From contig JAHCKS010000017.1 in NCBI GenBank assembly GCA_026125665.1, positions 1-49,773 of the forward strand: 49,773 nucleotides of DNA, given 5' to 3'. The notes beneath the pieces are model-generated. The model did no database searches and was not told where the DNA came from. It saw only the letters and a program-made list of their open reading frames with translations. Shown here piece by piece: positions 1 to 49,773 of the stretch. The DNA is from Rubrivivax sp. GTDB taxonomy: Bacteria > Pseudomonadota > Gammaproteobacteria > Burkholderiales > Burkholderiaceae_C. Position numbers and translations under genes: made by a program. Position 1 is the first letter of the stretch; the number at the start of each line of letters is the position of its first letter.

Positions 1-88
1 GTTCATGATGCTGATGGGCGACGAGGTCGAGCCGCGGCGCGACTTCATCGAGAGCAACGCGCTCCGCGCGGCGAACATCGACGTCTGA
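1..88 (+). CDS. gyrB: DNA gyrase subunit B, C-terminal end only (partial)
   Basis: The first 88 bases read, from base 2, as 28 codons ending in TGA. The peptide contains MLMGDEVEPRRDFIE and ends NALRAANIDV, which matches the very end of GyrB (E. coli GyrB ends with a near-identical LMGD-VEPRR-FIE-NAL-AANID pattern). ParE ends differently, so gyrB is the better name. The rest of the gene lies upstream of the window. It is convergent with mnmA. In Burkholderiales gyrB usually follows dnaA-dnaN, so this end of the window is probably near the chromosome origin; that is an inference. Confidence 0.9.
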   Translation, partial: FMMLMGDEVEPRRDFIESNALRAANIDV

Positions 89-173
89 GCCGCGTCGGCG
101 GCGCCGGGCTCACCGCCCGCGCAACCGCCCGCGCGTGTCCCGCGCACGCCTGGGCGGCGCCTCGCCATCCGGC

Positions 174-1340
174 TCAGGCGGGGGCCGTCGCGTCGACCGT
201 GTCGTCGAGGTCTGCCGCGTCGGCGTCCGGCCGCGCCGTGCGAGCGCTCTCGATGACGCCGCCGCCGAGGCAGCGCTCGCCGTCGTAGAGGACCGCGCTC
301 TGGCCGGGGGCCACCGCCCACTGGCGGTGGGCGCGGTCGAAGGCGAGCGCGATGCCCGCACGCACCGGGCGCAGCAAGCCCGGCGCGTCGGCCTGCCGGT
401 AGCGTGTCTTCACGCCGTAGAGGCCAGCCGGCGGCGCCGTGCCGGCAACCCAGCTGCAATCGCCCGCGCGCAGCGACTCGGCCAGCAGCCACGGGTGCGT
501 GCGGCCCTGCACGACGACGAGCGCGTTGCGTCGCAGGTCCTTGGCGGCCACGTACCACGGCGCGTGTTCGCCGCCCCCGTGCCGCAGGCCGCCGATGCCC
601 AGGCCTTGCCGCTGGCCGATCGTGTAGAAGCTCAGGCCCACGTGCCGGCTGACCTCGCGCCCGTCTTCGTCGAGCATCGGCCCCGGCTCATGGCGCAGGT
701 AGCGGGAGAGGAAGGCGCGGAACGGCCGCTCGCCGATGAAGCAGATGCCGGTGCTGTCCTTCTTCGCCGCGTTGGGCAGCCCGATCTCGGCGGCCAGGCG
801 CCGCACTTCCGTCTTCTTCAGCTCGCCCACGGGAAAGAGCGTGCGCGCCAGCTGCGCCTGCGTCAGCCGATGCAGGAAGTAGCTCTGGTCCTTGGCCGCA
901 TCGAGCCCCTTGAGCAGCTCGAACGCCCCGCCCGGGGCCTGCCGCACGCGCGCGTAGTGGCCGGTGGCGATCTGCTCGGCGCCCAGGCGCATCGCATGGT
1001 CGAGAAAGGCCTTGAACTTGATCTCGGCGTTGCACAGCACGTCGGGGTTCGGCGTGCGGCCGGCGCGGTACTCGCGCAGGAACTCGGCGAAGACGCGGTC
1101 CTTGTACTCGGCGGCGAAGTTGACATGCTCGAGCTCGATGCCGATGACGTCGGCCACCGCGGCGGCGTCGACGAAGTCGGCATTGCTCGAGCAGTACTCG
1201 CCGTCGTCATCGTCTTCCCAGTTCTTCATGAAGATGCCGACGACCTCGTGCCCGGCGCGCTTGAGCAGCCAGGCGCTGACGGCCGAATCGACGCCGCCGG
1301 ACAGGCCGACGACGATGCGATGGCGGGCTGGCGTGCTCAC
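174..1340 (-). CDS. mnmA: tRNA-specific 2-thiouridylase MnmA
   Basis: 388 aa, the family's normal length. It makes 2-thiouridine at the wobble U34 of Lys, Glu and Gln tRNAs in the cytoplasm, using ATP and a persulfide delivered by the sulfur-relay proteins. The PP-loop SGGVDS is at residues 14-19. The two catalytic cysteines are Cys103 (in VLCNAEIKF) and Cys200 (in [10 protein letters not shown]), equivalent to E. coli Cys102 and Cys199. The start is GTG at 1340; a -10-like GATAAT ends 7 nt before it and there is no room for a Shine-Dalgarno leader, so the mRNA is probably leaderless. The C-terminus has a low-complexity acidic tail ([12 protein letters not shown]). Confidence 0.96.
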
Positions 1341-1347
1341 GGCGGCA

Positions 1348-1353
1348 ATTATC
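1348..1353 (-). promoter_or_regulatory. -10 hexamer of mnmA (leaderless-type)
   Basis: On the minus strand GATAAT is followed by 7 nt and then the GTG start of mnmA, so a transcript starting at the usual distance would begin at or within 1-2 nt of the start codon. No clear -35 match was seen. Confidence 0.5.
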
Positions 1354-1382
1354 CCGGGCCGCCAGGCCGCCAGGCGGCCGGC

Positions 1383-1670
1383 TCAGGCTGTCTGGTGCAC
1401 GAGCATCGGCGAGGCCTTGCGCACCATCTCGCGCGCGCGGTTCTTCGCGTAGTGGATCGCCGCCTCGGCCGTCGGCCAGCGGTAGCCGCAGGCGAGGCTG
1501 TCGTCGCGCCAGACCTCGCGGGCCCGGTGTTCCGCGGTCGCGTGTGCGCCCCGGTCGTCCCCGACCAGGCGGCTGACGACGACGGCGGCGATGTAGCCCT
1601 CGCCGCGCGGCGCGTCGAGCGCGCCGACGAAGATGCGGTAGTCGCCTTCGAGGCACTCGTCGAACTGCAT
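1383..1670 (-). CDS. small conserved-looking protein of unknown function
   Basis: 95 aa starting MQFDECLEGD. No known domain is recognised. It is soluble, with an alpha/beta-looking composition: a strand-rich N-terminal half (YRIFVGAL, YIAAVVVSRL) and a helical C-terminal half with the motif TAEAAIHYAKNRAREMV. It has no signal peptide or membrane segment. It lies upstream of mnmA on the same strand with 42 bp between, but mnmA has its own -10 there. A G-rich stretch before ATG could serve as a ribosome-binding site. Normal amino-acid composition and good fit between neighbours argue for a real gene. Confidence 0.7.
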   Translation of the reverse strand: MQFDECLEGDYRIFVGALDAPRGEGYIAAVVVSRLVGDDRGAHATAEHRAREVWRDDSLACGYRWPTAEAAIHYAKNRAREMVRKASPMLVHQTA

Positions 1671-1790
1671 GCGGGAACCCCCCGGTCGCTTCGCTTGGAG
1701 AGATGCGCGGCATGATCGGCGCGGCCGGCGCGGCTCGCATCCCTCGAGCGGGGGCGGGCTCTCCTCCGGTTGACGGAAGTGCCGCGGCGG

Positions 1791-2753
1791 CTAGAGCGCC
1801 CGCGCGCTCTTCTGCCCCAGGTAGAACCATTCGTGCCCTGGCAGGGCGCCGTGGTCCGGGAAGACGATGTAGCCGTCTTGCGCGGCGCGCACCTCGGTGC
1901 CGTCGGCGCGAACGGCGATGAGGTCGCCGGCGGTGAGCGCGTCGAAGCTGGTCCAGGTCCTGGCGAAGCGGTCGCCATCGGCGAAGCGGTCGACCACCTG
2001 CGCGAGCGTCAGGCACTCGAACGGCCCGGTCGGCGGCTCGAGCGGCAGATCGGCCAGGCCGAGCAGCGCGAGGGTCTGGCGGATGGCGTGGTAGGCCACC
2101 CCCGGCGCCGCCGGGTCTTCGTGCTGGCCGCACTCGAGCGTGACGGCGTAGCCGGCGGCGCAGCGCATGTACTCGGTCGTGCCGATGCCGTAGGCGGCGT
2201 CCTCGGCCACCGCGCCCGGGGTCAGGCCGCGCGCCCGGCGCTCGGCGACGCCGCGGGCGTAGGCGTCCAGCCAGCCATCGACGATGCGCGCGACGCCGAG
2301 GTGTGCGGCCAGGCGCGCTTCGTCCGCCTCGTGCACGAACGGCTCGAGCGGCCCGGCGTTGTCCACGGGCCCGCGCAGCGCGAAGGGCTGCCCGGGGCTG
2401 CGGAACGTGTGCAGGTCGAGCAGCACGTCGTGCTCGGCCAGCAGCGGGCAAAGCACGTTGGCAACGTGGTCCTCGTACTGCATGGGCTGCGCCGTCGGCA
2501 GCAGCCGGCGGTTGAGGTTGCGCTCGCCGGTGCGGCGCTGGTGCCGGTAGGCGAGCGGGTTGCACACCGGCACGAAGGTGACGGTGCCGCGCACGATGTC
2601 GATCTCGCCGCGCTCGATCTCGCGCACGACCCGCTCGATGCCGCGCGTGCCGGCAACCTCGTTGCCATGCACGGCGCCGGTGACGACGAGGCGCGGCCCG
2701 GGCTGCAGCGCCACGAAGCGAAAAACGCGCAGGTGGTGCGTGGACAGCGACAT
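1791..2753 (-). CDS. succinylglutamate desuccinylase/aspartoacylase family zinc hydrolase
   Basis: 320 aa. Members are M14-like zinc carboxypeptidase-fold enzymes that remove acyl groups from amino acids. The zinc-binding HGNE motif is at residues 29-32 (His29, Glu32) and the third ligand is His115 in LLDLHTF. ERNLNR (77-82) matches the family's substrate-carboxylate binding motif, and ECGQHED supplies the probable catalytic Glu. The length fits AstE/AspA. There are no arginine-succinyltransferase pathway genes nearby, so the substrate is not defined. It lies just downstream of purC with 36 bp between and could be co-transcribed. It is cytoplasmic (no signal). Confidence 0.88.
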   Translation of the reverse strand: MSLSTHHLRVFRFVALQPGPRLVVTGAVHGNEVAGTRGIERVVREIERGEIDIVRGTVTFVPVCNPLAYRHQRRTGERNLNRRLLPTAQPMQYEDHVANVLCPLLAEHDVLLDLHTFRSPGQPFALRGPVDNAGPLEPFVHEADEARLAAHLGVARIVDGWLDAYARGVAERRARGLTPGAVAEDAAYGIGTTEYMRCAAGYAVTLECGQHEDPAAPGVAYHAIRQTLALLGLADLPLEPPTGPFECLTLAQVVDRFADGDRFARTWTSFDALTAGDLIAVRADGTEVRAAQDGYIVFPDHGALPGHEWFYLGQKSARAL

Positions 2754-2789
2754 CGCGTCGTGCGAGCCAGGGCGTGGCCGGGCGGGCGC

Positions 2790-3713
2790 TCAGCGCGCCA
2801 GCCGCGTGGCCGGCAGCGTGGGCTCGGCGCAGAGCATCGTGTAGGCACGGGCGTAACGCTCGCGCACGCCCTCGATCACCTCGGCCGGCAGGTCGAGCGC
2901 CGCCTGCTCCGCGCCGCCGGTGACGCCGCTGGCCGCGAGCCAGTCGCGCAGCGGCTGCTTGTCCAGCGCGACGATGCGCCCGGCGCGCAGCTCGTCGGCG
3001 AGCCAGAAGCGCGACGAGTCCGGTGTCAGCACCTCGTCCATCAGCGTCAACCGGCCGTCGGCGTCGAGGCCGAACTCGAACTTCGTGTCGGCGATGACGA
3101 TGCCGCAGTCGGCGGCGTGGTCGCACGCCGCGGCATACAGCCGCAGCGCGACGTCGCGCAGTTCGGCCGCGCGCGCCGCGCCGATCGCCACCTCGAGCCG
3201 CGCGAACGAGATGTTCTCGTCGTGCTCTCCTGCGGCCGCCTTCGTCGCCGGCGTGAAGATCGGGGCGGCGAGCCGCGTCGTCATCGTCAGCCCCTTGGGC
3301 AGCGGCTGGCCGCACACCGTACCATGGGCCTGGTACTCCTTCCACCCCGAGCCGGCGACGTAGCCGCGCACGACCGCCTCGCACGGCAGCGGCGCGAGGC
3401 GCCGCACGAGCATCGCCCGGCCCTCGACGAGCGCACGCTCCTCCGGGGCGACGACGCTCTCCGGTGCCTCGCCGGTGAGGTGGTTCGGGCACAACGGCGC
3501 GAGCCTGGCGAACCAGAAGAGCGCCATCTGCGTCAGCAGCCTCCCCTTGCCGGGCACCGGCGCCTTCATCACCACGTCGAAGGCCGACAGGCGGTCGCTC
3601 GCCACCATCAGCAGGCGGTCGGCTCCGACCGCGTAGAGGTCGCGCACCTTGCCGCGCGCGACGAGCGGAAGGGAACGCAGGGTGGGGACGGCAGCAACGG
3701 GCGGGGTGTTCAC
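2790..3713 (-). CDS. purC: phosphoribosylaminoimidazole-succinocarboxamide synthase (SAICAR synthetase)
   Basis: 307 aa from GTG at 3713 (VNTPPVAAVP). It joins CAIR and aspartate with ATP to make SAICAR in purine synthesis, in the cytoplasm. Visible family features are GKVRDLYAVG near the N-terminus, VASDRLSAFDVV, VRGYVAGSGWKEY and the signature IADTKFEFG. The length is the longer, ~300-residue form common in betaproteobacteria. There is no upstream ATG that keeps a normal N-terminus, and GAGAA lies 7 nt before GTG, which supports this start. It is divergent from the AmpG-like permease. Confidence 0.95.
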   Translation of the reverse strand: MNTPPVAAVPTLRSLPLVARGKVRDLYAVGADRLLMVASDRLSAFDVVMKAPVPGKGRLLTQMALFWFARLAPLCPNHLTGEAPESVVAPEERALVEGRAMLVRRLAPLPCEAVVRGYVAGSGWKEYQAHGTVCGQPLPKGLTMTTRLAAPIFTPATKAAAGEHDENISFARLEVAIGAARAAELRDVALRLYAAACDHAADCGIVIADTKFEFGLDADGRLTLMDEVLTPDSSRFWLADELRAGRIVALDKQPLRDWLAASGVTGGAEQAALDLPAEVIEGVRERYARAYTMLCAEPTLPATRLAR

Positions 3714-3896
3714 GCCGGCATTCTCGTGCAGCGCGGCGGCGGCGGGCGACGCCCCACGCCACCCGGTCGCGGGCCAGGTGCCGTCGGGCGCGGCGCGGGA
3801 AGCCGCCGTGGCAGCATTGCGGCACTGCTTGCCACCTCGCGAGGCCGCACAGGTGCCGCGCGCGCGCCGGGGGGCCGCGCTGGCCTGACCCGCGAA

Positions 3897-5312
3897 GTGA
3901 ACGTCCCGCCGACCACCCTGCCCGCAGCGCTCGCCGCGCCGGCCGCACCCCACGACGCACACCCCTGGCGCTGGGTGCCCACGCTGTACCTGGGCCAGGG
4001 CCTGCCCTACGTGGCGGTGATGCTGCTGTCCATCGTCATGTACAAGAACCTCGGCGTCGGCAACGTCGAGGTGGCGCTGTACACGAGCTGGCTGTACCTG
4101 CCGTGGGTGTTGAAGCCGCTGTGGAGCCCGCTGGTCGAGCTCGTCGGCCGCAAGCGCACGTGGATCGTGGCGCTGCAGGCGGCAGTGGCGGTGTCGCTGG
4201 CGATGGTGGCGCTGGTGCTGCCGTTGCCCGCGTTCCTGCAGCTGACGCTCGCGGTGTTCTGGCTGCTGGCGTTCGTGTCGGCCACGCACGACATCGCTGC
4301 CGATGGCTTCTACATGCTGGCGCTGCCGGACAAGGCGCGGCAGGCGGCCTTCGTCGGCGTGCGCAGCCTCTTCTATCGCGTGGCGATGCTCGGCGGGCAG
4401 GGCGGCCTCGTCTGGCTGGCCGGCTGGCTGCAGCAGCGCCACGGCAGCTTCGTCGTGGCCTGGATGGTGGTGATGGCGACGCTGGCGGCGTTCTTCGTGC
4501 TGCTGGCCGGCTGGCATGCGTGGGTGCTGCCGCGCCCGCCCGCCGACGCGCCGGCGCTGCGCGCCATGCCCGCACCCGGGGCGCCTGTGCACGAAGGCGG
4601 GGCAACGGCGCTGCGCGAGTCGCTGGTCGAGTTCGGCAGCGTGCTGGTGGCTTTCTTCCGCCGCGGCGACATCGCGCGCGTGCTGGCCTTCCTGCTGCTG
4701 TACCGCTTCTCCGAGGCGCAGCTCACGCGGCTGCTGGTGCCGTTCCTGCTCGACCCTCCGGCGGCAGGCGGCCTCGGCCTCACGACGCAGCAGGTGGGCG
4801 TGGCCTACGGCAGCTTCGGCGTGGCCGCACTCACCGCGGGCGGGCTGCTCGGCGGCTGGTGGATCTCGCGCATCGGCCTCGCGCGGGCGCTGTGGCCGCT
4901 CGTGCTGGCGATGAACGCGCCGAACGTGCTGTACGTGGCGCTGGCGGTGTGGCCGCCGCAGGTGGGTGGCGCGGGCCCGGGAGCCGACGCAGCGCTCGCG
5001 GCGTTCGGGGCGCTGGCCGCCGTCACGGCGGCGATCGTCGTCGAGCAGTTCGGCTACGGCTTCGGCTTCACCGCCTGCCTGGTGTACATGCTGCGCGTGG
5101 CGTCGCAGCCGCTGCCGGGCGGTGCGCCGAACCCGCACCAGACCGCGCACTACGCGCTGTGCACCGGCTTCATGGCGCTCGGCATGATGCTGCCCGGCAT
5201 GGCTGCGGGCTGGCTGCAGCAGCAGCTCGGCTACGCCGGCTTCTTCGCCTGGTGCTGCGTCGCCACCGCGCCGAGCTTCGTCGCTGCGGCGTGGATCCGC
5301 GTCGACGATTGA
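3897..5312 (+). CDS. AmpG-like MFS transporter (muropeptide permease family)
   Basis: 471 aa integral inner-membrane protein, probably 12-14 helices. AmpG imports anhydro-muropeptides for cell-wall recycling. Supporting features are the N-terminal LYLGQGLPY motif, a W-L-Y-LPW-LKPLWSPL segment after the first helices, the conserved SATHDIAADGFYM stretch and the C-terminal half with YRFSEAQLTRLLVPFL. The start is GTG at 3897 (VNVPPTTLPAA); the frame is open far upstream but that stretch is antisense to purC. An acyl-muropeptide substrate is inferred from the family. No ampD or beta-lactamase gene is adjacent. Some family members carry other substrates, so the gene symbol is withheld. Confidence 0.85.
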   Translation: MNVPPTTLPAALAAPAAPHDAHPWRWVPTLYLGQGLPYVAVMLLSIVMYKNLGVGNVEVALYTSWLYLPWVLKPLWSPLVELVGRKRTWIVALQAAVAVSLAMVALVLPLPAFLQLTLAVFWLLAFVSATHDIAADGFYMLALPDKARQAAFVGVRSLFYRVAMLGGQGGLVWLAGWLQQRHGSFVVAWMVVMATLAAFFVLLAGWHAWVLPRPPADAPALRAMPAPGAPVHEGGATALRESLVEFGSVLVAFFRRGDIARVLAFLLLYRFSEAQLTRLLVPFLLDPPAAGGLGLTTQQVGVAYGSFGVAALTAGGLLGGWWISRIGLARALWPLVLAMNAPNVLYVALAVWPPQVGGAGPGADAALAAFGALAAVTAAIVVEQFGYGFGFTACLVYMLRVASQPLPGGAPNPHQTAHYALCTGFMALGMMLPGMAAGWLQQQLGYAGFFAWCCVATAPSFVAAAWIRVDD

Positions 5313-5344
5313 GCGAGGCTCGACGAGGCCGGCCGTGTCCTTCG

Positions 5345-5806
5345 TCAACCGCGGCGCGGCGGTGGCTGCACGCAGCCGCCGTGAAACACCGCCATCGGAT
5401 GCGCCTCGTAGACGAAGGTGCCGGCCTGCATCGACGGGTCGCCGTCGAGCAGCCGGTGCACTGCGGCGAGGTCGGCCGCCGCGACGACGAGCAGCCCCTT
5501 GTCGCCGTAGCGCGCGCCCAGCAGAAGGTGCCCCTCGTCGCGCAGGCGTCGCAGGTGCGCCGAGTGCTCGCGGAACTGCGCCTGGGCCTGCGGCGGCTTG
5601 TTCGCGTCCCAGCCGGGGCCGGTGCGGATCTCGACAGCGAAGGCGGGCAGCGCGGGCCCGGCCGGCCGCGAGGCGGCCGGCGCAGCCTGTGCGGCCTGTG
5701 CGCGGGCAGCGTCGCTGCCGAACGGCGCCAGCCCGCCCAGCGCAGCGACCGACCCCAGCGACGACAGCGCGCGCCGGCGCCCGGCTCGCGTGGAACTCTG
5801 CTTCAC
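5345..5806 (-). CDS. YciI-like domain protein with export-type N-terminus
   Basis: 153 aa. Residues ~55-148 form a YciI-like ferredoxin-type alpha+beta domain (PAFAVEIRTGP, FREHSAHLRRLRDEGHLLLGARYGDKG, FVYEAHPMAVFHGG). The N-terminus (SSTRAGRRRALSSLGSVAALGGLAPFG) has a twin arginine before a hydrophobic, glycine-rich stretch ending in ARAQA, like a Tat or Sec signal. A signal is unusual because YciI proteins are normally cytoplasmic. The start is GTG at 5806, which overlaps the stop of the upstream amidase by 4 nt (GTGA), so translation is very likely coupled to it. Confidence 0.8.
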   Translation of the reverse strand: MKQSSTRAGRRRALSSLGSVAALGGLAPFGSDAARAQAAQAAPAASRPAGPALPAFAVEIRTGPGWDANKPPQAQAQFREHSAHLRRLRDEGHLLLGARYGDKGLLVVAAADLAAVHRLLDGDPSMQAGTFVYEAHPMAVFHGGCVQPPPRRG

Positions 5807-7398
5807 GACGACACGTCCTGGGTCATCGCGCGTGCCGGCAACACGGCCGGCGCGATCGCGCCGGCCAGCGGGCTCAGCCTCATGAACCACGGCTGCGCCT
5901 GCTCGAGCTGCGTGGCCAGCTGCAGCAACAGCGCGTCCTCGCCCATGCGGCCCACGAACTGCACGCCGAGCGGCAGGCCGTCGGCGGTCCAGTGCAGTGG
6001 CACCGACATCGCCGGCACGCCGGTGAGGTTGGCCAGCTGCGTGAAGGGTACCGGCGCCATGTTCTCGCGCGTGATGCGCTCGATGAGCCCGTCGATCAGG
6101 CCGAGCCGTCCGAGGGCGCGCACGACGCCGCTGCGCGACGCCAGGCCGAGCACGGCCTCGGCCAGCGGCGTGGGGTCGCCCGCGCCGTGCAGCAGCGGCG
6201 GCGCCGCGAGTGTCGGCGTCAGCAGCACGTCGTAGCGCTGCTGGAACACGGCCAGCGGGCGCGCATAGCCATTCCACGCCAGCAGCTCGGCGGTGAGGGT
6301 GCCGGCGTCGATGGCCCGGCCGAGCTCGGCGGCCAGCAGCGTCAGCGGCTCGAACTCCTCGCGCCTCGCGCCGAGCGCCATGGCCTGGCGCAGTGTCGCC
6401 AGCACCTGGCCGTAGTAGATGTGCGTGAACGAACGCGCCAGCGCGCGGCCGTCGATGGCCGGCGCCGCTTCCTCGACCTCGTGCCCGAGTCGTCGCAGCA
6501 ACGCGGCCGCCGCCAGCACCGCGGCGGGCGCCTCGGCGTGCACCTCGGTGCCGATGGGCGACGCGGCGCTGAAGGCGACGCGCAGCCGCGCTGGCGCGCG
6601 CGTCGCAAGCTGCGCGAAGGCGGCCTCGGGCGGCGCAGCGGCAACGAACGGGTCACCGGGCTCCGGCCCGGCGAGGATGTCCAGCGCCAGCGCCGAGTCG
6701 CGCACGCTGCGCGACAACACCCCTTCGCTGCAGGCGCCGAACCACACGTCGCCGAAGCCGGGCGCGTTGCTGATGCGCCCGCGCGAGGGCTTCAGCGCGA
6801 AGAGGCCGCAGCACGCGGCGGGGATGCGCAGCGAGCCGCCGCCGTCGTTGCCGCCAGCCATCGGCACGACACCGGCGGCCACCGCGGCGGCGGAGCCGCC
6901 GCTCGAGCCGCCGGCCGTGCGCGCCGGGTCCCAGGGGTTGCCGACGCGGCCGAAGACGCGCGAGTCGCTCACGCCCTTCAGGCCGAGCTCGGGCATGTTG
7001 GTCTTGCCGAAGACCACCGCCCCGGCGTCGAGCAGCCGGCGCAGTGCGGCGGCCGGCTCGGCGGGCGGGAAGCGCTCGGACAGCCGCGCCAGCGCACGGC
7101 TGCCGTAGCTCGTCGGCACGCCGGGCACGTCGAGCACGCTGTCCTTCACCAGGAACGGCACGCCTTGCAGCGCGGCGGCAGGGGCCCCGGCGCCCTCGTG
7201 TGGCGGCGAAGGCCAGGTGCGTGCCAGCTGCGCTTCGGCGAGTGCCGGCAGCTCGCGCAGCACGGCGTTCGTCGCCGGCTGCACGCGCGCCAGCTGCGCG
7301 CGCGCCAGCGCGAGCAGCTCCGCCGCCGAGACCTCGCCATCCCGCACGAGCGCGGCCAGCGCCGTCGCGTCGTGCTTCAGGTACTCGTCATGTCGCAT
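5803..7398 (-). CDS. amidase (amidase-signature family)
   Basis: 531 aa. Amidase-signature enzymes hydrolyse C-N amide bonds with a Ser-cisSer-Lys triad. Visible residues are Lys85 (FLVKDSV), cis-Ser165 in AGGSSGGSAAA, and nucleophile Ser189 in GNDGGGSLRIPA, with the family's usual 24-residue spacing between the serines. ATG at 7398 gives a normal N-terminus with the usual helical head (TALAALVRDGEVSAAELL). It is cytoplasmic. It is coupled to the YciI-like gene by a 4-nt overlap. The substrate is unknown; a second amidase-signature gene at 9108-10511 is only distantly similar. Confidence 0.9.
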   Translation of the reverse strand: MRHDEYLKHDATALAALVRDGEVSAAELLALARAQLARVQPATNAVLRELPALAEAQLARTWPSPPHEGAGAPAAALQGVPFLVKDSVLDVPGVPTSYGSRALARLSERFPPAEPAAALRRLLDAGAVVFGKTNMPELGLKGVSDSRVFGRVGNPWDPARTAGGSSGGSAAAVAAGVVPMAGGNDGGGSLRIPAACCGLFALKPSRGRISNAPGFGDVWFGACSEGVLSRSVRDSALALDILAGPEPGDPFVAAAPPEAAFAQLATRAPARLRVAFSAASPIGTEVHAEAPAAVLAAAALLRRLGHEVEEAAPAIDGRALARSFTHIYYGQVLATLRQAMALGARREEFEPLTLLAAELGRAIDAGTLTAELLAWNGYARPLAVFQQRYDVLLTPTLAAPPLLHGAGDPTPLAEAVLGLASRSGVVRALGRLGLIDGLIERITRENMAPVPFTQLANLTGVPAMSVPLHWTADGLPLGVQFVGRMGEDALLLQLATQLEQAQPWFMRLSPLAGAIAPAVLPARAMTQDVSS

Positions 7399-7461
7399 GC
7401 GCTGGGCCGGTATCGTGGACTTGCCGGCCGCCGCGCCTGGGTGAGGGCTGTGGCGTGCCCC

Positions 7462-8016
7462 TCAGCGGCGGCCGCCGAGACCACCGAGCAGGCCTGCGAG
7501 CATCTCGCCGATCTGCCCGCCTTGCATGCCCTGGATGTCGCCGTCAGGGATCTGGCCCTGGGGCGTCAGCTGGTCCACGACCTGTGGCAGCAACTGGGCC
7601 AGCTGGCCGAGCAGGTCACCCTGGTTCATGCCGAGCTGGCCGGAGAGCTGGCCGAGCATGTCGCCGCCGAGGACCTGGCCGAGCTGGTCGGGCGAGACCG
7701 GCAGGTTCTGGCCACGCCCCACCCACGAGTTCGCCACATCGCCCAGACCGTTGCGCGCGAAGAGGTCGACCAGGCCCGCGAGCCCGCCGAGTCCGCCGGT
7801 GGAGGAACCCCCGAGGCCCGCGCCAAGACCGCCGAGACTGCCGGCCCCGCCCAGTGCGCCACCGAGCATTTCGCCGAGGCCGCCGCCGGCACTGCTGCCA
7901 CCGCCGCGGCCCTGCGCCAGCATCGCGACGACGGCCGCGATGAGCGCAGCCTGCGGATTGCGCTGGCCGCCGGCCCCCTGGCCGAGCGCGCCGATCACCG
8001 AGTCCAACAGGCCCAT
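7462..8016 (-). CDS. YidB family protein (DUF937)
   Basis: 184 aa, Gly/Leu/Gln rich. The N-terminus MGLLDSVIGALG and the C-terminal half, with NSWVGRGQNLPVSPDQL and repeated short helices (QLGQVLGGDMLGQLSGQLG), are characteristic of the YidB/DUF937 family; the Trp-Val-Gly-Gly/Arg-Gly-x-Asn motif is typical. The middle is a glycine-rich linker of ~60 residues. The function of the family is not known. A strong AAGGAGA ribosome-binding site sits 6 nt before ATG. Its neighbours are an amidase downstream and rsmE upstream, and it is probably transcribed alone or with rsmE. Confidence 0.85.
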   Translation of the reverse strand: MGLLDSVIGALGQGAGGQRNPQAALIAAVVAMLAQGRGGGSSAGGGLGEMLGGALGGAGSLGGLGAGLGGSSTGGLGGLAGLVDLFARNGLGDVANSWVGRGQNLPVSPDQLGQVLGGDMLGQLSGQLGMNQGDLLGQLAQLLPQVVDQLTPQGQIPDGDIQGMQGGQIGEMLAGLLGGLGGRR

Positions 8017-8184
8017 GGTCGTTCTCCTTTTCCCTCAGTCGGGGTTCTCATCGGGCAACGGGGAACGGGCATTCTCCGGTCGCGTGCAGCCGGCTGGCAA
8101 TGCGCCCCTTTGGACGAGACCGGCACGCAACGGGTGCGGCGCGGCGTCGTGGAGGGGAAGGATGCGAATGGCCGCCGCGGCGTG

Positions 8185-9111
8185 TTATCCGGCGGGCCCG
8201 ACGCCGGCCAGCACGACGGCAAGCCACGCGAGCGCCGCCAGCGGCGCGGTGTCGGCCCGCAGCACGCGCGGGCCGAGCGATGCGGGGATGAAGCCGGCGG
8301 CCGTGGCCGCGCCGAGCTCTTGCGGCGTGAGACCACCCTCGGGCCCGCTGAGGAAGACCATCGTCGGCGCAAGGGCCCGCGTCGGTTGAACCTCCGCGCG
8401 CGCGCTCGCTGGCCGCGCCAGCCGCGGCCACAGCGTGGCCAGCGGCGGCGCGTCGGGTTGTGTGCTGAGCACGACGCGCAGCGTCGCCGCCTCTTCGGCC
8501 GGGATCTTGTCCGCGGGGAAGTCCGCGGGTCGCGCTCGCCTCGCCGGCTCCAGCGGCTGCGCCGCGTCGGCTGCCGGCGCCGTGGCCGCCAGCCACCGTG
8601 CGAGCGGCTGCACGGCATGCACGCGCGGCACGCGGGCGCGGCCGCATTGCTCGCAGGCCGCGACGGCCACGGCCTGCCAATGCAAGCGGCGCCGCTCGGC
8701 CCTTTCACCTTCGAGGCGCAGCACCGAACGCTCGGCAACCAGCGGCCACAGCGCGGCGGCGCCGAGCTCGGTGGCCTTCTCGACCAGCGCATCCATGCGC
8801 TCGTTGGCCGGCATCACGAACGCCAGCGCGACGGCGAGCGCGAGCTCCGGCGCGGCGTTCACCGGCGCGACACCGAGCCGCACGCGCACGGTGGTGCGGG
8901 TGAGCGCCACGACCTCGGCCGGCCAATCGTCATCGCCGCGGCCGTCGAAAAGGCGCAGCGCGTCGCCCGGCTGCAGGCGCCGCACCTTCACGTGCGCGGC
9001 CGCGGCCGGCGGGAGTTCGAGTTCCGTCGCGGCGACGAGGGCCACCCCTTCCACGAACAGGCGCAGCGGCGGCCGTGGCGCCGCGCCGCCGGGTGCGCGC
9101 GAGGCGCTCAC
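8185..9111 (-). CDS. rsmE: 16S rRNA (uracil(1498)-N3)-methyltransferase
   Basis: 308 aa SPOUT methyltransferase that uses S-adenosylmethionine to methylate U1498 of 16S rRNA. The N-terminal PUA-like domain includes LRLFVEG and LRLFDGRGDD; the catalytic part has ACEQCGRARVP; the knot has LSGPEGGLTPQE and LGPRVLRADTA. It is ~65 residues longer than E. coli RsmE because of an Ala/Pro/Arg-rich insertion (roughly residues 188-250) just before the GPEGG strand. The start is GTG at 9111, overlapping the stop of the upstream amidase by 4 nt (GTGA), so the two are translationally coupled despite having unrelated jobs. Confidence 0.93.
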   Translation of the reverse strand: MSASRAPGGAAPRPPLRLFVEGVALVAATELELPPAAAAHVKVRRLQPGDALRLFDGRGDDDWPAEVVALTRTTVRVRLGVAPVNAAPELALAVALAFVMPANERMDALVEKATELGAAALWPLVAERSVLRLEGERAERRRLHWQAVAVAACEQCGRARVPRVHAVQPLARWLAATAPAADAAQPLEPARRARPADFPADKIPAEEAATLRVVLSTQPDAPPLATLWPRLARPASARAEVQPTRALAPTMVFLSGPEGGLTPQELGAATAAGFIPASLGPRVLRADTAPLAALAWLAVVLAGVGPAG

Positions 9112-10511
9112 GCGCGAGCGGCCAGCTGCGCCTCCACCGCCAGGGCCACGCCGGCCAGTGGCGCGTCGTGGCCGCCCGGGGCACTCAGCATCAGCCCCAC
9201 CGGCCACTCGCCCGGCTCGTGGCACGGCAGGCTGAACGAACAGCCGTCGAGCAGGTTGATGGCGAAGGTGTTGCGCAGCAGCAGGCGGTTCACGTGCGCG
9301 AAGGCCTCGTCGCGGGCGGCGTCGTCCATGCCGTCCCGCTCGAGCGGCGCGATGAGCGGCGCGACGATGGGCACGGTCGGGCACACCAGCGCGTCGAAGC
9401 CCGCCAGGCGTGCGGTGACGCGCGCGATCCAGTCGGCACGCCGGCGCTGCATCACCAGGTAGTCGGCGGCCGACACGCCCTCGCCGAGCGCGATGCGCGC
9501 GGCCACGCGCGGGTCGTACTCGGCGCGGCGGGCCGTGAAGAGCTCGCGGTGCACGGCATAGGCCTCCACCGGCGAGAAGCCGCCGGGGCTGTTGACGGAC
9601 GCGATCTCCGCCAGTTCGGCCAGCGCGACCTCCTGCACCGCGGCACCGGCGGCGGCAAGTCGAGCCAGCGCGCGCTCGAAAGCGCGCGCCACCGGCGGCT
9701 CCAGCGCGTCGAGCATCAACGTGCGCGGCAGCGCGAGCTTCAGGCCGCGCACGCTGTCGCGCCGCGGCACGTCGAGTGGCGCGCCGGCGAGCACGCCGTC
9801 GACGAGCAGGCAGTCCTCGACCGAGTGCGTCATCGCGCACACCGTGTCCAGCGACTGCGCGAGCGGAAACGCGCCCGCGAGCGGTGTGCGCGCCTGCGTG
9901 TTCTTGAAGCCCACGAGCCCCGTCAGCGCTGCCGGGATGCGGATCGAGCCGCCGGTGTCCGAGCCGAGCCCGGCCACGGCGAGGCCGAGCGCCACCGACA
10001 CCGCTGCGCCGGACGACGAGCCGCCGGGGATGCGCTCGGAGCCGTCGATCGCCGTGGCCGCCGGGTTGCGCGGCGTGCCGTAGTGCGGGTTGAGGCCGAC
10101 GCCCGAGAAGGCGAACTCGGTCATGTTCGTGCGGCCGACGATCGCCGCGCCGGCGGCACGCAGGCGCTGCACGGCCGGGGCATCGACGGCGGCGGGAAGC
10201 GTGCCGCGCAGAACGACCGAGCCGGCCAGCGTCGGCTCGCCGGCGACGTCGTACAGGTCCTTCACCGTGACCGGCAGCCCGGCCAGCGGCCGCAACGCGG
10301 CCGGCGGCCCGCCGCGCCGCGCCGCCTCGTCGGCGGTGCGCGCCGCGGCCAGCGCGGCATCGGCATGCACGGCCGTGAAGACGTGCGCGGCTTCGGACGA
10401 TCGTGCTCGCTCCAGCACTTCGGTGACGAGCGCCTCGTGGCTGGCGCCGCTCGCCTGCAGGCGCTGCCGCAGCGCGGCGATCGTGGCGGGCGGCGTGCTG
10501 AGGGCAGGCAT
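9108..10511 (-). CDS. amidase (GatA/amidase-signature family)
   Basis: 467 aa. The amidase-signature triad is visible as Lys84 (VTVKDLYDV), cis-Ser165 in PGGSSSGAAV, and nucleophile Ser189 in GSDTGGSIRIPA. Stand-alone enzymes of this type hydrolyse small amides; no gatB or gatC is nearby, so it is unlikely to be the transamidosome subunit. ATG at 10511 begins MPALSTPPAT; the open frame continues upstream but is antisense to nothing real and has no family features. It runs into rsmE with a 4-nt overlap and starts 32 bp after the end of pntB, so it may be read from the transhydrogenase promoter. Confidence 0.88.
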   Translation of the reverse strand: MPALSTPPATIAALRQRLQASGASHEALVTEVLERARSSEAAHVFTAVHADAALAAARTADEAARRGGPPAALRPLAGLPVTVKDLYDVAGEPTLAGSVVLRGTLPAAVDAPAVQRLRAAGAAIVGRTNMTEFAFSGVGLNPHYGTPRNPAATAIDGSERIPGGSSSGAAVSVALGLAVAGLGSDTGGSIRIPAALTGLVGFKNTQARTPLAGAFPLAQSLDTVCAMTHSVEDCLLVDGVLAGAPLDVPRRDSVRGLKLALPRTLMLDALEPPVARAFERALARLAAAGAAVQEVALAELAEIASVNSPGGFSPVEAYAVHRELFTARRAEYDPRVAARIALGEGVSAADYLVMQRRRADWIARVTARLAGFDALVCPTVPIVAPLIAPLERDGMDDAARDEAFAHVNRLLLRNTFAINLLDGCSFSLPCHEPGEWPVGLMLSAPGGHDAPLAGVALAVEAQLAARA

Positions 10512-10543
10512 GTCGACCTTCGCGTCAGCGGGCGACGCCGGCG

Positions 10544-11962
10544 CTACTCCACCGCCTTCACCATCTCCTCGACCACCTTCTTCGCGTCGCCGAAAACCAT
10601 CATCGTCTTGTCCATGTAGAAGAGCTCGTTGTCCAGGCCGGCGTAGCCGCTGGCCATCGAGCGCTTGTTGACGATCACGGTCTTGGCCTTGTAGGCCTCG
10701 AGGATCGGCATGCCGTAGATCGGCGTGCCCTTCTGCAGCGCCGCCGGGTTCACGACGTCGTTGGCGCCGAGCACGATGGCGACGTCGGCCTGGCCGAACT
10801 CGCCGTTGATGTCCTCCATCTCGAACACCTGGTCGTAGGGCACCTCGGCCTCGGCCAGCAGCACGTTCATGTGGCCGGGCATGCGCCCGGCCACCGGGTG
10901 GATGGCGTACTTCACCGTCACGCCCTTGTGCGCGAGCTTCTCGGCCAGCTCCTTCACCGCGTGCTGCGCACGCGCCACCGCCAGGCCGTAGCCTGGCACG
11001 ATGATCACCGTCTCGGCGTTGCCGAGGATGAACGCGGCGTCGTCGGCGCTGCCGCTCTTCACGCTCCTCTGCTGCGCGGCGCCCGCGGGGCCGGCGGTCT
11101 CGCCGCCGAAGCCGCCGAGGATGACGCTGAAGAACGAGCGGTTCATCGCCTTGCACATGATGTAGCTCAGGATCGCACCCGAGCTGCCGACGAGGCTGCC
11201 GGCGATGATCAGCATCGAGTTGTTCAGCGAGAAGCCGATGCCGGCCGCCGCCCAGCCCGAGTAGCTGTTGAGCATGCTCACCACCACCGGCATGTCGGCG
11301 CCGCCGATCGGGATGATGAGCGTGACGCCGATGATGAAGCCCAGCGCGCAGACGATGGCAAAGTCCAGCGCGCTCTGCGAATGCCAGAAGCCGAAGAGGA
11401 AAAACGCCGCCGCCAGGCCGAGCAGCGCGTTCAGCGCATGCTGGCCCTTGAAGACGACCGGCGCGCCCTGGAACAGGCGGAACTTGTAGGTGCCCGAGAG
11501 CTTGCCGAAGGCGATGACCGAGCCCGAGAACGTGACCGCGCCGATGAAGGCGCCCAGGCCCAGCTCGATGCGATTGCCGCCGGGAATGGCGCCCGCGGCA
11601 TCGGCGATGCCGAAGGCCGCCGGCTCGGCCACCGCGGCGATGGCGATGAACACCGCCGCCAGGCCGATCATGCTGTGGAAGAACGCCACCAGCTCGGGCA
11701 TCTTCGTCATCTCGACGGTCTTGGCGCGCCAGGCGCCGTAGCCGCCGCCGATGACGAGGCCCAGCAGCACCCAGCCGAGGCCGAGCGCCGAGCCGGCGAC
11801 GTTGACGATCAGCGCCGCCGTCGTGAACATGGCGATGGCCATGCCGACCATGCCGAAGACGTTGCCGCGGATCGACGAAGTCGGGTGCGACAGCCCCTTC
11901 AGCGCCTGGATGAAGCAGACGCTGGCGACGAGGTACAGCAGCGTGACGACGTCGAGGCTCAT
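10544..11962 (-). CDS. pntB: NAD(P) transhydrogenase subunit beta
   Basis: 472 aa. With the alpha subunits it couples proton entry to hydride transfer from NADH to NADP+ in the inner membrane. The N-terminal ~270 residues hold about nine transmembrane helices ([19 protein letters not shown] start); the C-terminal ~190 residues form the NADP-binding domain III with [34 protein letters not shown] and the [23 protein letters not shown] stretch conserved in the family. ATG at 11962 overlaps the stop of pntAB (ATGA), so the genes are translationally coupled. Confidence 0.96.
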
Positions 11963-12276
11963 GCCTTGCCCTCCGCGGCGGGCTTCTTGTCCTTCTTCTT
12001 GAACATCTCGAGCATGCGGCGCGTGACGAGGAAGCCGCCGAAGATGTTCACGCCGGCCAGCGCGACCGCCAGCACACCCATGACCTTGCCCACCGGGCCC
12101 ACGGTGAGTGCCGCGGCGAGCATCGCGCCGACGACGACGATGGCGCTGATGGCATTGGTCACCGCCATCAGCGGCGTGTGCAGCGCCGGCGTCACGTTCC
12201 ACACGACGTGGTAGCCGACGTAGATCGCCAGCACGAAGATGATGAGGTTGATGACGGTGGGGCTGATGGCGTCCAT
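11959..12276 (-). CDS. pntAB: NAD(P) transhydrogenase subunit alpha, membrane part
   Basis: 105 aa with about three transmembrane helices ([55 protein letters not shown]) and a Lys-rich tail. It corresponds to the membrane end of E. coli PntA, which here, as in many alphaproteobacteria and betaproteobacteria, is a separate small protein. [16 protein letters not shown] is the conserved stretch that links to the proton path. It lies 13 bp downstream of pntAA and overlaps pntB by 4 nt. Confidence 0.94.
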
Positions 12277-12289
12277 GGCTGCTTCCTCC

Positions 12290-13432
12290 TCACGTCCTCT
12301 TCACTTCGCCACCCTGCGTCATCAGGCACGCGGCGACGATGTCGTCGTCCATCGGCACGTGGAACGTGCCTTCCTTGGTGAACACGAGCTTCAGGAAGTC
12401 GAGCACGTTGCGCGCGTACAGGCTCGACGCATCGGCGGCCACCAGCGCCGGCAGGTTCGTCTCGCCGACGATCGTCACGCCGTGCCGCACCACCGTCTTG
12501 TCGGCCTCGGTCAGCGGGCAGTTGCCGCCGGCGCGTCCGTCGGTCCCGGCCGGCCCCCGGCCGGCGGCCATGTCGACGATCACCGAGCCGGCCTTCATGC
12601 TCTTCACCATCTCCTCGGTGACCAGCACCGGCGCCGGGCGCCCGGGAATGAGGGCGGTGGAGATCACGACGTCGGCCTGCGCCACGCGCTTGGCCACCTC
12701 CACCTTCTGCCGTTCCAGCCAGCCGGGCGGCATCGGCCGCGCGTAGCCACCCACGCCTTCGGCCGCTTCCTTCTCCTCGGCCGTCTCGTAGGGCACGTCG
12801 ATGAACTTGGCGCCGAGCGACTCGACCTGCTCCTTGACGCTCGGGCGCACGTCGCTGGCCTCGATCACGGCGCCCAGGCGCTTCGCCGTGGCGATGGCCT
12901 GCAGGCCGGCGACGCCCACGCCGAGCACGACGACGCGGGCCGCCTTGATGGTGCCGGCCGCCGTCATCAGCATCGGGAACAGGCGCTGGTACTTGTCGGC
13001 GGCCATCATCACCGCCTTGTAGCCGCCGACGTTGGCCTGGCTCGACAGCACGTCCATGCTCTGCGCGCGCGTGGTTCGCGGCGCGGCCTCGAGCGCGAAG
13101 CTCGTCAGCCCCGCGGCGGCGAGCCTGGCCAGGCCGTCGGCGTCGAACGGGTTCAGCATGCCGACGAGCGCCGTGCCGCTCTTCATCAGGCTCAGCTCGT
13201 CGTCGCTCGGGCTCCTGACCTTCAGCACCAGCTGGCAGGCGAAGGCCGCGGCGCGGTCGACGATCTCGGCACCGGCGGCGGCGTACGCTTCGTCGGTGGC
13301 GCTGGCCGCGACCCCGGCACCCGACTGCACGCGCACCTGGTGGCCCTGCGCCTTCAGCTTCTTGGCCGTCTCGGGCGTCACCGCCACGCGGGTCTCGCCG
13401 GCGGCGGTTTCCAGCGGAACGCCGATCAACAT
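12290..13432 (-). CDS. pntAA: NAD(P) transhydrogenase subunit alpha, NAD-binding part
   Basis: 380 aa soluble domain I of the transhydrogenase, related to alanine dehydrogenase. It begins [20 protein letters not shown]. The Rossmann motif [21 protein letters not shown] is followed by the acidic residue for ribose binding in EASDVRP, then the GGYARPMP mobile-loop-like region and [13 protein letters not shown]. It is first gene of the pntAA-pntAB-pntB operon. An AGGAGA ribosome-binding site lies 7 nt before ATG. It is divergent from the NUDIX gene with 176 bp between, so both promoters must lie there. Confidence 0.95.
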
Positions 13433-13608
13433 GAACCGTTCTCCTCCTGCTCCTCTCGGCGCTCCGTGTCGTGGAGCGGCGCCGCATGGCCCCGGCCCCG
13501 AGGCGCGCGCCGGCGCGGGCGAGCGAAGCTACCACAAGAACCCGCGCCGGCCGCCCCGTGGCTACCATCGGGCGCACGGCCACGGCGAAGGTGGCCGGGG
13601 AACAACGC

Positions 13609-15063
13609 ATGGATGAACGCTGGCGGCCGAGTGTCACCGTGGCCGCGGTGATCGAGCACGACGGGCGCTTCCTGCTCGTCGAGGAGCACACCCCCGAGGG
13701 GCTGAAGCTCAACAACCCGGCCGGCCACCTGGAGCCGGGCGAGACGCCGCTCGAGGCGGTGGTGCGCGAAGCGCTGGAAGAGACCGGGCGCGAGTTCGTG
13801 CCCGAGGCGCTGCTCGGCGTGTACATGGCGCGCTTCGTGCGGCCGGCGCGGGCCGGCGCCGATGATGCGCAGGCCGCGCGGGACATCACGTACCTGCGCT
13901 TCGCGTACAGCGGCCGCGTCGGCGAGCCGTTGCCCGGCCGCACGCCGGACCGGGAGATCGTGCGCACGTTGTGGCTGACCCGCGACGAAATCGCCGGCGA
14001 AGCGGCGCGCCACCGCAGCCCGCTGCTGATGCGCTGCATCGACGACCACCAGGCCGGCCGGCGGCACGCCCTGGACCTCGTGCGGGCCGATGCCTCTCTG
14101 CGGGTGCCGATCGTGCTGGAGCCGGAGGTGGCGGCGCCGCGCGGGACAATCGGCTGCATGCAGGAGGAACACCCGCAGGCGCCTCAGACGCCTCAGACGC
14201 CTCAGGCGCCTGAGCCCCAGGTGTCGCAGGCGCATGCGTCTCAGGCGCATCAGGTCCTTGCGCCACGGCCCGCCCGGCACGCCGAACCCACCCTCGCCGA
14301 AACGGTCGCCGCGCTGGCCGAGCGCTTTCCCGCCTTGTTCACGCCGGCGCAGCCGCGGCCCATCAAGCTGCGCATCCAGGCCGACATCCAGCAGCGCGCA
14401 CCGGGAGTCTTCACGAAGAAGCAGCTGTCGACCTTCCTGCACCGTCACACGACGAGCACGGCGTACCTGCGTGCCCTGGTCGGCAGCACGCAGCGCTTCA
14501 ACCTCGACGGCCTGCCGGCGGGGGACCTCGCCCCCGAGCACCTGGAAGCGGCACGTGCCGAACTCGAGCGCCGCCGGCAGATCGTGCAGGAGCGTCGCGC
14601 GCGCGAGCGCGGCCGGCCCGCCGGCGCCGGGCGCCCGATCGCCGACGGCCCGGCCGCCGTGCAGGCGGAAGGGCAAATGCAGGCGCCGCCGCCGCGGCGG
14701 CGGCGGCGGAGCATGCGCCGCGTCCGGGCGACGATCGACCGAGCCCGAACCGCCCGCCGCGCCTGGATCAGCCGCCGCGGCGTGAACGGTCGCCGCGGCC
14801 ACCCCGGCCGAGCGGCGATGAACGCCAGGCGCGAGGTGGGCCGGCCGATCGCGGAGCACGCGGCGACCGCGGACCCCGGCCCGGCCCGGTGCGCGAAGGG
14901 CAGGCACGCGACTTCGGTCGCGAAGAGCGGCGGCCCCGGGCCGAGCACGCTGCGCCAAGGCCGCCGCGCGAGGAGACGCCCCCGCACATGCCGGGCCTGC
15001 CGGAGGACCCGGCACGGCGGGAACGTGCGCTGCTGCTGCGCAGCTTCGAAGGCTCGCCGCTGA
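13609..15063 (+). CDS. NUDIX hydrolase open in frame with a ProQ/FinO domain (fusion ORF)
   Basis: As sequenced this is one uninterrupted 484-codon frame. Residues 1-~165 are a NUDIX hydrolase (NudJ/MutT-like, pyrophosphatase on nucleoside phosphates) with the Nudix box from Gly39 to Glu62: GHLEPGE, then REALEETG with Arg53-Glu54 and Glu57-Glu58. A 183-codon NUDIX part runs without a stop into an ATG at 14158 and then a Gln/Pro/Ala-rich linker and a ProQ/FinO domain (~residues 215-325). The last ~130 codons are Arg-rich and look out of frame. Either a real fusion or a lost NUDIX stop is possible; no stop codon was found in any frame between the parts. ATG at 13609 has GGGGA 7 nt upstream. Confidence 0.7.
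   Translation: MDERWRPSVTVAAVIEHDGRFLLVEEHTPEGLKLNNPAGHLEPGETPLEAVVREALEETGREFVPEALLGVYMARFVRPARAGADDAQAARDITYLRFAYSGRVGEPLPGRTPDREIVRTLWLTRDEIAGEAARHRSPLLMRCIDDHQAGRRHALDLVRADASLRVPIVLEPEVAAPRGTIGCMQEEHPQAPQTPQTPQAPEPQVSQAHASQAHQVLAPRPARHAEPTLAETVAALAERFPALFTPAQPRPIKLRIQADIQQRAPGVFTKKQLSTFLHRHTTSTAYLRALVGSTQRFNLDGLPAGDLAPEHLEAARAELERRRQIVQERRARERGRPAGAGRPIADGPAAVQAEGQMQAPPPRRRRRSMRRVRATIDRARTARRAWISRRGVNGRRGHPGRAAMNARREVGRPIAEHAATADPGPARCAKGRHATSVAKSGGPGPSTLRQGRRARRRPRTCRACRRTRHGGNVRCCCAASKARR
14145..14150 (+). promoter_or_regulatory. -10-like hexamer before the ProQ part
   Basis: GACAAT stands 7 nt before the ATG at 14158, the same arrangement as at the ClC and mnmA starts. This suggests that the ProQ/FinO part could be transcribed and translated by itself from a leaderless mRNA, even though the NUDIX frame passes through. 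Confidence 0.4.
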
Positions 15064-15173
15064 CGGCGGCGAACTTCTGTGCCCTCAAGGGCCTGGCGCT
15101 CGGTGAGTTCGAATCGCAGATCGCGCTCGCGCGGCGCGAACGCGAGGAGCGCCAGCGAAACGTCGGCAGCTGA
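14158..15173 (+). pseudogene. ProQ/FinO-family RNA chaperone, frameshifted near its C-terminal linker
   Basis: From ATG 14158 the frame gives a Q/P-rich head and a full ProQ/FinO RNA-binding domain (LAERFPALFTPAQPRPIKL, FTKKQLSTFLHRHTTS, YLRALVGSTQRFNLDGLPAG). After about 14690 the natural Arg/Pro-rich linker and the conserved C-terminal segment (ERALLLRSFEGSPLTAANF...ALARREREER) continue in a different frame that stops at 15173. One missing base near the GCC/GCG triplet run at 14689-14713 would join them. Family members act as RNA chaperones for sRNA-mRNA pairing. Either a sequencing error in a GC hairpin or a real mutation is possible. Confidence 0.7.
14689..14713 (+). repeat. GCC/GCG triplet run at the presumed frameshift
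   Basis: A run of CCG units followed by CGG units forms a near-perfect GC palindrome of about 24 bp. This kind of site is prone to polymerase slippage and to base-calling errors, and it lies exactly where the ProQ/FinO reading frame changes. Confidence 0.7.
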
Positions 15174-15226
15174 CGGGCCGCAACGGCGTCGGCGAACCGC
15201 TGGCTGCTCTCGCGGGGCGGGGGCCC

Positions 15227-16129
15227 TCAAGCCGCCGGCAACGCCAACGGCTGGCCGCGCAACCGCTTCTTGGCCAGCTCGATCAGCGCGCGCGTCTTCG
15301 CCGGCGGCTCGAGGCGTCCCGGCCAGGCCGCATAGAGCGACACGGTCGGCAGCCGCACCTGCGGCAGCAGCCGCACGAGGCGGCCGGCTTCGATGTCCGC
15401 GCGCAGCGTGAAGTCCGGTGCGCCGAAGATGCCTGCGCCGGCCACGGCGAGTGCGCGGCCGGCGAACGACATCGACGAGCTGAGCCGTCCGCGCAGGCGC
15501 ACGGTGACGTCACGCCGTCCCACCCGGCAGCGCAGCGTCCAGGGGCTCGGCAGCCGCGTGAAGGCGATCCAGTCGTGCTCGGCCAGATCCTCCACGCGCT
15601 GCGGCGTGCCGCGCGCGCGCAGGTAGGCGGGTGACGCGGCGCACCAGACCTGCAGGTCGGCGAGCCCCGTCGCGCGAAGGCTGGAATCGCGCTGGCCCGT
15701 GACACGCAGGCTGATGTCGATGCCTTCCTGCACGAGGTCGACGAGCTGGTCGGTCGCGACGACCTCGACGCGCATCAGCGGATGGGCCGCCGCGTACTCG
15801 GCGAGCAGCGGGGCGACGAGTGCCATGGCGTCGATCGACGACGTGACCCGCAGCAGGCCCGACAGCTCGCCCTGGCGCGCCCGCGCCCGCTCGACGACCC
15901 GGCCGGCCTGCGCGAGCAGCTCGCGGCCGTCGGCGAGGAAGGCTTCGCCCGCCTCGGTGATGGCGAGGCGGCGCGTCGAGCGGTGCAGCAGCTGCACGCC
16001 GAGCTCGCGCTCGAGCGCGGCGACGCCCTGGCTCACGGCCGACTTGGTCAGTGCCAGCCGCTCGGCGGCCGCGGTGAACGAGCCGGCCTCGGCGACGGCG
16101 ACGAAGATGCGCAGGCGCGGGAGATCCAT
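15227..16129 (-). CDS. LysR-family transcriptional regulator
   Basis: 300 aa from ATG 16129 (MDLPRLRIFVAVAEAGSF). The N-terminal winged helix-turn-helix (residues 1-60) includes FTAAAERLALTKSAVSQGVAALERELGVQLLHRSTRR, the classic LysR pattern; residues ~90-295 form the periplasmic-binding-like effector domain. An in-frame ATG 47 codons upstream adds a segment rich in Arg, Ser and Pro that has no family counterpart and overlaps the divergent promoter, so it was not chosen. It is divergent from the NmrA-like gene (158 bp between starts), the usual arrangement for a LysR regulator and its target. The effector is unknown. Confidence 0.93.
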   Translation of the reverse strand: MDLPRLRIFVAVAEAGSFTAAAERLALTKSAVSQGVAALERELGVQLLHRSTRRLAITEAGEAFLADGRELLAQAGRVVERARARQGELSGLLRVTSSIDAMALVAPLLAEYAAAHPLMRVEVVATDQLVDLVQEGIDISLRVTGQRDSSLRATGLADLQVWCAASPAYLRARGTPQRVEDLAEHDWIAFTRLPSPWTLRCRVGRRDVTVRLRGRLSSSMSFAGRALAVAGAGIFGAPDFTLRADIEAGRLVRLLPQVRLPTVSLYAAWPGRLEPPAKTRALIELAKKRLRGQPLALPAA

Positions 16130-16287
16130 CGGCAAGAGAAGCGAGGAAGGGGGGTCCGGTGCCCTGCATTGTCGAGTGCAGCTGGACGGTGAATTCTCGC
16201 GCGACCGCTTTCTTCGAACAATCCGGCGAGCGACGATGAGGGCCTCGACGACGCGTCCGGCGCCGTCCAACCCAAGGAAAGCACCCC

Positions 16288-17181
16288 ATGTACGTCCTGC
16301 TCGGAGCCCACGGCAACATCACTTCGCGCGCCGCACGCGCGCTGCTGCAGCGACGGCACCCGGTGCGCGTGATCGGCCGCAACGCGGCGACACTCGCACC
16401 GCTGCAGCAGCTCGGGGCGCAGCTCGCCATCGGCGACGCCCAGGACACGTCGTTCCTCGCCCGCACCTTCGAAGGCGCGGCCGCCGTCTACGCGATGATC
16501 CCGCCCGACTACGGCGCCGCGGACATGCGTCGCTCGCAGGCACTGTTCGGCACGGCCATCGCCGGCGCGATCGCGCAAAGCGGCGTGCGGCGCGTCGTCA
16601 ACCTGTCGAGCGTCGGCGCCGACCTGCCCTCGGGAACCGGGCCGATCGCCGGGCTGCACGAGCAGGAGCAGCGGCTCGACGCCCTGCCCGGCCTGGACCT
16701 GCTGCATCTGCGCCCCGGCTACTTCATGGAGAACCACCTGCACGCGGCCGGCGCGGTGGCGGCGCTCGGCGTGTACCCGTCGCTCGAGAGCCCCGACGTC
16801 GAGGTGCCGATGGTGGCGACCGCGGACATTGCCGCCGTCGTCGTGCGCGAGCTCGTGCAAGGCGGCTCGCGCGGCGTGCTGCACTTGCATGCGCCGCGCC
16901 GTTACACCTTCCGGCAGGCGGCGTCGATCCTCGGTGGGGCGATCGGCCGGCCCGATCTGCCCTACGTGCAGGTGGAGCCCGAACAGGGCATGGCGGCGAT
17001 GATGCAGCTGGGCTTTTCGCCCGACGCGGCGGGACGCATGGCGGAGATGGCGCGCTGGCTGTCGGCGGGCACGCACGCGACCCTGCCCGGCCCGGCCGAG
17101 GTGACACCGACGACGCTGGAGGACTTCGCGCCGCGCTTCCGGGAAGCGTTCGACGCGCTGCCGCGCACCGCCGCAGCCTGA
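16288..17181 (+). CDS. NmrA-like NAD(P)-binding oxidoreductase/epimerase
   Basis: 297 aa atypical short-chain dehydrogenase fold. The N-terminus MYVLLGAHGNITSRAARALL is a Rossmann glycine motif; VVNLSSVGADLPSGTGPI and LRPGYFMENHL are typical of NmrA/QorB-like proteins, which bind NAD(P) and often work as redox sensors or quinone reductases and mostly lack the Tyr-Lys dyad. AAGGAAAG precedes ATG by 6 nt. It is divergent from the LysR regulator that probably controls it. The substrate is not predictable. Confidence 0.88.
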   Translation: MYVLLGAHGNITSRAARALLQRRHPVRVIGRNAATLAPLQQLGAQLAIGDAQDTSFLARTFEGAAAVYAMIPPDYGAADMRRSQALFGTAIAGAIAQSGVRRVVNLSSVGADLPSGTGPIAGLHEQEQRLDALPGLDLLHLRPGYFMENHLHAAGAVAALGVYPSLESPDVEVPMVATADIAAVVVRELVQGGSRGVLHLHAPRRYTFRQAASILGGAIGRPDLPYVQVEPEQGMAAMMQLGFSPDAAGRMAEMARWLSAGTHATLPGPAEVTPTTLEDFAPRFREAFDALPRTAAA

Positions 17182-17207
17182 CGGCGCCGGGGTTGCTCGG
17201 CGAGCCG

Positions 17208-18731
17208 CTACTGCCAGCTCATCGCGCCCAGGTCGTTGGCGAAGATCGGCACGTCCTTCCAGAGCCCCTTCACGCGGGCGTTGGCCACGGTGATCCAGGT
17301 CGGCTGGTAGAGGTAAGCGGCCACCGCGTCCTCGGCCACCAGGCGCTGGCCTTCGGCCATCAGCCTGTTGCGTTCGTCCTGGTTCACCGTGGCCTGGATG
17401 CGCGCCCACAGCTCGTTGAACTTCGCGCTCTCGTAGCCCCAGTAGTAGTTCGGGCGCGCGAAGTTGCCGAAGTCCAGCGGCTCGACGTGCGCGATGATCG
17501 TCAGGTCGTAGGCCTTCTGGCCGTAGGTGCCCGAGAGCCACTGCGCCCACTCGACGTTCTGGATCTTGGCCTTGATGCCCACCTTGTCGAGCATGGCGGC
17601 GACGACCTCGCCGCCCTGCCGCGCATAGGGCGTGGGCGGCAGCGTCATCGTCAGCTCCAGCGGCGGCACGACCCCGGCGCGGTGCAGCAGCGCGCGCGCC
17701 TTCGCCGGGTCGTGGGCGTTCATGGCCGTCAGGTCGACATAGCCCGGGGCGCCCGGCGTGTAGTAGCTGCCGATGGGCACGCCGAAGCCGTCGACGGCGC
17801 CGTCGATGACCGCCTTGCGGTCGATGGCCGCCGAGATGGCCTGGCGCACGAGCACATTGTCCAGCGGCTTTCGCTTGTTGTTCATGGCCAGGATCACCTT
17901 GGCGCGCGAGCCCCCGATGAGCACCTGGTACTTCTTGCTGCCCTGGAACTGCTTGAGGCTGCGTGCCGCGGCCACGCGCGGGAACACGTCGACGTCGCCC
18001 GACAGCAGCGCCGCCACCTGAGCCGCGGGGTCGCTGATGAAGCGGATCGTCACGCGCCGCAGCTTCACGTCCCTGGCGTTGCGGTAGGCGTCGTTGCGCA
18101 CGAGCACGATCGACGAGCCGCGGTTCCACGCCTCGAGCTTGAAGGGGCCCGTGCCGACCGGCTTGGTGCCGTTGCCCGCGGCGCTCTTGGGTTCGACGAT
18201 CGACGCCGTGGCGGCGCCGAGCTGGAACGGCAGGTCGGGATTGCCGTTCTTCAGGTGCAGCACCACGGTGTGCGGGTCGGGCGTGTCGATGCTCGCGATG
18301 TTGGCGAAGACCGCCTTGTCCTTGTTCGTGCTCTCCTTGGCGACGGCGCGCTCGTAGCTGAACTTCACCGCCTGCGCGTCGAACGGCTCGTCGTTGTGGA
18401 ATTTGACGCCCTTGCGCAGCTTGAAGGTCCAGGTCTTCAGGTCGGCCGAGGGCGTGACGCTCTCGGCCAGCAGCGGCGTGACGCGACCGTCGCCGTTGAC
18501 CTTCGTCAGCGTCTCGTAGATGTTGTAGAGCGTCACTTCGCCGATGGCCGAGGCGGCGCCGGCGGTCGGGTCGAGGCCGGGTGCCGGCTCCAGCGTCATC
18601 GCGAGCACGAGGCTGTCCTTGCGCGGCTGGGCCTCCGCCGGGCCCGCGGCCAGCAGCGCGGCAAGCGCAAGCGCCCCCAGCGCGGCGGCCGCCGCGCGAC
18701 GAGGAAGCGAGGTGAGGTCGAAGGACTTCAT
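17208..18731 (-). CDS. ABC transporter solute-binding protein, peptide/nickel family 5
   Basis: 507 aa periplasmic binding protein. A signal peptide covers residues ~1-34 (LPRRAAAAALGALALAALLAAGPAEAQ). Family features are VTLYNIYETLTKVNGDG, TWTFKLRKGVKFHNDEPFDAQAVKFS, GTGPFKLEAWNRG and LVRQAISAAIDRKAVIDGA. ATG 18731 has a GAAAGG ribosome-binding site. The family binds oligopeptides, glutathione, nickel or opines. No permease or ATPase gene is next to it, so it is an orphan that must share a transporter encoded elsewhere. Upstream lies a tetranucleotide repeat and then the CsoR-like gene. Confidence 0.92.
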   Translation of the reverse strand: MKSFDLTSLPRRAAAAALGALALAALLAAGPAEAQPRKDSLVLAMTLEPAPGLDPTAGAASAIGEVTLYNIYETLTKVNGDGRVTPLLAESVTPSADLKTWTFKLRKGVKFHNDEPFDAQAVKFSYERAVAKESTNKDKAVFANIASIDTPDPHTVVLHLKNGNPDLPFQLGAATASIVEPKSAAGNGTKPVGTGPFKLEAWNRGSSIVLVRNDAYRNARDVKLRRVTIRFISDPAAQVAALLSGDVDVFPRVAAARSLKQFQGSKKYQVLIGGSRAKVILAMNNKRKPLDNVLVRQAISAAIDRKAVIDGAVDGFGVPIGSYYTPGAPGYVDLTAMNAHDPAKARALLHRAGVVPPLELTMTLPPTPYARQGGEVVAAMLDKVGIKAKIQNVEWAQWLSGTYGQKAYDLTIIAHVEPLDFGNFARPNYYWGYESAKFNELWARIQATVNQDERNRLMAEGQRLVAEDAVAAYLYQPTWITVANARVKGLWKDVPIFANDLGAMSWQ

Positions 18732-18868
18732 GGCTTGTCTACCTTTCTTGCAGGGCGATCGGGGAGGGGCGGGCCGTCTTCCAGCGCGTGCCGGACGCGT
18801 CCGGCCGGGAACGCGCGGTGGCGATGCGCGTCCGACGGCCATCGCCGGCCGCGCCGGCGGCAGCCGCC

Positions 18869-18895
18869 TGGCTGGCTGGCTGACTGACTGACTGA
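18869..18895 (+). repeat. tetranucleotide tract (TGGC)3(TGAC)3TGA
   Basis: 27 bp of perfect 4-bp units, three of TGGC then three of TGAC, in the noncoding region 138-164 bp upstream of the solute-binding protein start. Such tracts can change length by slippage. Confidence 0.85.
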
Positions 18896-18963
18896 GCGGA
18901 CGGAGGCGACACACCGGCGCGCGACCCGACCGGCATTGGCCGGTGCAGGCGCCGCGCGGCCGT

Positions 18964-19254
18964 TCAGCGTACCTTGCCGAACAGGGCCTGCATGTCGTCG
19001 AGCAGGCCGTTCATCGCGCCAACGGCCGTGTCGTTGAGCTTGAGCGAGTCCTGCAGCTCCTGCTGCATGTAGCACACCGCCAGCCGCACATGCGTGCTGT
19101 CGAGCGCCCGGCGCACGGCGGCCATCTGGTTGGCGATATCCAGGCAGGGCTGTCCCTCCTCGATCATGCGCTGCACGCCGCGCAGCTGGCCTTCGGCGCG
19201 TTTCAGGCGATTGAGCAGGTCGGTCCTGGCCTTCGCCTCGAGCAATCCCGTCAT
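18964..19254 (-). CDS. CsoR/RcnR/FrmR-family repressor (DUF156)
   Basis: 96 aa all-helical DNA-binding repressor. The signature LNRLKRAEGQLRGVQRMIEEG and the Cys in QPCLDI (Cys37) are clear. Canonical CsoR copper ligands are Cys, then His 25 residues later, then Cys 4 later; here the His position is Tyr62 and no Cys follows, but a Cys sits at 61 and a His at 55. The sensed signal may therefore not be Cu(I) or formaldehyde by the classic geometry. A GGGAGG-type ribosome-binding site precedes ATG. There is no efflux pump, rhodanese or dehydrogenase target gene beside it. It is 232 bp upstream of the orphan solute-binding protein on the same strand. Confidence 0.88.
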   Translation of the reverse strand: MTGLLEAKARTDLLNRLKRAEGQLRGVQRMIEEGQPCLDIANQMAAVRRALDSTHVRLAVCYMQQELQDSLKLNDTAVGAMNGLLDDMQALFGKVR

Positions 19255-19879
19255 GTCCTCGCCTCCCTGGCGCTTGTTTTCGGACTTCCGGGCGGATTCT
19301 TACCTCATCGGATGGGTCCTGCGCCATCCTCGTCTGCCCGGGGTGGGGCCACGCGAGGGTCGGCGCGGGCGCGCCCATGGCGGGTGGGGCGGGCCCGGGC
19401 CGCCCTGCCGGGCCGGTCTCTCATCAAGAAGCTGAACCTTCCTTCTTGCGGAGTCGCGGCGCGCGAGTCCGAGGCCGCGGGGGGCCGCTCAGGGCTCGGC
19501 ACCCGAACACACGGCGCACCGCCGCCTGCGCTCCAAGGCCGGTGGCCGCGCCTCGGGTGCCATGCCCTGAGGGGCCCCCCGCGACCTCGGACTCGCTCGA
19601 GGCGCTCGTGGTCTTCGCCCGCGGAAGGTCATGCGCGGCACGGCGCTAGAGTCCCCGCCCACCCGGGCGCCACCCAAGTGAGTCGAGGGCCGATGCCGTG
19701 GGGCCGCTCAGGGCATGGCACCCGAGGCGCGGCGGCGGCGGTGACACTCGCTCGGACTTTCGTCGTGTGTTCGGGTGCCATGCCCTGAGCGGCCCCACGG
19801 CATCGGCCCGGCGCGCCGTGATCGTGGGCGGCCCACGGCTTCCTCGCAAACGCCAGGCGCAGTCACGGGCCTGGGATGC
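19255..19879. other. 625-bp intergenic region filled by two palindromic repeat copies
   Basis: The part next to the CsoR-like start (19255-19420) probably holds its promoter (TAAGAA on the minus strand at about 19300). The remainder is made of two tandem related palindromes (listed separately). No credible gene was seen in any frame. Confidence 0.75.
19428..19595 (+). repeat. palindromic repeat family, copy A
   Basis: It begins with the family's left flank (GAAGCTGAACC...) and then a 42-bp arm at 19464-19505 whose reverse complement recurs at 19554-19595 with 38 of 42 positions matching. The loop is 48 bp. It shares its left flank with copies C and D, and the arm core CCGCTCAGGGC with all copies. 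Confidence 0.85.
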
Positions 19880-19881
19880 TC
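19687..19881 (+). repeat. palindromic repeat family, copy B
   Basis: A perfect 38-bp inverted repeat (19687-19724 and 19772-19809) with a 47-bp loop, followed by a right flank (GCGCGCCGTGATCGTGGGC... to GGGATGCTC) shared with copy D. Its last bases touch the stop codon of the reductive dehalogenase gene, so it lies immediately 3' of that mRNA and would form a long hairpin at its end. Confidence 0.88.
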
Positions 19882-22800
19882 AGAGGTCGATCACCACCGT
19901 GCCGCCCTCTTCCCGCGCGCGCGAGCAGCACAGCACGATGCGCTCGCGCCGCGCCTCGCGGCCGAGCACGAAGTCGCGGTGCTCCACCTCGTCCGACGCG
20001 GCGGCGTCGTAACGCACGGCGCACACGCCGCACAGGCCGTCGGTGCACTTGGTCTCGATGCGCAGGCCGATGTCGGCCAGCACATCGGTGGCGCGGCGCT
20101 CGGCCGGCACGTCGAGCACGCGGCCGCTCTTCGCCAGGCGCAGGCGGAACGGCCGGTTCACCCACGGCGGCAGCTCGGGCACGCTGAAGTACTCGCGGTG
20201 CAGTGCGGCCTCGGGCCAGCCGCGCGCCGCGGCGGCGTCGAACACCGCGTCCATGTAGCGCGGCGAGCCGCACGTGTAGAGGTGGTCGCCCTCGCGCCAC
20301 GGCGGCACGAGCGAGGGCAGATCGGCGCGGCCCCCTTCGTCCTTCAGGTGCAGGCGCACGCGGGCTGCCCAGGGCGCGGCCGCGAGCTCGTCGAGGAAGC
20401 CGGCGGCGCGCCGGCTCGCTGCGCTGTAGTGCAGCTCGAACGGGCGCCCGAGCGTGTGCAGCCGGTGCGCCATGGCGATGAGCGGCGTGACACCGATGCC
20501 GCCGGCGAACAGCCACGTGTGCACGGCTTCCTCGTGCAGCGGGAAGTGGTTCACCGGCCGGCCGACGAAGACGCGCCGCCCCTCGCGGAACGCGCGGTGC
20601 ATCAGCGCCGAACCGCCGCGGCCGTGGCCGCCCTGCGCCGGCGTGGGCTCGCGCAGCACGCCCAGCACCCACGTGCGGCGGTCGGTCGGATCGCCGGCCA
20701 GGCTGAAGGGGCGCTGGTACTCCGGCGCGATGATCACGTCCACGTGCGCGCCGGCCTCGAACGGCGGCAGCTCGCCGCCGTCGGGCGCGGCGAAGTCGAA
20801 GCGGGCGATGCCTTCGGCCATGTCGACGCGGCGCTCGAGCACGACCGGGAACACCGGCGGCTCGCCAGGTGTCTTCGGCGCAGGCACGAGCCCCTCGGTG
20901 CGGCCCTCGGCCAGCCGCTGCCGGTACTGTGCCGGCGTCAGCAGCGCGCGGTAGCGCGCGATGCCCTGCTCGCGGTCCACCGGGAACACCACCGGATACG
21001 GCGGCGGCATGGCATCGGCCGGATAGACGGCGAGCGTCTGGTCCTCGTACTTCAGCGCCAGCGTGGTCTGCAGGCCGCGGCGGTGCGTCTGCGCCGCGCG
21101 CACGTAGCGGCCGCTCGCGCGGTCGAGCTCGATGTCCCACCACCAGGCCTTCACCGGGTTGATGGCACCGCGGCCGAGGCGGTCGTCGAGCGCCGCGAGC
21201 CACGGCGCGGCTGCCGGCACCTTCATCGCCACCTGGCGCCACAGGCTGTCGGCGAGCAGGCCCTCGAGGTTCCACGGGCAGGTCTTCATGCAGCGCCCGC
21301 ACATGCCGCCGGCGGCGTTGGTGATGCGGTAGCGCGCGCACTTCTCGGCGTCGCTCTTCCAGATCTCGTAGCCGTTGTAGACGAGCTTGGGCCCGGCGGT
21401 GATGGCGCCGGACGGGCACTCGCGCGCGCACTTGTTGCACTGCTCGCAGAAGCGCTGCAGGCCGAAGTCGATGGGCTTGTCGGCGGCCATCGGCATGTCG
21501 GTGGTGACGGTGCCGCTCTTCAGCCGCGGGCCGAGGAAGGGGTTGAGGATCACCTCGCCGATGCGGCTCACCTCGCCCAGGCCCGACAGCAGCAGCAGCG
21601 GCGGCTGCAGCACGTCGCCGTCGAGCACCGAGTGCACACGCGCGCCGTAGCCGAGAAGCCGGATCTGCTCGGCGAGCACGCCGCCGATGAGCGAGAAGCG
21701 CAGGTAGGCGCGCATGCTCTGCGCGACGCTGATCCAGTCGTCGCCGCTCGCGCCCTCCATGGTCTCGTGACCCTGGTCGAGCAGCAGGTTCACGCCGTTG
21801 GCGTGGTAGGCGGGCAGCGGGTTGCCGCCGGCGTCGTGCGAGTAGTACGCCCACCCGGGCACGGCGCACAGGCCCACCGCGTCGGCGCCGAGGTAATAGG
21901 ACGTGGCCTTCAGGGCCGCGGCGTTGCGCCCGGGGTCGTCGGCACCGGGCACGACCGGCCCGCGCGCCTCGCCGAACTGCAGCAGCAGCAGCGCGCCGAG
22001 CGCGCGCCGGGCGCAGGCGCCGATCGGGCTCTTCATCACGTAGTGCGCGTTCTTCGCCCCTTCCTGCACCGCCGGGCCGAGGTCGCCGAAGAGGGCCCGG
22101 GCAAAGAAGTCGGCGCGCTTCGGGAAACGCGGCACGCGCGCGTGGTCGATGAAGGTGGTGGGCTCGTCGCGCCGCTTCAACGTCTCGAACGGGAAGGCAC
22201 CGTCCTTGAAGTCGCGCGCGGCGTACGGGTCGGCGTGCAGCGCGCCGCGCGGCAGGCCGTGGCCCGGCCAGCGCAGCGGGTTGCCTTCGGAGACCCCCAG
22301 CCACCACGCCGGGCCGTGGCTGCACCAGCGCGGCTGCACCGCGGCGAGCGGCACGTCGGGCGCCAGCGCGAAGGTCGTGCTCACGGCCGCCAGGCCGAAG
22401 CGGCGGCCGAGGTACGGGTTCGTGCCGTCGGGCAGCACGAGGCCGGCGGCCACCGCGAGGCGCCCGAGGTCGACGTCGCTGCAGCTCGCGCTGTGCGCGC
22501 GCGCCTCGTGCCCGAGCAGACGCAGATAGGTCGACAGCAGCACGGCCGTCTGCGCCGCCAGCAGCGCGGCGCGGTGCGCCTGCGTGCCGTGCAGCCACTG
22601 GCAGCCGGGTTCGCCCGGGCGCGGGTCGCGTGGGTACTCGACGAGGATGACGAGGGCGTGCGTGTGGTGCGCCACCGGCCCGTGCACCGTGCGCGCCGCG
22701 TCGATGACGTCGGCCAGGATCATGTCCATGCCGGCCGCGAAGCTCCTCGGCTGGCTGCGCTCGAGCTCCTCGCCGAGCGCGGCGACCTGCGCGTTGCGGA

Positions 22801-23137
22801 TCGGCTCGGCGAGCAGCGCCTCGCGGGGCAGTGCGCAGGCGGCCATCATCGTTGCGTCGAAGTAGTGGCCGGCCGCCTTCAGGTGGCGCGTGCGTTCGGC
22901 GGGGTCGTCGGGCACCTCGGCCGGCTGCGGGTTGCACGGCCCGTCGCGCACGAGGTCGAACATCGCCGCGTAGCGTGCCATCGCATGGATCAGCGACCGC
23001 GGCTCGCTGCTCTCGTAGCGCAGCGGCTGCATCGGCGGCAGCGGTTCGGCCGCCTCGGGCAGCGCGGCGCGCGCCAGTCGCTCCAGCGGATAGGGACCCA
23101 GGTGCACCGGGCGGTGGCGGTAGGAGAACAGGCGCAT
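19880..23137 (-). CDS. self-sufficient reductive dehalogenase (corrinoid/Fe-S module fused to an NAD(P)H reductase module)
   Basis: 1085 aa. Residues ~1-560 form a reductive-dehalogenase-like corrinoid fold with a degenerate N-terminal half and a conserved one (YYLGADAVGLCAVPGWAYY at 414-432; LNPFLGPRLKSGTV at 531-543). Two [4Fe-4S] motifs follow: Cys564, 567, 570, 574 (CX2CX2CX3CP) and Cys600, 613, 616, 620 (CX12CX2CX3CP), the RdhA pattern. Residues ~765-985 resemble phthalate dioxygenase reductase (flavin RPFSLAG, NAD GGIGVTPLIAM, YTCGSPRYM), and ~995-1085 are a [2Fe-2S] ferredoxin (Cys1031, 1036, 1039, 1070/1071). The same layout is known in BhbA and NpRdhA, which reduce halogenated phenols with NAD(P)H. 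No Tat signal, so cytoplasmic. ATG 23137 was chosen over an upstream ATG because GAGG lies before it. It is divergent from a ClC gene. The substrate is inferred to be halo-aromatic. Confidence 0.88.
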   Translation of the reverse strand: MRLFSYRHRPVHLGPYPLERLARAALPEAAEPLPPMQPLRYESSEPRSLIHAMARYAAMFDLVRDGPCNPQPAEVPDDPAERTRHLKAAGHYFDATMMAACALPREALLAEPIRNAQVAALGEELERSQPRSFAAGMDMILADVIDAARTVHGPVAHHTHALVILVEYPRDPRPGEPGCQWLHGTQAHRAALLAAQTAVLLSTYLRLLGHEARAHSASCSDVDLGRLAVAAGLVLPDGTNPYLGRRFGLAAVSTTFALAPDVPLAAVQPRWCSHGPAWWLGVSEGNPLRWPGHGLPRGALHADPYAARDFKDGAFPFETLKRRDEPTTFIDHARVPRFPKRADFFARALFGDLGPAVQEGAKNAHYVMKSPIGACARRALGALLLLQFGEARGPVVPGADDPGRNAAALKATSYYLGADAVGLCAVPGWAYYSHDAGGNPLPAYHANGVNLLLDQGHETMEGASGDDWISVAQSMRAYLRFSLIGGVLAEQIRLLGYGARVHSVLDGDVLQPPLLLLSGLGEVSRIGEVILNPFLGPRLKSGTVTTDMPMAADKPIDFGLQRFCEQCNKCARECPSGAITAGPKLVYNGYEIWKSDAEKCARYRITNAAGGMCGRCMKTCPWNLEGLLADSLWRQVAMKVPAAAPWLAALDDRLGRGAINPVKAWWWDIELDRASGRYVRAAQTHRRGLQTTLALKYEDQTLAVYPADAMPPPYPVVFPVDREQGIARYRALLTPAQYRQRLAEGRTEGLVPAPKTPGEPPVFPVVLERRVDMAEGIARFDFAAPDGGELPPFEAGAHVDVIIAPEYQRPFSLAGDPTDRRTWVLGVLREPTPAQGGHGRGGSALMHRAFREGRRVFVGRPVNHFPLHEEAVHTWLFAGGIGVTPLIAMAHRLHTLGRPFELHYSAASRRAAGFLDELAAAPWAARVRLHLKDEGGRADLPSLVPPWREGDHLYTCGSPRYMDAVFDAAAARGWPEAALHREYFSVPELPPWVNRPFRLRLAKSGRVLDVPAERRATDVLADIGLRIETKCTDGLCGVCAVRYDAAASDEVEHRDFVLGREARRERIVLCCSRAREEGGTVVIDL

Positions 23138-23139
23138 GA

Positions 23140-23158
23140 AGCCTCGCGGGACGAGGCT
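23140..23158 (-). promoter_or_regulatory. hairpin covering the dehalogenase ribosome-binding site
   Basis: On the minus strand AGCCTCG, a 5-nt loop and CGAGGCT form a perfect 7-bp stem that ends 2 nt before the ATG. The only Shine-Dalgarno-like GAGG is inside the 3' arm, so the folded mRNA would hide it. Confidence 0.5.
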
Positions 23159-23216
23159 GCAACCATAACGGGGCGGCGCGGCCACCCCCGCTTCTCCGGG
23201 ATGCCCCGGGGGTCGG

Positions 23217-23228
23217 TTTGCATTTGCA
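23217..23228 (+). promoter_or_regulatory. (TTTGCA)2 direct repeat in the divergent promoter region
   Basis: Two tandem TTTGCA hexamers lie just before a TATACT hexamer at 23233-23238. TTGCA half-sites recur in the inverted repeat at 23403-23416, so the same regulator could bind both. Confidence 0.35.
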
Positions 23229-23232
23229 CGCA

Positions 23233-23341
23233 TATACTTGGACCGCTTCGAGTCGGCCGCCTGGGCGGTGGGCTCCTGGCGTGCAAACGACTTGTTCTTG
23301 GACGGGGCGGCCTCGCAGCACGAGGCGCCCCGCTTTTTTTT
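23233..23341 (+). ncRNA. candidate ~100-nt terminated transcript between the dehalogenase and ClC genes
   Basis: TATACT (23233-23238) is a good -10 hexamer. About 65 nt after the expected start a GC hairpin and an 8-T run form the only strong intrinsic terminator of the window. The product would be ~97 nt with one more internal hairpin (GCCGCC-TGGG-CGG). It could be a free small RNA or an attenuated leader for ClC. It does not match any riboswitch consensus that I know. Confidence 0.4.
23304..23341 (+). terminator. intrinsic terminator upstream of the ClC gene
   Basis: GGGGC, a bulged G and GCCTCG (23304-23315) pair with CGAGGC and GCCCC (23321-23331) around a CAGCA loop; eight T follow at 23334-23341. 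This is a textbook Rho-independent terminator on the plus strand, 90 bp before the ClC start codon. Confidence 0.85.
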
Positions 23342-23402
23342 GGCCGGTCAGCGGACGCGATCGTTGCCGGCGCTCGGCGAATCCGCACCGCGCCCGGTCG
23401 CG

Positions 23403-23416
23403 TTGCATGTGTGCAA
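23403..23416. promoter_or_regulatory. perfect 5-4-5 inverted repeat (TTGCA-N4-TGCAA) over the ClC promoter
   Basis: TTGCATGTGTGCAA is a perfect dyad ending one base before the TACAAT -10 region of the ClC gene. The 5-4-5 spacing is that of CRP/FNR-superfamily operators, which include the dehalogenase regulator CprK, but the half-site TTGCA differs from theirs. Binding here should block or alter ClC transcription. Confidence 0.45.
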
Positions 23417-23417
23417 A

Positions 23418-23423
23418 TACAAT
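23418..23423 (+). promoter_or_regulatory. -10 hexamer of the ClC gene (leaderless-type)
   Basis: TACAAT is followed by 7 nt and the ATG at 23431, so the transcript probably begins at the start codon. No Shine-Dalgarno sequence is present. Confidence 0.55.
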
Positions 23424-23430
23424 TGCCGTC

Positions 23431-24927
23431 ATGCATTGGCCGCGCCGGCTTCTGAACCGCCTTGCGGAACTGCGCAAGGAGGCAGCCGACACGGTGGGCG
23501 CGCATGGCGAGCAGGCGCCCCCGCTGCGGCGCCTGCTTGGCGAGCTGGCGGTCTCGCATCCGTGGATCGACCGCGGCGTCGTGCTCGGCTTCGCCGCCTT
23601 CACCGGGCTCGCGGTCGTCGCGTTCACCTGGCTGTCCGAGCTGGCCACGCACGGGCACGAGCGGTTGCGCGGGGTGGCTGCGTGGGCGCCCTTGCTGATG
23701 CTGCTGTGGACGCCAGCGCTGACGGTGGCGGTGCTGTGGTGCACGCGCCGCTTCGCGCCGGGCGCGATCGGCTCCGGCATCCCGCAGGTGATGCGTGCGG
23801 TCGAGGACGACATCACGCCGGCGCAGCGGCGATGGCTCGTCTCGCCCGTGCTGTCGCTGCAGAAGATCGGCCTCGTGTCCGCCGGCCTCTTGGCCGGCCT
23901 GTCGATCGGCCGCGAAGGGCCCACGGTGCAGGTGGGCGCCGGGCTGATGGTCGGGGCGCGGCGGTGGCTCTCGCCGAGCTCGCGCATCGACGAGCACGAC
24001 CTGATGGTCGCCGGCGCCGCCGCCGGCATCGCCGCGGCGTTCAACACGCCGCTGGGCGGCATCGTCTTCGGCCTGGAGCAGCTGACGCGCCGGCGCGGCC
24101 TGCAGCACAGCACGCTGGTCATCGCCGCCATCGTGCTGGCCGGCCTCGTCGCGGTGGCGTTCTTCGGCAGCTCGGCCTACTTCGGGCGGCTGCCGGTGCA
24201 GACGCTGTCGTGGTCGCTGCTGGCGCCCGGCCTGATGGTGGCGCTGGTGAGCGGCCTGGCCGGCGGCCTCTTCGCGCGGCTGATGGTCGCCTCGGCCGAA
24301 GCCGGCACCGACCGCCTGCAGCGCTGGCGCGCGTCGTACCCGTTCCGCTTCGCCGCCGCGTGCGCAGCCGCCGTGGCGCTGATCGGCCTCGTCACCGGCG
24401 GCCAGACGGCCGGCGCCGGCTACGCGCCGACGCGCGGCCTGCTCGAAGGCCAGGCCGACCTGCCCGGCGTCTACACGGTGCTGAAGTTCTGCGCCACCTG
24501 GCTGTCGGCCTGGACCGGCGTGCCGGCAGGCGCGTTCGCGCCGTCGCTGGCCATCGGCGCGGGCATCGGCCACGACGTGGCCACGCTGGCCGACGTCGGC
24601 CGCGACGCGGCGATCCCGCTGATCGCGCTCGGCATGGCCGGCTTCCTGGCGGCGACGACACAGGCGCCGATCACCGCCTTCATCATCGTCATGGAGATGG
24701 TGTCGGGGCACGCGATGGTGCTCAGCCTGATGGCCTGCACGATGGTGGCCGCAGGCGTTTCGCGGCTCGTCTCGGCGCCGATGTACGACGGCTTGGCGGC
24801 GCTGCTGCCGGTGTCCGGGGCGGCACCGGCGGGCGCCCCCGAGACGCCGACGGCGGGCGCAGGCACACCGGCCGGCGACGCCGCGCCGCCGGGCGACGAT
24901 GCCCCGCCACCAGTCGCTCCGCGGTGA
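23431..24927 (+). CDS. ClC-family chloride/halide transporter
   Basis: 498 aa inner-membrane protein with the ClC fold. Anion-site motifs are GSGIP (Ser115), GREGP (external gating Glu162) and GAFAPSLAIG; Tyr452 in APMYDGL matches the central Tyr. With the offset set by Glu148 of the E. coli protein, the internal proton glutamate (Glu203) is Gln217, so tight H+ coupling may be lost. GREGP rather than GREGT argues against a fluoride-specific type. The last ~45 residues are an Ala/Pro/Gly-rich tail without a CBS domain. ATG 23431 is preferred over ATG 23407, which would put the start upstream of the -10. It is divergent from the reductive dehalogenase, which suggests a role in halide export. 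Confidence 0.9.
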   Translation: MHWPRRLLNRLAELRKEAADTVGAHGEQAPPLRRLLGELAVSHPWIDRGVVLGFAAFTGLAVVAFTWLSELATHGHERLRGVAAWAPLLMLLWTPALTVAVLWCTRRFAPGAIGSGIPQVMRAVEDDITPAQRRWLVSPVLSLQKIGLVSAGLLAGLSIGREGPTVQVGAGLMVGARRWLSPSSRIDEHDLMVAGAAAGIAAAFNTPLGGIVFGLEQLTRRRGLQHSTLVIAAIVLAGLVAVAFFGSSAYFGRLPVQTLSWSLLAPGLMVALVSGLAGGLFARLMVASAEAGTDRLQRWRASYPFRFAAACAAAVALIGLVTGGQTAGAGYAPTRGLLEGQADLPGVYTVLKFCATWLSAWTGVPAGAFAPSLAIGAGIGHDVATLADVGRDAAIPLIALGMAGFLAATTQAPITAFIIVMEMVSGHAMVLSLMACTMVAAGVSRLVSAPMYDGLAALLPVSGAAPAGAPETPTAGAGTPAGDAAPPGDDAPPPVAPR

Positions 24928-25007
24928 TTCCCGAAGGCATCCCCTCGTAGCGGATCGCCAGCATGCTCTGCCGCCGCCGCGCGCGGCGAGCCCTATGGCC
25001 CGCGGCC

Positions 25008-25013
25008 GACAAT
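25008..25013 (+). promoter_or_regulatory. -10 hexamer of the RecQ-like gene (leaderless-type)
   Basis: GACAAT lies 5 nt before the ATG at 25019, with no ribosome-binding site between. Confidence 0.45.
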
Positions 25014-25018
25014 CCGCC

Positions 25019-27082
25019 ATGGGCAGCGCCGAGCACCACCTGCGCCAGGTCCTCGCCGCGATGGCCGGGCCCGCGGCGCAGCCGCGCCCGGACCAGGCCG
25101 CGGCGGTGGCGGCGCTCGTGGAGGAACGCGCCCGCGTACTCGTCGTGCAGGCCACCGGCTGGGGCAAGTCGGCCGTCTACTGGGCCGCGACCGCGGCGCT
25201 GCGCGCCGAGGGCAAAGGGCCGACGCTGGTCGTCTCGCCGCTGCTGGCGCTGATGCGCGACCAGGTCGGCGCCGCGGCGCTGGCCGGGCTGCGCGCGGCC
25301 ACCGTGAACTCCACCAACCTCGACGACTGGGAGGCGGTCTTCGACGACATCGCCGCCGACCGCCTGGACGTGCTGCTCGTTTCGCCCGAGCGCCTGGGCA
25401 ACGCCGGCTTCGCGCGGCGCCTGCCCGGCCTCGTGGCTGCCACGGGGCTCGTCGTCATCGACGAAGCCCACTGCATCTCCGACTGGGGCTTCGATTTCCG
25501 TCCGGATTACCAGCGCCTGGCGAAGACGCTGCTGGGCATCGACGCCGGGACGCCGGTGCTCGCCACCACGGCCACGGCCAACCGGCGCGTGACGCTGGAC
25601 ATCGCCCGCCAGCTCGGCGCGCAGACGCGCACGTTCCGCGGTTCGCTGGCGCGCTCGTCGTTGCGGCTGGCCGTGGTGCCCGGGCTCGGCGCGGTGGAGC
25701 GCCATGCCTGGGTCGCCGACGCGCTGGACGCGTTCGCCGGCTCCGGCATCGTCTACGCCCTCACGGTGGCCGAGGCCGAGCGGCTCGCGGGCTTCCTGCG
25801 CTCCTGCGGCTTCGAGGTGGCGGCCTACCACGGGAGCCTGGAGGCGGCGGCCCGGCAGGCGATCGAGGAAGCGCTGCGCCGCAATGCGCTGAAGGCGGTG
25901 GTGGCGACCTCGGCACTGGGCATGGGCTACGACAAGCCCGACCTCGCGTTCTGCATCCACGTCGGCTCGCCCGCCTCGCCGGTGGCCTACTACCAGCAGG
26001 TGGGCCGGGCGGGCCGCGCGCTGGACGACGCCGTGGCCGTCCTGCTTCCGGCCGAGACCGACGAGCGGATCTGGGCCTGGTTCGCGACCGCCGGTGTGCC
26101 GGACGAGGAACGCGTGGGCAAGATCCTGCGCGCACTGCAGAAGCGGGCGCAGACCCTGCTTGAACTGGAAGACGCCACGTCCATCCGGCGTGGCCGGCTC
26201 GAGGGCCTGCTGAAGATCCTGGCCGTGGAAGAGGTGGTGCAGCGCGACGGCTCGGCCTGGGCGCTCAGCGGCAAGCGGTGGGTCTACGATGCCGAGCGCT
26301 GGCGCTGGCTGGCGCAGGTGCGCGAGCGCGAGGCTGGCCTGATGCGCTCGTTCGCGCGCGGCACGGGCTGCCTGATGCGCTTCCTGCAGGAAGCGCTGGA
26401 CGATCCCGACCCGGGCGACTGCGGCCGCTGCAGCGTGTGCACGGGCCGGCTTCCGGGTCCGGGGGCCAAGCCCGGCGCCGGGCGCGTCGAGGCGGCGCGC
26501 GTCTTCGCCCGCGGGCAGGACGTGGTCATCGAGCCGCGCAAGCTCTGGCCCTCCGGCGGCCAGGTGGGCGGCAGGCGCAAGGGCCGCATCGTCGGCTGCA
26601 GCGCAGGCCGCGCGCTCGCCTTCGCCGACGATCCTGGCTGGGCCGAAGTGCTGCTGCCGCTGTTCGCCGCCGCCGACGCGCCCGCGCCGCGCGAAGTGCT
26701 CGACGGCGTCGTCGCGCTGCTCGGGCGCTGGCGGCGCACGTGGGACGCGAGGCCCGTGGCCGTGGTGCCGATGCCCTCGGCGCAGCATCCGCAACTGATC
26801 CGCTCGGTGGCGTCGCACGTCGCGTCCGTGGGCAGGCTGCCGCTGCTGGACGCACTGCGCCTGACGGGCCCCACGCCGCAGGCCGACGTCGCGTCCGGCG
26901 CCAAGGTGGCGGCGCTGCTCGACGCCCTGTCGCTGCGGCCCGGGGCGAAGGTCCCCGCCGGGCCGCTGCTGCTCGTCGATGCCGGCTACCGCAGCGGCTG
27001 GACGATGACCGTGGCCGCGGCGCTGCTGCGAGAGGCCGGCGCGACGGCGGTGCTGCCGCTGGTGCTGCACCGGCTGCCATGA
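25019..27082 (+). CDS. RecQ-family DNA helicase with C-terminal phosphoribosyltransferase-like domain
   Basis: 687 aa. The superfamily 2 3'-5' helicase core has Walker A ATGWGKS (Lys50), DEAH at 148-151 and the RecQ aromatic-rich loop HCISDWGFDFRPDY just after it; motif VI is QQVGRAGRALDD. The RecQ zinc site is Cys451, 468, 471 and 474. There is no HRDC domain. Residues ~575-687 instead look like a PRTase of the ComF type, with VAVVPMPS and the PRPP-loop-like LLLVDAGYRSGWT (Asp654), in which the second acidic residue of the loop is missing. This layout is known from actinobacterial RecQ-like proteins. It probably acts in DNA repair; what the PRTase part does is unknown. The gene ends near repeat copy C. 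Confidence 0.9.
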   Translation: MGSAEHHLRQVLAAMAGPAAQPRPDQAAAVAALVEERARVLVVQATGWGKSAVYWAATAALRAEGKGPTLVVSPLLALMRDQVGAAALAGLRAATVNSTNLDDWEAVFDDIAADRLDVLLVSPERLGNAGFARRLPGLVAATGLVVIDEAHCISDWGFDFRPDYQRLAKTLLGIDAGTPVLATTATANRRVTLDIARQLGAQTRTFRGSLARSSLRLAVVPGLGAVERHAWVADALDAFAGSGIVYALTVAEAERLAGFLRSCGFEVAAYHGSLEAAARQAIEEALRRNALKAVVATSALGMGYDKPDLAFCIHVGSPASPVAYYQQVGRAGRALDDAVAVLLPAETDERIWAWFATAGVPDEERVGKILRALQKRAQTLLELEDATSIRRGRLEGLLKILAVEEVVQRDGSAWALSGKRWVYDAERWRWLAQVREREAGLMRSFARGTGCLMRFLQEALDDPDPGDCGRCSVCTGRLPGPGAKPGAGRVEAARVFARGQDVVIEPRKLWPSGGQVGGRRKGRIVGCSAGRALAFADDPGWAEVLLPLFAAADAPAPREVLDGVVALLGRWRRTWDARPVAVVPMPSAQHPQLIRSVASHVASVGRLPLLDALRLTGPTPQADVASGAKVAALLDALSLRPGAKVPAGPLLLVDAGYRSGWTMTVAAALLREAGATAVLPLVLHRLP

Positions 27083-27158
27083 CGCCGGATCGCCCGGCGT
27101 GCGCGGGCGTCGCCGGGCGTTTGCCGACGCCGGCCACGTGGCGGCCGCAGGCTCTCGA

Positions 27159-27251
27159 GAAGCTGAACCTTGCTTCATGCGGAGTTCGCGGCGTGCGAGT
27201 CCGAGGCCGCGGGGGGCCGCTCAGGGCATCGGCCGGGCGCGCCGTGATCGT
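27159..27251 (+). repeat. palindromic repeat family, copy C (internal deletion)
   Basis: The left flank and first arm are like copy D, but after CCGCTCAGGGCAT the sequence jumps to CGGCC and the right flank GCGCGCCGTGATCGT. The loop and second arm are gone, as expected from recombination between the two GGCAT sequences present in a full copy. It lies between the 3' ends of the RecQ-like and dehydratase genes. Confidence 0.8.
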
Positions 27252-27311
27252 CATCGTCGTCCGCGAAGGGGTGGCGGGGGCGGCGGTGGCCCGGTTCGGC
27301 GCGGTGGCGAG

Positions 27312-29054
<1,743 letters not shown>

Positions 29055-29181
29055 GGTCGTGAGGGGGGGCGAAGTGCAGTCCGCTAATCTACCGGCTGCC
29101 GGGCCCGCCGCAGCGTGCCGCCGCGCACCGCCGGGTGCCGACGCCAACCGCGTGCAGGCGCCCGGGCGAGACGAGGACACG

Positions 29182-29892
29182 ATGCATCCCCAGACCCTGG
29201 AACGCCTGCGCCACGTCAGCACCGCCACGCTGTGCACGGCGCTGTTCAAGCGCGGCCTGCGCCACCAGTTCATCCAGGACGTGCGGCCGCTCAATCCGAA
29301 CCTGCCGAACATGGTCGGCCCCGCGTTCACGCTGCGCTACATGCCGGCGCGCGAGGACCTGAACCCGATCACCGTGTTCGAGGACCGCGGCCACCCGCAG
29401 CGCAAGGCGGTGGAGACCTGCCCGCCCGGCGCCGTGATGGTCATCGACAGCCGCAAGGACGCGCGCGCCGCGTCGGCCGGCGGCATCCTCGTCAGCCGGC
29501 TGATGAAACGCGGCGCGGCCGGCATCGTCACCGACGGCGGCTTGCGCGACAGCCCCGAGATCGCGAAGCTGCCCTTCCCCGCCTACCACCAGCGGCCGAG
29601 CGCGCCGACCAACCTGACGCTGCACCAGGCGATCGACATCGACGTGCCCATCGGCTGCGGCGACACGCCGGTGTTCCCGGGCGACATCGTCGTCGGCGAC
29701 GCCGAAGGCGTGGTCGTCATCCCCGCGGCGATCGCCGACGCCATCGCCGAGGAGGCCGAGGGCATGACCACCTTCGAGGACTTCGTGCAGGAGAAGGTGA
29801 TGGAGGGGCGCAGCATCCTCGGCCTCTATCCCCCCACCGACGCCGCCACGCGCGAGGAGTTCGCGGCCTGGCGTGCCGCCCGGGGACGCTGA
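29182..29892 (+). CDS. RraA-family protein (4-hydroxy-4-methyl-2-oxoglutarate aldolase-like)
   Basis: 236 aa. The fold is that of RraA and the class II pyruvate aldolase HMG/CHA aldolase. The DGGLRD motif (Arg122-Asp123) carries the metal- and substrate-binding residues of the aldolases, and GDIVVGDAEGVVVIP is the second conserved stretch. Lone RraA regulators of RNase E lack a sugar-acid context; here the gene is divergent from a dehydratase with 127 bp between starts, which fits a 2-keto-acid lyase or a decarboxylase in sugar-acid breakdown. GAGG precedes ATG by 7 nt. Confidence 0.85.
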   Translation: MHPQTLERLRHVSTATLCTALFKRGLRHQFIQDVRPLNPNLPNMVGPAFTLRYMPAREDLNPITVFEDRGHPQRKAVETCPPGAVMVIDSRKDARAASAGGILVSRLMKRGAAGIVTDGGLRDSPEIAKLPFPAYHQRPSAPTNLTLHQAIDIDVPIGCGDTPVFPGDIVVGDAEGVVVIPAAIADAIAEEAEGMTTFEDFVQEKVMEGRSILGLYPPTDAATREEFAAWRAARGR

Positions 29893-29988
29893 GCCGCGCC
29901 GGGCACGGTCGGCCGCGGCGCCTTGCCAGCCGGTCGGGCCACTGGCGGCGCGGCCGGCGCGTGCTCTCGTCGCCGCCGCCCGATCGCT

Positions 29989-32502
29989 TCAGCCACCTTC
30001 GTGCCAGTGCACGAGCGCCAGCTCTGACGGCCATTGCACCCCGGCGTGGTACGGCACCACGCGCGGCGTGAAGTCCCGTGCCGGGCGTGACGTCACCACG
30101 CGGCACGAGCAGACGAACCCGTTGACCGCGCCCTCGATCGCGGCGACGCGCTGCATCGGATACGCGCCGCCGTCGTCGCCCGCGCGCGGCTCGGCGTACA
30201 GCTGCAGCTGCACCGCGTCGGCGGGCAGGTCGCCGAGGTAGAGCTGCACGCGGAACACCCACGCGTCGCCGTCACGCTCGGCCTGCACCGCGCCGATGCG
30301 GACTTCGTGCCAGTGGTGGCGCACGGCGCGGCCCCACTGCATCAGCTCGACGCCCTGAAGGCCACTCTCGGCACTGCGGGCGCGGTAGCGCTGCACCGCC
30401 GGCAGGTAGACATCGTGCACGTACTCGAACAGCATGCGGTTGCTCGAGAACCTGGGGGCCAGCAGCGCCATGCTGGCGCGCATGCGCGCAATCCAGCGGC
30501 GCGGCAGCCCGGAGACATCGCGGTCGTAGAACTCCGGCACCACCTGCTCCTCCAGCAGTCGGTAGAGCTCCTGCGCGTCGCGGGCATCGCCCGCGCCTGC
30601 GTCGTCGCCGATCGCCCAGCCGAGCTCGGGCCGGTAAGCCTCGGCCCACCAGCCGTCCAGCGACGACAGGTTGAGGCCGCCGTTGACCAGCACCTTCATG
30701 CCGCTGGTGCCGCACGCTTCCCAAGGACGGCGCGGCGTGTTGATCCAGACGTCCACGCCCTGCACCAGCTCCTGCGCCAGCGCCATGTCGTAGTCCTCGA
30801 GGAACACGGCGTGCGCACGAACGTCGGCGCGGCGCGTGAACTCGGCCCACCGCCGCACCAGCTCCTGGCCGGCGAGGTCGCGCGGGTGGGCCTTGCCGGC
30901 GACGAGCAGTTGCACCGGCCGCGTGCGGTCGAGCAGCAGGCGCGCCAGCCGCTCGGCATCGTGCAGCAGCAGGTCCGGCCGCTTGTACTCGGTGAAGCGG
31001 CGCGCGAAGCCCAGGGTCAGGGTGTTCGGGTCGAGGACTTCGGCGGCCTGCCCGATGGCCTGACGGTCGGCGCCGCGCTGGCCCAGCTGAGCCGCGAGCC
31101 GGCCGCGCGCATAGCGCACCAGGTCGGCCCGCTGCCCGCCATGGCTGCGCCACAGCGCCTCGTCATCGAGTGCCTGCAGTGCCTGCGGCAGCGCATCGGT
31201 CGCGCCCATCCAGCGCGACTTGCCGCACGCCCGGGTCCACAGCGCGTCCGCGCTCGCGGAGTCCCACGACGGCATGTGCACGCCGTTGGTGATGCAGCCG
31301 ATCGGCACCTCGCGCTCGGGCACCCGCGGGTACAGGGCCTGGAAGATGCCGCGGCTCACGTCGCGGTGCAGGCGGCTGACGGCGTTGATGCTCGCGCAGG
31401 TGCGCGCCGCCAGGTACGCCATGTTGAACGGCTCGTGCTCGCCGCCGCCGGGGGCGCGGCCGAGGGCCAGCAGGTTGCCCGGCTCGATCGCCAGCTCGGC
31501 GGCGTAGTCGCGCCCGTACTGCGCGAGGAGGTCGACCGGGAAGGTATCGAACGCCGCGGCCACCGGGGTGTGCGTCGTGAACACGTTGCCGGCCCGTGTC
31601 GTCCACAGCGCCTCCCAGAAGCTGCGCCTGTGCTGCTGCATGAAGTCGCGTGCACGCTCGATCGTCACCAGCGCCGCATGACCTTCGTTGAGGTGGCACA
31701 CATCGGGGCGCAAGCCGAGCGCGGCGAGCGTGCGCCAGCCGCCGATGCCCAGCACGATCTCCTGCGCCAGCCGGGTCTCCAGGTCGCCCCCATAGAGCTG
31801 GCCGGTGATGCCGCGGTCGGCCGGCGCATTGAGCGGGTCGTTGCTGTCCAGCAGGTACAGCGGCACGCGGCCCACCTGCGCCAGCCACACCTGCAGCCGC
31901 AGCACGCGGCCGGGCAGCGCGACCGGCACCGTCAGCCGCGCGCCATCGGGGCCGTGGACCGGCTGGATCGGCAGGTGGTACGGCACGTTGACCGGGTGCA
32001 GCTCGAGCTGGCGACCGTGCGCGTCGAGCATCTGGCGGAAGTAGCCGGCCTGGTAGAGCAGTCCGACCGCGACCAGCGCAATGCCGAGGTCGCTCGCCGT
32101 CTTCAGATGGTCGCCGGCCAGCACGCCCAGACCGCCGGAGTAGATCGGCAGCGGCTCGCCGATGCCGTACTCCATGCTGAAGTAGGCCATCGTCGGTCGC
32201 GCTGCCGCGCCCTCGGGACAGGCCTGGTCCCACCAGGTCGGAGCCTCAAGGTACGCATCGTGCGCGCGCACGGCGCGCTCGTACTCGGCGCGGAACGCGG
32301 CGTCGCCGGCCAGCGCGTCGAGCCGCTGCGGCGAGACGTTCAGCAGGATCAGCCATGGATTGCGCGTGCGCGCCCACAGGTCGGCATCGAGCGCCGCCCA
32401 CAGCGCGTCGGTCGCGTGGCTCCAGCTCCAGCGCAGGTCCAGCGCAAGCTCGCCCAACCTCGACAGCGTTGCCGGCAGCTCACTCAGCAGCGGATGCTTC
32501 AT
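29989..32502 (-). CDS. glgP: alpha-glucan (glycogen) phosphorylase
   Basis: 837 aa, GT35 family, the bacterial/archaeal alpha-glucan phosphorylase type (alpha-1,4-glucan + Pi to glucose 1-phosphate), with the N-terminal DUF3417-like segment (LGELALDLRWSWSHATDALW). Conserved stretches are AYFSMEYGIGEPLPIYSGGLGVLAGDH, HLNEGHAAL and EACGTSGMKVLVNGG with the pyridoxal-phosphate lysine at Lys603. Cytoplasmic. ATG 32502 has an AGGGA site; the frame remains open upstream into the TRAP permease antisense-free region but has no family features. No glgA, glgB or glgC is next to it. Confidence 0.94.
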   Translation of the reverse strand: MKHPLLSELPATLSRLGELALDLRWSWSHATDALWAALDADLWARTRNPWLILLNVSPQRLDALAGDAAFRAEYERAVRAHDAYLEAPTWWDQACPEGAAARPTMAYFSMEYGIGEPLPIYSGGLGVLAGDHLKTASDLGIALVAVGLLYQAGYFRQMLDAHGRQLELHPVNVPYHLPIQPVHGPDGARLTVPVALPGRVLRLQVWLAQVGRVPLYLLDSNDPLNAPADRGITGQLYGGDLETRLAQEIVLGIGGWRTLAALGLRPDVCHLNEGHAALVTIERARDFMQQHRRSFWEALWTTRAGNVFTTHTPVAAAFDTFPVDLLAQYGRDYAAELAIEPGNLLALGRAPGGGEHEPFNMAYLAARTCASINAVSRLHRDVSRGIFQALYPRVPEREVPIGCITNGVHMPSWDSASADALWTRACGKSRWMGATDALPQALQALDDEALWRSHGGQRADLVRYARGRLAAQLGQRGADRQAIGQAAEVLDPNTLTLGFARRFTEYKRPDLLLHDAERLARLLLDRTRPVQLLVAGKAHPRDLAGQELVRRWAEFTRRADVRAHAVFLEDYDMALAQELVQGVDVWINTPRRPWEACGTSGMKVLVNGGLNLSSLDGWWAEAYRPELGWAIGDDAGAGDARDAQELYRLLEEQVVPEFYDRDVSGLPRRWIARMRASMALLAPRFSSNRMLFEYVHDVYLPAVQRYRARSAESGLQGVELMQWGRAVRHHWHEVRIGAVQAERDGDAWVFRVQLYLGDLPADAVQLQLYAEPRAGDDGGAYPMQRVAAIEGAVNGFVCSCRVVTSRPARDFTPRVVPYHAGVQWPSELALVHWHEGG

Positions 32503-32576
32503 CGCGCGTCCCTGGTCGACGGAACGATCATCATCGCACCGCCGCGGGGCGCAGCTGGAGCAGGCGGGCCAGCCCA

Positions 32577-32608
32577 CCGGGCCGTGTGCCGGGCCGTGTG
32601 CCGGGCCG
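32577..32608 (+). repeat. 12-bp tandem repeat, 2.7 copies
   Basis: The unit CCGGGCCGTGTG occurs at 32577 and 32589 and in part at 32601, in the 146-bp gap upstream of glgP. Confidence 0.8.
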
Positions 32609-32648
32609 ACGGCGACGGATGCCGGCGCCTGCCTCGCGCCAACAGGCC

Positions 32649-34538
32649 CTAGCCCGGCACCTGCGTGGCCGCCTCGCGCCGCGCCGTCGACAGCTGCAGC
32701 ACGATCACCAGGCCCGCGATGCCGAGCCCGGCGAGGTCGGTGATCCAGCCCGGCTTGATCAGCAGCAGCGCCGCGCCGACGAGCAGCGCGCGCTCGAGCA
32801 TGTTGGCCGGCCGCACGAGGTAGCCGAAGAGGCCGCCGGCGAGCAGGATGACGCCGACGATGGCCGACACGGTGGCGTGCAGCGTCGTCAGCCACTGGCC
32901 GCCGATCGTCAGCAGCGCCGGCTCGTAGACGAACATGAACGGCACGATGTAGGCCGGCGCCGCGGCACGCATCGCCGCAAAGCCGCTTGCCCACATGTTC
33001 GCCTTCGCCAGGCCGGCCGCCGCGAACACCGCCAGCGCCACCGGCGGCGTGATGGCCGACAGGATGGCGAAGTAGAACGCGAACATGTGCGCGGCGGGCG
33101 TGACAGCGCCGAGCTTGATGATCGCCGGCACGAGCAGCGACACCATCACGATGTAGGCCGGCGTCGTCGGCATGCCCATGCCGAGCACGATGCCGGCCAT
33201 CGCCGTGAGCACGAGCGCCAGCACGAGCGAGTTCTGCGCCAGCGCGATGACGACCTGCGTGAAGACGATGCCGAGGCCCGTGATCGTCACGCAGCCGATG
33301 ACGATGCCGGCGCAGGCGCAGGCCATGGCCACCGCGAGCGTGTTGCGCGCGCCTTCCTCGAGCGCGCCGAAGACGCTCCTCCAGCCGATGCCGCCGCGCG
33401 TGCTGGCGCGCAGCAGCGCCACCGGCAGGCAGGTGAGCGCTGCCACCAGCGCGCACAGCGGCGCCGAGTAGCCGAGGAACAGGCCGACGAGGATGACGAG
33501 GATCGGGATGAACAGGTGCCCGCGCAGCAGCATCACGTGGCCGAAGCGCGGCAGCTCCTCGCGCGGCACGCCGGCCAGGCGGTAGCGCTTGGCCTCGAAG
33601 TGCACGGCGAAGAACACGGCCACGTAGTACAGCAGCGCCGGGATGGCCGCCCACAGCGCCACCTGCGCGTACGGCACGGCCAGGAACTCGGCCATCACGA
33701 AGGCGGCCGCGCCCATGATCGGCGGCATCAGCTGCCCGCCGGTGGAAGCCACCGACTCCACCGCGGCAGCAAACGGCGGCCGGAAGCCGGTGCGCTTCAT
33801 CAGCGGGATCGTGATCGGCCCGTCGACCATGACATTGGCCACGGCGCTGCCCGACACGGTGCCGAACAGCGACGAACTGACCACCGCCACCTTGCCCGGC
33901 CCGCCCGCCTGGTGGCCGGTAATCGACATCGCGAAGTCCATGAACAGCTGCCCGGTGCCGCTGCGCTCCATGAACGCGCCGAACAGCACGAACAGCATCA
34001 CGTACGAGGCCGACACGCCGAGCGTCGAGCCGAAGATGCCCTCTGTCGAGTAGTACAGCTGCTCGAGCAGCACCGGGAACTTCACCTGCGTGAAGACCGC
34101 GGCGTAGACCATGAAGACCATGGCCGTCAGCGGCAGCGCCAGGCCGATGACGCGCCGCGTGCCTTCCAGGACCACCACGATGGCGATGATCGCGAAGGCA
34201 GTGTTCCACGGCGTCAGGTCGTCGATGTAGATGATGCGGTTGGTCAGGTCCTGGTAGGTGAAGAAGATGTGCAGCACCGCGCCCCAGCCGAGCGCCAGCA
34301 GCGTGAAGTCCCACGCGCGCGCGAGCCGGCCCGCGGTGGCGGCCGGCCGCAGCGGGAAGAGCAGGAAGACGAGCGTCAGCGCGAACAGCAGGTGCGTGCC
34401 GCGGAAGATCATCGCCTCCGGAGGGCCGAAGGCGGCCACGTACATGTGGTACAGCGACATCGCCACGGCGATGCCGCCCGCCACCCAGCGCAGCACCTGG
34501 TGCGCGGGGGCGGTGGCGGTGTTCTCCTCCTGCGCCAC
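32649..34538 (-). CDS. TRAP transporter permease, fused DctQ-DctM type
   Basis: 629 aa very hydrophobic inner-membrane protein. The N-terminal ~130 residues give four helices (small-subunit-like) and the remainder about twelve (large subunit). The large-subunit signature is visible in GTVSGSAVANVMVDGPITIPLMKRTG and TGGQLMPPIMGAAAFVMAEF, and near the end GLGMPTTPAYIVMVSLLVPA. Such fused permeases work with TAXI-type binding proteins and use the Na+ or H+ gradient to import organic acids. The TAXI gene is 32 bp upstream on the same strand, so both form an operon. Confidence 0.94.
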   Translation of the reverse strand: MAQEENTATAPAHQVLRWVAGGIAVAMSLYHMYVAAFGPPEAMIFRGTHLLFALTLVFLLFPLRPAATAGRLARAWDFTLLALGWGAVLHIFFTYQDLTNRIIYIDDLTPWNTAFAIIAIVVVLEGTRRVIGLALPLTAMVFMVYAAVFTQVKFPVLLEQLYYSTEGIFGSTLGVSASYVMLFVLFGAFMERSGTGQLFMDFAMSITGHQAGGPGKVAVVSSSLFGTVSGSAVANVMVDGPITIPLMKRTGFRPPFAAAVESVASTGGQLMPPIMGAAAFVMAEFLAVPYAQVALWAAIPALLYYVAVFFAVHFEAKRYRLAGVPREELPRFGHVMLLRGHLFIPILVILVGLFLGYSAPLCALVAALTCLPVALLRASTRGGIGWRSVFGALEEGARNTLAVAMACACAGIVIGCVTITGLGIVFTQVVIALAQNSLVLALVLTAMAGIVLGMGMPTTPAYIVMVSLLVPAIIKLGAVTPAAHMFAFYFAILSAITPPVALAVFAAAGLAKANMWASGFAAMRAAAPAYIVPFMFVYEPALLTIGGQWLTTLHATVSAIVGVILLAGGLFGYLVRPANMLERALLVGAALLLIKPGWITDLAGLGIAGLVIVLQLSTARREAATQVPG

Positions 34539-34570
34539 GCCGAAGCGGCGGCCGCTGGCGGCGCGTCAGG

Positions 34571-35524
34571 TCAGATCGCGCCCTTTTCCTTGTAGTAGCG
34601 CGCCGCGCCCTTGTGCAGCGGCACGCCGAGGTCCACCGCCATGTCCTTGGGCGTCAGGCCGGTGATCGACTTGACGACGGCGCTCATCGCGTCGACGTTC
34701 TCGGCCATCGCCTTCGTCAGCTTGTACACCGTGTCCTCGGGCAGGTCGCAGGCGGCAACGATGTGCGTGGCGTAGCCGATCACGGGCACGTCCTGGTCCT
34801 GCTTCGGGTAGGTGCCGGCCTTGATGATGAGCTTCTTGTAGAAGCCGGGGTTCAGCTTGTTGAGCTCCGCCAGCGTCTTGTCGTCCGCGGGCACGAGCTT
34901 CACGTCGCGCGCACTGGCCAGGTCCATGACGGCCGACGCCGGCGCCGTGGTGCCGAGCGTGAACACCTGCGCGTGCCCGTCCTTCATCAGCGAGACGGCG
35001 TCGGTGTAGGCGGCCTGGAAGTTCACCTTCGCCAGCGACGGGTAGTCCATGCCGTTGAGCTTCAGCACGGTCTGGGTCAGTACTTCCGCCGTGTTGCCCT
35101 TGGGCTGCGTGACGAGCGTCTTGCCCTTCAGGTCCGCAAAGGAGTTCACCTTCGCGTCGGCGAGCGCCACGACCTGGAAATACTGCGGGTACAGGTTCGC
35201 CACCTGGCAGACCTTCGTCACCGCCTTCGGATACGGCGCGCGGCCAGCGATGCCGTCCACGGTGGTGCTGCTGTTGGCGAAGCCGATCTGCGCCTTGCCT
35301 TCGTCCACGCCACGCACGTTGGCGATACCGGCGCCCGGCGTCACGGTGATGGCCAGGCCCGGCACGGCCTTCTCCCACAGGCCCTTCAGCGCGCCGCCCA
35401 GCGGCACCCACGAGCCGCCCTGCGGCCCGGTCATGAAGGTCACCTGCTGCGCGGCGGCGGGCACCGGCGCCAGCGCGAAGGTGGCGATGGCCGCCAGCGC
35501 GGCGAAGGAACGGGTGGAGGTCAT
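34571..35524 (-). CDS. TAXI-family TRAP transporter solute-binding protein
   Basis: 317 aa periplasmic protein. The signal peptide runs to about residue 25 (AALAAIATFALAPVPAAAQ). The family pattern is VTFMTGPQGGSWVPLGGALKGLWEK, then ITVTPGAGIANVRGVDEGKAQIGFANSST and YPQYFQVVALAD. Ligands of TAXI proteins include glutamate and other dicarboxylates, but the family is poorly defined. An AGGAGA ribosome-binding site precedes ATG by 7 nt. A 12-bp hairpin lies in its upstream region. Confidence 0.93.
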   Translation of the reverse strand: MTSTRSFAALAAIATFALAPVPAAAQQVTFMTGPQGGSWVPLGGALKGLWEKAVPGLAITVTPGAGIANVRGVDEGKAQIGFANSSTTVDGIAGRAPYPKAVTKVCQVANLYPQYFQVVALADAKVNSFADLKGKTLVTQPKGNTAEVLTQTVLKLNGMDYPSLAKVNFQAAYTDAVSLMKDGHAQVFTLGTTAPASAVMDLASARDVKLVPADDKTLAELNKLNPGFYKKLIIKAGTYPKQDQDVPVIGYATHIVAACDLPEDTVYKLTKAMAENVDAMSAVVKSITGLTPKDMAVDLGVPLHKGAARYYKEKGAI

Positions 35525-35566
35525 GGGCCTGTCTCCTGAACGATGTGGGACAAAGGCGGCAAGACG

Positions 35567-35594
35567 GCGCCGCCGTGCACGGGCACGGCGGCGC
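35567..35594. terminator. perfect 12-bp hairpin between the OmpA-type and TAXI genes
   Basis: The arms at 35567-35578 and 35583-35594 are perfectly complementary, with a 4-nt loop. There is no T-run, so if it ends the OmpA-type transcript it would be a Rho-assisted or weak terminator. It could also be part of the TAXI mRNA leader. Confidence 0.4.
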
Positions 35595-35721
35595 GCCCCG
35601 CCGCGAGGTGCACTCAGTCTAGGGGCTGGGGGCCGGGCCGGCCCTCGTGGCTTGCCCTCACTGCCGGCCGGTGCCGGTCACCCAGGAGTCAGTCGGGCCG
35701 GCGCCAGGACCGGCGCCGCGC

Positions 35722-36318
35722 TCAGGGCTGCACGTTCGGCCGCATGTCGGCCCGACGGTTCTGCGCCCACGCGGCTTCATCGTGGCCCGGGGCGCGCGGG
35801 CGCTCCTCGCCGAAGCTCACCGTCTCCACCTGGCTGTCGCGCACGCCGAAGGCGCGCAGCGCACGGCGCACCGCCTCCGCGCGCTTCTGGCCGAGGGCGA
35901 GGTTGTACTCGTGGCTGCCACGCTCGTCGGCATGGCCCTCGATGCGCACCGTGGCCGACGGCGTGCCGGCGAGGTAGCGGCCGATGCGCTCGATGGCCGG
36001 GAAGTATTCCGAGCCGATGGCGAACTCGTCGAAGGCGAAGAAGACGTTGGCCTCGCCGGGCGCCGCCGGGCCGCTGGGCCGCACGGCGAGCGTTCCCGAA
36101 CGGTTGCCGCCGTCGCCGGCCACCGCCCCCGGATTCGCCGTCGGCGCAGCGGGCGGCGCGGCCACGGGCGGCGGCGGCGTGGCCGCCACCGGTTGCGCTG
36201 CAGCGACCGGGGTCTCCTGCGGCGGGCTCGAGCAGGCCGCCAGCGCCAGAAGCCCGGCGGCGGCCAGCGCCAGGGACGCCGCACTGCGGCGGCTGCGATT
36301 GTGCAAGGGGGTGCTCAT
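35722..36318 (-). CDS. OmpA-domain lipoprotein (Pal-like)
   Basis: 198 aa. The lipobox is LAAC with acylated Cys29 after an export signal with RSRR. A Pro/Ala/Thr-rich spacer (residues ~30-75) leads to the OmpA/Pal peptidoglycan-binding domain (FFAFDEFAIGSEYFPAIERIG, VRIEGHADERGSHEYNLALGQKRAEAV), with the Asp and Arg that bind diaminopimelate. It is anchored in the outer membrane and holds the cell wall. ATG 36318 has a perfect AAGGAG site 5 nt upstream; a further in-frame ATG 8 codons earlier was rejected. No tol genes are adjacent, so it is probably a Pal paralogue. TAGAAT at 36355-36360 on the minus strand is a possible -10. Confidence 0.9.
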   Translation of the reverse strand: MSTPLHNRSRRSAASLALAAAGLLALAACSSPPQETPVAAAQPVAATPPPPVAAPPAAPTANPGAVAGDGGNRSGTLAVRPSGPAAPGEANVFFAFDEFAIGSEYFPAIERIGRYLAGTPSATVRIEGHADERGSHEYNLALGQKRAEAVRRALRAFGVRDSQVETVSFGEERPRAPGHDEAAWAQNRRADMRPNVQP

Positions 36319-36445
36319 GCCTTCTCCTTCGAATGCTTCCATGGGAAGGGGAACATTCTAACAAATGTAATCCGGCCAGGCCAGATTGAGAACGGCAGCG
36401 TCAAGAGCGGGCGGCCGGGCAAGGCCCGGCCCCGAGCACTTTCGA

Positions 36446-36678
36446 GAAGCTGAACCTTGCTTCATGCGGAATCGCGGCGCGAGTCCGAGGCCGCGGGGGG
36501 CCGCTCAGGGCATGGCACCCGAGGCGCGGCGGCGACGGTGACGTTCGCTCGGACCTTCGTCGTGTGTTCGGGTGCCATGCCCTGAGCGGCCCCACGGCGT
36601 CGGCCCGGCGCGCCGTGATCGTGGGCCGCCCACAGCTTCTTCGCGAACGCCGGGCGCAGTGACGGGCCCGGGATGCTC
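36446..36678 (+). repeat. palindromic repeat family, copy D (full length)
   Basis: 233 bp with the left flank of copies A and C, a 24-bp perfect inverted repeat (36498-36521 and 36569-36592) around a 47-bp loop, and the right flank of copy B. It is the only complete unit in the window and serves as the reference. GCTCTCGAG at its right end also occurs at the left end of copy C, so it may mark the element's border. It contains no ORF that looks like a protein. Confidence 0.88.
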
Positions 36679-36721
36679 TCGAGCCGATCCGGCTTCGCCG
36701 GGCAACTTGAACCCCGCGGGG

Positions 36722-36748
36722 GCAGGCCGGGCGGAGCCCGGCCCTGCG
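36722..36748. terminator. GC hairpin 3' of the outer-membrane barrel gene
   Basis: GCAGGCCGGGC and its near-complement GCCCGGCCCTGC pair around a 3-nt GGA loop, directly after the stop codon of the minus-strand gene. No T-run follows on that strand, so its role as terminator is tentative. Confidence 0.45.
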
Positions 36749-36753
36749 GGCAC

Positions 36754-37431
36754 TCAGAAGCTGTAGCCGACGGCGAAGCTGATCTGCGGCAGCGCCTTGA
36801 CCTTGCCGACGCCGTCGCGGATCTCGGCCGTCTCCCGGTCGACGTCGGCCTGCGCCGCCGGCTGCGCCAGCTGGCCGCGCGGCGTCACCGTCACCTTGGC
36901 CTTGCCGATCGAGGCGCCCAGGTCGAACGAGAAGCGAAAGCCGCTCCCCGTCTCGTGCCCCCAGCCGATGCCGACGTACGGCGTGGTGCTCGGGAACTTG
37001 ATCTCGACGCCGAGGCCGTCGCCGGGGCCGAGCACGTAGTCAGTGCCGCCGACGTTGATCGTGCTGCCGGTGCCCGACGCGTCGAGGGTCAGCTTGTACC
37101 GGTTCGACGTGGCGCCCAGCGTGATGCGGAAGCTGCCGGCGAACGGGCGCAGGTCGGCGAAGACGCCACCGCGGCTGGCCTTCAGCCTGCCCTGGTAGGC
37201 GATGCCTTCCTCGGTGGTGTTGCGGTCGCGGTCGCCGAGGGTGATGAAGTCACCGCGCACGCCGAGCCAGTCGGACAGCGGCTGCGCATAGCCGAGGCCC
37301 ACACCGGGCAGGCCGGCCTGCAGGTAGATCTCGCCGGCGCGGACGGGGCCGATGCCGACGAGGGCGACGGCGGCCCAGGCAACGGCGAGCGGCCACGTGG
37401 AACGACGCGATGGGAGTCGGGCATGGTGCAT
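36754..37431 (-). CDS. small outer-membrane beta-barrel protein
   Basis: 225 aa. The signal peptide spans residues 1-~33 (WPLAVAWAAVALVGIGPVRAG). The mature part is made of alternating beta-strand-like segments (EIYLQAGLPGVGLGYAQPL, GVRGDFITLG, AGSFRITLGATSNRYKLTLDA, TPYVGIGWGHE) and ends in ...QISFAVGYSF, with the terminal Phe needed for BAM insertion. It resembles OmpW/MipA-like small barrels or the 'SH3-less' family found in betaproteobacteria, but is not assigned. GAGGAAAG precedes ATG 37431; an upstream in-frame ATG without a signal was rejected. Confidence 0.85.
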   Translation of the reverse strand: MHHARLPSRRSTWPLAVAWAAVALVGIGPVRAGEIYLQAGLPGVGLGYAQPLSDWLGVRGDFITLGDRDRNTTEEGIAYQGRLKASRGGVFADLRPFAGSFRITLGATSNRYKLTLDASGTGSTINVGGTDYVLGPGDGLGVEIKFPSTTPYVGIGWGHETGSGFRFSFDLGASIGKAKVTVTPRGQLAQPAAQADVDRETAEIRDGVGKVKALPQISFAVGYSF

Positions 37432-37667
37432 GGGGCTTTCCTCGGGATGACAGCGGAAGGCGCGACGATGCCAAAGGCGCGCGGGCGCGGCGGCACGCTT
37501 CGCACCAGGGCAACGGCGCGACGTGACCGCCGTCACGGACCGCGGCGAGCCTTCGGTGCCTCGGCGCGACGCCTGCGCTGAAGCACCCGGAGGGTTTCAA
37601 CCATGCCGCTGCATCTCTGCGCGCTGGCACACTCGCCGGCCATCGCGCATCCACTTGGGCACCGAGC

Positions 37668-39317
37668 ATGTCGTCACGCCTCGCATCACGCCTCGCCACG
37701 CTCGAGCCGCGCCGCTTGCGTGGGCCGCGCTCGTTGCTCGGTGTCCTCGCGCTCGCGCTCGGCATCGCGGTCGCGCCGGCGCAGGCACAGTCGCTGCGCA
37801 TCGCCAGCGCCTTCGACCCGCAGACGATGGACCCGCACGGGCTGGCGCTGCTGTACCACTCGCGCGTCGCGTTCCAGGTCTACGAGTTCCTGACCAACCG
37901 CGACGAGAGGTTCAGGCTCGAGCCGGCCCTGGCCACCTCCTGGCAGGCGACGAGCCCGACCACCTGGCGTTTCAAGCTGCGCCCCGGCGTCAGGTTCCAC
38001 GACGGCAGCGCCTTCACCGCCGACGACGCCGTGTTCTCGCTCGAGCGGGCGCTCGCGCCGCCGTCGCAGCGCGCCTTCCAGCTGCGCGGCGTGAAGGCGG
38101 TGAAGAAGCTCGACGAGCTGACGATCGAGTTCCAGCTCGAGGCGCCCGACGCGGTGCTGCCCGACAAGCTGCAGTTCATCGCCATGATGAGCAAGGCCTG
38201 GGCCGAGAAACACGGCGTGCTGAAGGCGCAGGACTTCAACGCCAAGCAGGAGACCTACACCGTGCGCCACGCGATGGGTACGGGGCCGTTCCGGCTGGAG
38301 AGCTTCCAGCCCGACGTGCGCGTGCTGCTCAAGCGGCACGACGCCTGGTGGGGGTGGGCCGAGAAGGGCGCCGACGGCCGGCCGCGCCACGGCAACCTGG
38401 CCGAAGTGAGCGTCGTGCCGATCAAGAGCGACGCCACGCGCCTGGCGGCGCTCGCCTCGGGCGAGATCGACCTCGTGCTCGACCCGCCGTACCAGGACAT
38501 CGCGCGGCTGAAGGCCGACCCGCGCATCGCGCTCGTGCAGGCCACCGACATCGGCCAGCAGTACCTCACCTTCGACCAGGCGCGCGACGAGCTCGAGTTC
38601 AGCGACGTGAAGGGGAAGAACCCGTTCAAGGACCTGCGCGTGCGCCGGGCCGTCTACCACGCCATCAACGTGCAGCTCATCATCGACAAGGTGCTGCGCG
38701 GCCAGGGCGTGCCGACCGGCGCCTTCCTCTCTCCGCTCGTCGATGGCAGCCCGCCCGACCTCGACCGGCGCCTGCCCTTCGACCCCGCGAAGGCGAAGGC
38801 GCTGCTGGGCGAGGCCGGCTACCCGAACGGCTTCGCGGTGACGCTGGACTGCGTGAACGTCGCGTGGCGCGAGAACGCCTGCCAGGCGATGGCGGCGATG
38901 CTCACGCAGGTGGGCATCCGCACGACGCTGCGCAGCTCCACCACCGGCACCTTCTTCCCCAAGCTCAGCCAGGGCACCGCGAGCTTCGTGGAGTACGGCT
39001 GGACCGCCGCGCCGGACGCCTACAACTCGCTGAACGCGCTGTTCCGCACCTTCGACCGCACCGGCTTCGGCACCTTCAACGCCGGCCGCTACAGCAACCC
39101 GAAGATCGACACGCTGATCGACCAGATCCGCACCGAGCCCGACCTGACGCGCCGCCGCGCGATGGTGGCCACGGTACTGCGGCTGGTGGCCGAAGACCTG
39201 CCCTACATCCCGCTGTACCGCCGCACCCTGACCTGGGCGATGCAGAAGAAGAAGGTCGCCTCCGTGGTGCAGTGGCCGAACGACACGATCGAGCTGCGCT
39301 GGGTGCGCATGCGCTGA
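37668..39317 (+). CDS. ABC transporter solute-binding protein, peptide/nickel family 5
   Basis: 549 aa periplasmic protein. The signal peptide covers residues 1-~41 (LRGPRSLLGVLALALGIAVAPAQAQ). Family stretches are DPQTMDPHGLALLYHSRVAFQVYEFL, WRFKLRPGVRFHDGSAFTADDAVFS, MGTGPFRLESFQPDVRV and DLRVRRAVYHAINVQLI. Like the protein at 17208 it has no permease or ATPase genes next to it. It is divergent from the barrel gene. The ribosome-binding site before ATG is weak. Confidence 0.92.
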   Translation: MSSRLASRLATLEPRRLRGPRSLLGVLALALGIAVAPAQAQSLRIASAFDPQTMDPHGLALLYHSRVAFQVYEFLTNRDERFRLEPALATSWQATSPTTWRFKLRPGVRFHDGSAFTADDAVFSLERALAPPSQRAFQLRGVKAVKKLDELTIEFQLEAPDAVLPDKLQFIAMMSKAWAEKHGVLKAQDFNAKQETYTVRHAMGTGPFRLESFQPDVRVLLKRHDAWWGWAEKGADGRPRHGNLAEVSVVPIKSDATRLAALASGEIDLVLDPPYQDIARLKADPRIALVQATDIGQQYLTFDQARDELEFSDVKGKNPFKDLRVRRAVYHAINVQLIIDKVLRGQGVPTGAFLSPLVDGSPPDLDRRLPFDPAKAKALLGEAGYPNGFAVTLDCVNVAWRENACQAMAAMLTQVGIRTTLRSSTTGTFFPKLSQGTASFVEYGWTAAPDAYNSLNALFRTFDRTGFGTFNAGRYSNPKIDTLIDQIRTEPDLTRRRAMVATVLRLVAEDLPYIPLYRRTLTWAMQKKKVASVVQWPNDTIELRWVRMR

Positions 39318-39357
39318 CCGGCCGCCGCGCACCGGGCGGCGAGCCGGCCCTCGCCGC

Positions 39358-39918
39358 TCAGCGGCAGGGCCCGTGCGTCTTGCGGAAGTCCTTCGGTTGC
39401 ACCGCGCCCGTCGTCGCGTGGATGCCGCGGCGCAGCGCGATGGCCATGCGCTCCTCCTTCATCAGCGGGCCACGGTCGTAGCGCGTGCGCGTGCTCCAGG
39501 CGTGGCCCTCGGCGACCATCAGCTTCGACAGCGACTGACCCTCCACCGTCACGTGGCCGACGCTGCGGCCGTGCTGGTCGCGGGCATGGACGGTGAGCGT
39601 CGCGGTCTTGCCGAGCGCCAGCCGCTCCAGTGCCTGCTTGGCCGCCGGGCCGTAGTCCTGGCAGATCTCCGGTGCGTCCATGTCGCGCAGGCGCACCTCG
39701 ATCGGCGCGCGGTCCTGCGGCTGCAGCACGAGGCTGTCGCCGTCGATGACGCGGGCGATCACGCCTTCGATCGGAGCGCTCTTCGCCGGGGCGGCGACGG
39801 CGGCCGTGGCGAGCAGCAGCGCGAAGAGCACGGCAACGCCGGCTGGCAGCCGGCCACCGGCGGCGCGGCGCATCGGCTCGCCGGGCGGCGGCACGGGTTC
39901 AGGGGTCGGGCGGGTCAT
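39358..39918 (-). CDS. thermonuclease-like (SNase) exported nuclease
   Basis: 186 aa. The staphylococcal-nuclease fold shows [20 protein letters not shown] and [11 protein letters not shown], which carry the three active-site residues (two Arg, one Glu) and the Ca2+-binding Asp. An export signal lies at residues 16-43 ([22 protein letters not shown]). ATG 39918 has a perfect GGAGGTGA site 7 nt upstream and overlaps the end of the helicase gene by 20 nt, so translation is probably coupled; a second Met at residue 16 is another possible start. It would cut extracellular or periplasmic nucleic acid. Confidence 0.9.
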
Positions 39919-42715
39919 GGTGGGTCACCTCCGCATCGGCAGCGCCTGGTGATGATGCCGCACCCGTGGCGGCCGCGGCCGCCGGCGCCGTCCCGGCCGT
40001 GCCCCGCGGCTCCCTGGGCGGCACGCGTCGCGCGCCGGGCCCGCGACGGGCGGGCGCAGCCTGCGCCTCTCCGGCTTCTTCGGCCTCGGCCAGCAGGCGG
40101 TCGATGCGGTCCTTCAGCTTCTCGGTGCTGAGCTGCTCGCGCAGCCGTTCCACCATCAGCGGCAGCGCGAACGGGCTCGGCGCGCGCAACTCCACGCGCG
40201 CCAGGGGCAGCGCGGCCATGCGCTTCAGCGTCGAGCGCAGGCGTCCCAGCTCGAGCTCCTGCGACAGCACCTCGCTCTCGGCCTGCGCGAGCAGCCGGTT
40301 GCCGCTGTCGTACTTGCGGAACACCTCGTAGAAGAGCGACGAGCTGGCCTGCAGCTGGCGCGTGCTCTTCGGCGCCCCGGGGTAGCCGGTGAAGACGAGC
40401 CCGGCGACGCGAGCGATCTCGCGGAAGCGGCGCTGCGCCAGCTCGCCCGAATTGAGGCTGGCCATCACGTCGGGCATCAGGTTCGCCGGGCTCAGCAGCG
40501 CGGCCAGGCGCGCCTCGTCGAGCTCGACCGGCCGCGCCGCGAGCAGCTCGACGCCGTAGTCGTTCACGGCCAGCGAGAAGGTGTTCGGCGCGTCGCGGCT
40601 CAGGCGCCAGGCGAGCAGCTGCGCCAGCCCGATGTGCACGTTGCGCCCGGCGAACGGGTAGAAGAAGAAGTGCTGCCCCTCGCGCGACACGAGGCACTCC
40701 AGCAGCAGGCGGCCCCGCCCGGGCAGCTTGGACACGCGCCGCTGCGTCTCGAGCATCGGCCGCGCGGCCTGCAGCTCGGGCTCGAAGAAGTCGCCCTGGT
40801 CCACGCCTTCGAGCACGGCGAGCACGGCTTCGGCGAGCTCGCTCGAGAACGGCATGCGGCTGCCGGCCCAGGCCGGCACGATGCCGCGCGCCTTGCCGCT
40901 CGGCCTTCGCACGTAGGCGACGAGGTCGCGCGTGCGCACGAACTCGAGCACGCGGCCGCCGAAGACGAAGTGGTCGCCGGCCTTCAGCCGCGCGATGAAG
41001 CCTTCCTCGATGGTGCCGAGCGTGGCGCCGCCTCCCCCGTATCCCGCGCCGGCGCTCGCCCACTTCACCAGCATCGACGCCTCGCCGACGATGGTGCCCA
41101 CCTGCAGCCGATGGCGGTGGGCGATGCCGCGGTCGCTCACGCGCCAGCGGCCGTCGACGATGCGCACGCGGTGGTACTCCGGGTAGGCACCCAGGCTCTC
41201 GCCGCCGCGTTCGACGAAGGCGAGCGCCCAGTCGAACTCCTCGCGCGTGAGGCTGGCGTAGGCGGGCGCCGTGCGCACCTCGTCGAAGAGCTCGTGCGAC
41301 GTGAAGGCAGCGCCGTCGCTCGGGTTCTTCGCATCGGCGGCGGAACCGCCTGCCTTCGCATCGACGGCAGGACCGCCGGCTTCCTTCGCATCGGCGGCAT
41401 ACCCGCCGCCTTCCTTCGCATCGGCGGCGAAGCCGCCGCCGAGGGCCACCGTCACGAGGTGCTGCACCAGCACGTCCAGCGGCTTGTCGGGGCTCGAGCG
41501 CGACTCCACCTGCCCGGCCAGCGCGGCGCGCCGCGCCGCCACCGCCTCCACCAGCTCCAGCGTGTTGGTCGGCACGAGCGTCACGCGGCTCGTGCGCCCG
41601 GGTGCGTGGCCGCTGCGGCCGGCGCGCTGCAGGAGCCGCGCCACGCCCTTGGCGCTGCCGATCTGCAGCACGCGGGCCACGGGCAGGAAGTCCACGCCGA
41701 GGTCCAGCGACGAGGTCGCGACGACGGCCTTCAGCGTGCCCGCCTTCAGCCCCGCCTCCACCCACTCGCGCACGCTGCGGTCGAGCGAGCCGTGGTGCAA
41801 GGCCACCGTGCCGGCCCACTCGGGGCGGGCGGCCAGCAGCAGCTGGTACCAGATCTCGGCCTGCGAGCGAACATTCGTGAAGACGAGCGTGCTGCCGCCG
41901 CTGCCGCCGGCCGCGGCGTCGCCCTCGCGTTCGATGGCCTGCACGACGGCGTCCTGCATCTGCGCGCCGAGATGCCCGCCCCAGCTGAAGCGCCCCGGCT
42001 CGTGCGGCAGCAGCGTGTCGATGACGAGCCCCTTGTCGAGCCGCCCGCGCACCAGGCGTCCGGCCGGCTGCCCCGGCGGCGCAGCCACCAGCGTGGCCAT
42101 CGCCTCGGCCAGGTTGCCCAGCGTCGCCGACAGGCCCCACACGACGAGGCTCGGGTGCCAGCGCCTCAGCCGCGCCAGCGCCAGCTGCACCTGCACGCCG
42201 CGCTTGTTGCCGATCAGCTCGTGCCACTCGTCGACGACGACCGTGTGCACGCCCTGCAGGTCGGCGCGGGCGCCGTCGCGCGTCAGCATCAGCGTCAGCG
42301 TCTCGGGCGTGGTCACGAGCGCCGCCGGCGGGTGGCGGTCCTGTCGCGCGCGCTCGGCCGGCGGCGTGTCGCCCGTGCGCTGGCCGACGCGCAACGCCGG
42401 CGCCAGCGCCGGCAGGGGCTCGTGCAGCGCGCGTGTCGTGTCGGCGGCCAGCGCACGCATCGGCGTGAGCCACAGCACCTGGACGCCGGCGCGCGGAGTT
42501 GGCGCTGCGTCGCGATGCGCGCGCGCGATGCGCGCCAGCGCGCCGATCCACACGGCCAGCGTCTTGCCGCTGCCGGTGGTCGCGTGCAGGAGCCCGCTCT
42601 CGCCGGCGGCCATCGCCGCCCAGACCTCTCGCTGGAAGTCGTGCGGCACGCGGCCGGTGGCGCCAAACCAGGCCTCGGCCGCAGCGAACGGCTCAGGGTC
42701 TTCACCGAGATGCAT
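39899..42715 (-). CDS. Lhr-type DEXH box DNA helicase (ligase-associated class)
   Basis: 938 aa. The helicase core has Walker [13 protein letters not shown] (VVVDEWHEL), GLSATLG and [13 protein letters not shown]; the C-terminal part carries the Lhr domain ([44 protein letters not shown]). It is ~90-110 residues longer than typical relatives, owing to a repetitive insertion at about residues 425-463 and a Pro/Ala/Arg tail. The family is usually next to an ATP-dependent DNA ligase and an exonuclease; neither is in view, but an SNase gene follows with overlap. It probably acts in DNA repair. Confidence 0.92.
41326..41442 (-). repeat. in-frame tandem repeat inside the Lhr helicase gene
   Basis: Four degenerate copies of a 24-30-bp unit code for GG-(F/Y/P/S)A-(A/V)DAK(E/A). 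The units share TTCGCATCGGCGGC (plus strand). They lie between the helicase motif VI region and the C-terminal domain, where relatives have only a short linker. Confidence 0.85.
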
Positions 42716-42836
42716 CTCGACCGTGCACTCTACAGCCGGGTCTTAGAGTTCGATCGTCAGCGCGCCCGCCCACCAACGCACTGCCGTTCATGCACAGCCA
42801 GCCGATGAGGGCCGGAGCGCCCGAGCAGAGCCGCGA

Positions 42837-43932
42837 GTGAGCCCCGCCGTGAAGCCCCGTGCGGCCTCGGCAGCCGACGCGCCGGCCGTCATCGCGCTGC
42901 AGCGTCGCGTGTACCCGACGATCCCGCCGTGGACCGAGCGCCGGCTGCTCGACCAGCTGGCCGCGTTCCCGCAGGGCCAGGTGGTGGCCGAGTGCGACGG
43001 CGCGGTCGTCGGCTATGCCGGCTCGCTCATCGTGCTGTGGGACGACTGGGCCGAGTCGCACACGTGGAAGGAGATCACCGGTTCGGGCACGTTCGAGCAC
43101 CACAACCCGGCAGGGCGCACGCTGTACGGCGCCGAGGTCTTCGTCGCGCCCGAGATGCAGGGCGCCGGCGTCGGCCACCTGCTCTACGAGACGCGCCGCA
43201 CGTCTGCTGTCGTTCATGGACACCTCGGACCTGCGCGCCGCGGTGCGCCACATGCACGACTACACGCGCCGCTACAAGGACCTGATGAGCGAGCTGTCCG
43301 CGCAGTGGAACGTGCACCTCATCGGCGGCAGCCACCCCACGCTGCACGACGACGGCCGGCTGCTCAACACCGCCTACTACTTCACCCCGGGCGGCCAGGT
43401 GCTCGAGCAGGACAAGATCCACCGCACGCGCTGGGAGCGCGACAAGTGGAACACCGACGCCGGCGACCAGCTGCGGCTGTTCGACACGCCGTTCGGCAAG
43501 GTGGCGATCCTCGTCTGCTACGACATCGAGTTCCCCGAGCTCGCGCGCATGGTCTGCGAGGCCGGCGCCGACATCCTGTTCGTGCCCTCGTGCACCGACG
43601 ACCGCCAGGGCTTCCTGCGCGTGCGCTACTGCTGCCACGCGCGGGCCATCGAGAACCAGGTCTTCGTCGTGCACACCAGCACGGTGGGCAACCTGCCGGT
43701 CGAAGGGCTTGGCCTGCACTACGGGCAGGCGGCGATCATCACCCCTTCGGACTTCCCGTTCGCGCGCGACGGCATCGCCGCCGAGGGCACGCCGAACATC
43801 GAGCAGATCGTCGTCGCCGAGGTCGACCTCAACGACCTGCAGAGCAACCGGCTGCACGGCACGACGATCCCGCTGCACGACAAGCGGCGCGACGTGTACG
43901 CGCATCCGGTGGAGGTGGTGAAGGTCGGCTGA
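42837..43932 (+). pseudogene. GNAT acetyltransferase/carbon-nitrogen hydrolase gene with internal deletion
   Basis: Intact relatives (~510-550 aa) join an N-terminal GNAT domain to a C-terminal nitrilase domain. Here the GNAT part (from GTG 42837; VYPTIPPWTERRLLDQL, VFVAPEMQGAGVGHLLYETRR) ends at about 43199. From 43201, in another frame, the sequence resumes deep inside the nitrilase (RLLSFMDTSDLRAAVRHM, then Lys in LEQDKIHRT and Cys in ILVCYDIEFPE) and stops at 43932. About 120-150 codons, including the rest of GNAT and the nitrilase catalytic Glu (FPE-L region), are missing. The gene cannot make the normal enzyme. An assembly error is the alternative. Confidence 0.8.
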
Positions 43933-43983
43933 AGCTGCCGGCGGCGGCCGCCGGCGCGCATGCCAGCGAGCGCTGCGTGCGCT

Positions 43984-44814
43984 TCACCACGGGCCGACGA
44001 TCCAGCCCTCGACCACGTCGGTGCCGGCCGGCACGCCTTGCGAAGGCTGCCGCGCGGCCCACGCCGCGAGCATCAGGCACAACACGGCATCGACGAGGTC
44101 GCCGCTCGCATCGGCCACGAGCGCCTCGCGCTGCGCCGGCGCGGCGTGCAGGCGCAGGCCGAGGCGGCTGTCCCCGCGTTCGAGCGCGGCGAGCATGTCG
44201 CGCCGCGCCTGCCGGCGCTCGCCGTCGTCGCGGTTCTTGTACGAACGCCGCCCGATCAGCTCGAACGCAAGGCGGCCCGGGTAGCCTTCGACCGCGGCGC
44301 GCGCGGGGTCGCCGCGCCGCAGCCCGGGCAGCGTGACACCCGCCGCGACGAGGCGCGACAGCCCCTCGTAGTACATGAAGCCGACCGGCACGTAGCGCGT
44401 CTGCAGCGGGCTCGACGACGTGGCCGCATGCGCCGTGTCGGTGGCGCGGTGCACGAGCCGCTGCCCGCGCGGCCGCGTGTTGCCCCAGGCGTCGACGAGC
44501 GCGCGGAAGGCCATGCGGTCGAGGCAGCGCTGCTTCAGCGTGGTGATCACGGCATCGGCGTGCTCGCCGAGCGCATGCGCCTGGACGAACGCACGCGGCA
44601 GGCCGAACGGGAAGTCGAACGCGCCGAGCCACGGGCCCGGTGCCGCGAGCAGACGCTCGAACTCGGCGAGCGTGGGCAGTAGGTCGATGCCGGCGAGCTG
44701 CACGACGTCGACCGCGCCGGGCCGCCACGAGCCGCGCGCCACCGTGATCGGCTTGCGGCGCGAGGGTGCGCAGGTGAAGTCGACGCCGAGGAGATGGTGG
44801 GGAGGGTCGTGCAA
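43984..44814 (-). CDS. DUF429 family protein
   Basis: 276 aa from TTG 44814. Starting LHDPPHHLLGVDFTCAPSRRKPITVARG, it has the DUF429 pattern with GVDFTCAP, GAFDFPFGLPR, EGYPGRLAFELIGRRSYKNRD and DASGDLVDAVLCLMLA, an RNase H-like arrangement of acidic residues at the first strand and near the end. The function is unknown; a nuclease-like fold has been suggested for the family. TTG is supported by AGGA 7 nt upstream and by the absence of ATG or GTG near the conserved start; the longer frame upstream is antisense to the BIME-like palindromes and is unlikely to be coding. It is divergent from the asparaginase gene. Confidence 0.82.
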   Translation of the reverse strand: MHDPPHHLLGVDFTCAPSRRKPITVARGSWRPGAVDVVQLAGIDLLPTLAEFERLLAAPGPWLGAFDFPFGLPRAFVQAHALGEHADAVITTLKQRCLDRMAFRALVDAWGNTRPRGQRLVHRATDTAHAATSSSPLQTRYVPVGFMYYEGLSRLVAAGVTLPGLRRGDPARAAVEGYPGRLAFELIGRRSYKNRDDGERRQARRDMLAALERGDSRLGLRLHAAPAQREALVADASGDLVDAVLCLMLAAWAARQPSQGVPAGTDVVEGWIVGPW

Positions 44815-44851
44815 GGGCGGTCCTGCTGCTCCGGCCGGCAACGTCGGCGCG

Positions 44852-44924
44852 CGGCGGCGGCCGGGCAGGCCAGGCTGCGCTCCGCACGATACCTGTGCTC
44901 GCCTGGCCTGCCCGGCCGCCGCCG
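44852..44924 (+). repeat. REP-like palindrome 1 of a BIME-type pair
   Basis: A perfect 22-bp inverted repeat (44852-44873 and 44903-44924) with a 29-nt loop. The loop sequence recurs as its reverse complement in palindrome 2. Confidence 0.88.
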
Positions 44925-44992
44925 GGGCACCGGGTGCGCTGATCGCAAGCGAACACGTCGGGCGCGCTCGGCGCTGCCCCGGCTTGGCGGGG

Positions 44993-45043
44993 GGGCCTGC
45001 CGGGCGAGCACCGGTATCGTGCGCAGCGCAGCCCGGCAGGCCC
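44993..45043 (-). repeat. REP-like palindrome 2 of a BIME-type pair, inverted
   Basis: A perfect 13-bp inverted repeat (44993-45005 and 45031-45043) whose loop is, on the opposite strand, nearly the same as that of palindrome 1 (GGCTGCGCT-CGCACGATACC-GTGCTCGCC with single mismatches). The two form an inverted pair 190 bp long in the region between divergent genes. Confidence 0.85.
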
Positions 45044-45084
45044 TCCATCTCGCCGCGCCACACCGGCCAGACTTCCCCAGAAGC

Positions 45085-45090
45085 TACATT
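45085..45090 (+). promoter_or_regulatory. -10 hexamer of the asparaginase gene (leaderless-type)
   Basis: TACATT lies 6 nt (GCCGCC) before the ATG at 45097, so the mRNA probably begins at the start codon. Confidence 0.5.
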
Positions 45091-45096
45091 GCCGCC

Positions 45097-46131
45097 ATGC
45101 CTCCCAACCCCATCCTCGTCGAAGCGCAACGCGGCGGCATCACCGAGAGCTTCCACCGCGGCGCCGTGGCCGTCGTCGACGCGGCCGGCGCCGTGCACAC
45201 GAGCCTCGGCGACATCGAGCGGCCGGTCTTCCCGCGCTCGGCCGTGAAGGTGCTACAGGCGTTGCCGCTGGTCGCGAGCGGCGCCGCCGAACGCTTCGGC
45301 CTCGACGACGCCGAGCTCGCGCTGGCCTGCGCCTCGCACGGCGGCGAGCCGCGGCACACCGAGGCGGCGAGGTCGATGCTCGCCAAGGCCGGGCTCGGGC
45401 CGGAGGCGCTGGAGTGCGGCACGCACTGGCCCTACCACGAGAGTGCGCAGCGCGCGCTGGCCGCGGCCGGCACGGGCCCGAGCGCGCTGCACAACAACTG
45501 CTCGGGCAAACACGCCGGGTTCGTGTGCCTCGGCTGCATGCTCGCCGGCCGCGGCGGCGCCGCCGACTTCGTGCGCGGCTACGTACAGCCCGGGCACCCG
45601 GTGATGCGCGAGGTCACCACGTCACTGCAGGACGCCACCGGCTTCGACCTCGCGCGCACCGCGTGCGGCACCGACGGCTGCTCGATCCCGACCTTCGCGG
45701 TCCCGCTGCGCCACCTGGCGCACGCGTTCGCGAAGGTGGCCACGGGCCAGGGGCTCGGGGCCGACCGGGCCCGCGCGGCGCGACGCCTGCGCCAGGCCGT
45801 GGCACGCGCGCCGCTGATGGTGGCCGGCACCGGCCGCTTCGACAGCCGCGTCGCCGAACGCTTCGGCGAGCGCGTGTTCTGCAAGGTCGGTGCCGAGGGC
45901 GTCTACTGCGCCGCGCTGCCCGCGCAGGGCCTCGGCGTGGCGCTGAAGATGGACGACGGCAACACCGCCCGCGCCGCCGAGGTGGTGATGGCGACGCTCA
46001 TCGCACGCCTCGTGCCGATGCGCGACGAGGCCGAAGCCGACTTCGTGGGTTCGCTTGCCGACGTGCCGCTGCGCAACTGGAACGGCATCGAGGTGGGCCG
46101 GCTGCGCGCCGCCCAGGTGCTGCGCCCCTAG
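45097..46131 (+). CDS. L-asparaginase, class 3 (Rhizobium etli AnsA type)
   Basis: 344 aa. It hydrolyses asparagine to aspartate and ammonia. The serine-beta-lactamase-like SxxK dyad is Ser48-Lys51 in FPRSAVKVLQ; the zinc site residues are Cys135 and Lys138 in NNCSGKHAGF and Cys190 in ACGTDGCSIP. The positions match the R. etli enzyme ReAV almost residue by residue. No signal peptide, so cytoplasmic. ATG 45097 fits the family start; the open frame to its left covers the palindromes and is not coding. Confidence 0.93.
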   Translation: MPPNPILVEAQRGGITESFHRGAVAVVDAAGAVHTSLGDIERPVFPRSAVKVLQALPLVASGAAERFGLDDAELALACASHGGEPRHTEAARSMLAKAGLGPEALECGTHWPYHESAQRALAAAGTGPSALHNNCSGKHAGFVCLGCMLAGRGGAADFVRGYVQPGHPVMREVTTSLQDATGFDLARTACGTDGCSIPTFAVPLRHLAHAFAKVATGQGLGADRARAARRLRQAVARAPLMVAGTGRFDSRVAERFGERVFCKVGAEGVYCAALPAQGLGVALKMDDGNTARAAEVVMATLIARLVPMRDEAEADFVGSLADVPLRNWNGIEVGRLRAAQVLRP

Positions 46132-46159
46132 TCGCCCGCCGACCCGGGCACGCGGCGGC

Positions 46160-46729
46160 TCAGGGGAAGAGCCGCAGCTCGACCCGGCGCGCTTCCTTGT
46201 TCGTGCCGTCGCCCGTGGTCGACTCGGGCTTGCGCAGCGCGATGCGGTCGGCCGCCACGCCGGCGGCCTTCAGCGCCTCGCGCACGGCCTTGGCGCGCTC
46301 CTTGGCGAGCTCGGCGTTCTTCGCCGGGTCGCCGGTGGCGTCGTGGAAGCCGGACAGGATCACCTTGCGCGGCGAGGCCGCCTGCACCTCGGCGGTTAGC
46401 GCCTTCAGCGCCTGCGTGGCTTCGGCGCCGAGCGCTGCCACGCCGCTGTCGAAGTAGAGCGTGCCGACGAGCTGGCCGGCCAGCGGCACGTCGATCACGT
46501 CGTCGGCGCCGGGCGCGGCCGGGGCGGTCGCCGGCGCGGCCACGGCCGGCGCAGCCGGAGCGACCGGCCTCGGCGCCGCCGGCGCCCCGGAGGCCATCGC
46601 CGCGGGCGCCTTTCGGTCGGCCAGCGTCTTCATCGCGATGCCGCCCAGCAGGCCGAACAGCAGCAGCGCCACCACGCCGAGCGCCGTCCACACGCCGATG
46701 CGCGCACCATCGTCGAGCTCGTCGAGCAT
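46160..46729 (-). CDS. inner-membrane-anchored OmpA-domain protein
   Basis: 189 aa. One transmembrane helix at residues 11-30 (GVWTALGVVALLLFGLLGGI), a Pro/Ala-rich spacer (~40-75), then an OmpA-like peptidoglycan-binding domain (GTLYFDSGVAALGAEATQALKAL, VILSGFHDATGDPAKNAELAKERAKAVREAL). The usual GHAD motif is GFHDATG here. The short acidic cytoplasmic head MLDELDDGAR is unusual. It probably ties the inner membrane to the cell wall. It is divergent from the subtilase gene with 239 bp between. Confidence 0.87.
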   Translation of the reverse strand: MLDELDDGARIGVWTALGVVALLLFGLLGGIAMKTLADRKAPAAMASGAPAAPRPVAPAAPAVAAPATAPAAPGADDVIDVPLAGQLVGTLYFDSGVAALGAEATQALKALTAEVQAASPRKVILSGFHDATGDPAKNAELAKERAKAVREALKAAGVAADRIALRKPESTTGDGTNKEARRVELRLFP

Positions 46730-46968
46730 CGCCCACCCCTCCTTGACCGCGACCGGTTCGAACCGCGCGCGATTCTAGGTGCGGCGCCGCGCGGCCCTCC
46801 CCCACCCGGGGGATGCTGGCCCGTCGCCGCCTGGCGCCTGATCCCTTCGAGCCATTTCCGCCGGCATCGCCGATGCCTAGCCTTGCAGCTTCGACGCGAC
46901 GGCCGGTGGCAACGACGGCCGCGACAGGCGCATCCATCGAACGGCACGGCACTCGACCCGAGGGACCC

Positions 46969-49773
46969 ATGAAGATCATTCGCGAAGCCCGCACCTTGGC
47001 GCTTGCCGCCACCTGCAGCCTGGCGCTGCTCGCCGCCTGCGGCGGCGGCGGTGGCGGCGACTCCGGGGGAGGCGGAGGAGGAGGTGGCGGCGGCACCCCG
47101 CCCACCACGTTCAACCTCTCCGGCACCATCAGCATCGCCGGGACCGCGGCGGTCGACTCCGACACCAACGACATCAACCAGACCGGCTACGCGGTGAACG
47201 ACACGCCCGGCGCCGCGCAGGCGCTGACCGCGCCGGTGCTGCTGGTGGGCAGCGTCAACGAGCCCAACACCGGCCCGCGCGGCAACAACAACGACGGCAC
47301 GGCCACGCTCGGCGACGAGGACGACGCGTATCGCGTGGACCTGGTCGCCGGCCAGGTGGTCGAGCTCGAGTTCGCCAGCGACCCGGCCGAGAGCGATGTC
47401 GACCTCTACCTCTACGACACCGCCACGCCGCCCAACCTTGTGGGCTTCTCCAACGGCGTCGCGTCGCGCTTCGAGTGCGTCACCGTCACGCGCAACGCCA
47501 CGTACCTGGTGCGCGTCAACGCGTTCAGCAGGGCCTCGATCTACAACCTGCGCATCGGTGCGCCGGGCACGGCCGCCAACTGCCCGAACAGTGCCACGGC
47601 CGCCGGCTTCATCCCCGGCGAGCTGGTGCTCGAGCCGCGCCGCGCTGCGGCCGCGGAAGGGGCCGCCAAGCCGCAGGCCGCGGCCACGTCGTTGAAGCGG
47701 GCGCACGAGTGGCTGCGTGCGGCCGGCGGCAAGGTGGTGACCGCCGCCGCCGATGCATCCGGCACCTCCGCCGAGCTGCTGCCCGGGGCTGGCCCGCAGC
47801 TCGTGAAGCTGCCCGCCGACGGCGTGGCGCGCAGCGACGGCCTCGCCGCACTGGCCGACCTCGCCGCCGGCCGCGCCGGCAAGACCGGCGCACCGCGCGG
47901 CCTCTCCGCCAAGGACGTGGCGCGCCGCGCCCGGGCCGCCGCCGACCCGTGGCCCGAGGCGCTGGAGACGCTGCGTTACGCCAAGCACCTGCGCGCCAGT
48001 GGCGCCTTCGAGTACGTCGAGGCGAACCGTCTGTTCACGCGCACGGCGATCACCGGCCCCTTCCCGCCCAACGACCTGCGCTACTCGTACCAGCGCTGGC
48101 ACTACGAGCAGATCAACCTGCCCTCGGCGATGGAGCGCATCACCGGCCTCGGCCTGCCGGGCACGCAGACGCGGCCGCTCGTCTCGGTCATCGACGACGG
48201 CGTCGTGCTCGACCACCCGGACATGGCGCCGCAGCTGTTCAGCAGCGGCCGCAGCTTCGTGAGCCTCAACACGACCGGCGACGGCGACGGCGCCAGCGGC
48301 GACAACCCCTTCACCGCGGCGCAGCAGCCGGTGTTCCACGGCACGCACGTCGCCGGCACGATCGGCGCCAGCACCTACGACGGCGTCGGAGGTGCCGGCA
48401 CCGCGCCGATGGCGCTGTTGCTGCCCGTGCGCGTGTTCGGCCCGGGCGGGCGTGCCAGCAGCCTGGACATCATCCAGGCCATGCGCTACTCGGCCGCGCT
48501 GTCCAACCGCTCGGGCACGGTGCCGGCACGGCGCGCCGATGTCATCAACATGAGCCTGGGCGGCGACGGTGCCTGCGACGCGGCGTTCGCGACGGCCATT
48601 GCCGACGTGCGTGCGGCCGGCAGCATCGTCGTCGTCGCGGCGGGCAACGACGCGCGCAACGCGAGCGGCGTCGCGGCGCCGGTCGGCTCGCCGGCCAACT
48701 GCGCCGGCGCCATCGCCGTGAGCGCCACCGACGCGCGGCGCAACATCGCCAACTACTCCAACACCGGGCCGACGATCCGCGTCGCCGCGCCGGGCGGCGA
48801 CACGTCGGTCTCCACCACCGGCAACGGCGCGCCCGACGGCGTGTACAGCGCCGTGGCCACCTTCGACGCCGCCGGCCGCCGCCAGCCGGCCATCGGCGCG
48901 ATGCAGGGCACGTCGATGGCCACGCCGCACGTGGCCGGCGTGATGGCGCTGATGCGCTTCGTCAACCCGGGCCTCACGGTGGCGCAGGTCGACAACCTCA
49001 TCGCCGCCGGCAGCCTCACCGACGACCTCGGTGCGGCCGGCCGCGACAACGTGTTCGGCTTCGGTCTGGTCAACGCGCGCAAGGCGGTCGACGCAGCGCT
49101 CGCCGCGCTGGCCACGCCGCCGGCGCCGCCGCCGGCGCAGATCGTCGTGCTGCCGTCGTCGATCGACTTCGGCGCGCTGCAGACGAGCGCAGTGGTCGAG
49201 CTGAGCGCGCCCGCGGCCACCACCGAGACCTTCGGCGGCACGCCGCAGGTGGTGCTGCCGGCCGGCATGAACATCGGCTCGGTGACGGTGGCCAGCACCG
49301 CCGTGGGCGCCGGCGGCCTCGGCCGCTACACCATCACCGTCGACCGCAGCGGCATCCCGGCGGCCGGCACCCACTACCCCACCGTGCGCTTCACGCTCAG
49401 CAGCGGCCGCGTGCTGACGGTGCAGCTCGCCGTCAACAAGCCGGCCGCCGCACCCGGCCCGGGCAGCGCCGGCGCCAGCTTCGGCCCGGTGTACGTGCTG
49501 CTCATCGACCCGGCCACCGGCAACGTCGAGCACACCGTGCTCGCCACGCTGGCCAACGGTCGGTACACGTGGAGCAAGACCGGCTACGCGAAGAACCGCG
49601 TGCAGATCGTGGCCGGCGGCGACACCGACAACGACGACTTCATCTGCGCGCGCGGCGAGACCTGCGGCGCCTTCCCGGTGCTGCCGCCGGGCAAGGGCTT
49701 CACGATCGTCGAGCTGACCGGCGACCGCAGCGACCTGAACTTCCAGGTGGCACCGCTGTCGGGCATGTCCCCA
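46969..49773 (+). CDS. subtilisin-like (S8) serine protease, lipoprotein (partial at window end)
   Basis: 935 codons without a stop; the end lies beyond the window. The signal has a lipobox LAAC with Cys24, directly followed by two runs of Gly. Residues ~45-185 are a PPC-like beta domain (AYRVDLVAGQVVELEF, DVDLYLYDT), followed by a linker and the S8 domain: Asp409 (VSVIDDGV), His457 (HGTHVAG), Ser649 (GTSMATPHVAG), and the oxyanion Asn in AAGNDARN. A further ~250 residues of beta-rich repeats follow, with two Cys in a DNDDFICARGETCG stretch. It is a surface- or periplasm-anchored protease. ATG 46969 is the only start in front of the signal. Confidence 0.94.
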   Translation, partial: MKIIREARTLALAATCSLALLAACGGGGGGDSGGGGGGGGGGTPPTTFNLSGTISIAGTAAVDSDTNDINQTGYAVNDTPGAAQALTAPVLLVGSVNEPNTGPRGNNNDGTATLGDEDDAYRVDLVAGQVVELEFASDPAESDVDLYLYDTATPPNLVGFSNGVASRFECVTVTRNATYLVRVNAFSRASIYNLRIGAPGTAANCPNSATAAGFIPGELVLEPRRAAAAEGAAKPQAAATSLKRAHEWLRAAGGKVVTAAADASGTSAELLPGAGPQLVKLPADGVARSDGLAALADLAAGRAGKTGAPRGLSAKDVARRARAAADPWPEALETLRYAKHLRASGAFEYVEANRLFTRTAITGPFPPNDLRYSYQRWHYEQINLPSAMERITGLGLPGTQTRPLVSVIDDGVVLDHPDMAPQLFSSGRSFVSLNTTGDGDGASGDNPFTAAQQPVFHGTHVAGTIGASTYDGVGGAGTAPMALLLPVRVFGPGGRASSLDIIQAMRYSAALSNRSGTVPARRADVINMSLGGDGACDAAFATAIADVRAAGSIVVVAAGNDARNASGVAAPVGSPANCAGAIAVSATDARRNIANYSNTGPTIRVAAPGGDTSVSTTGNGAPDGVYSAVATFDAAGRRQPAIGAMQGTSMATPHVAGVMALMRFVNPGLTVAQVDNLIAAGSLTDDLGAAGRDNVFGFGLVNARKAVDAALAALATPPAPPPAQIVVLPSSIDFGALQTSAVVELSAPAATTETFGGTPQVVLPAGMNIGSVTVASTAVGAGGLGRYTITVDRSGIPAAGTHYPTVRFTLSSGRVLTVQLAVNKPAAAPGPGSAGASFGPVYVLLIDPATGNVEHTVLATLANGRYTWSKTGYAKNRVQIVAGGDTDNDDFICARGETCGAFPVLPPGKGFTIVELTGDRSDLNFQVAPLSGMSP

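Follow-up and report, generated by a model that had tools for sequence, protein, structure and literature searches.

Two fused reductive dehalogenases (RdhAs) have been characterised in the literature examined, as far as the available parts of the sources extend: BhbA, from plasmid pBHB of Comamonas sp. 7D-2, and JtRdhA, whose host Jhaorihella thermophila is a marine alphaproteobacterium. Both are described as self-sufficient catabolic enzymes, and NpRdhA from Nitratireductor pacificus lacks the reductase domain, i.e. is unfused (PMC10463259, available in part). According to the same partial text, JtRdhA is driven by NADPH and acts on bromo- and iodophenols, ortho-halogenated phenols were the specific substrates of the catabolic RdhAs characterised by that time, and the preference of JtRdhA for Br and I over Cl is left open in the discussion (PMC10463259). 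It further describes an insert specific to fusions of RdhA with a phthalate dioxygenase reductase (PDOR)-like module, a role of the vestigial corrinoid-binding copy known from NpRdhA, and, around the second bromine site of JtRdhA, only small changes of a conservative kind (PMC10463259). A screen of 36 RdhAs by Ng and Silver (2024) is cited in the available part of PMC13101508.

We analysed a 49,773-nucleotide stretch of DNA from a Rubrivivax sp. (contig JAHCKS010000017.1), referred to as the window. Its rdhA gene encodes another member of this already described fused subfamily.

Gene, domain organisation and predicted fold

Features of the locus are collected in Table 1. An upstream ATG at 23233 could lengthen the rdhA reading frame; the start at 23137 was preferred because it coincides with the NpRdhA start and 40 of 42 related loci align from residue 1. 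The encoded protein scored 170.2 bits against TIGR02486 (cut-off 160.35; best stretch residues 450–655), matched NpRdhA (PDB ID: 4ras) with E 7.6e-171, matched phthalate dioxygenase reductase (PDB ID: 2pia) over residues 757–1076 (E 3.7e-51), and exceeded the Fer2 cut-off of 21 with 22.3 bits (residues 1003–1074). Together with the predicted fold, these matches support the single-chain reductive dehalogenase carrying its own NAD(P)H electron chain that the earlier note had proposed, with a PDOR-like flavin/NAD module and a [2Fe-2S] domain fused at the C terminus. The cluster motifs lie where they had been placed (residues 564–574, 600–620 and 1031–1039). In a 31-row alignment of the Rubrivivax RdhA with 30 of 42 further loci, C564-C567-C570-C574-P575, C600-C613-C616-C620-P621, and C1031, C1036 and C1039 with a fourth cysteine, C1070, were invariant (31/31). 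The flavin/NAD(P) module contains the motifs RPFSLA, GGIGVTP and YSAASR.

Table 1. Features of the rdhA locus, in window coordinates
Feature	Coordinates	Strand	Basis
rdhA, self-sufficient catabolic reductive dehalogenase gene	19880..23137	-	Frame open 23137 to 19880; 1085 codons (1085 aa) + stop
N-terminal half, residues 1–345, vestigial copy of corrinoid-binding fold	22103..23137	-	hhalign
42-residue insert, residues 110–151	22685..22810	-	Comparison with relatives
Catalytic corrinoid-binding core, residues ~395–560 (V471, S474, M475, Y478, V504, K540)	21458..21955	-	NpRdhA mapping, TIGR02486
First [4Fe-4S] motif, CX2CX2CX3CP, residues 564–575	21413..21448	-	Fer4_7, Fer4_16 above cut-off
Second [4Fe-4S] motif, CX12CX2CX3CP, residues 600–621, includes R604	21275..21340	-	Sequence, alignment
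Flavin + NAD(P)-binding module, residues ~757–985	20183..20869	-	2pia E 3.7e-51; Foldseek 6laa, 6kbh, 2pia
[2Fe-2S] ferredoxin domain, residues ~997–1074	19916..20149	-	Fer2 PF00111
CLC-family gene, divergent from rdhA; possible halide exporter	23431..24927	+	PF00654 260.6 bits; 1kpl E 4.2e-28
Stretch bounded by inverted pair, arms 23218–23233 / 23407–23422, 14/16 complementary	23218..23422	.	Repeat search

The protein carries an internal duplication, in which residues 75–266 align with 398–558; a single hhalign comparison of residues 40–345 with 395–562 gave a probability of 99.0 and E 8.3e-18. Its insert at residues 110–151 is present in all eight other fused proteins shown and missing from NpRdhA and the one unfused relative compared, and is presumably the insert published for RdhA-PDOR fusions. 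By eye, a twin-arginine motif is missing from the N terminus, and the called neighbours include no RdhB-like anchor gene; this absence of a Tat signal and an anchor, as noted earlier, speaks against a respiratory reductive dehalogenase as judged by eye and from the gene list. A self-sufficient, cytosolic RdhA of the catabolic type is indicated by the family model and the PDB relatives, by the catalytic residues and the internal duplication, and by the fused reductase and the fold, in agreement with the catabolic role suggested earlier.

The AlphaFold model had a mean pLDDT of 75.2, with values below 50 in several stretches (e.g. 341–368, 456–469, 512–537 and 594–614), some of which contain pocket residues. 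With this model, the first 14 Foldseek matches were all NpRdhA chains (TMt 0.83–0.85). The predicted fold matches NpRdhA, with the catalytic Tyr and Lys/Arg kept, in the comparison that had been put forward as a check. The C-terminal reductase module is common to 2pia and the self-sufficient P450s 6laa and 6kbh, but its acceptor would be a corrinoid dehalogenase here and is an oxygenase or P450 in those systems.

Relatives, active site and pocket

One scan yielded 42 further loci, whose titles name Limnohabitans in 10 and Rubrivivax in 5, and eight plasmid records each held one place covering at least 80% of the RdhA at 49–58% identity. The rarity that the earlier note had attached to such proteins did not survive: the fusion is a described subfamily, the purified JtRdhA had gone unnamed there, 42 further loci exist, and NpRdhA, one of the two examples given, is unfused. 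The Burkholderiales origin agrees with the nearest relatives. In the RdhA phylogeny, the protein fell in a mainly Burkholderiales group separate from the BhbA group (SH-aLRT 97 and 100), BhbA and a Nitratireductor plasmid homologue formed a group of their own (support 100), and NpRdhA clustered with unfused Burkholderiales proteins. As judged from sequence, the Rubrivivax RdhA is a member of a large, mainly Burkholderiales fused group with a constant pocket variant. A literature search, mostly judged from titles, found none on a fused RdhA in Limnohabitans or Rubrivivax; a scan of viral contigs with the RdhA confirmed no relatives; and no ferredoxin or reductase genes turned up in a crude motif scan of 10 unfused relatives, which covered their short flanks.

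Gene calling and clustering covered the neighbours of rdhA at 52 loci. The neighbourhoods vary, and the genes adjoining the window rdhA, for a ClC and a CsoR-family protein, have no cluster partner. An SDR gene (PF13561 in L014) lies directly downstream of rdhA in 12 loci of Limnohabitans and near kin. Upstream of rdhA, three loci (L003, L016 and L020) carry a gene that looks GntR/FadR-like by eye, and six alphaproteobacterial ones carry a MarR-type gene, the name being taken from the annotation of L046. A conserved operon as a clue to the substrate was rejected, as the variable neighbourhoods indicate none.

All six active-site residues conserved in JtRdhA are present: F345, S474, M475, Y478, K540 and R604, equivalent to F291, S422, M423, Y426, K488 and R552 of NpRdhA. 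The S, M, Y, K and R at NpRdhA positions 422, 423, 426, 488 and 552 occur in 59 of 59 aligned rows, and the catalytic set is shared by BhbA and NpRdhA. In the available description, JtRdhA also resembles the Rubrivivax protein in having no Tat signal, a duplicated corrinoid domain, two [4Fe-4S] motifs, an insert relative to NpRdhA and a C-terminal PDOR with [2Fe-2S]. NpRdhA (4ras, 6zxu, 6zxx, 6zy0 and 6zy1), the best fold match, shows 45.9% identity over 669 positions of the RdhA part but lacks both the fusion and the 42-residue insert.

The pocket signature Y366/V367/V471/V504, at NpRdhA positions 310, 311, 419 and 452, occurs in 46 of 46 rows of the group, unlike NpRdhA (F/P/A/N), BhbA (S/V/S/A) and the unfused relatives. 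V471 occupies the position of NpRdhA A419 in the second-halogen pocket, so what NpRdhA or BhbA accepts as substrate may not apply here. Judged from the description alone, the Y/V/V/V pocket would fit the changes reported for JtRdhA.

Proposed mechanism and alternative readings

The gene product is very probably a catabolic reductive dehalogenase, cytosolic and self-sufficient, working by the following mechanism. The analysis shows its sequence, motifs, catalytic residues, duplication, fusion, fold and place in the tree, and the presence of downstream and uptake genes; from these we infer the loading of cofactors, the path of electrons, activity, substrate, preferred halogen and role. NAD(P)H would pass a hydride to the flavin (FMN in the characterised relative) of the C-terminal module, from which single electrons would travel via the fused [2Fe-2S] and both [4Fe-4S] clusters, reaching a corrinoid in its base-off state. 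When an ortho-halogenated phenol binds, S474, K540 and R604 would hold its hydroxyl while its halogen sits on cobalt; Y478 would be the proton donor, and halide and dehalogenated phenol would be released. Likely substrates would be phenols that carry bromine or iodine in the ortho position and an acidic group in para, e.g. 3-halo-4-hydroxybenzoate, and a 4-hydroxybenzoate product could feed a PobA and LigAB route encoded elsewhere in the genome.

Three PobA proteins, as well as LigA, LigB, HpaD, HpaE and HpaH, scored over cut-off in this genome, all on other contigs; HpaB was not found in the genome search, so the 4-hydroxyphenylacetate route is incomplete as searched. The earlier observation that no aromatic-degradation genes are adjacent therefore holds for the neighbourhood but not genome-wide. 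The corrinoid is probably imported. Another contig carries a btu-like operon preceded by a cobalamin riboswitch (59.1 bits), whose BtuB-, BtuF-, BtuC- and BtuD-like proteins score under the equivalog cut-offs of those names; CobS was not found in the genome (88.6% complete), and the genes around a CobD/CbiB-like match do not, by eye, belong to B12 synthesis.

It is possible, if unlikely, that the RdhA detoxifies natural halogenated phenolics, with the halide exported via the CLC antiporter, rather than feeding central metabolism. The ClC gene diverges from rdhA, the two predicted starts lying 293 bp apart, its sequence is nearest to the H+/Cl- exchange transporter ClcA, and rdhA has no adjacent aromatic genes. 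In a sample of the genus, a ClC (E <= 1e-60) was found in 8 of 10 genomes with a fused or fused-like RdhA versus 19 of 50 others (Fisher p 0.033, uncorrected for relatedness or assembly quality), and an Aminobacter plasmid bears a truncated ClC-like stretch ~4 kb upstream of its fused rdhA. This fragment was, however, the one tblastn match of the window ClC in 46 loci; none of the genes called in the 52 loci clusters with the ClC, rdhA was present at 0 of 28 other ClC places in the genus (flanks up to ~1.5 kb), and a downstream aromatic pathway is present in the genome. The inverted pair between the two genes, a weak candidate for a shared operator, was equalled or bettered in 33 of 300 dinucleotide shuffles and is not significant. 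Its 12-base core occurs twice in the whole genome, both times between rdhA and ClC, the copies from which the motif was derived; with up to two mismatches, 2 matches were observed in the window versus 2.31 expected, and at 51 other loci, of which up to 300 bp upstream was covered, the best match had at least two mismatches. As a conserved partner of rdhA the ClC was ruled out, since the adjacency is not kept in relatives; we retain the pairing as a lineage-specific lead.

Another reading is functional orthology with BhbA, in which the protein would be specialised on the 3,5-dibromo-4-hydroxybenzoate that derives from pollutants of the bromoxynil type. BhbA is a collinear full-length fusion, its plasmid match covers 100% of the Rubrivivax RdhA, and PobA and LigAB are present in the genome. 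We nevertheless regard orthology as doubtful: identity is 51.2% over 1061 positions, BhbA differs in its pocket and stands in its separate tree group, so that neither a BhbA-type pocket nor co-placement was found, and Val at the second-halogen position is bulkier than Ala or Ser. Gene context differs as well, with bhbA on a plasmid directly downstream of genes for LigA, an extradiol dioxygenase and a tricarboxylate-type binding protein, and no lig or other aromatic genes adjoining the window rdhA. A joint reading that we likewise consider improbable would make the fused Y/V/V/V group functionally distinct and widespread in Burkholderiales, its second-halogen pocket suited to natural mono-ortho-bromo/iodo phenolic acids, not dihalogenated pollutants; in this lineage, rdhA and CLC would be paired through a shared divergent control region, the CLC antiporter exporting the released halide.

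That the protein belongs with QueG among the class III corrinoid enzymes, or has become a reductase that no longer dehalogenates, is scarcely credible: the QueG model matches it weakly and in part (23.3 bits, residues 507–623), as expected from the shared fold, and at 23–24 bits it falls far under the TIGR00276 cut-off of 200 while exceeding that of the RDH model, a clear QueG (432.9 bits) is encoded elsewhere in the genome, Y478, K540 and R604 are kept, and no QueG is among the best 50 of 315 Foldseek matches (E <= 0.001). Closer kinship to QueG and loss of the catalytic Tyr, both named in the earlier note as counting against a dehalogenase, were absent at the level of sequence.

Significance for the fused RdhA family

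JtRdhA, the fused RdhA studied in detail, functions under air in the available account (PMC10463259). Being NAD(P)H-driven and, in that one case, active under air, self-sufficient RdhAs are of interest for the removal of halogenated phenols. The Rubrivivax gene marks a large, little-studied, mainly Burkholderiales branch of fused RdhAs with a constant pocket variant, which bears on the generality of the JtRdhA preference for Br and I over Cl among fused enzymes and on a possible role of these bacteria in natural organohalogen turnover.

Identity and architecture of the fused protein

Translation of the minus-strand rdhA frame gives a protein that scores 170.2 bits against the NCBIfam model RDH (TIGR02486, cut-off 160.35), with Fer4_7, Fer4_16 and Fer2 above cut-off in Pfam. 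In the PDB it matched NpRdhA, the unfused enzyme of Nitratireductor pacificus (PDB ID: 4ras; E = 7.6e-171, best stretches 1–104 and 157–743), and phthalate dioxygenase reductase (residues 757–1076, E = 3.7e-51). The dehalogenase–reductase fusion described in the earlier note is thus real, and its cluster motifs, reported at residues 564–574, 600–620 and 1031–1039, lie at those positions and are invariant in 31/31 aligned sequences (the window protein and 30 of 42 related loci). Identity to NpRdhA is 45.9% across 669 aligned positions of the RdhA part, and to BhbA, the fused RdhA of Comamonas sp. 7D-2, 51.2% across 1061 positions of the whole protein. Identity as QueG was excluded on score, and the reading as a self-sufficient, catabolic-type reductive dehalogenase is supported.

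Ser422, Met423, Tyr426, Lys488 and Arg552 hold and act on the substrate in NpRdhA (PMC7565698). Their equivalents here are Ser474, Met475, Tyr478, Lys540 and Arg604, so that the catalytic Tyr and Lys/Arg, which the earlier note had singled out for alignment, are kept. All five are identical in 59/59 rows, comprising 48 fused sequences (window included), 10 unfused relatives and NpRdhA, with the incomplete L037, L043, L044 and L089 omitted. The N-terminal half aligns with the catalytic half (E = 8.3e-18, a single profile comparison), the vestigial duplication that sets catabolic RdhAs apart (PMC10463259). Residues 110–151 form a 42-residue insert relative to NpRdhA, present in all nine fused proteins compared. 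Structure prediction, also proposed earlier, retrieved the NpRdhA fold: the AlphaFold model (31-sequence input, mean pLDDT 75.2, pTM 0.77) gave NpRdhA chains as the top 14 Foldseek matches (TMt 0.83–0.85), followed by reductase-module structures. Several stretches, including 341–368, 456–469, 512–537 and 594–614, have pLDDT < 50, and the model was therefore left out of the reading of pocket geometry.

Coordinates of features in the window and in related loci
Feature	Location	Strand	Remarks
rdhA	window 19880–23137	−	1085 residues
CsoR-type metal-sensitive repressor family gene	window 18964–19245	−	PF02583, 76.9 bits; directly downstream of rdhA
Family-5 solute-binding protein gene	window 17208–18731	−	PF00496; downstream of rdhA
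IlvD/EDD-type dehydratase gene	window 27312–29054	−	
Cobalamin riboswitch (59.1 bits), then BtuB-, BtuF-, BtuC- and BtuD-like genes	L116 (window's genome, contig C13) 6019–11169		
Truncated ClC-like stretch	L046 (Aminobacter plasmid pANY103b) 3304–3915		absent from listed annotation
Fused rdhA homologue in two pieces, different frames	L153 (Yoonia sp. SS1-5 plasmid) 3001–6202		absent from listed annotation

Distribution and phylogeny

By domain organisation RdhAs fall into four subfamilies, of which the RdhA–PDOR fusion is one; BhbA was the first catabolic RdhA described, JtRdhA has been purified and is NADPH-driven, and a tree legend in the same source names the Burkholderiales sequence JOSHI_001 and Ottowia thiooxydans (PMC10463259). 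In every feature that can be judged from sequence, the window gene fits this subfamily. The rarity attributed to the fused type in the earlier note was overstated, since the subfamily is already published (PMC10463259) and one scan of genome contigs yielded 42 loci with best-segment identities of 56–82%, mostly records of Burkholderiales (Limnohabitans in 10 titles, Rubrivivax in 5) with several Alphaproteobacteria.

Distribution is patchy. At E ≤ 1e-100, 17/60 genomes of the genus sample matched, each at most once: nine fused (the window's own included), one partial (310 residues, fused-like by 71% identity) and seven unfused and NpRdhA-like (46–49%). Both kinds were listed together in no sampled genus genome (0/60). 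The wider family sample, with two candidates scored per genome, gave matches in 11/399 genomes (the window's genome counted), eight fused-like (one partial) and three unfused. L057–L063 and L072–L074, loci from the window's genus and family, are unfused and NpRdhA-like, 44–49% identical to the window protein, with F/A/G/N at the pocket positions considered below. The split homologue on the Yoonia plasmid reflects either a disrupted gene or an error of sequencing. The MAG record L027 bears the title Bordetella parapertussis, but its fused rdhA groups with those of two environmental betaproteobacterial MAG records, and the species name looks wrong.

In a quick tree of the 59 rows, drawn with a midpoint root, the window protein clusters with those of Rubrivivax albus and of one betaproteobacterial MAG (support 95), and it shares one side of a branch with 45 other fused sequences (97). 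A separate group holds BhbA and a plasmid protein from Nitratireductor (100). The unfused proteins and NpRdhA come together at 100, the unfused set alone at 39; the program warned of long branches meeting between the unfused and BhbA groups, with L072 and L046 long. The phylogeny suggested earlier thus places the window protein among fused sequences and apart from BhbA.

Genomic context

The earlier note found no aromatic-degradation genes adjoining rdhA, which holds, but they are present elsewhere in the genome (88.6% complete): three 4-hydroxybenzoate 3-monooxygenases and five places matching the LigB family are above cut-off, as are LigA, LigB, HpaD, HpaE and HpaH in NCBIfam, while HpaB was not found. 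Because of these genes, the host could plausibly use 4-hydroxybenzoate left by dehalogenation, though none is adjacent. In contrast, bhbA is immediately preceded on its plasmid by ligA and a gene for an extradiol dioxygenase, and rdhA of Nitratireductor sp. OM-1 has pobA and another such dioxygenase gene in its vicinity. CobS was also not found in this genome. A probable corrinoid uptake operon follows the cobalamin riboswitch on contig C13, its Btu-like proteins scoring under the equivalog cut-offs of those names, and corrinoid is therefore likely to be imported.

A CLC-family gene whose nearest relatives are H+/Cl− exchangers runs divergently from rdhA, and a role in exporting released halide would make sense. 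ClC is present in 8/10 fused or fused-like genomes of the genus sample versus 19/50 others (Fisher p = 0.033, uncorrected). No other locus among those examined has the two genes adjacent, the sole ClC match in 46 loci being the L046 fragment, ∼4 kb upstream of its fused rdhA. An inverted pair between the two genes was matched by 33/300 shuffles. The association of rdhA with the CLC gene is taken here as no more than a lead. Beside the solute-binding protein gene, the window gene list shows no recognised permease or ATPase. The dehydratase gene lies ∼4–5 kb from rdhA here and in L003, L016 and L020 (∼49% identical); the window copy shares the strand of rdhA, the three relatives have it on the opposite strand, and the recurrence may be coincidence.

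The substrate pocket

At NpRdhA positions 310/311/419/452 the window protein has Tyr366, Val367, Val471 and Val504. This Y/V/V/V signature is constant in 46/46 rows of its group, near-copies among them, and recurs in another three plasmid proteins of Rhodobacterales, two from one species. The corresponding residues are S/V/S/A in BhbA and its homologue from Nitratireductor (2/2), F/A/G/N in the unfused set (10/10) and F/P/A/N in NpRdhA; the equivalent of NpRdhA Phe290 varies (F, M or L). Judged by its pocket and its place in the tree, the window protein is no BhbA orthologue.

Ala419 lines the second-halogen pocket of NpRdhA, and A419M favours a mono-bromo over a dibromo substrate in relative activity, with the absolute rate not raised (PMC7565698). 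By analogy, Val471 may narrow this pocket. JtRdhA, compared by its published description, is reported to have only minor conservative changes around the second bromine site (PMC10463259), which would fit Y/V/V/V. If so, our best prediction is that bromo- and iodophenols would be substrates and chloro analogues inhibitors.

The fused architecture was already known; what is added here is a large, mainly Burkholderiales group, whose Y/V/V/V pocket we did not see treated in the RdhA literature consulted.
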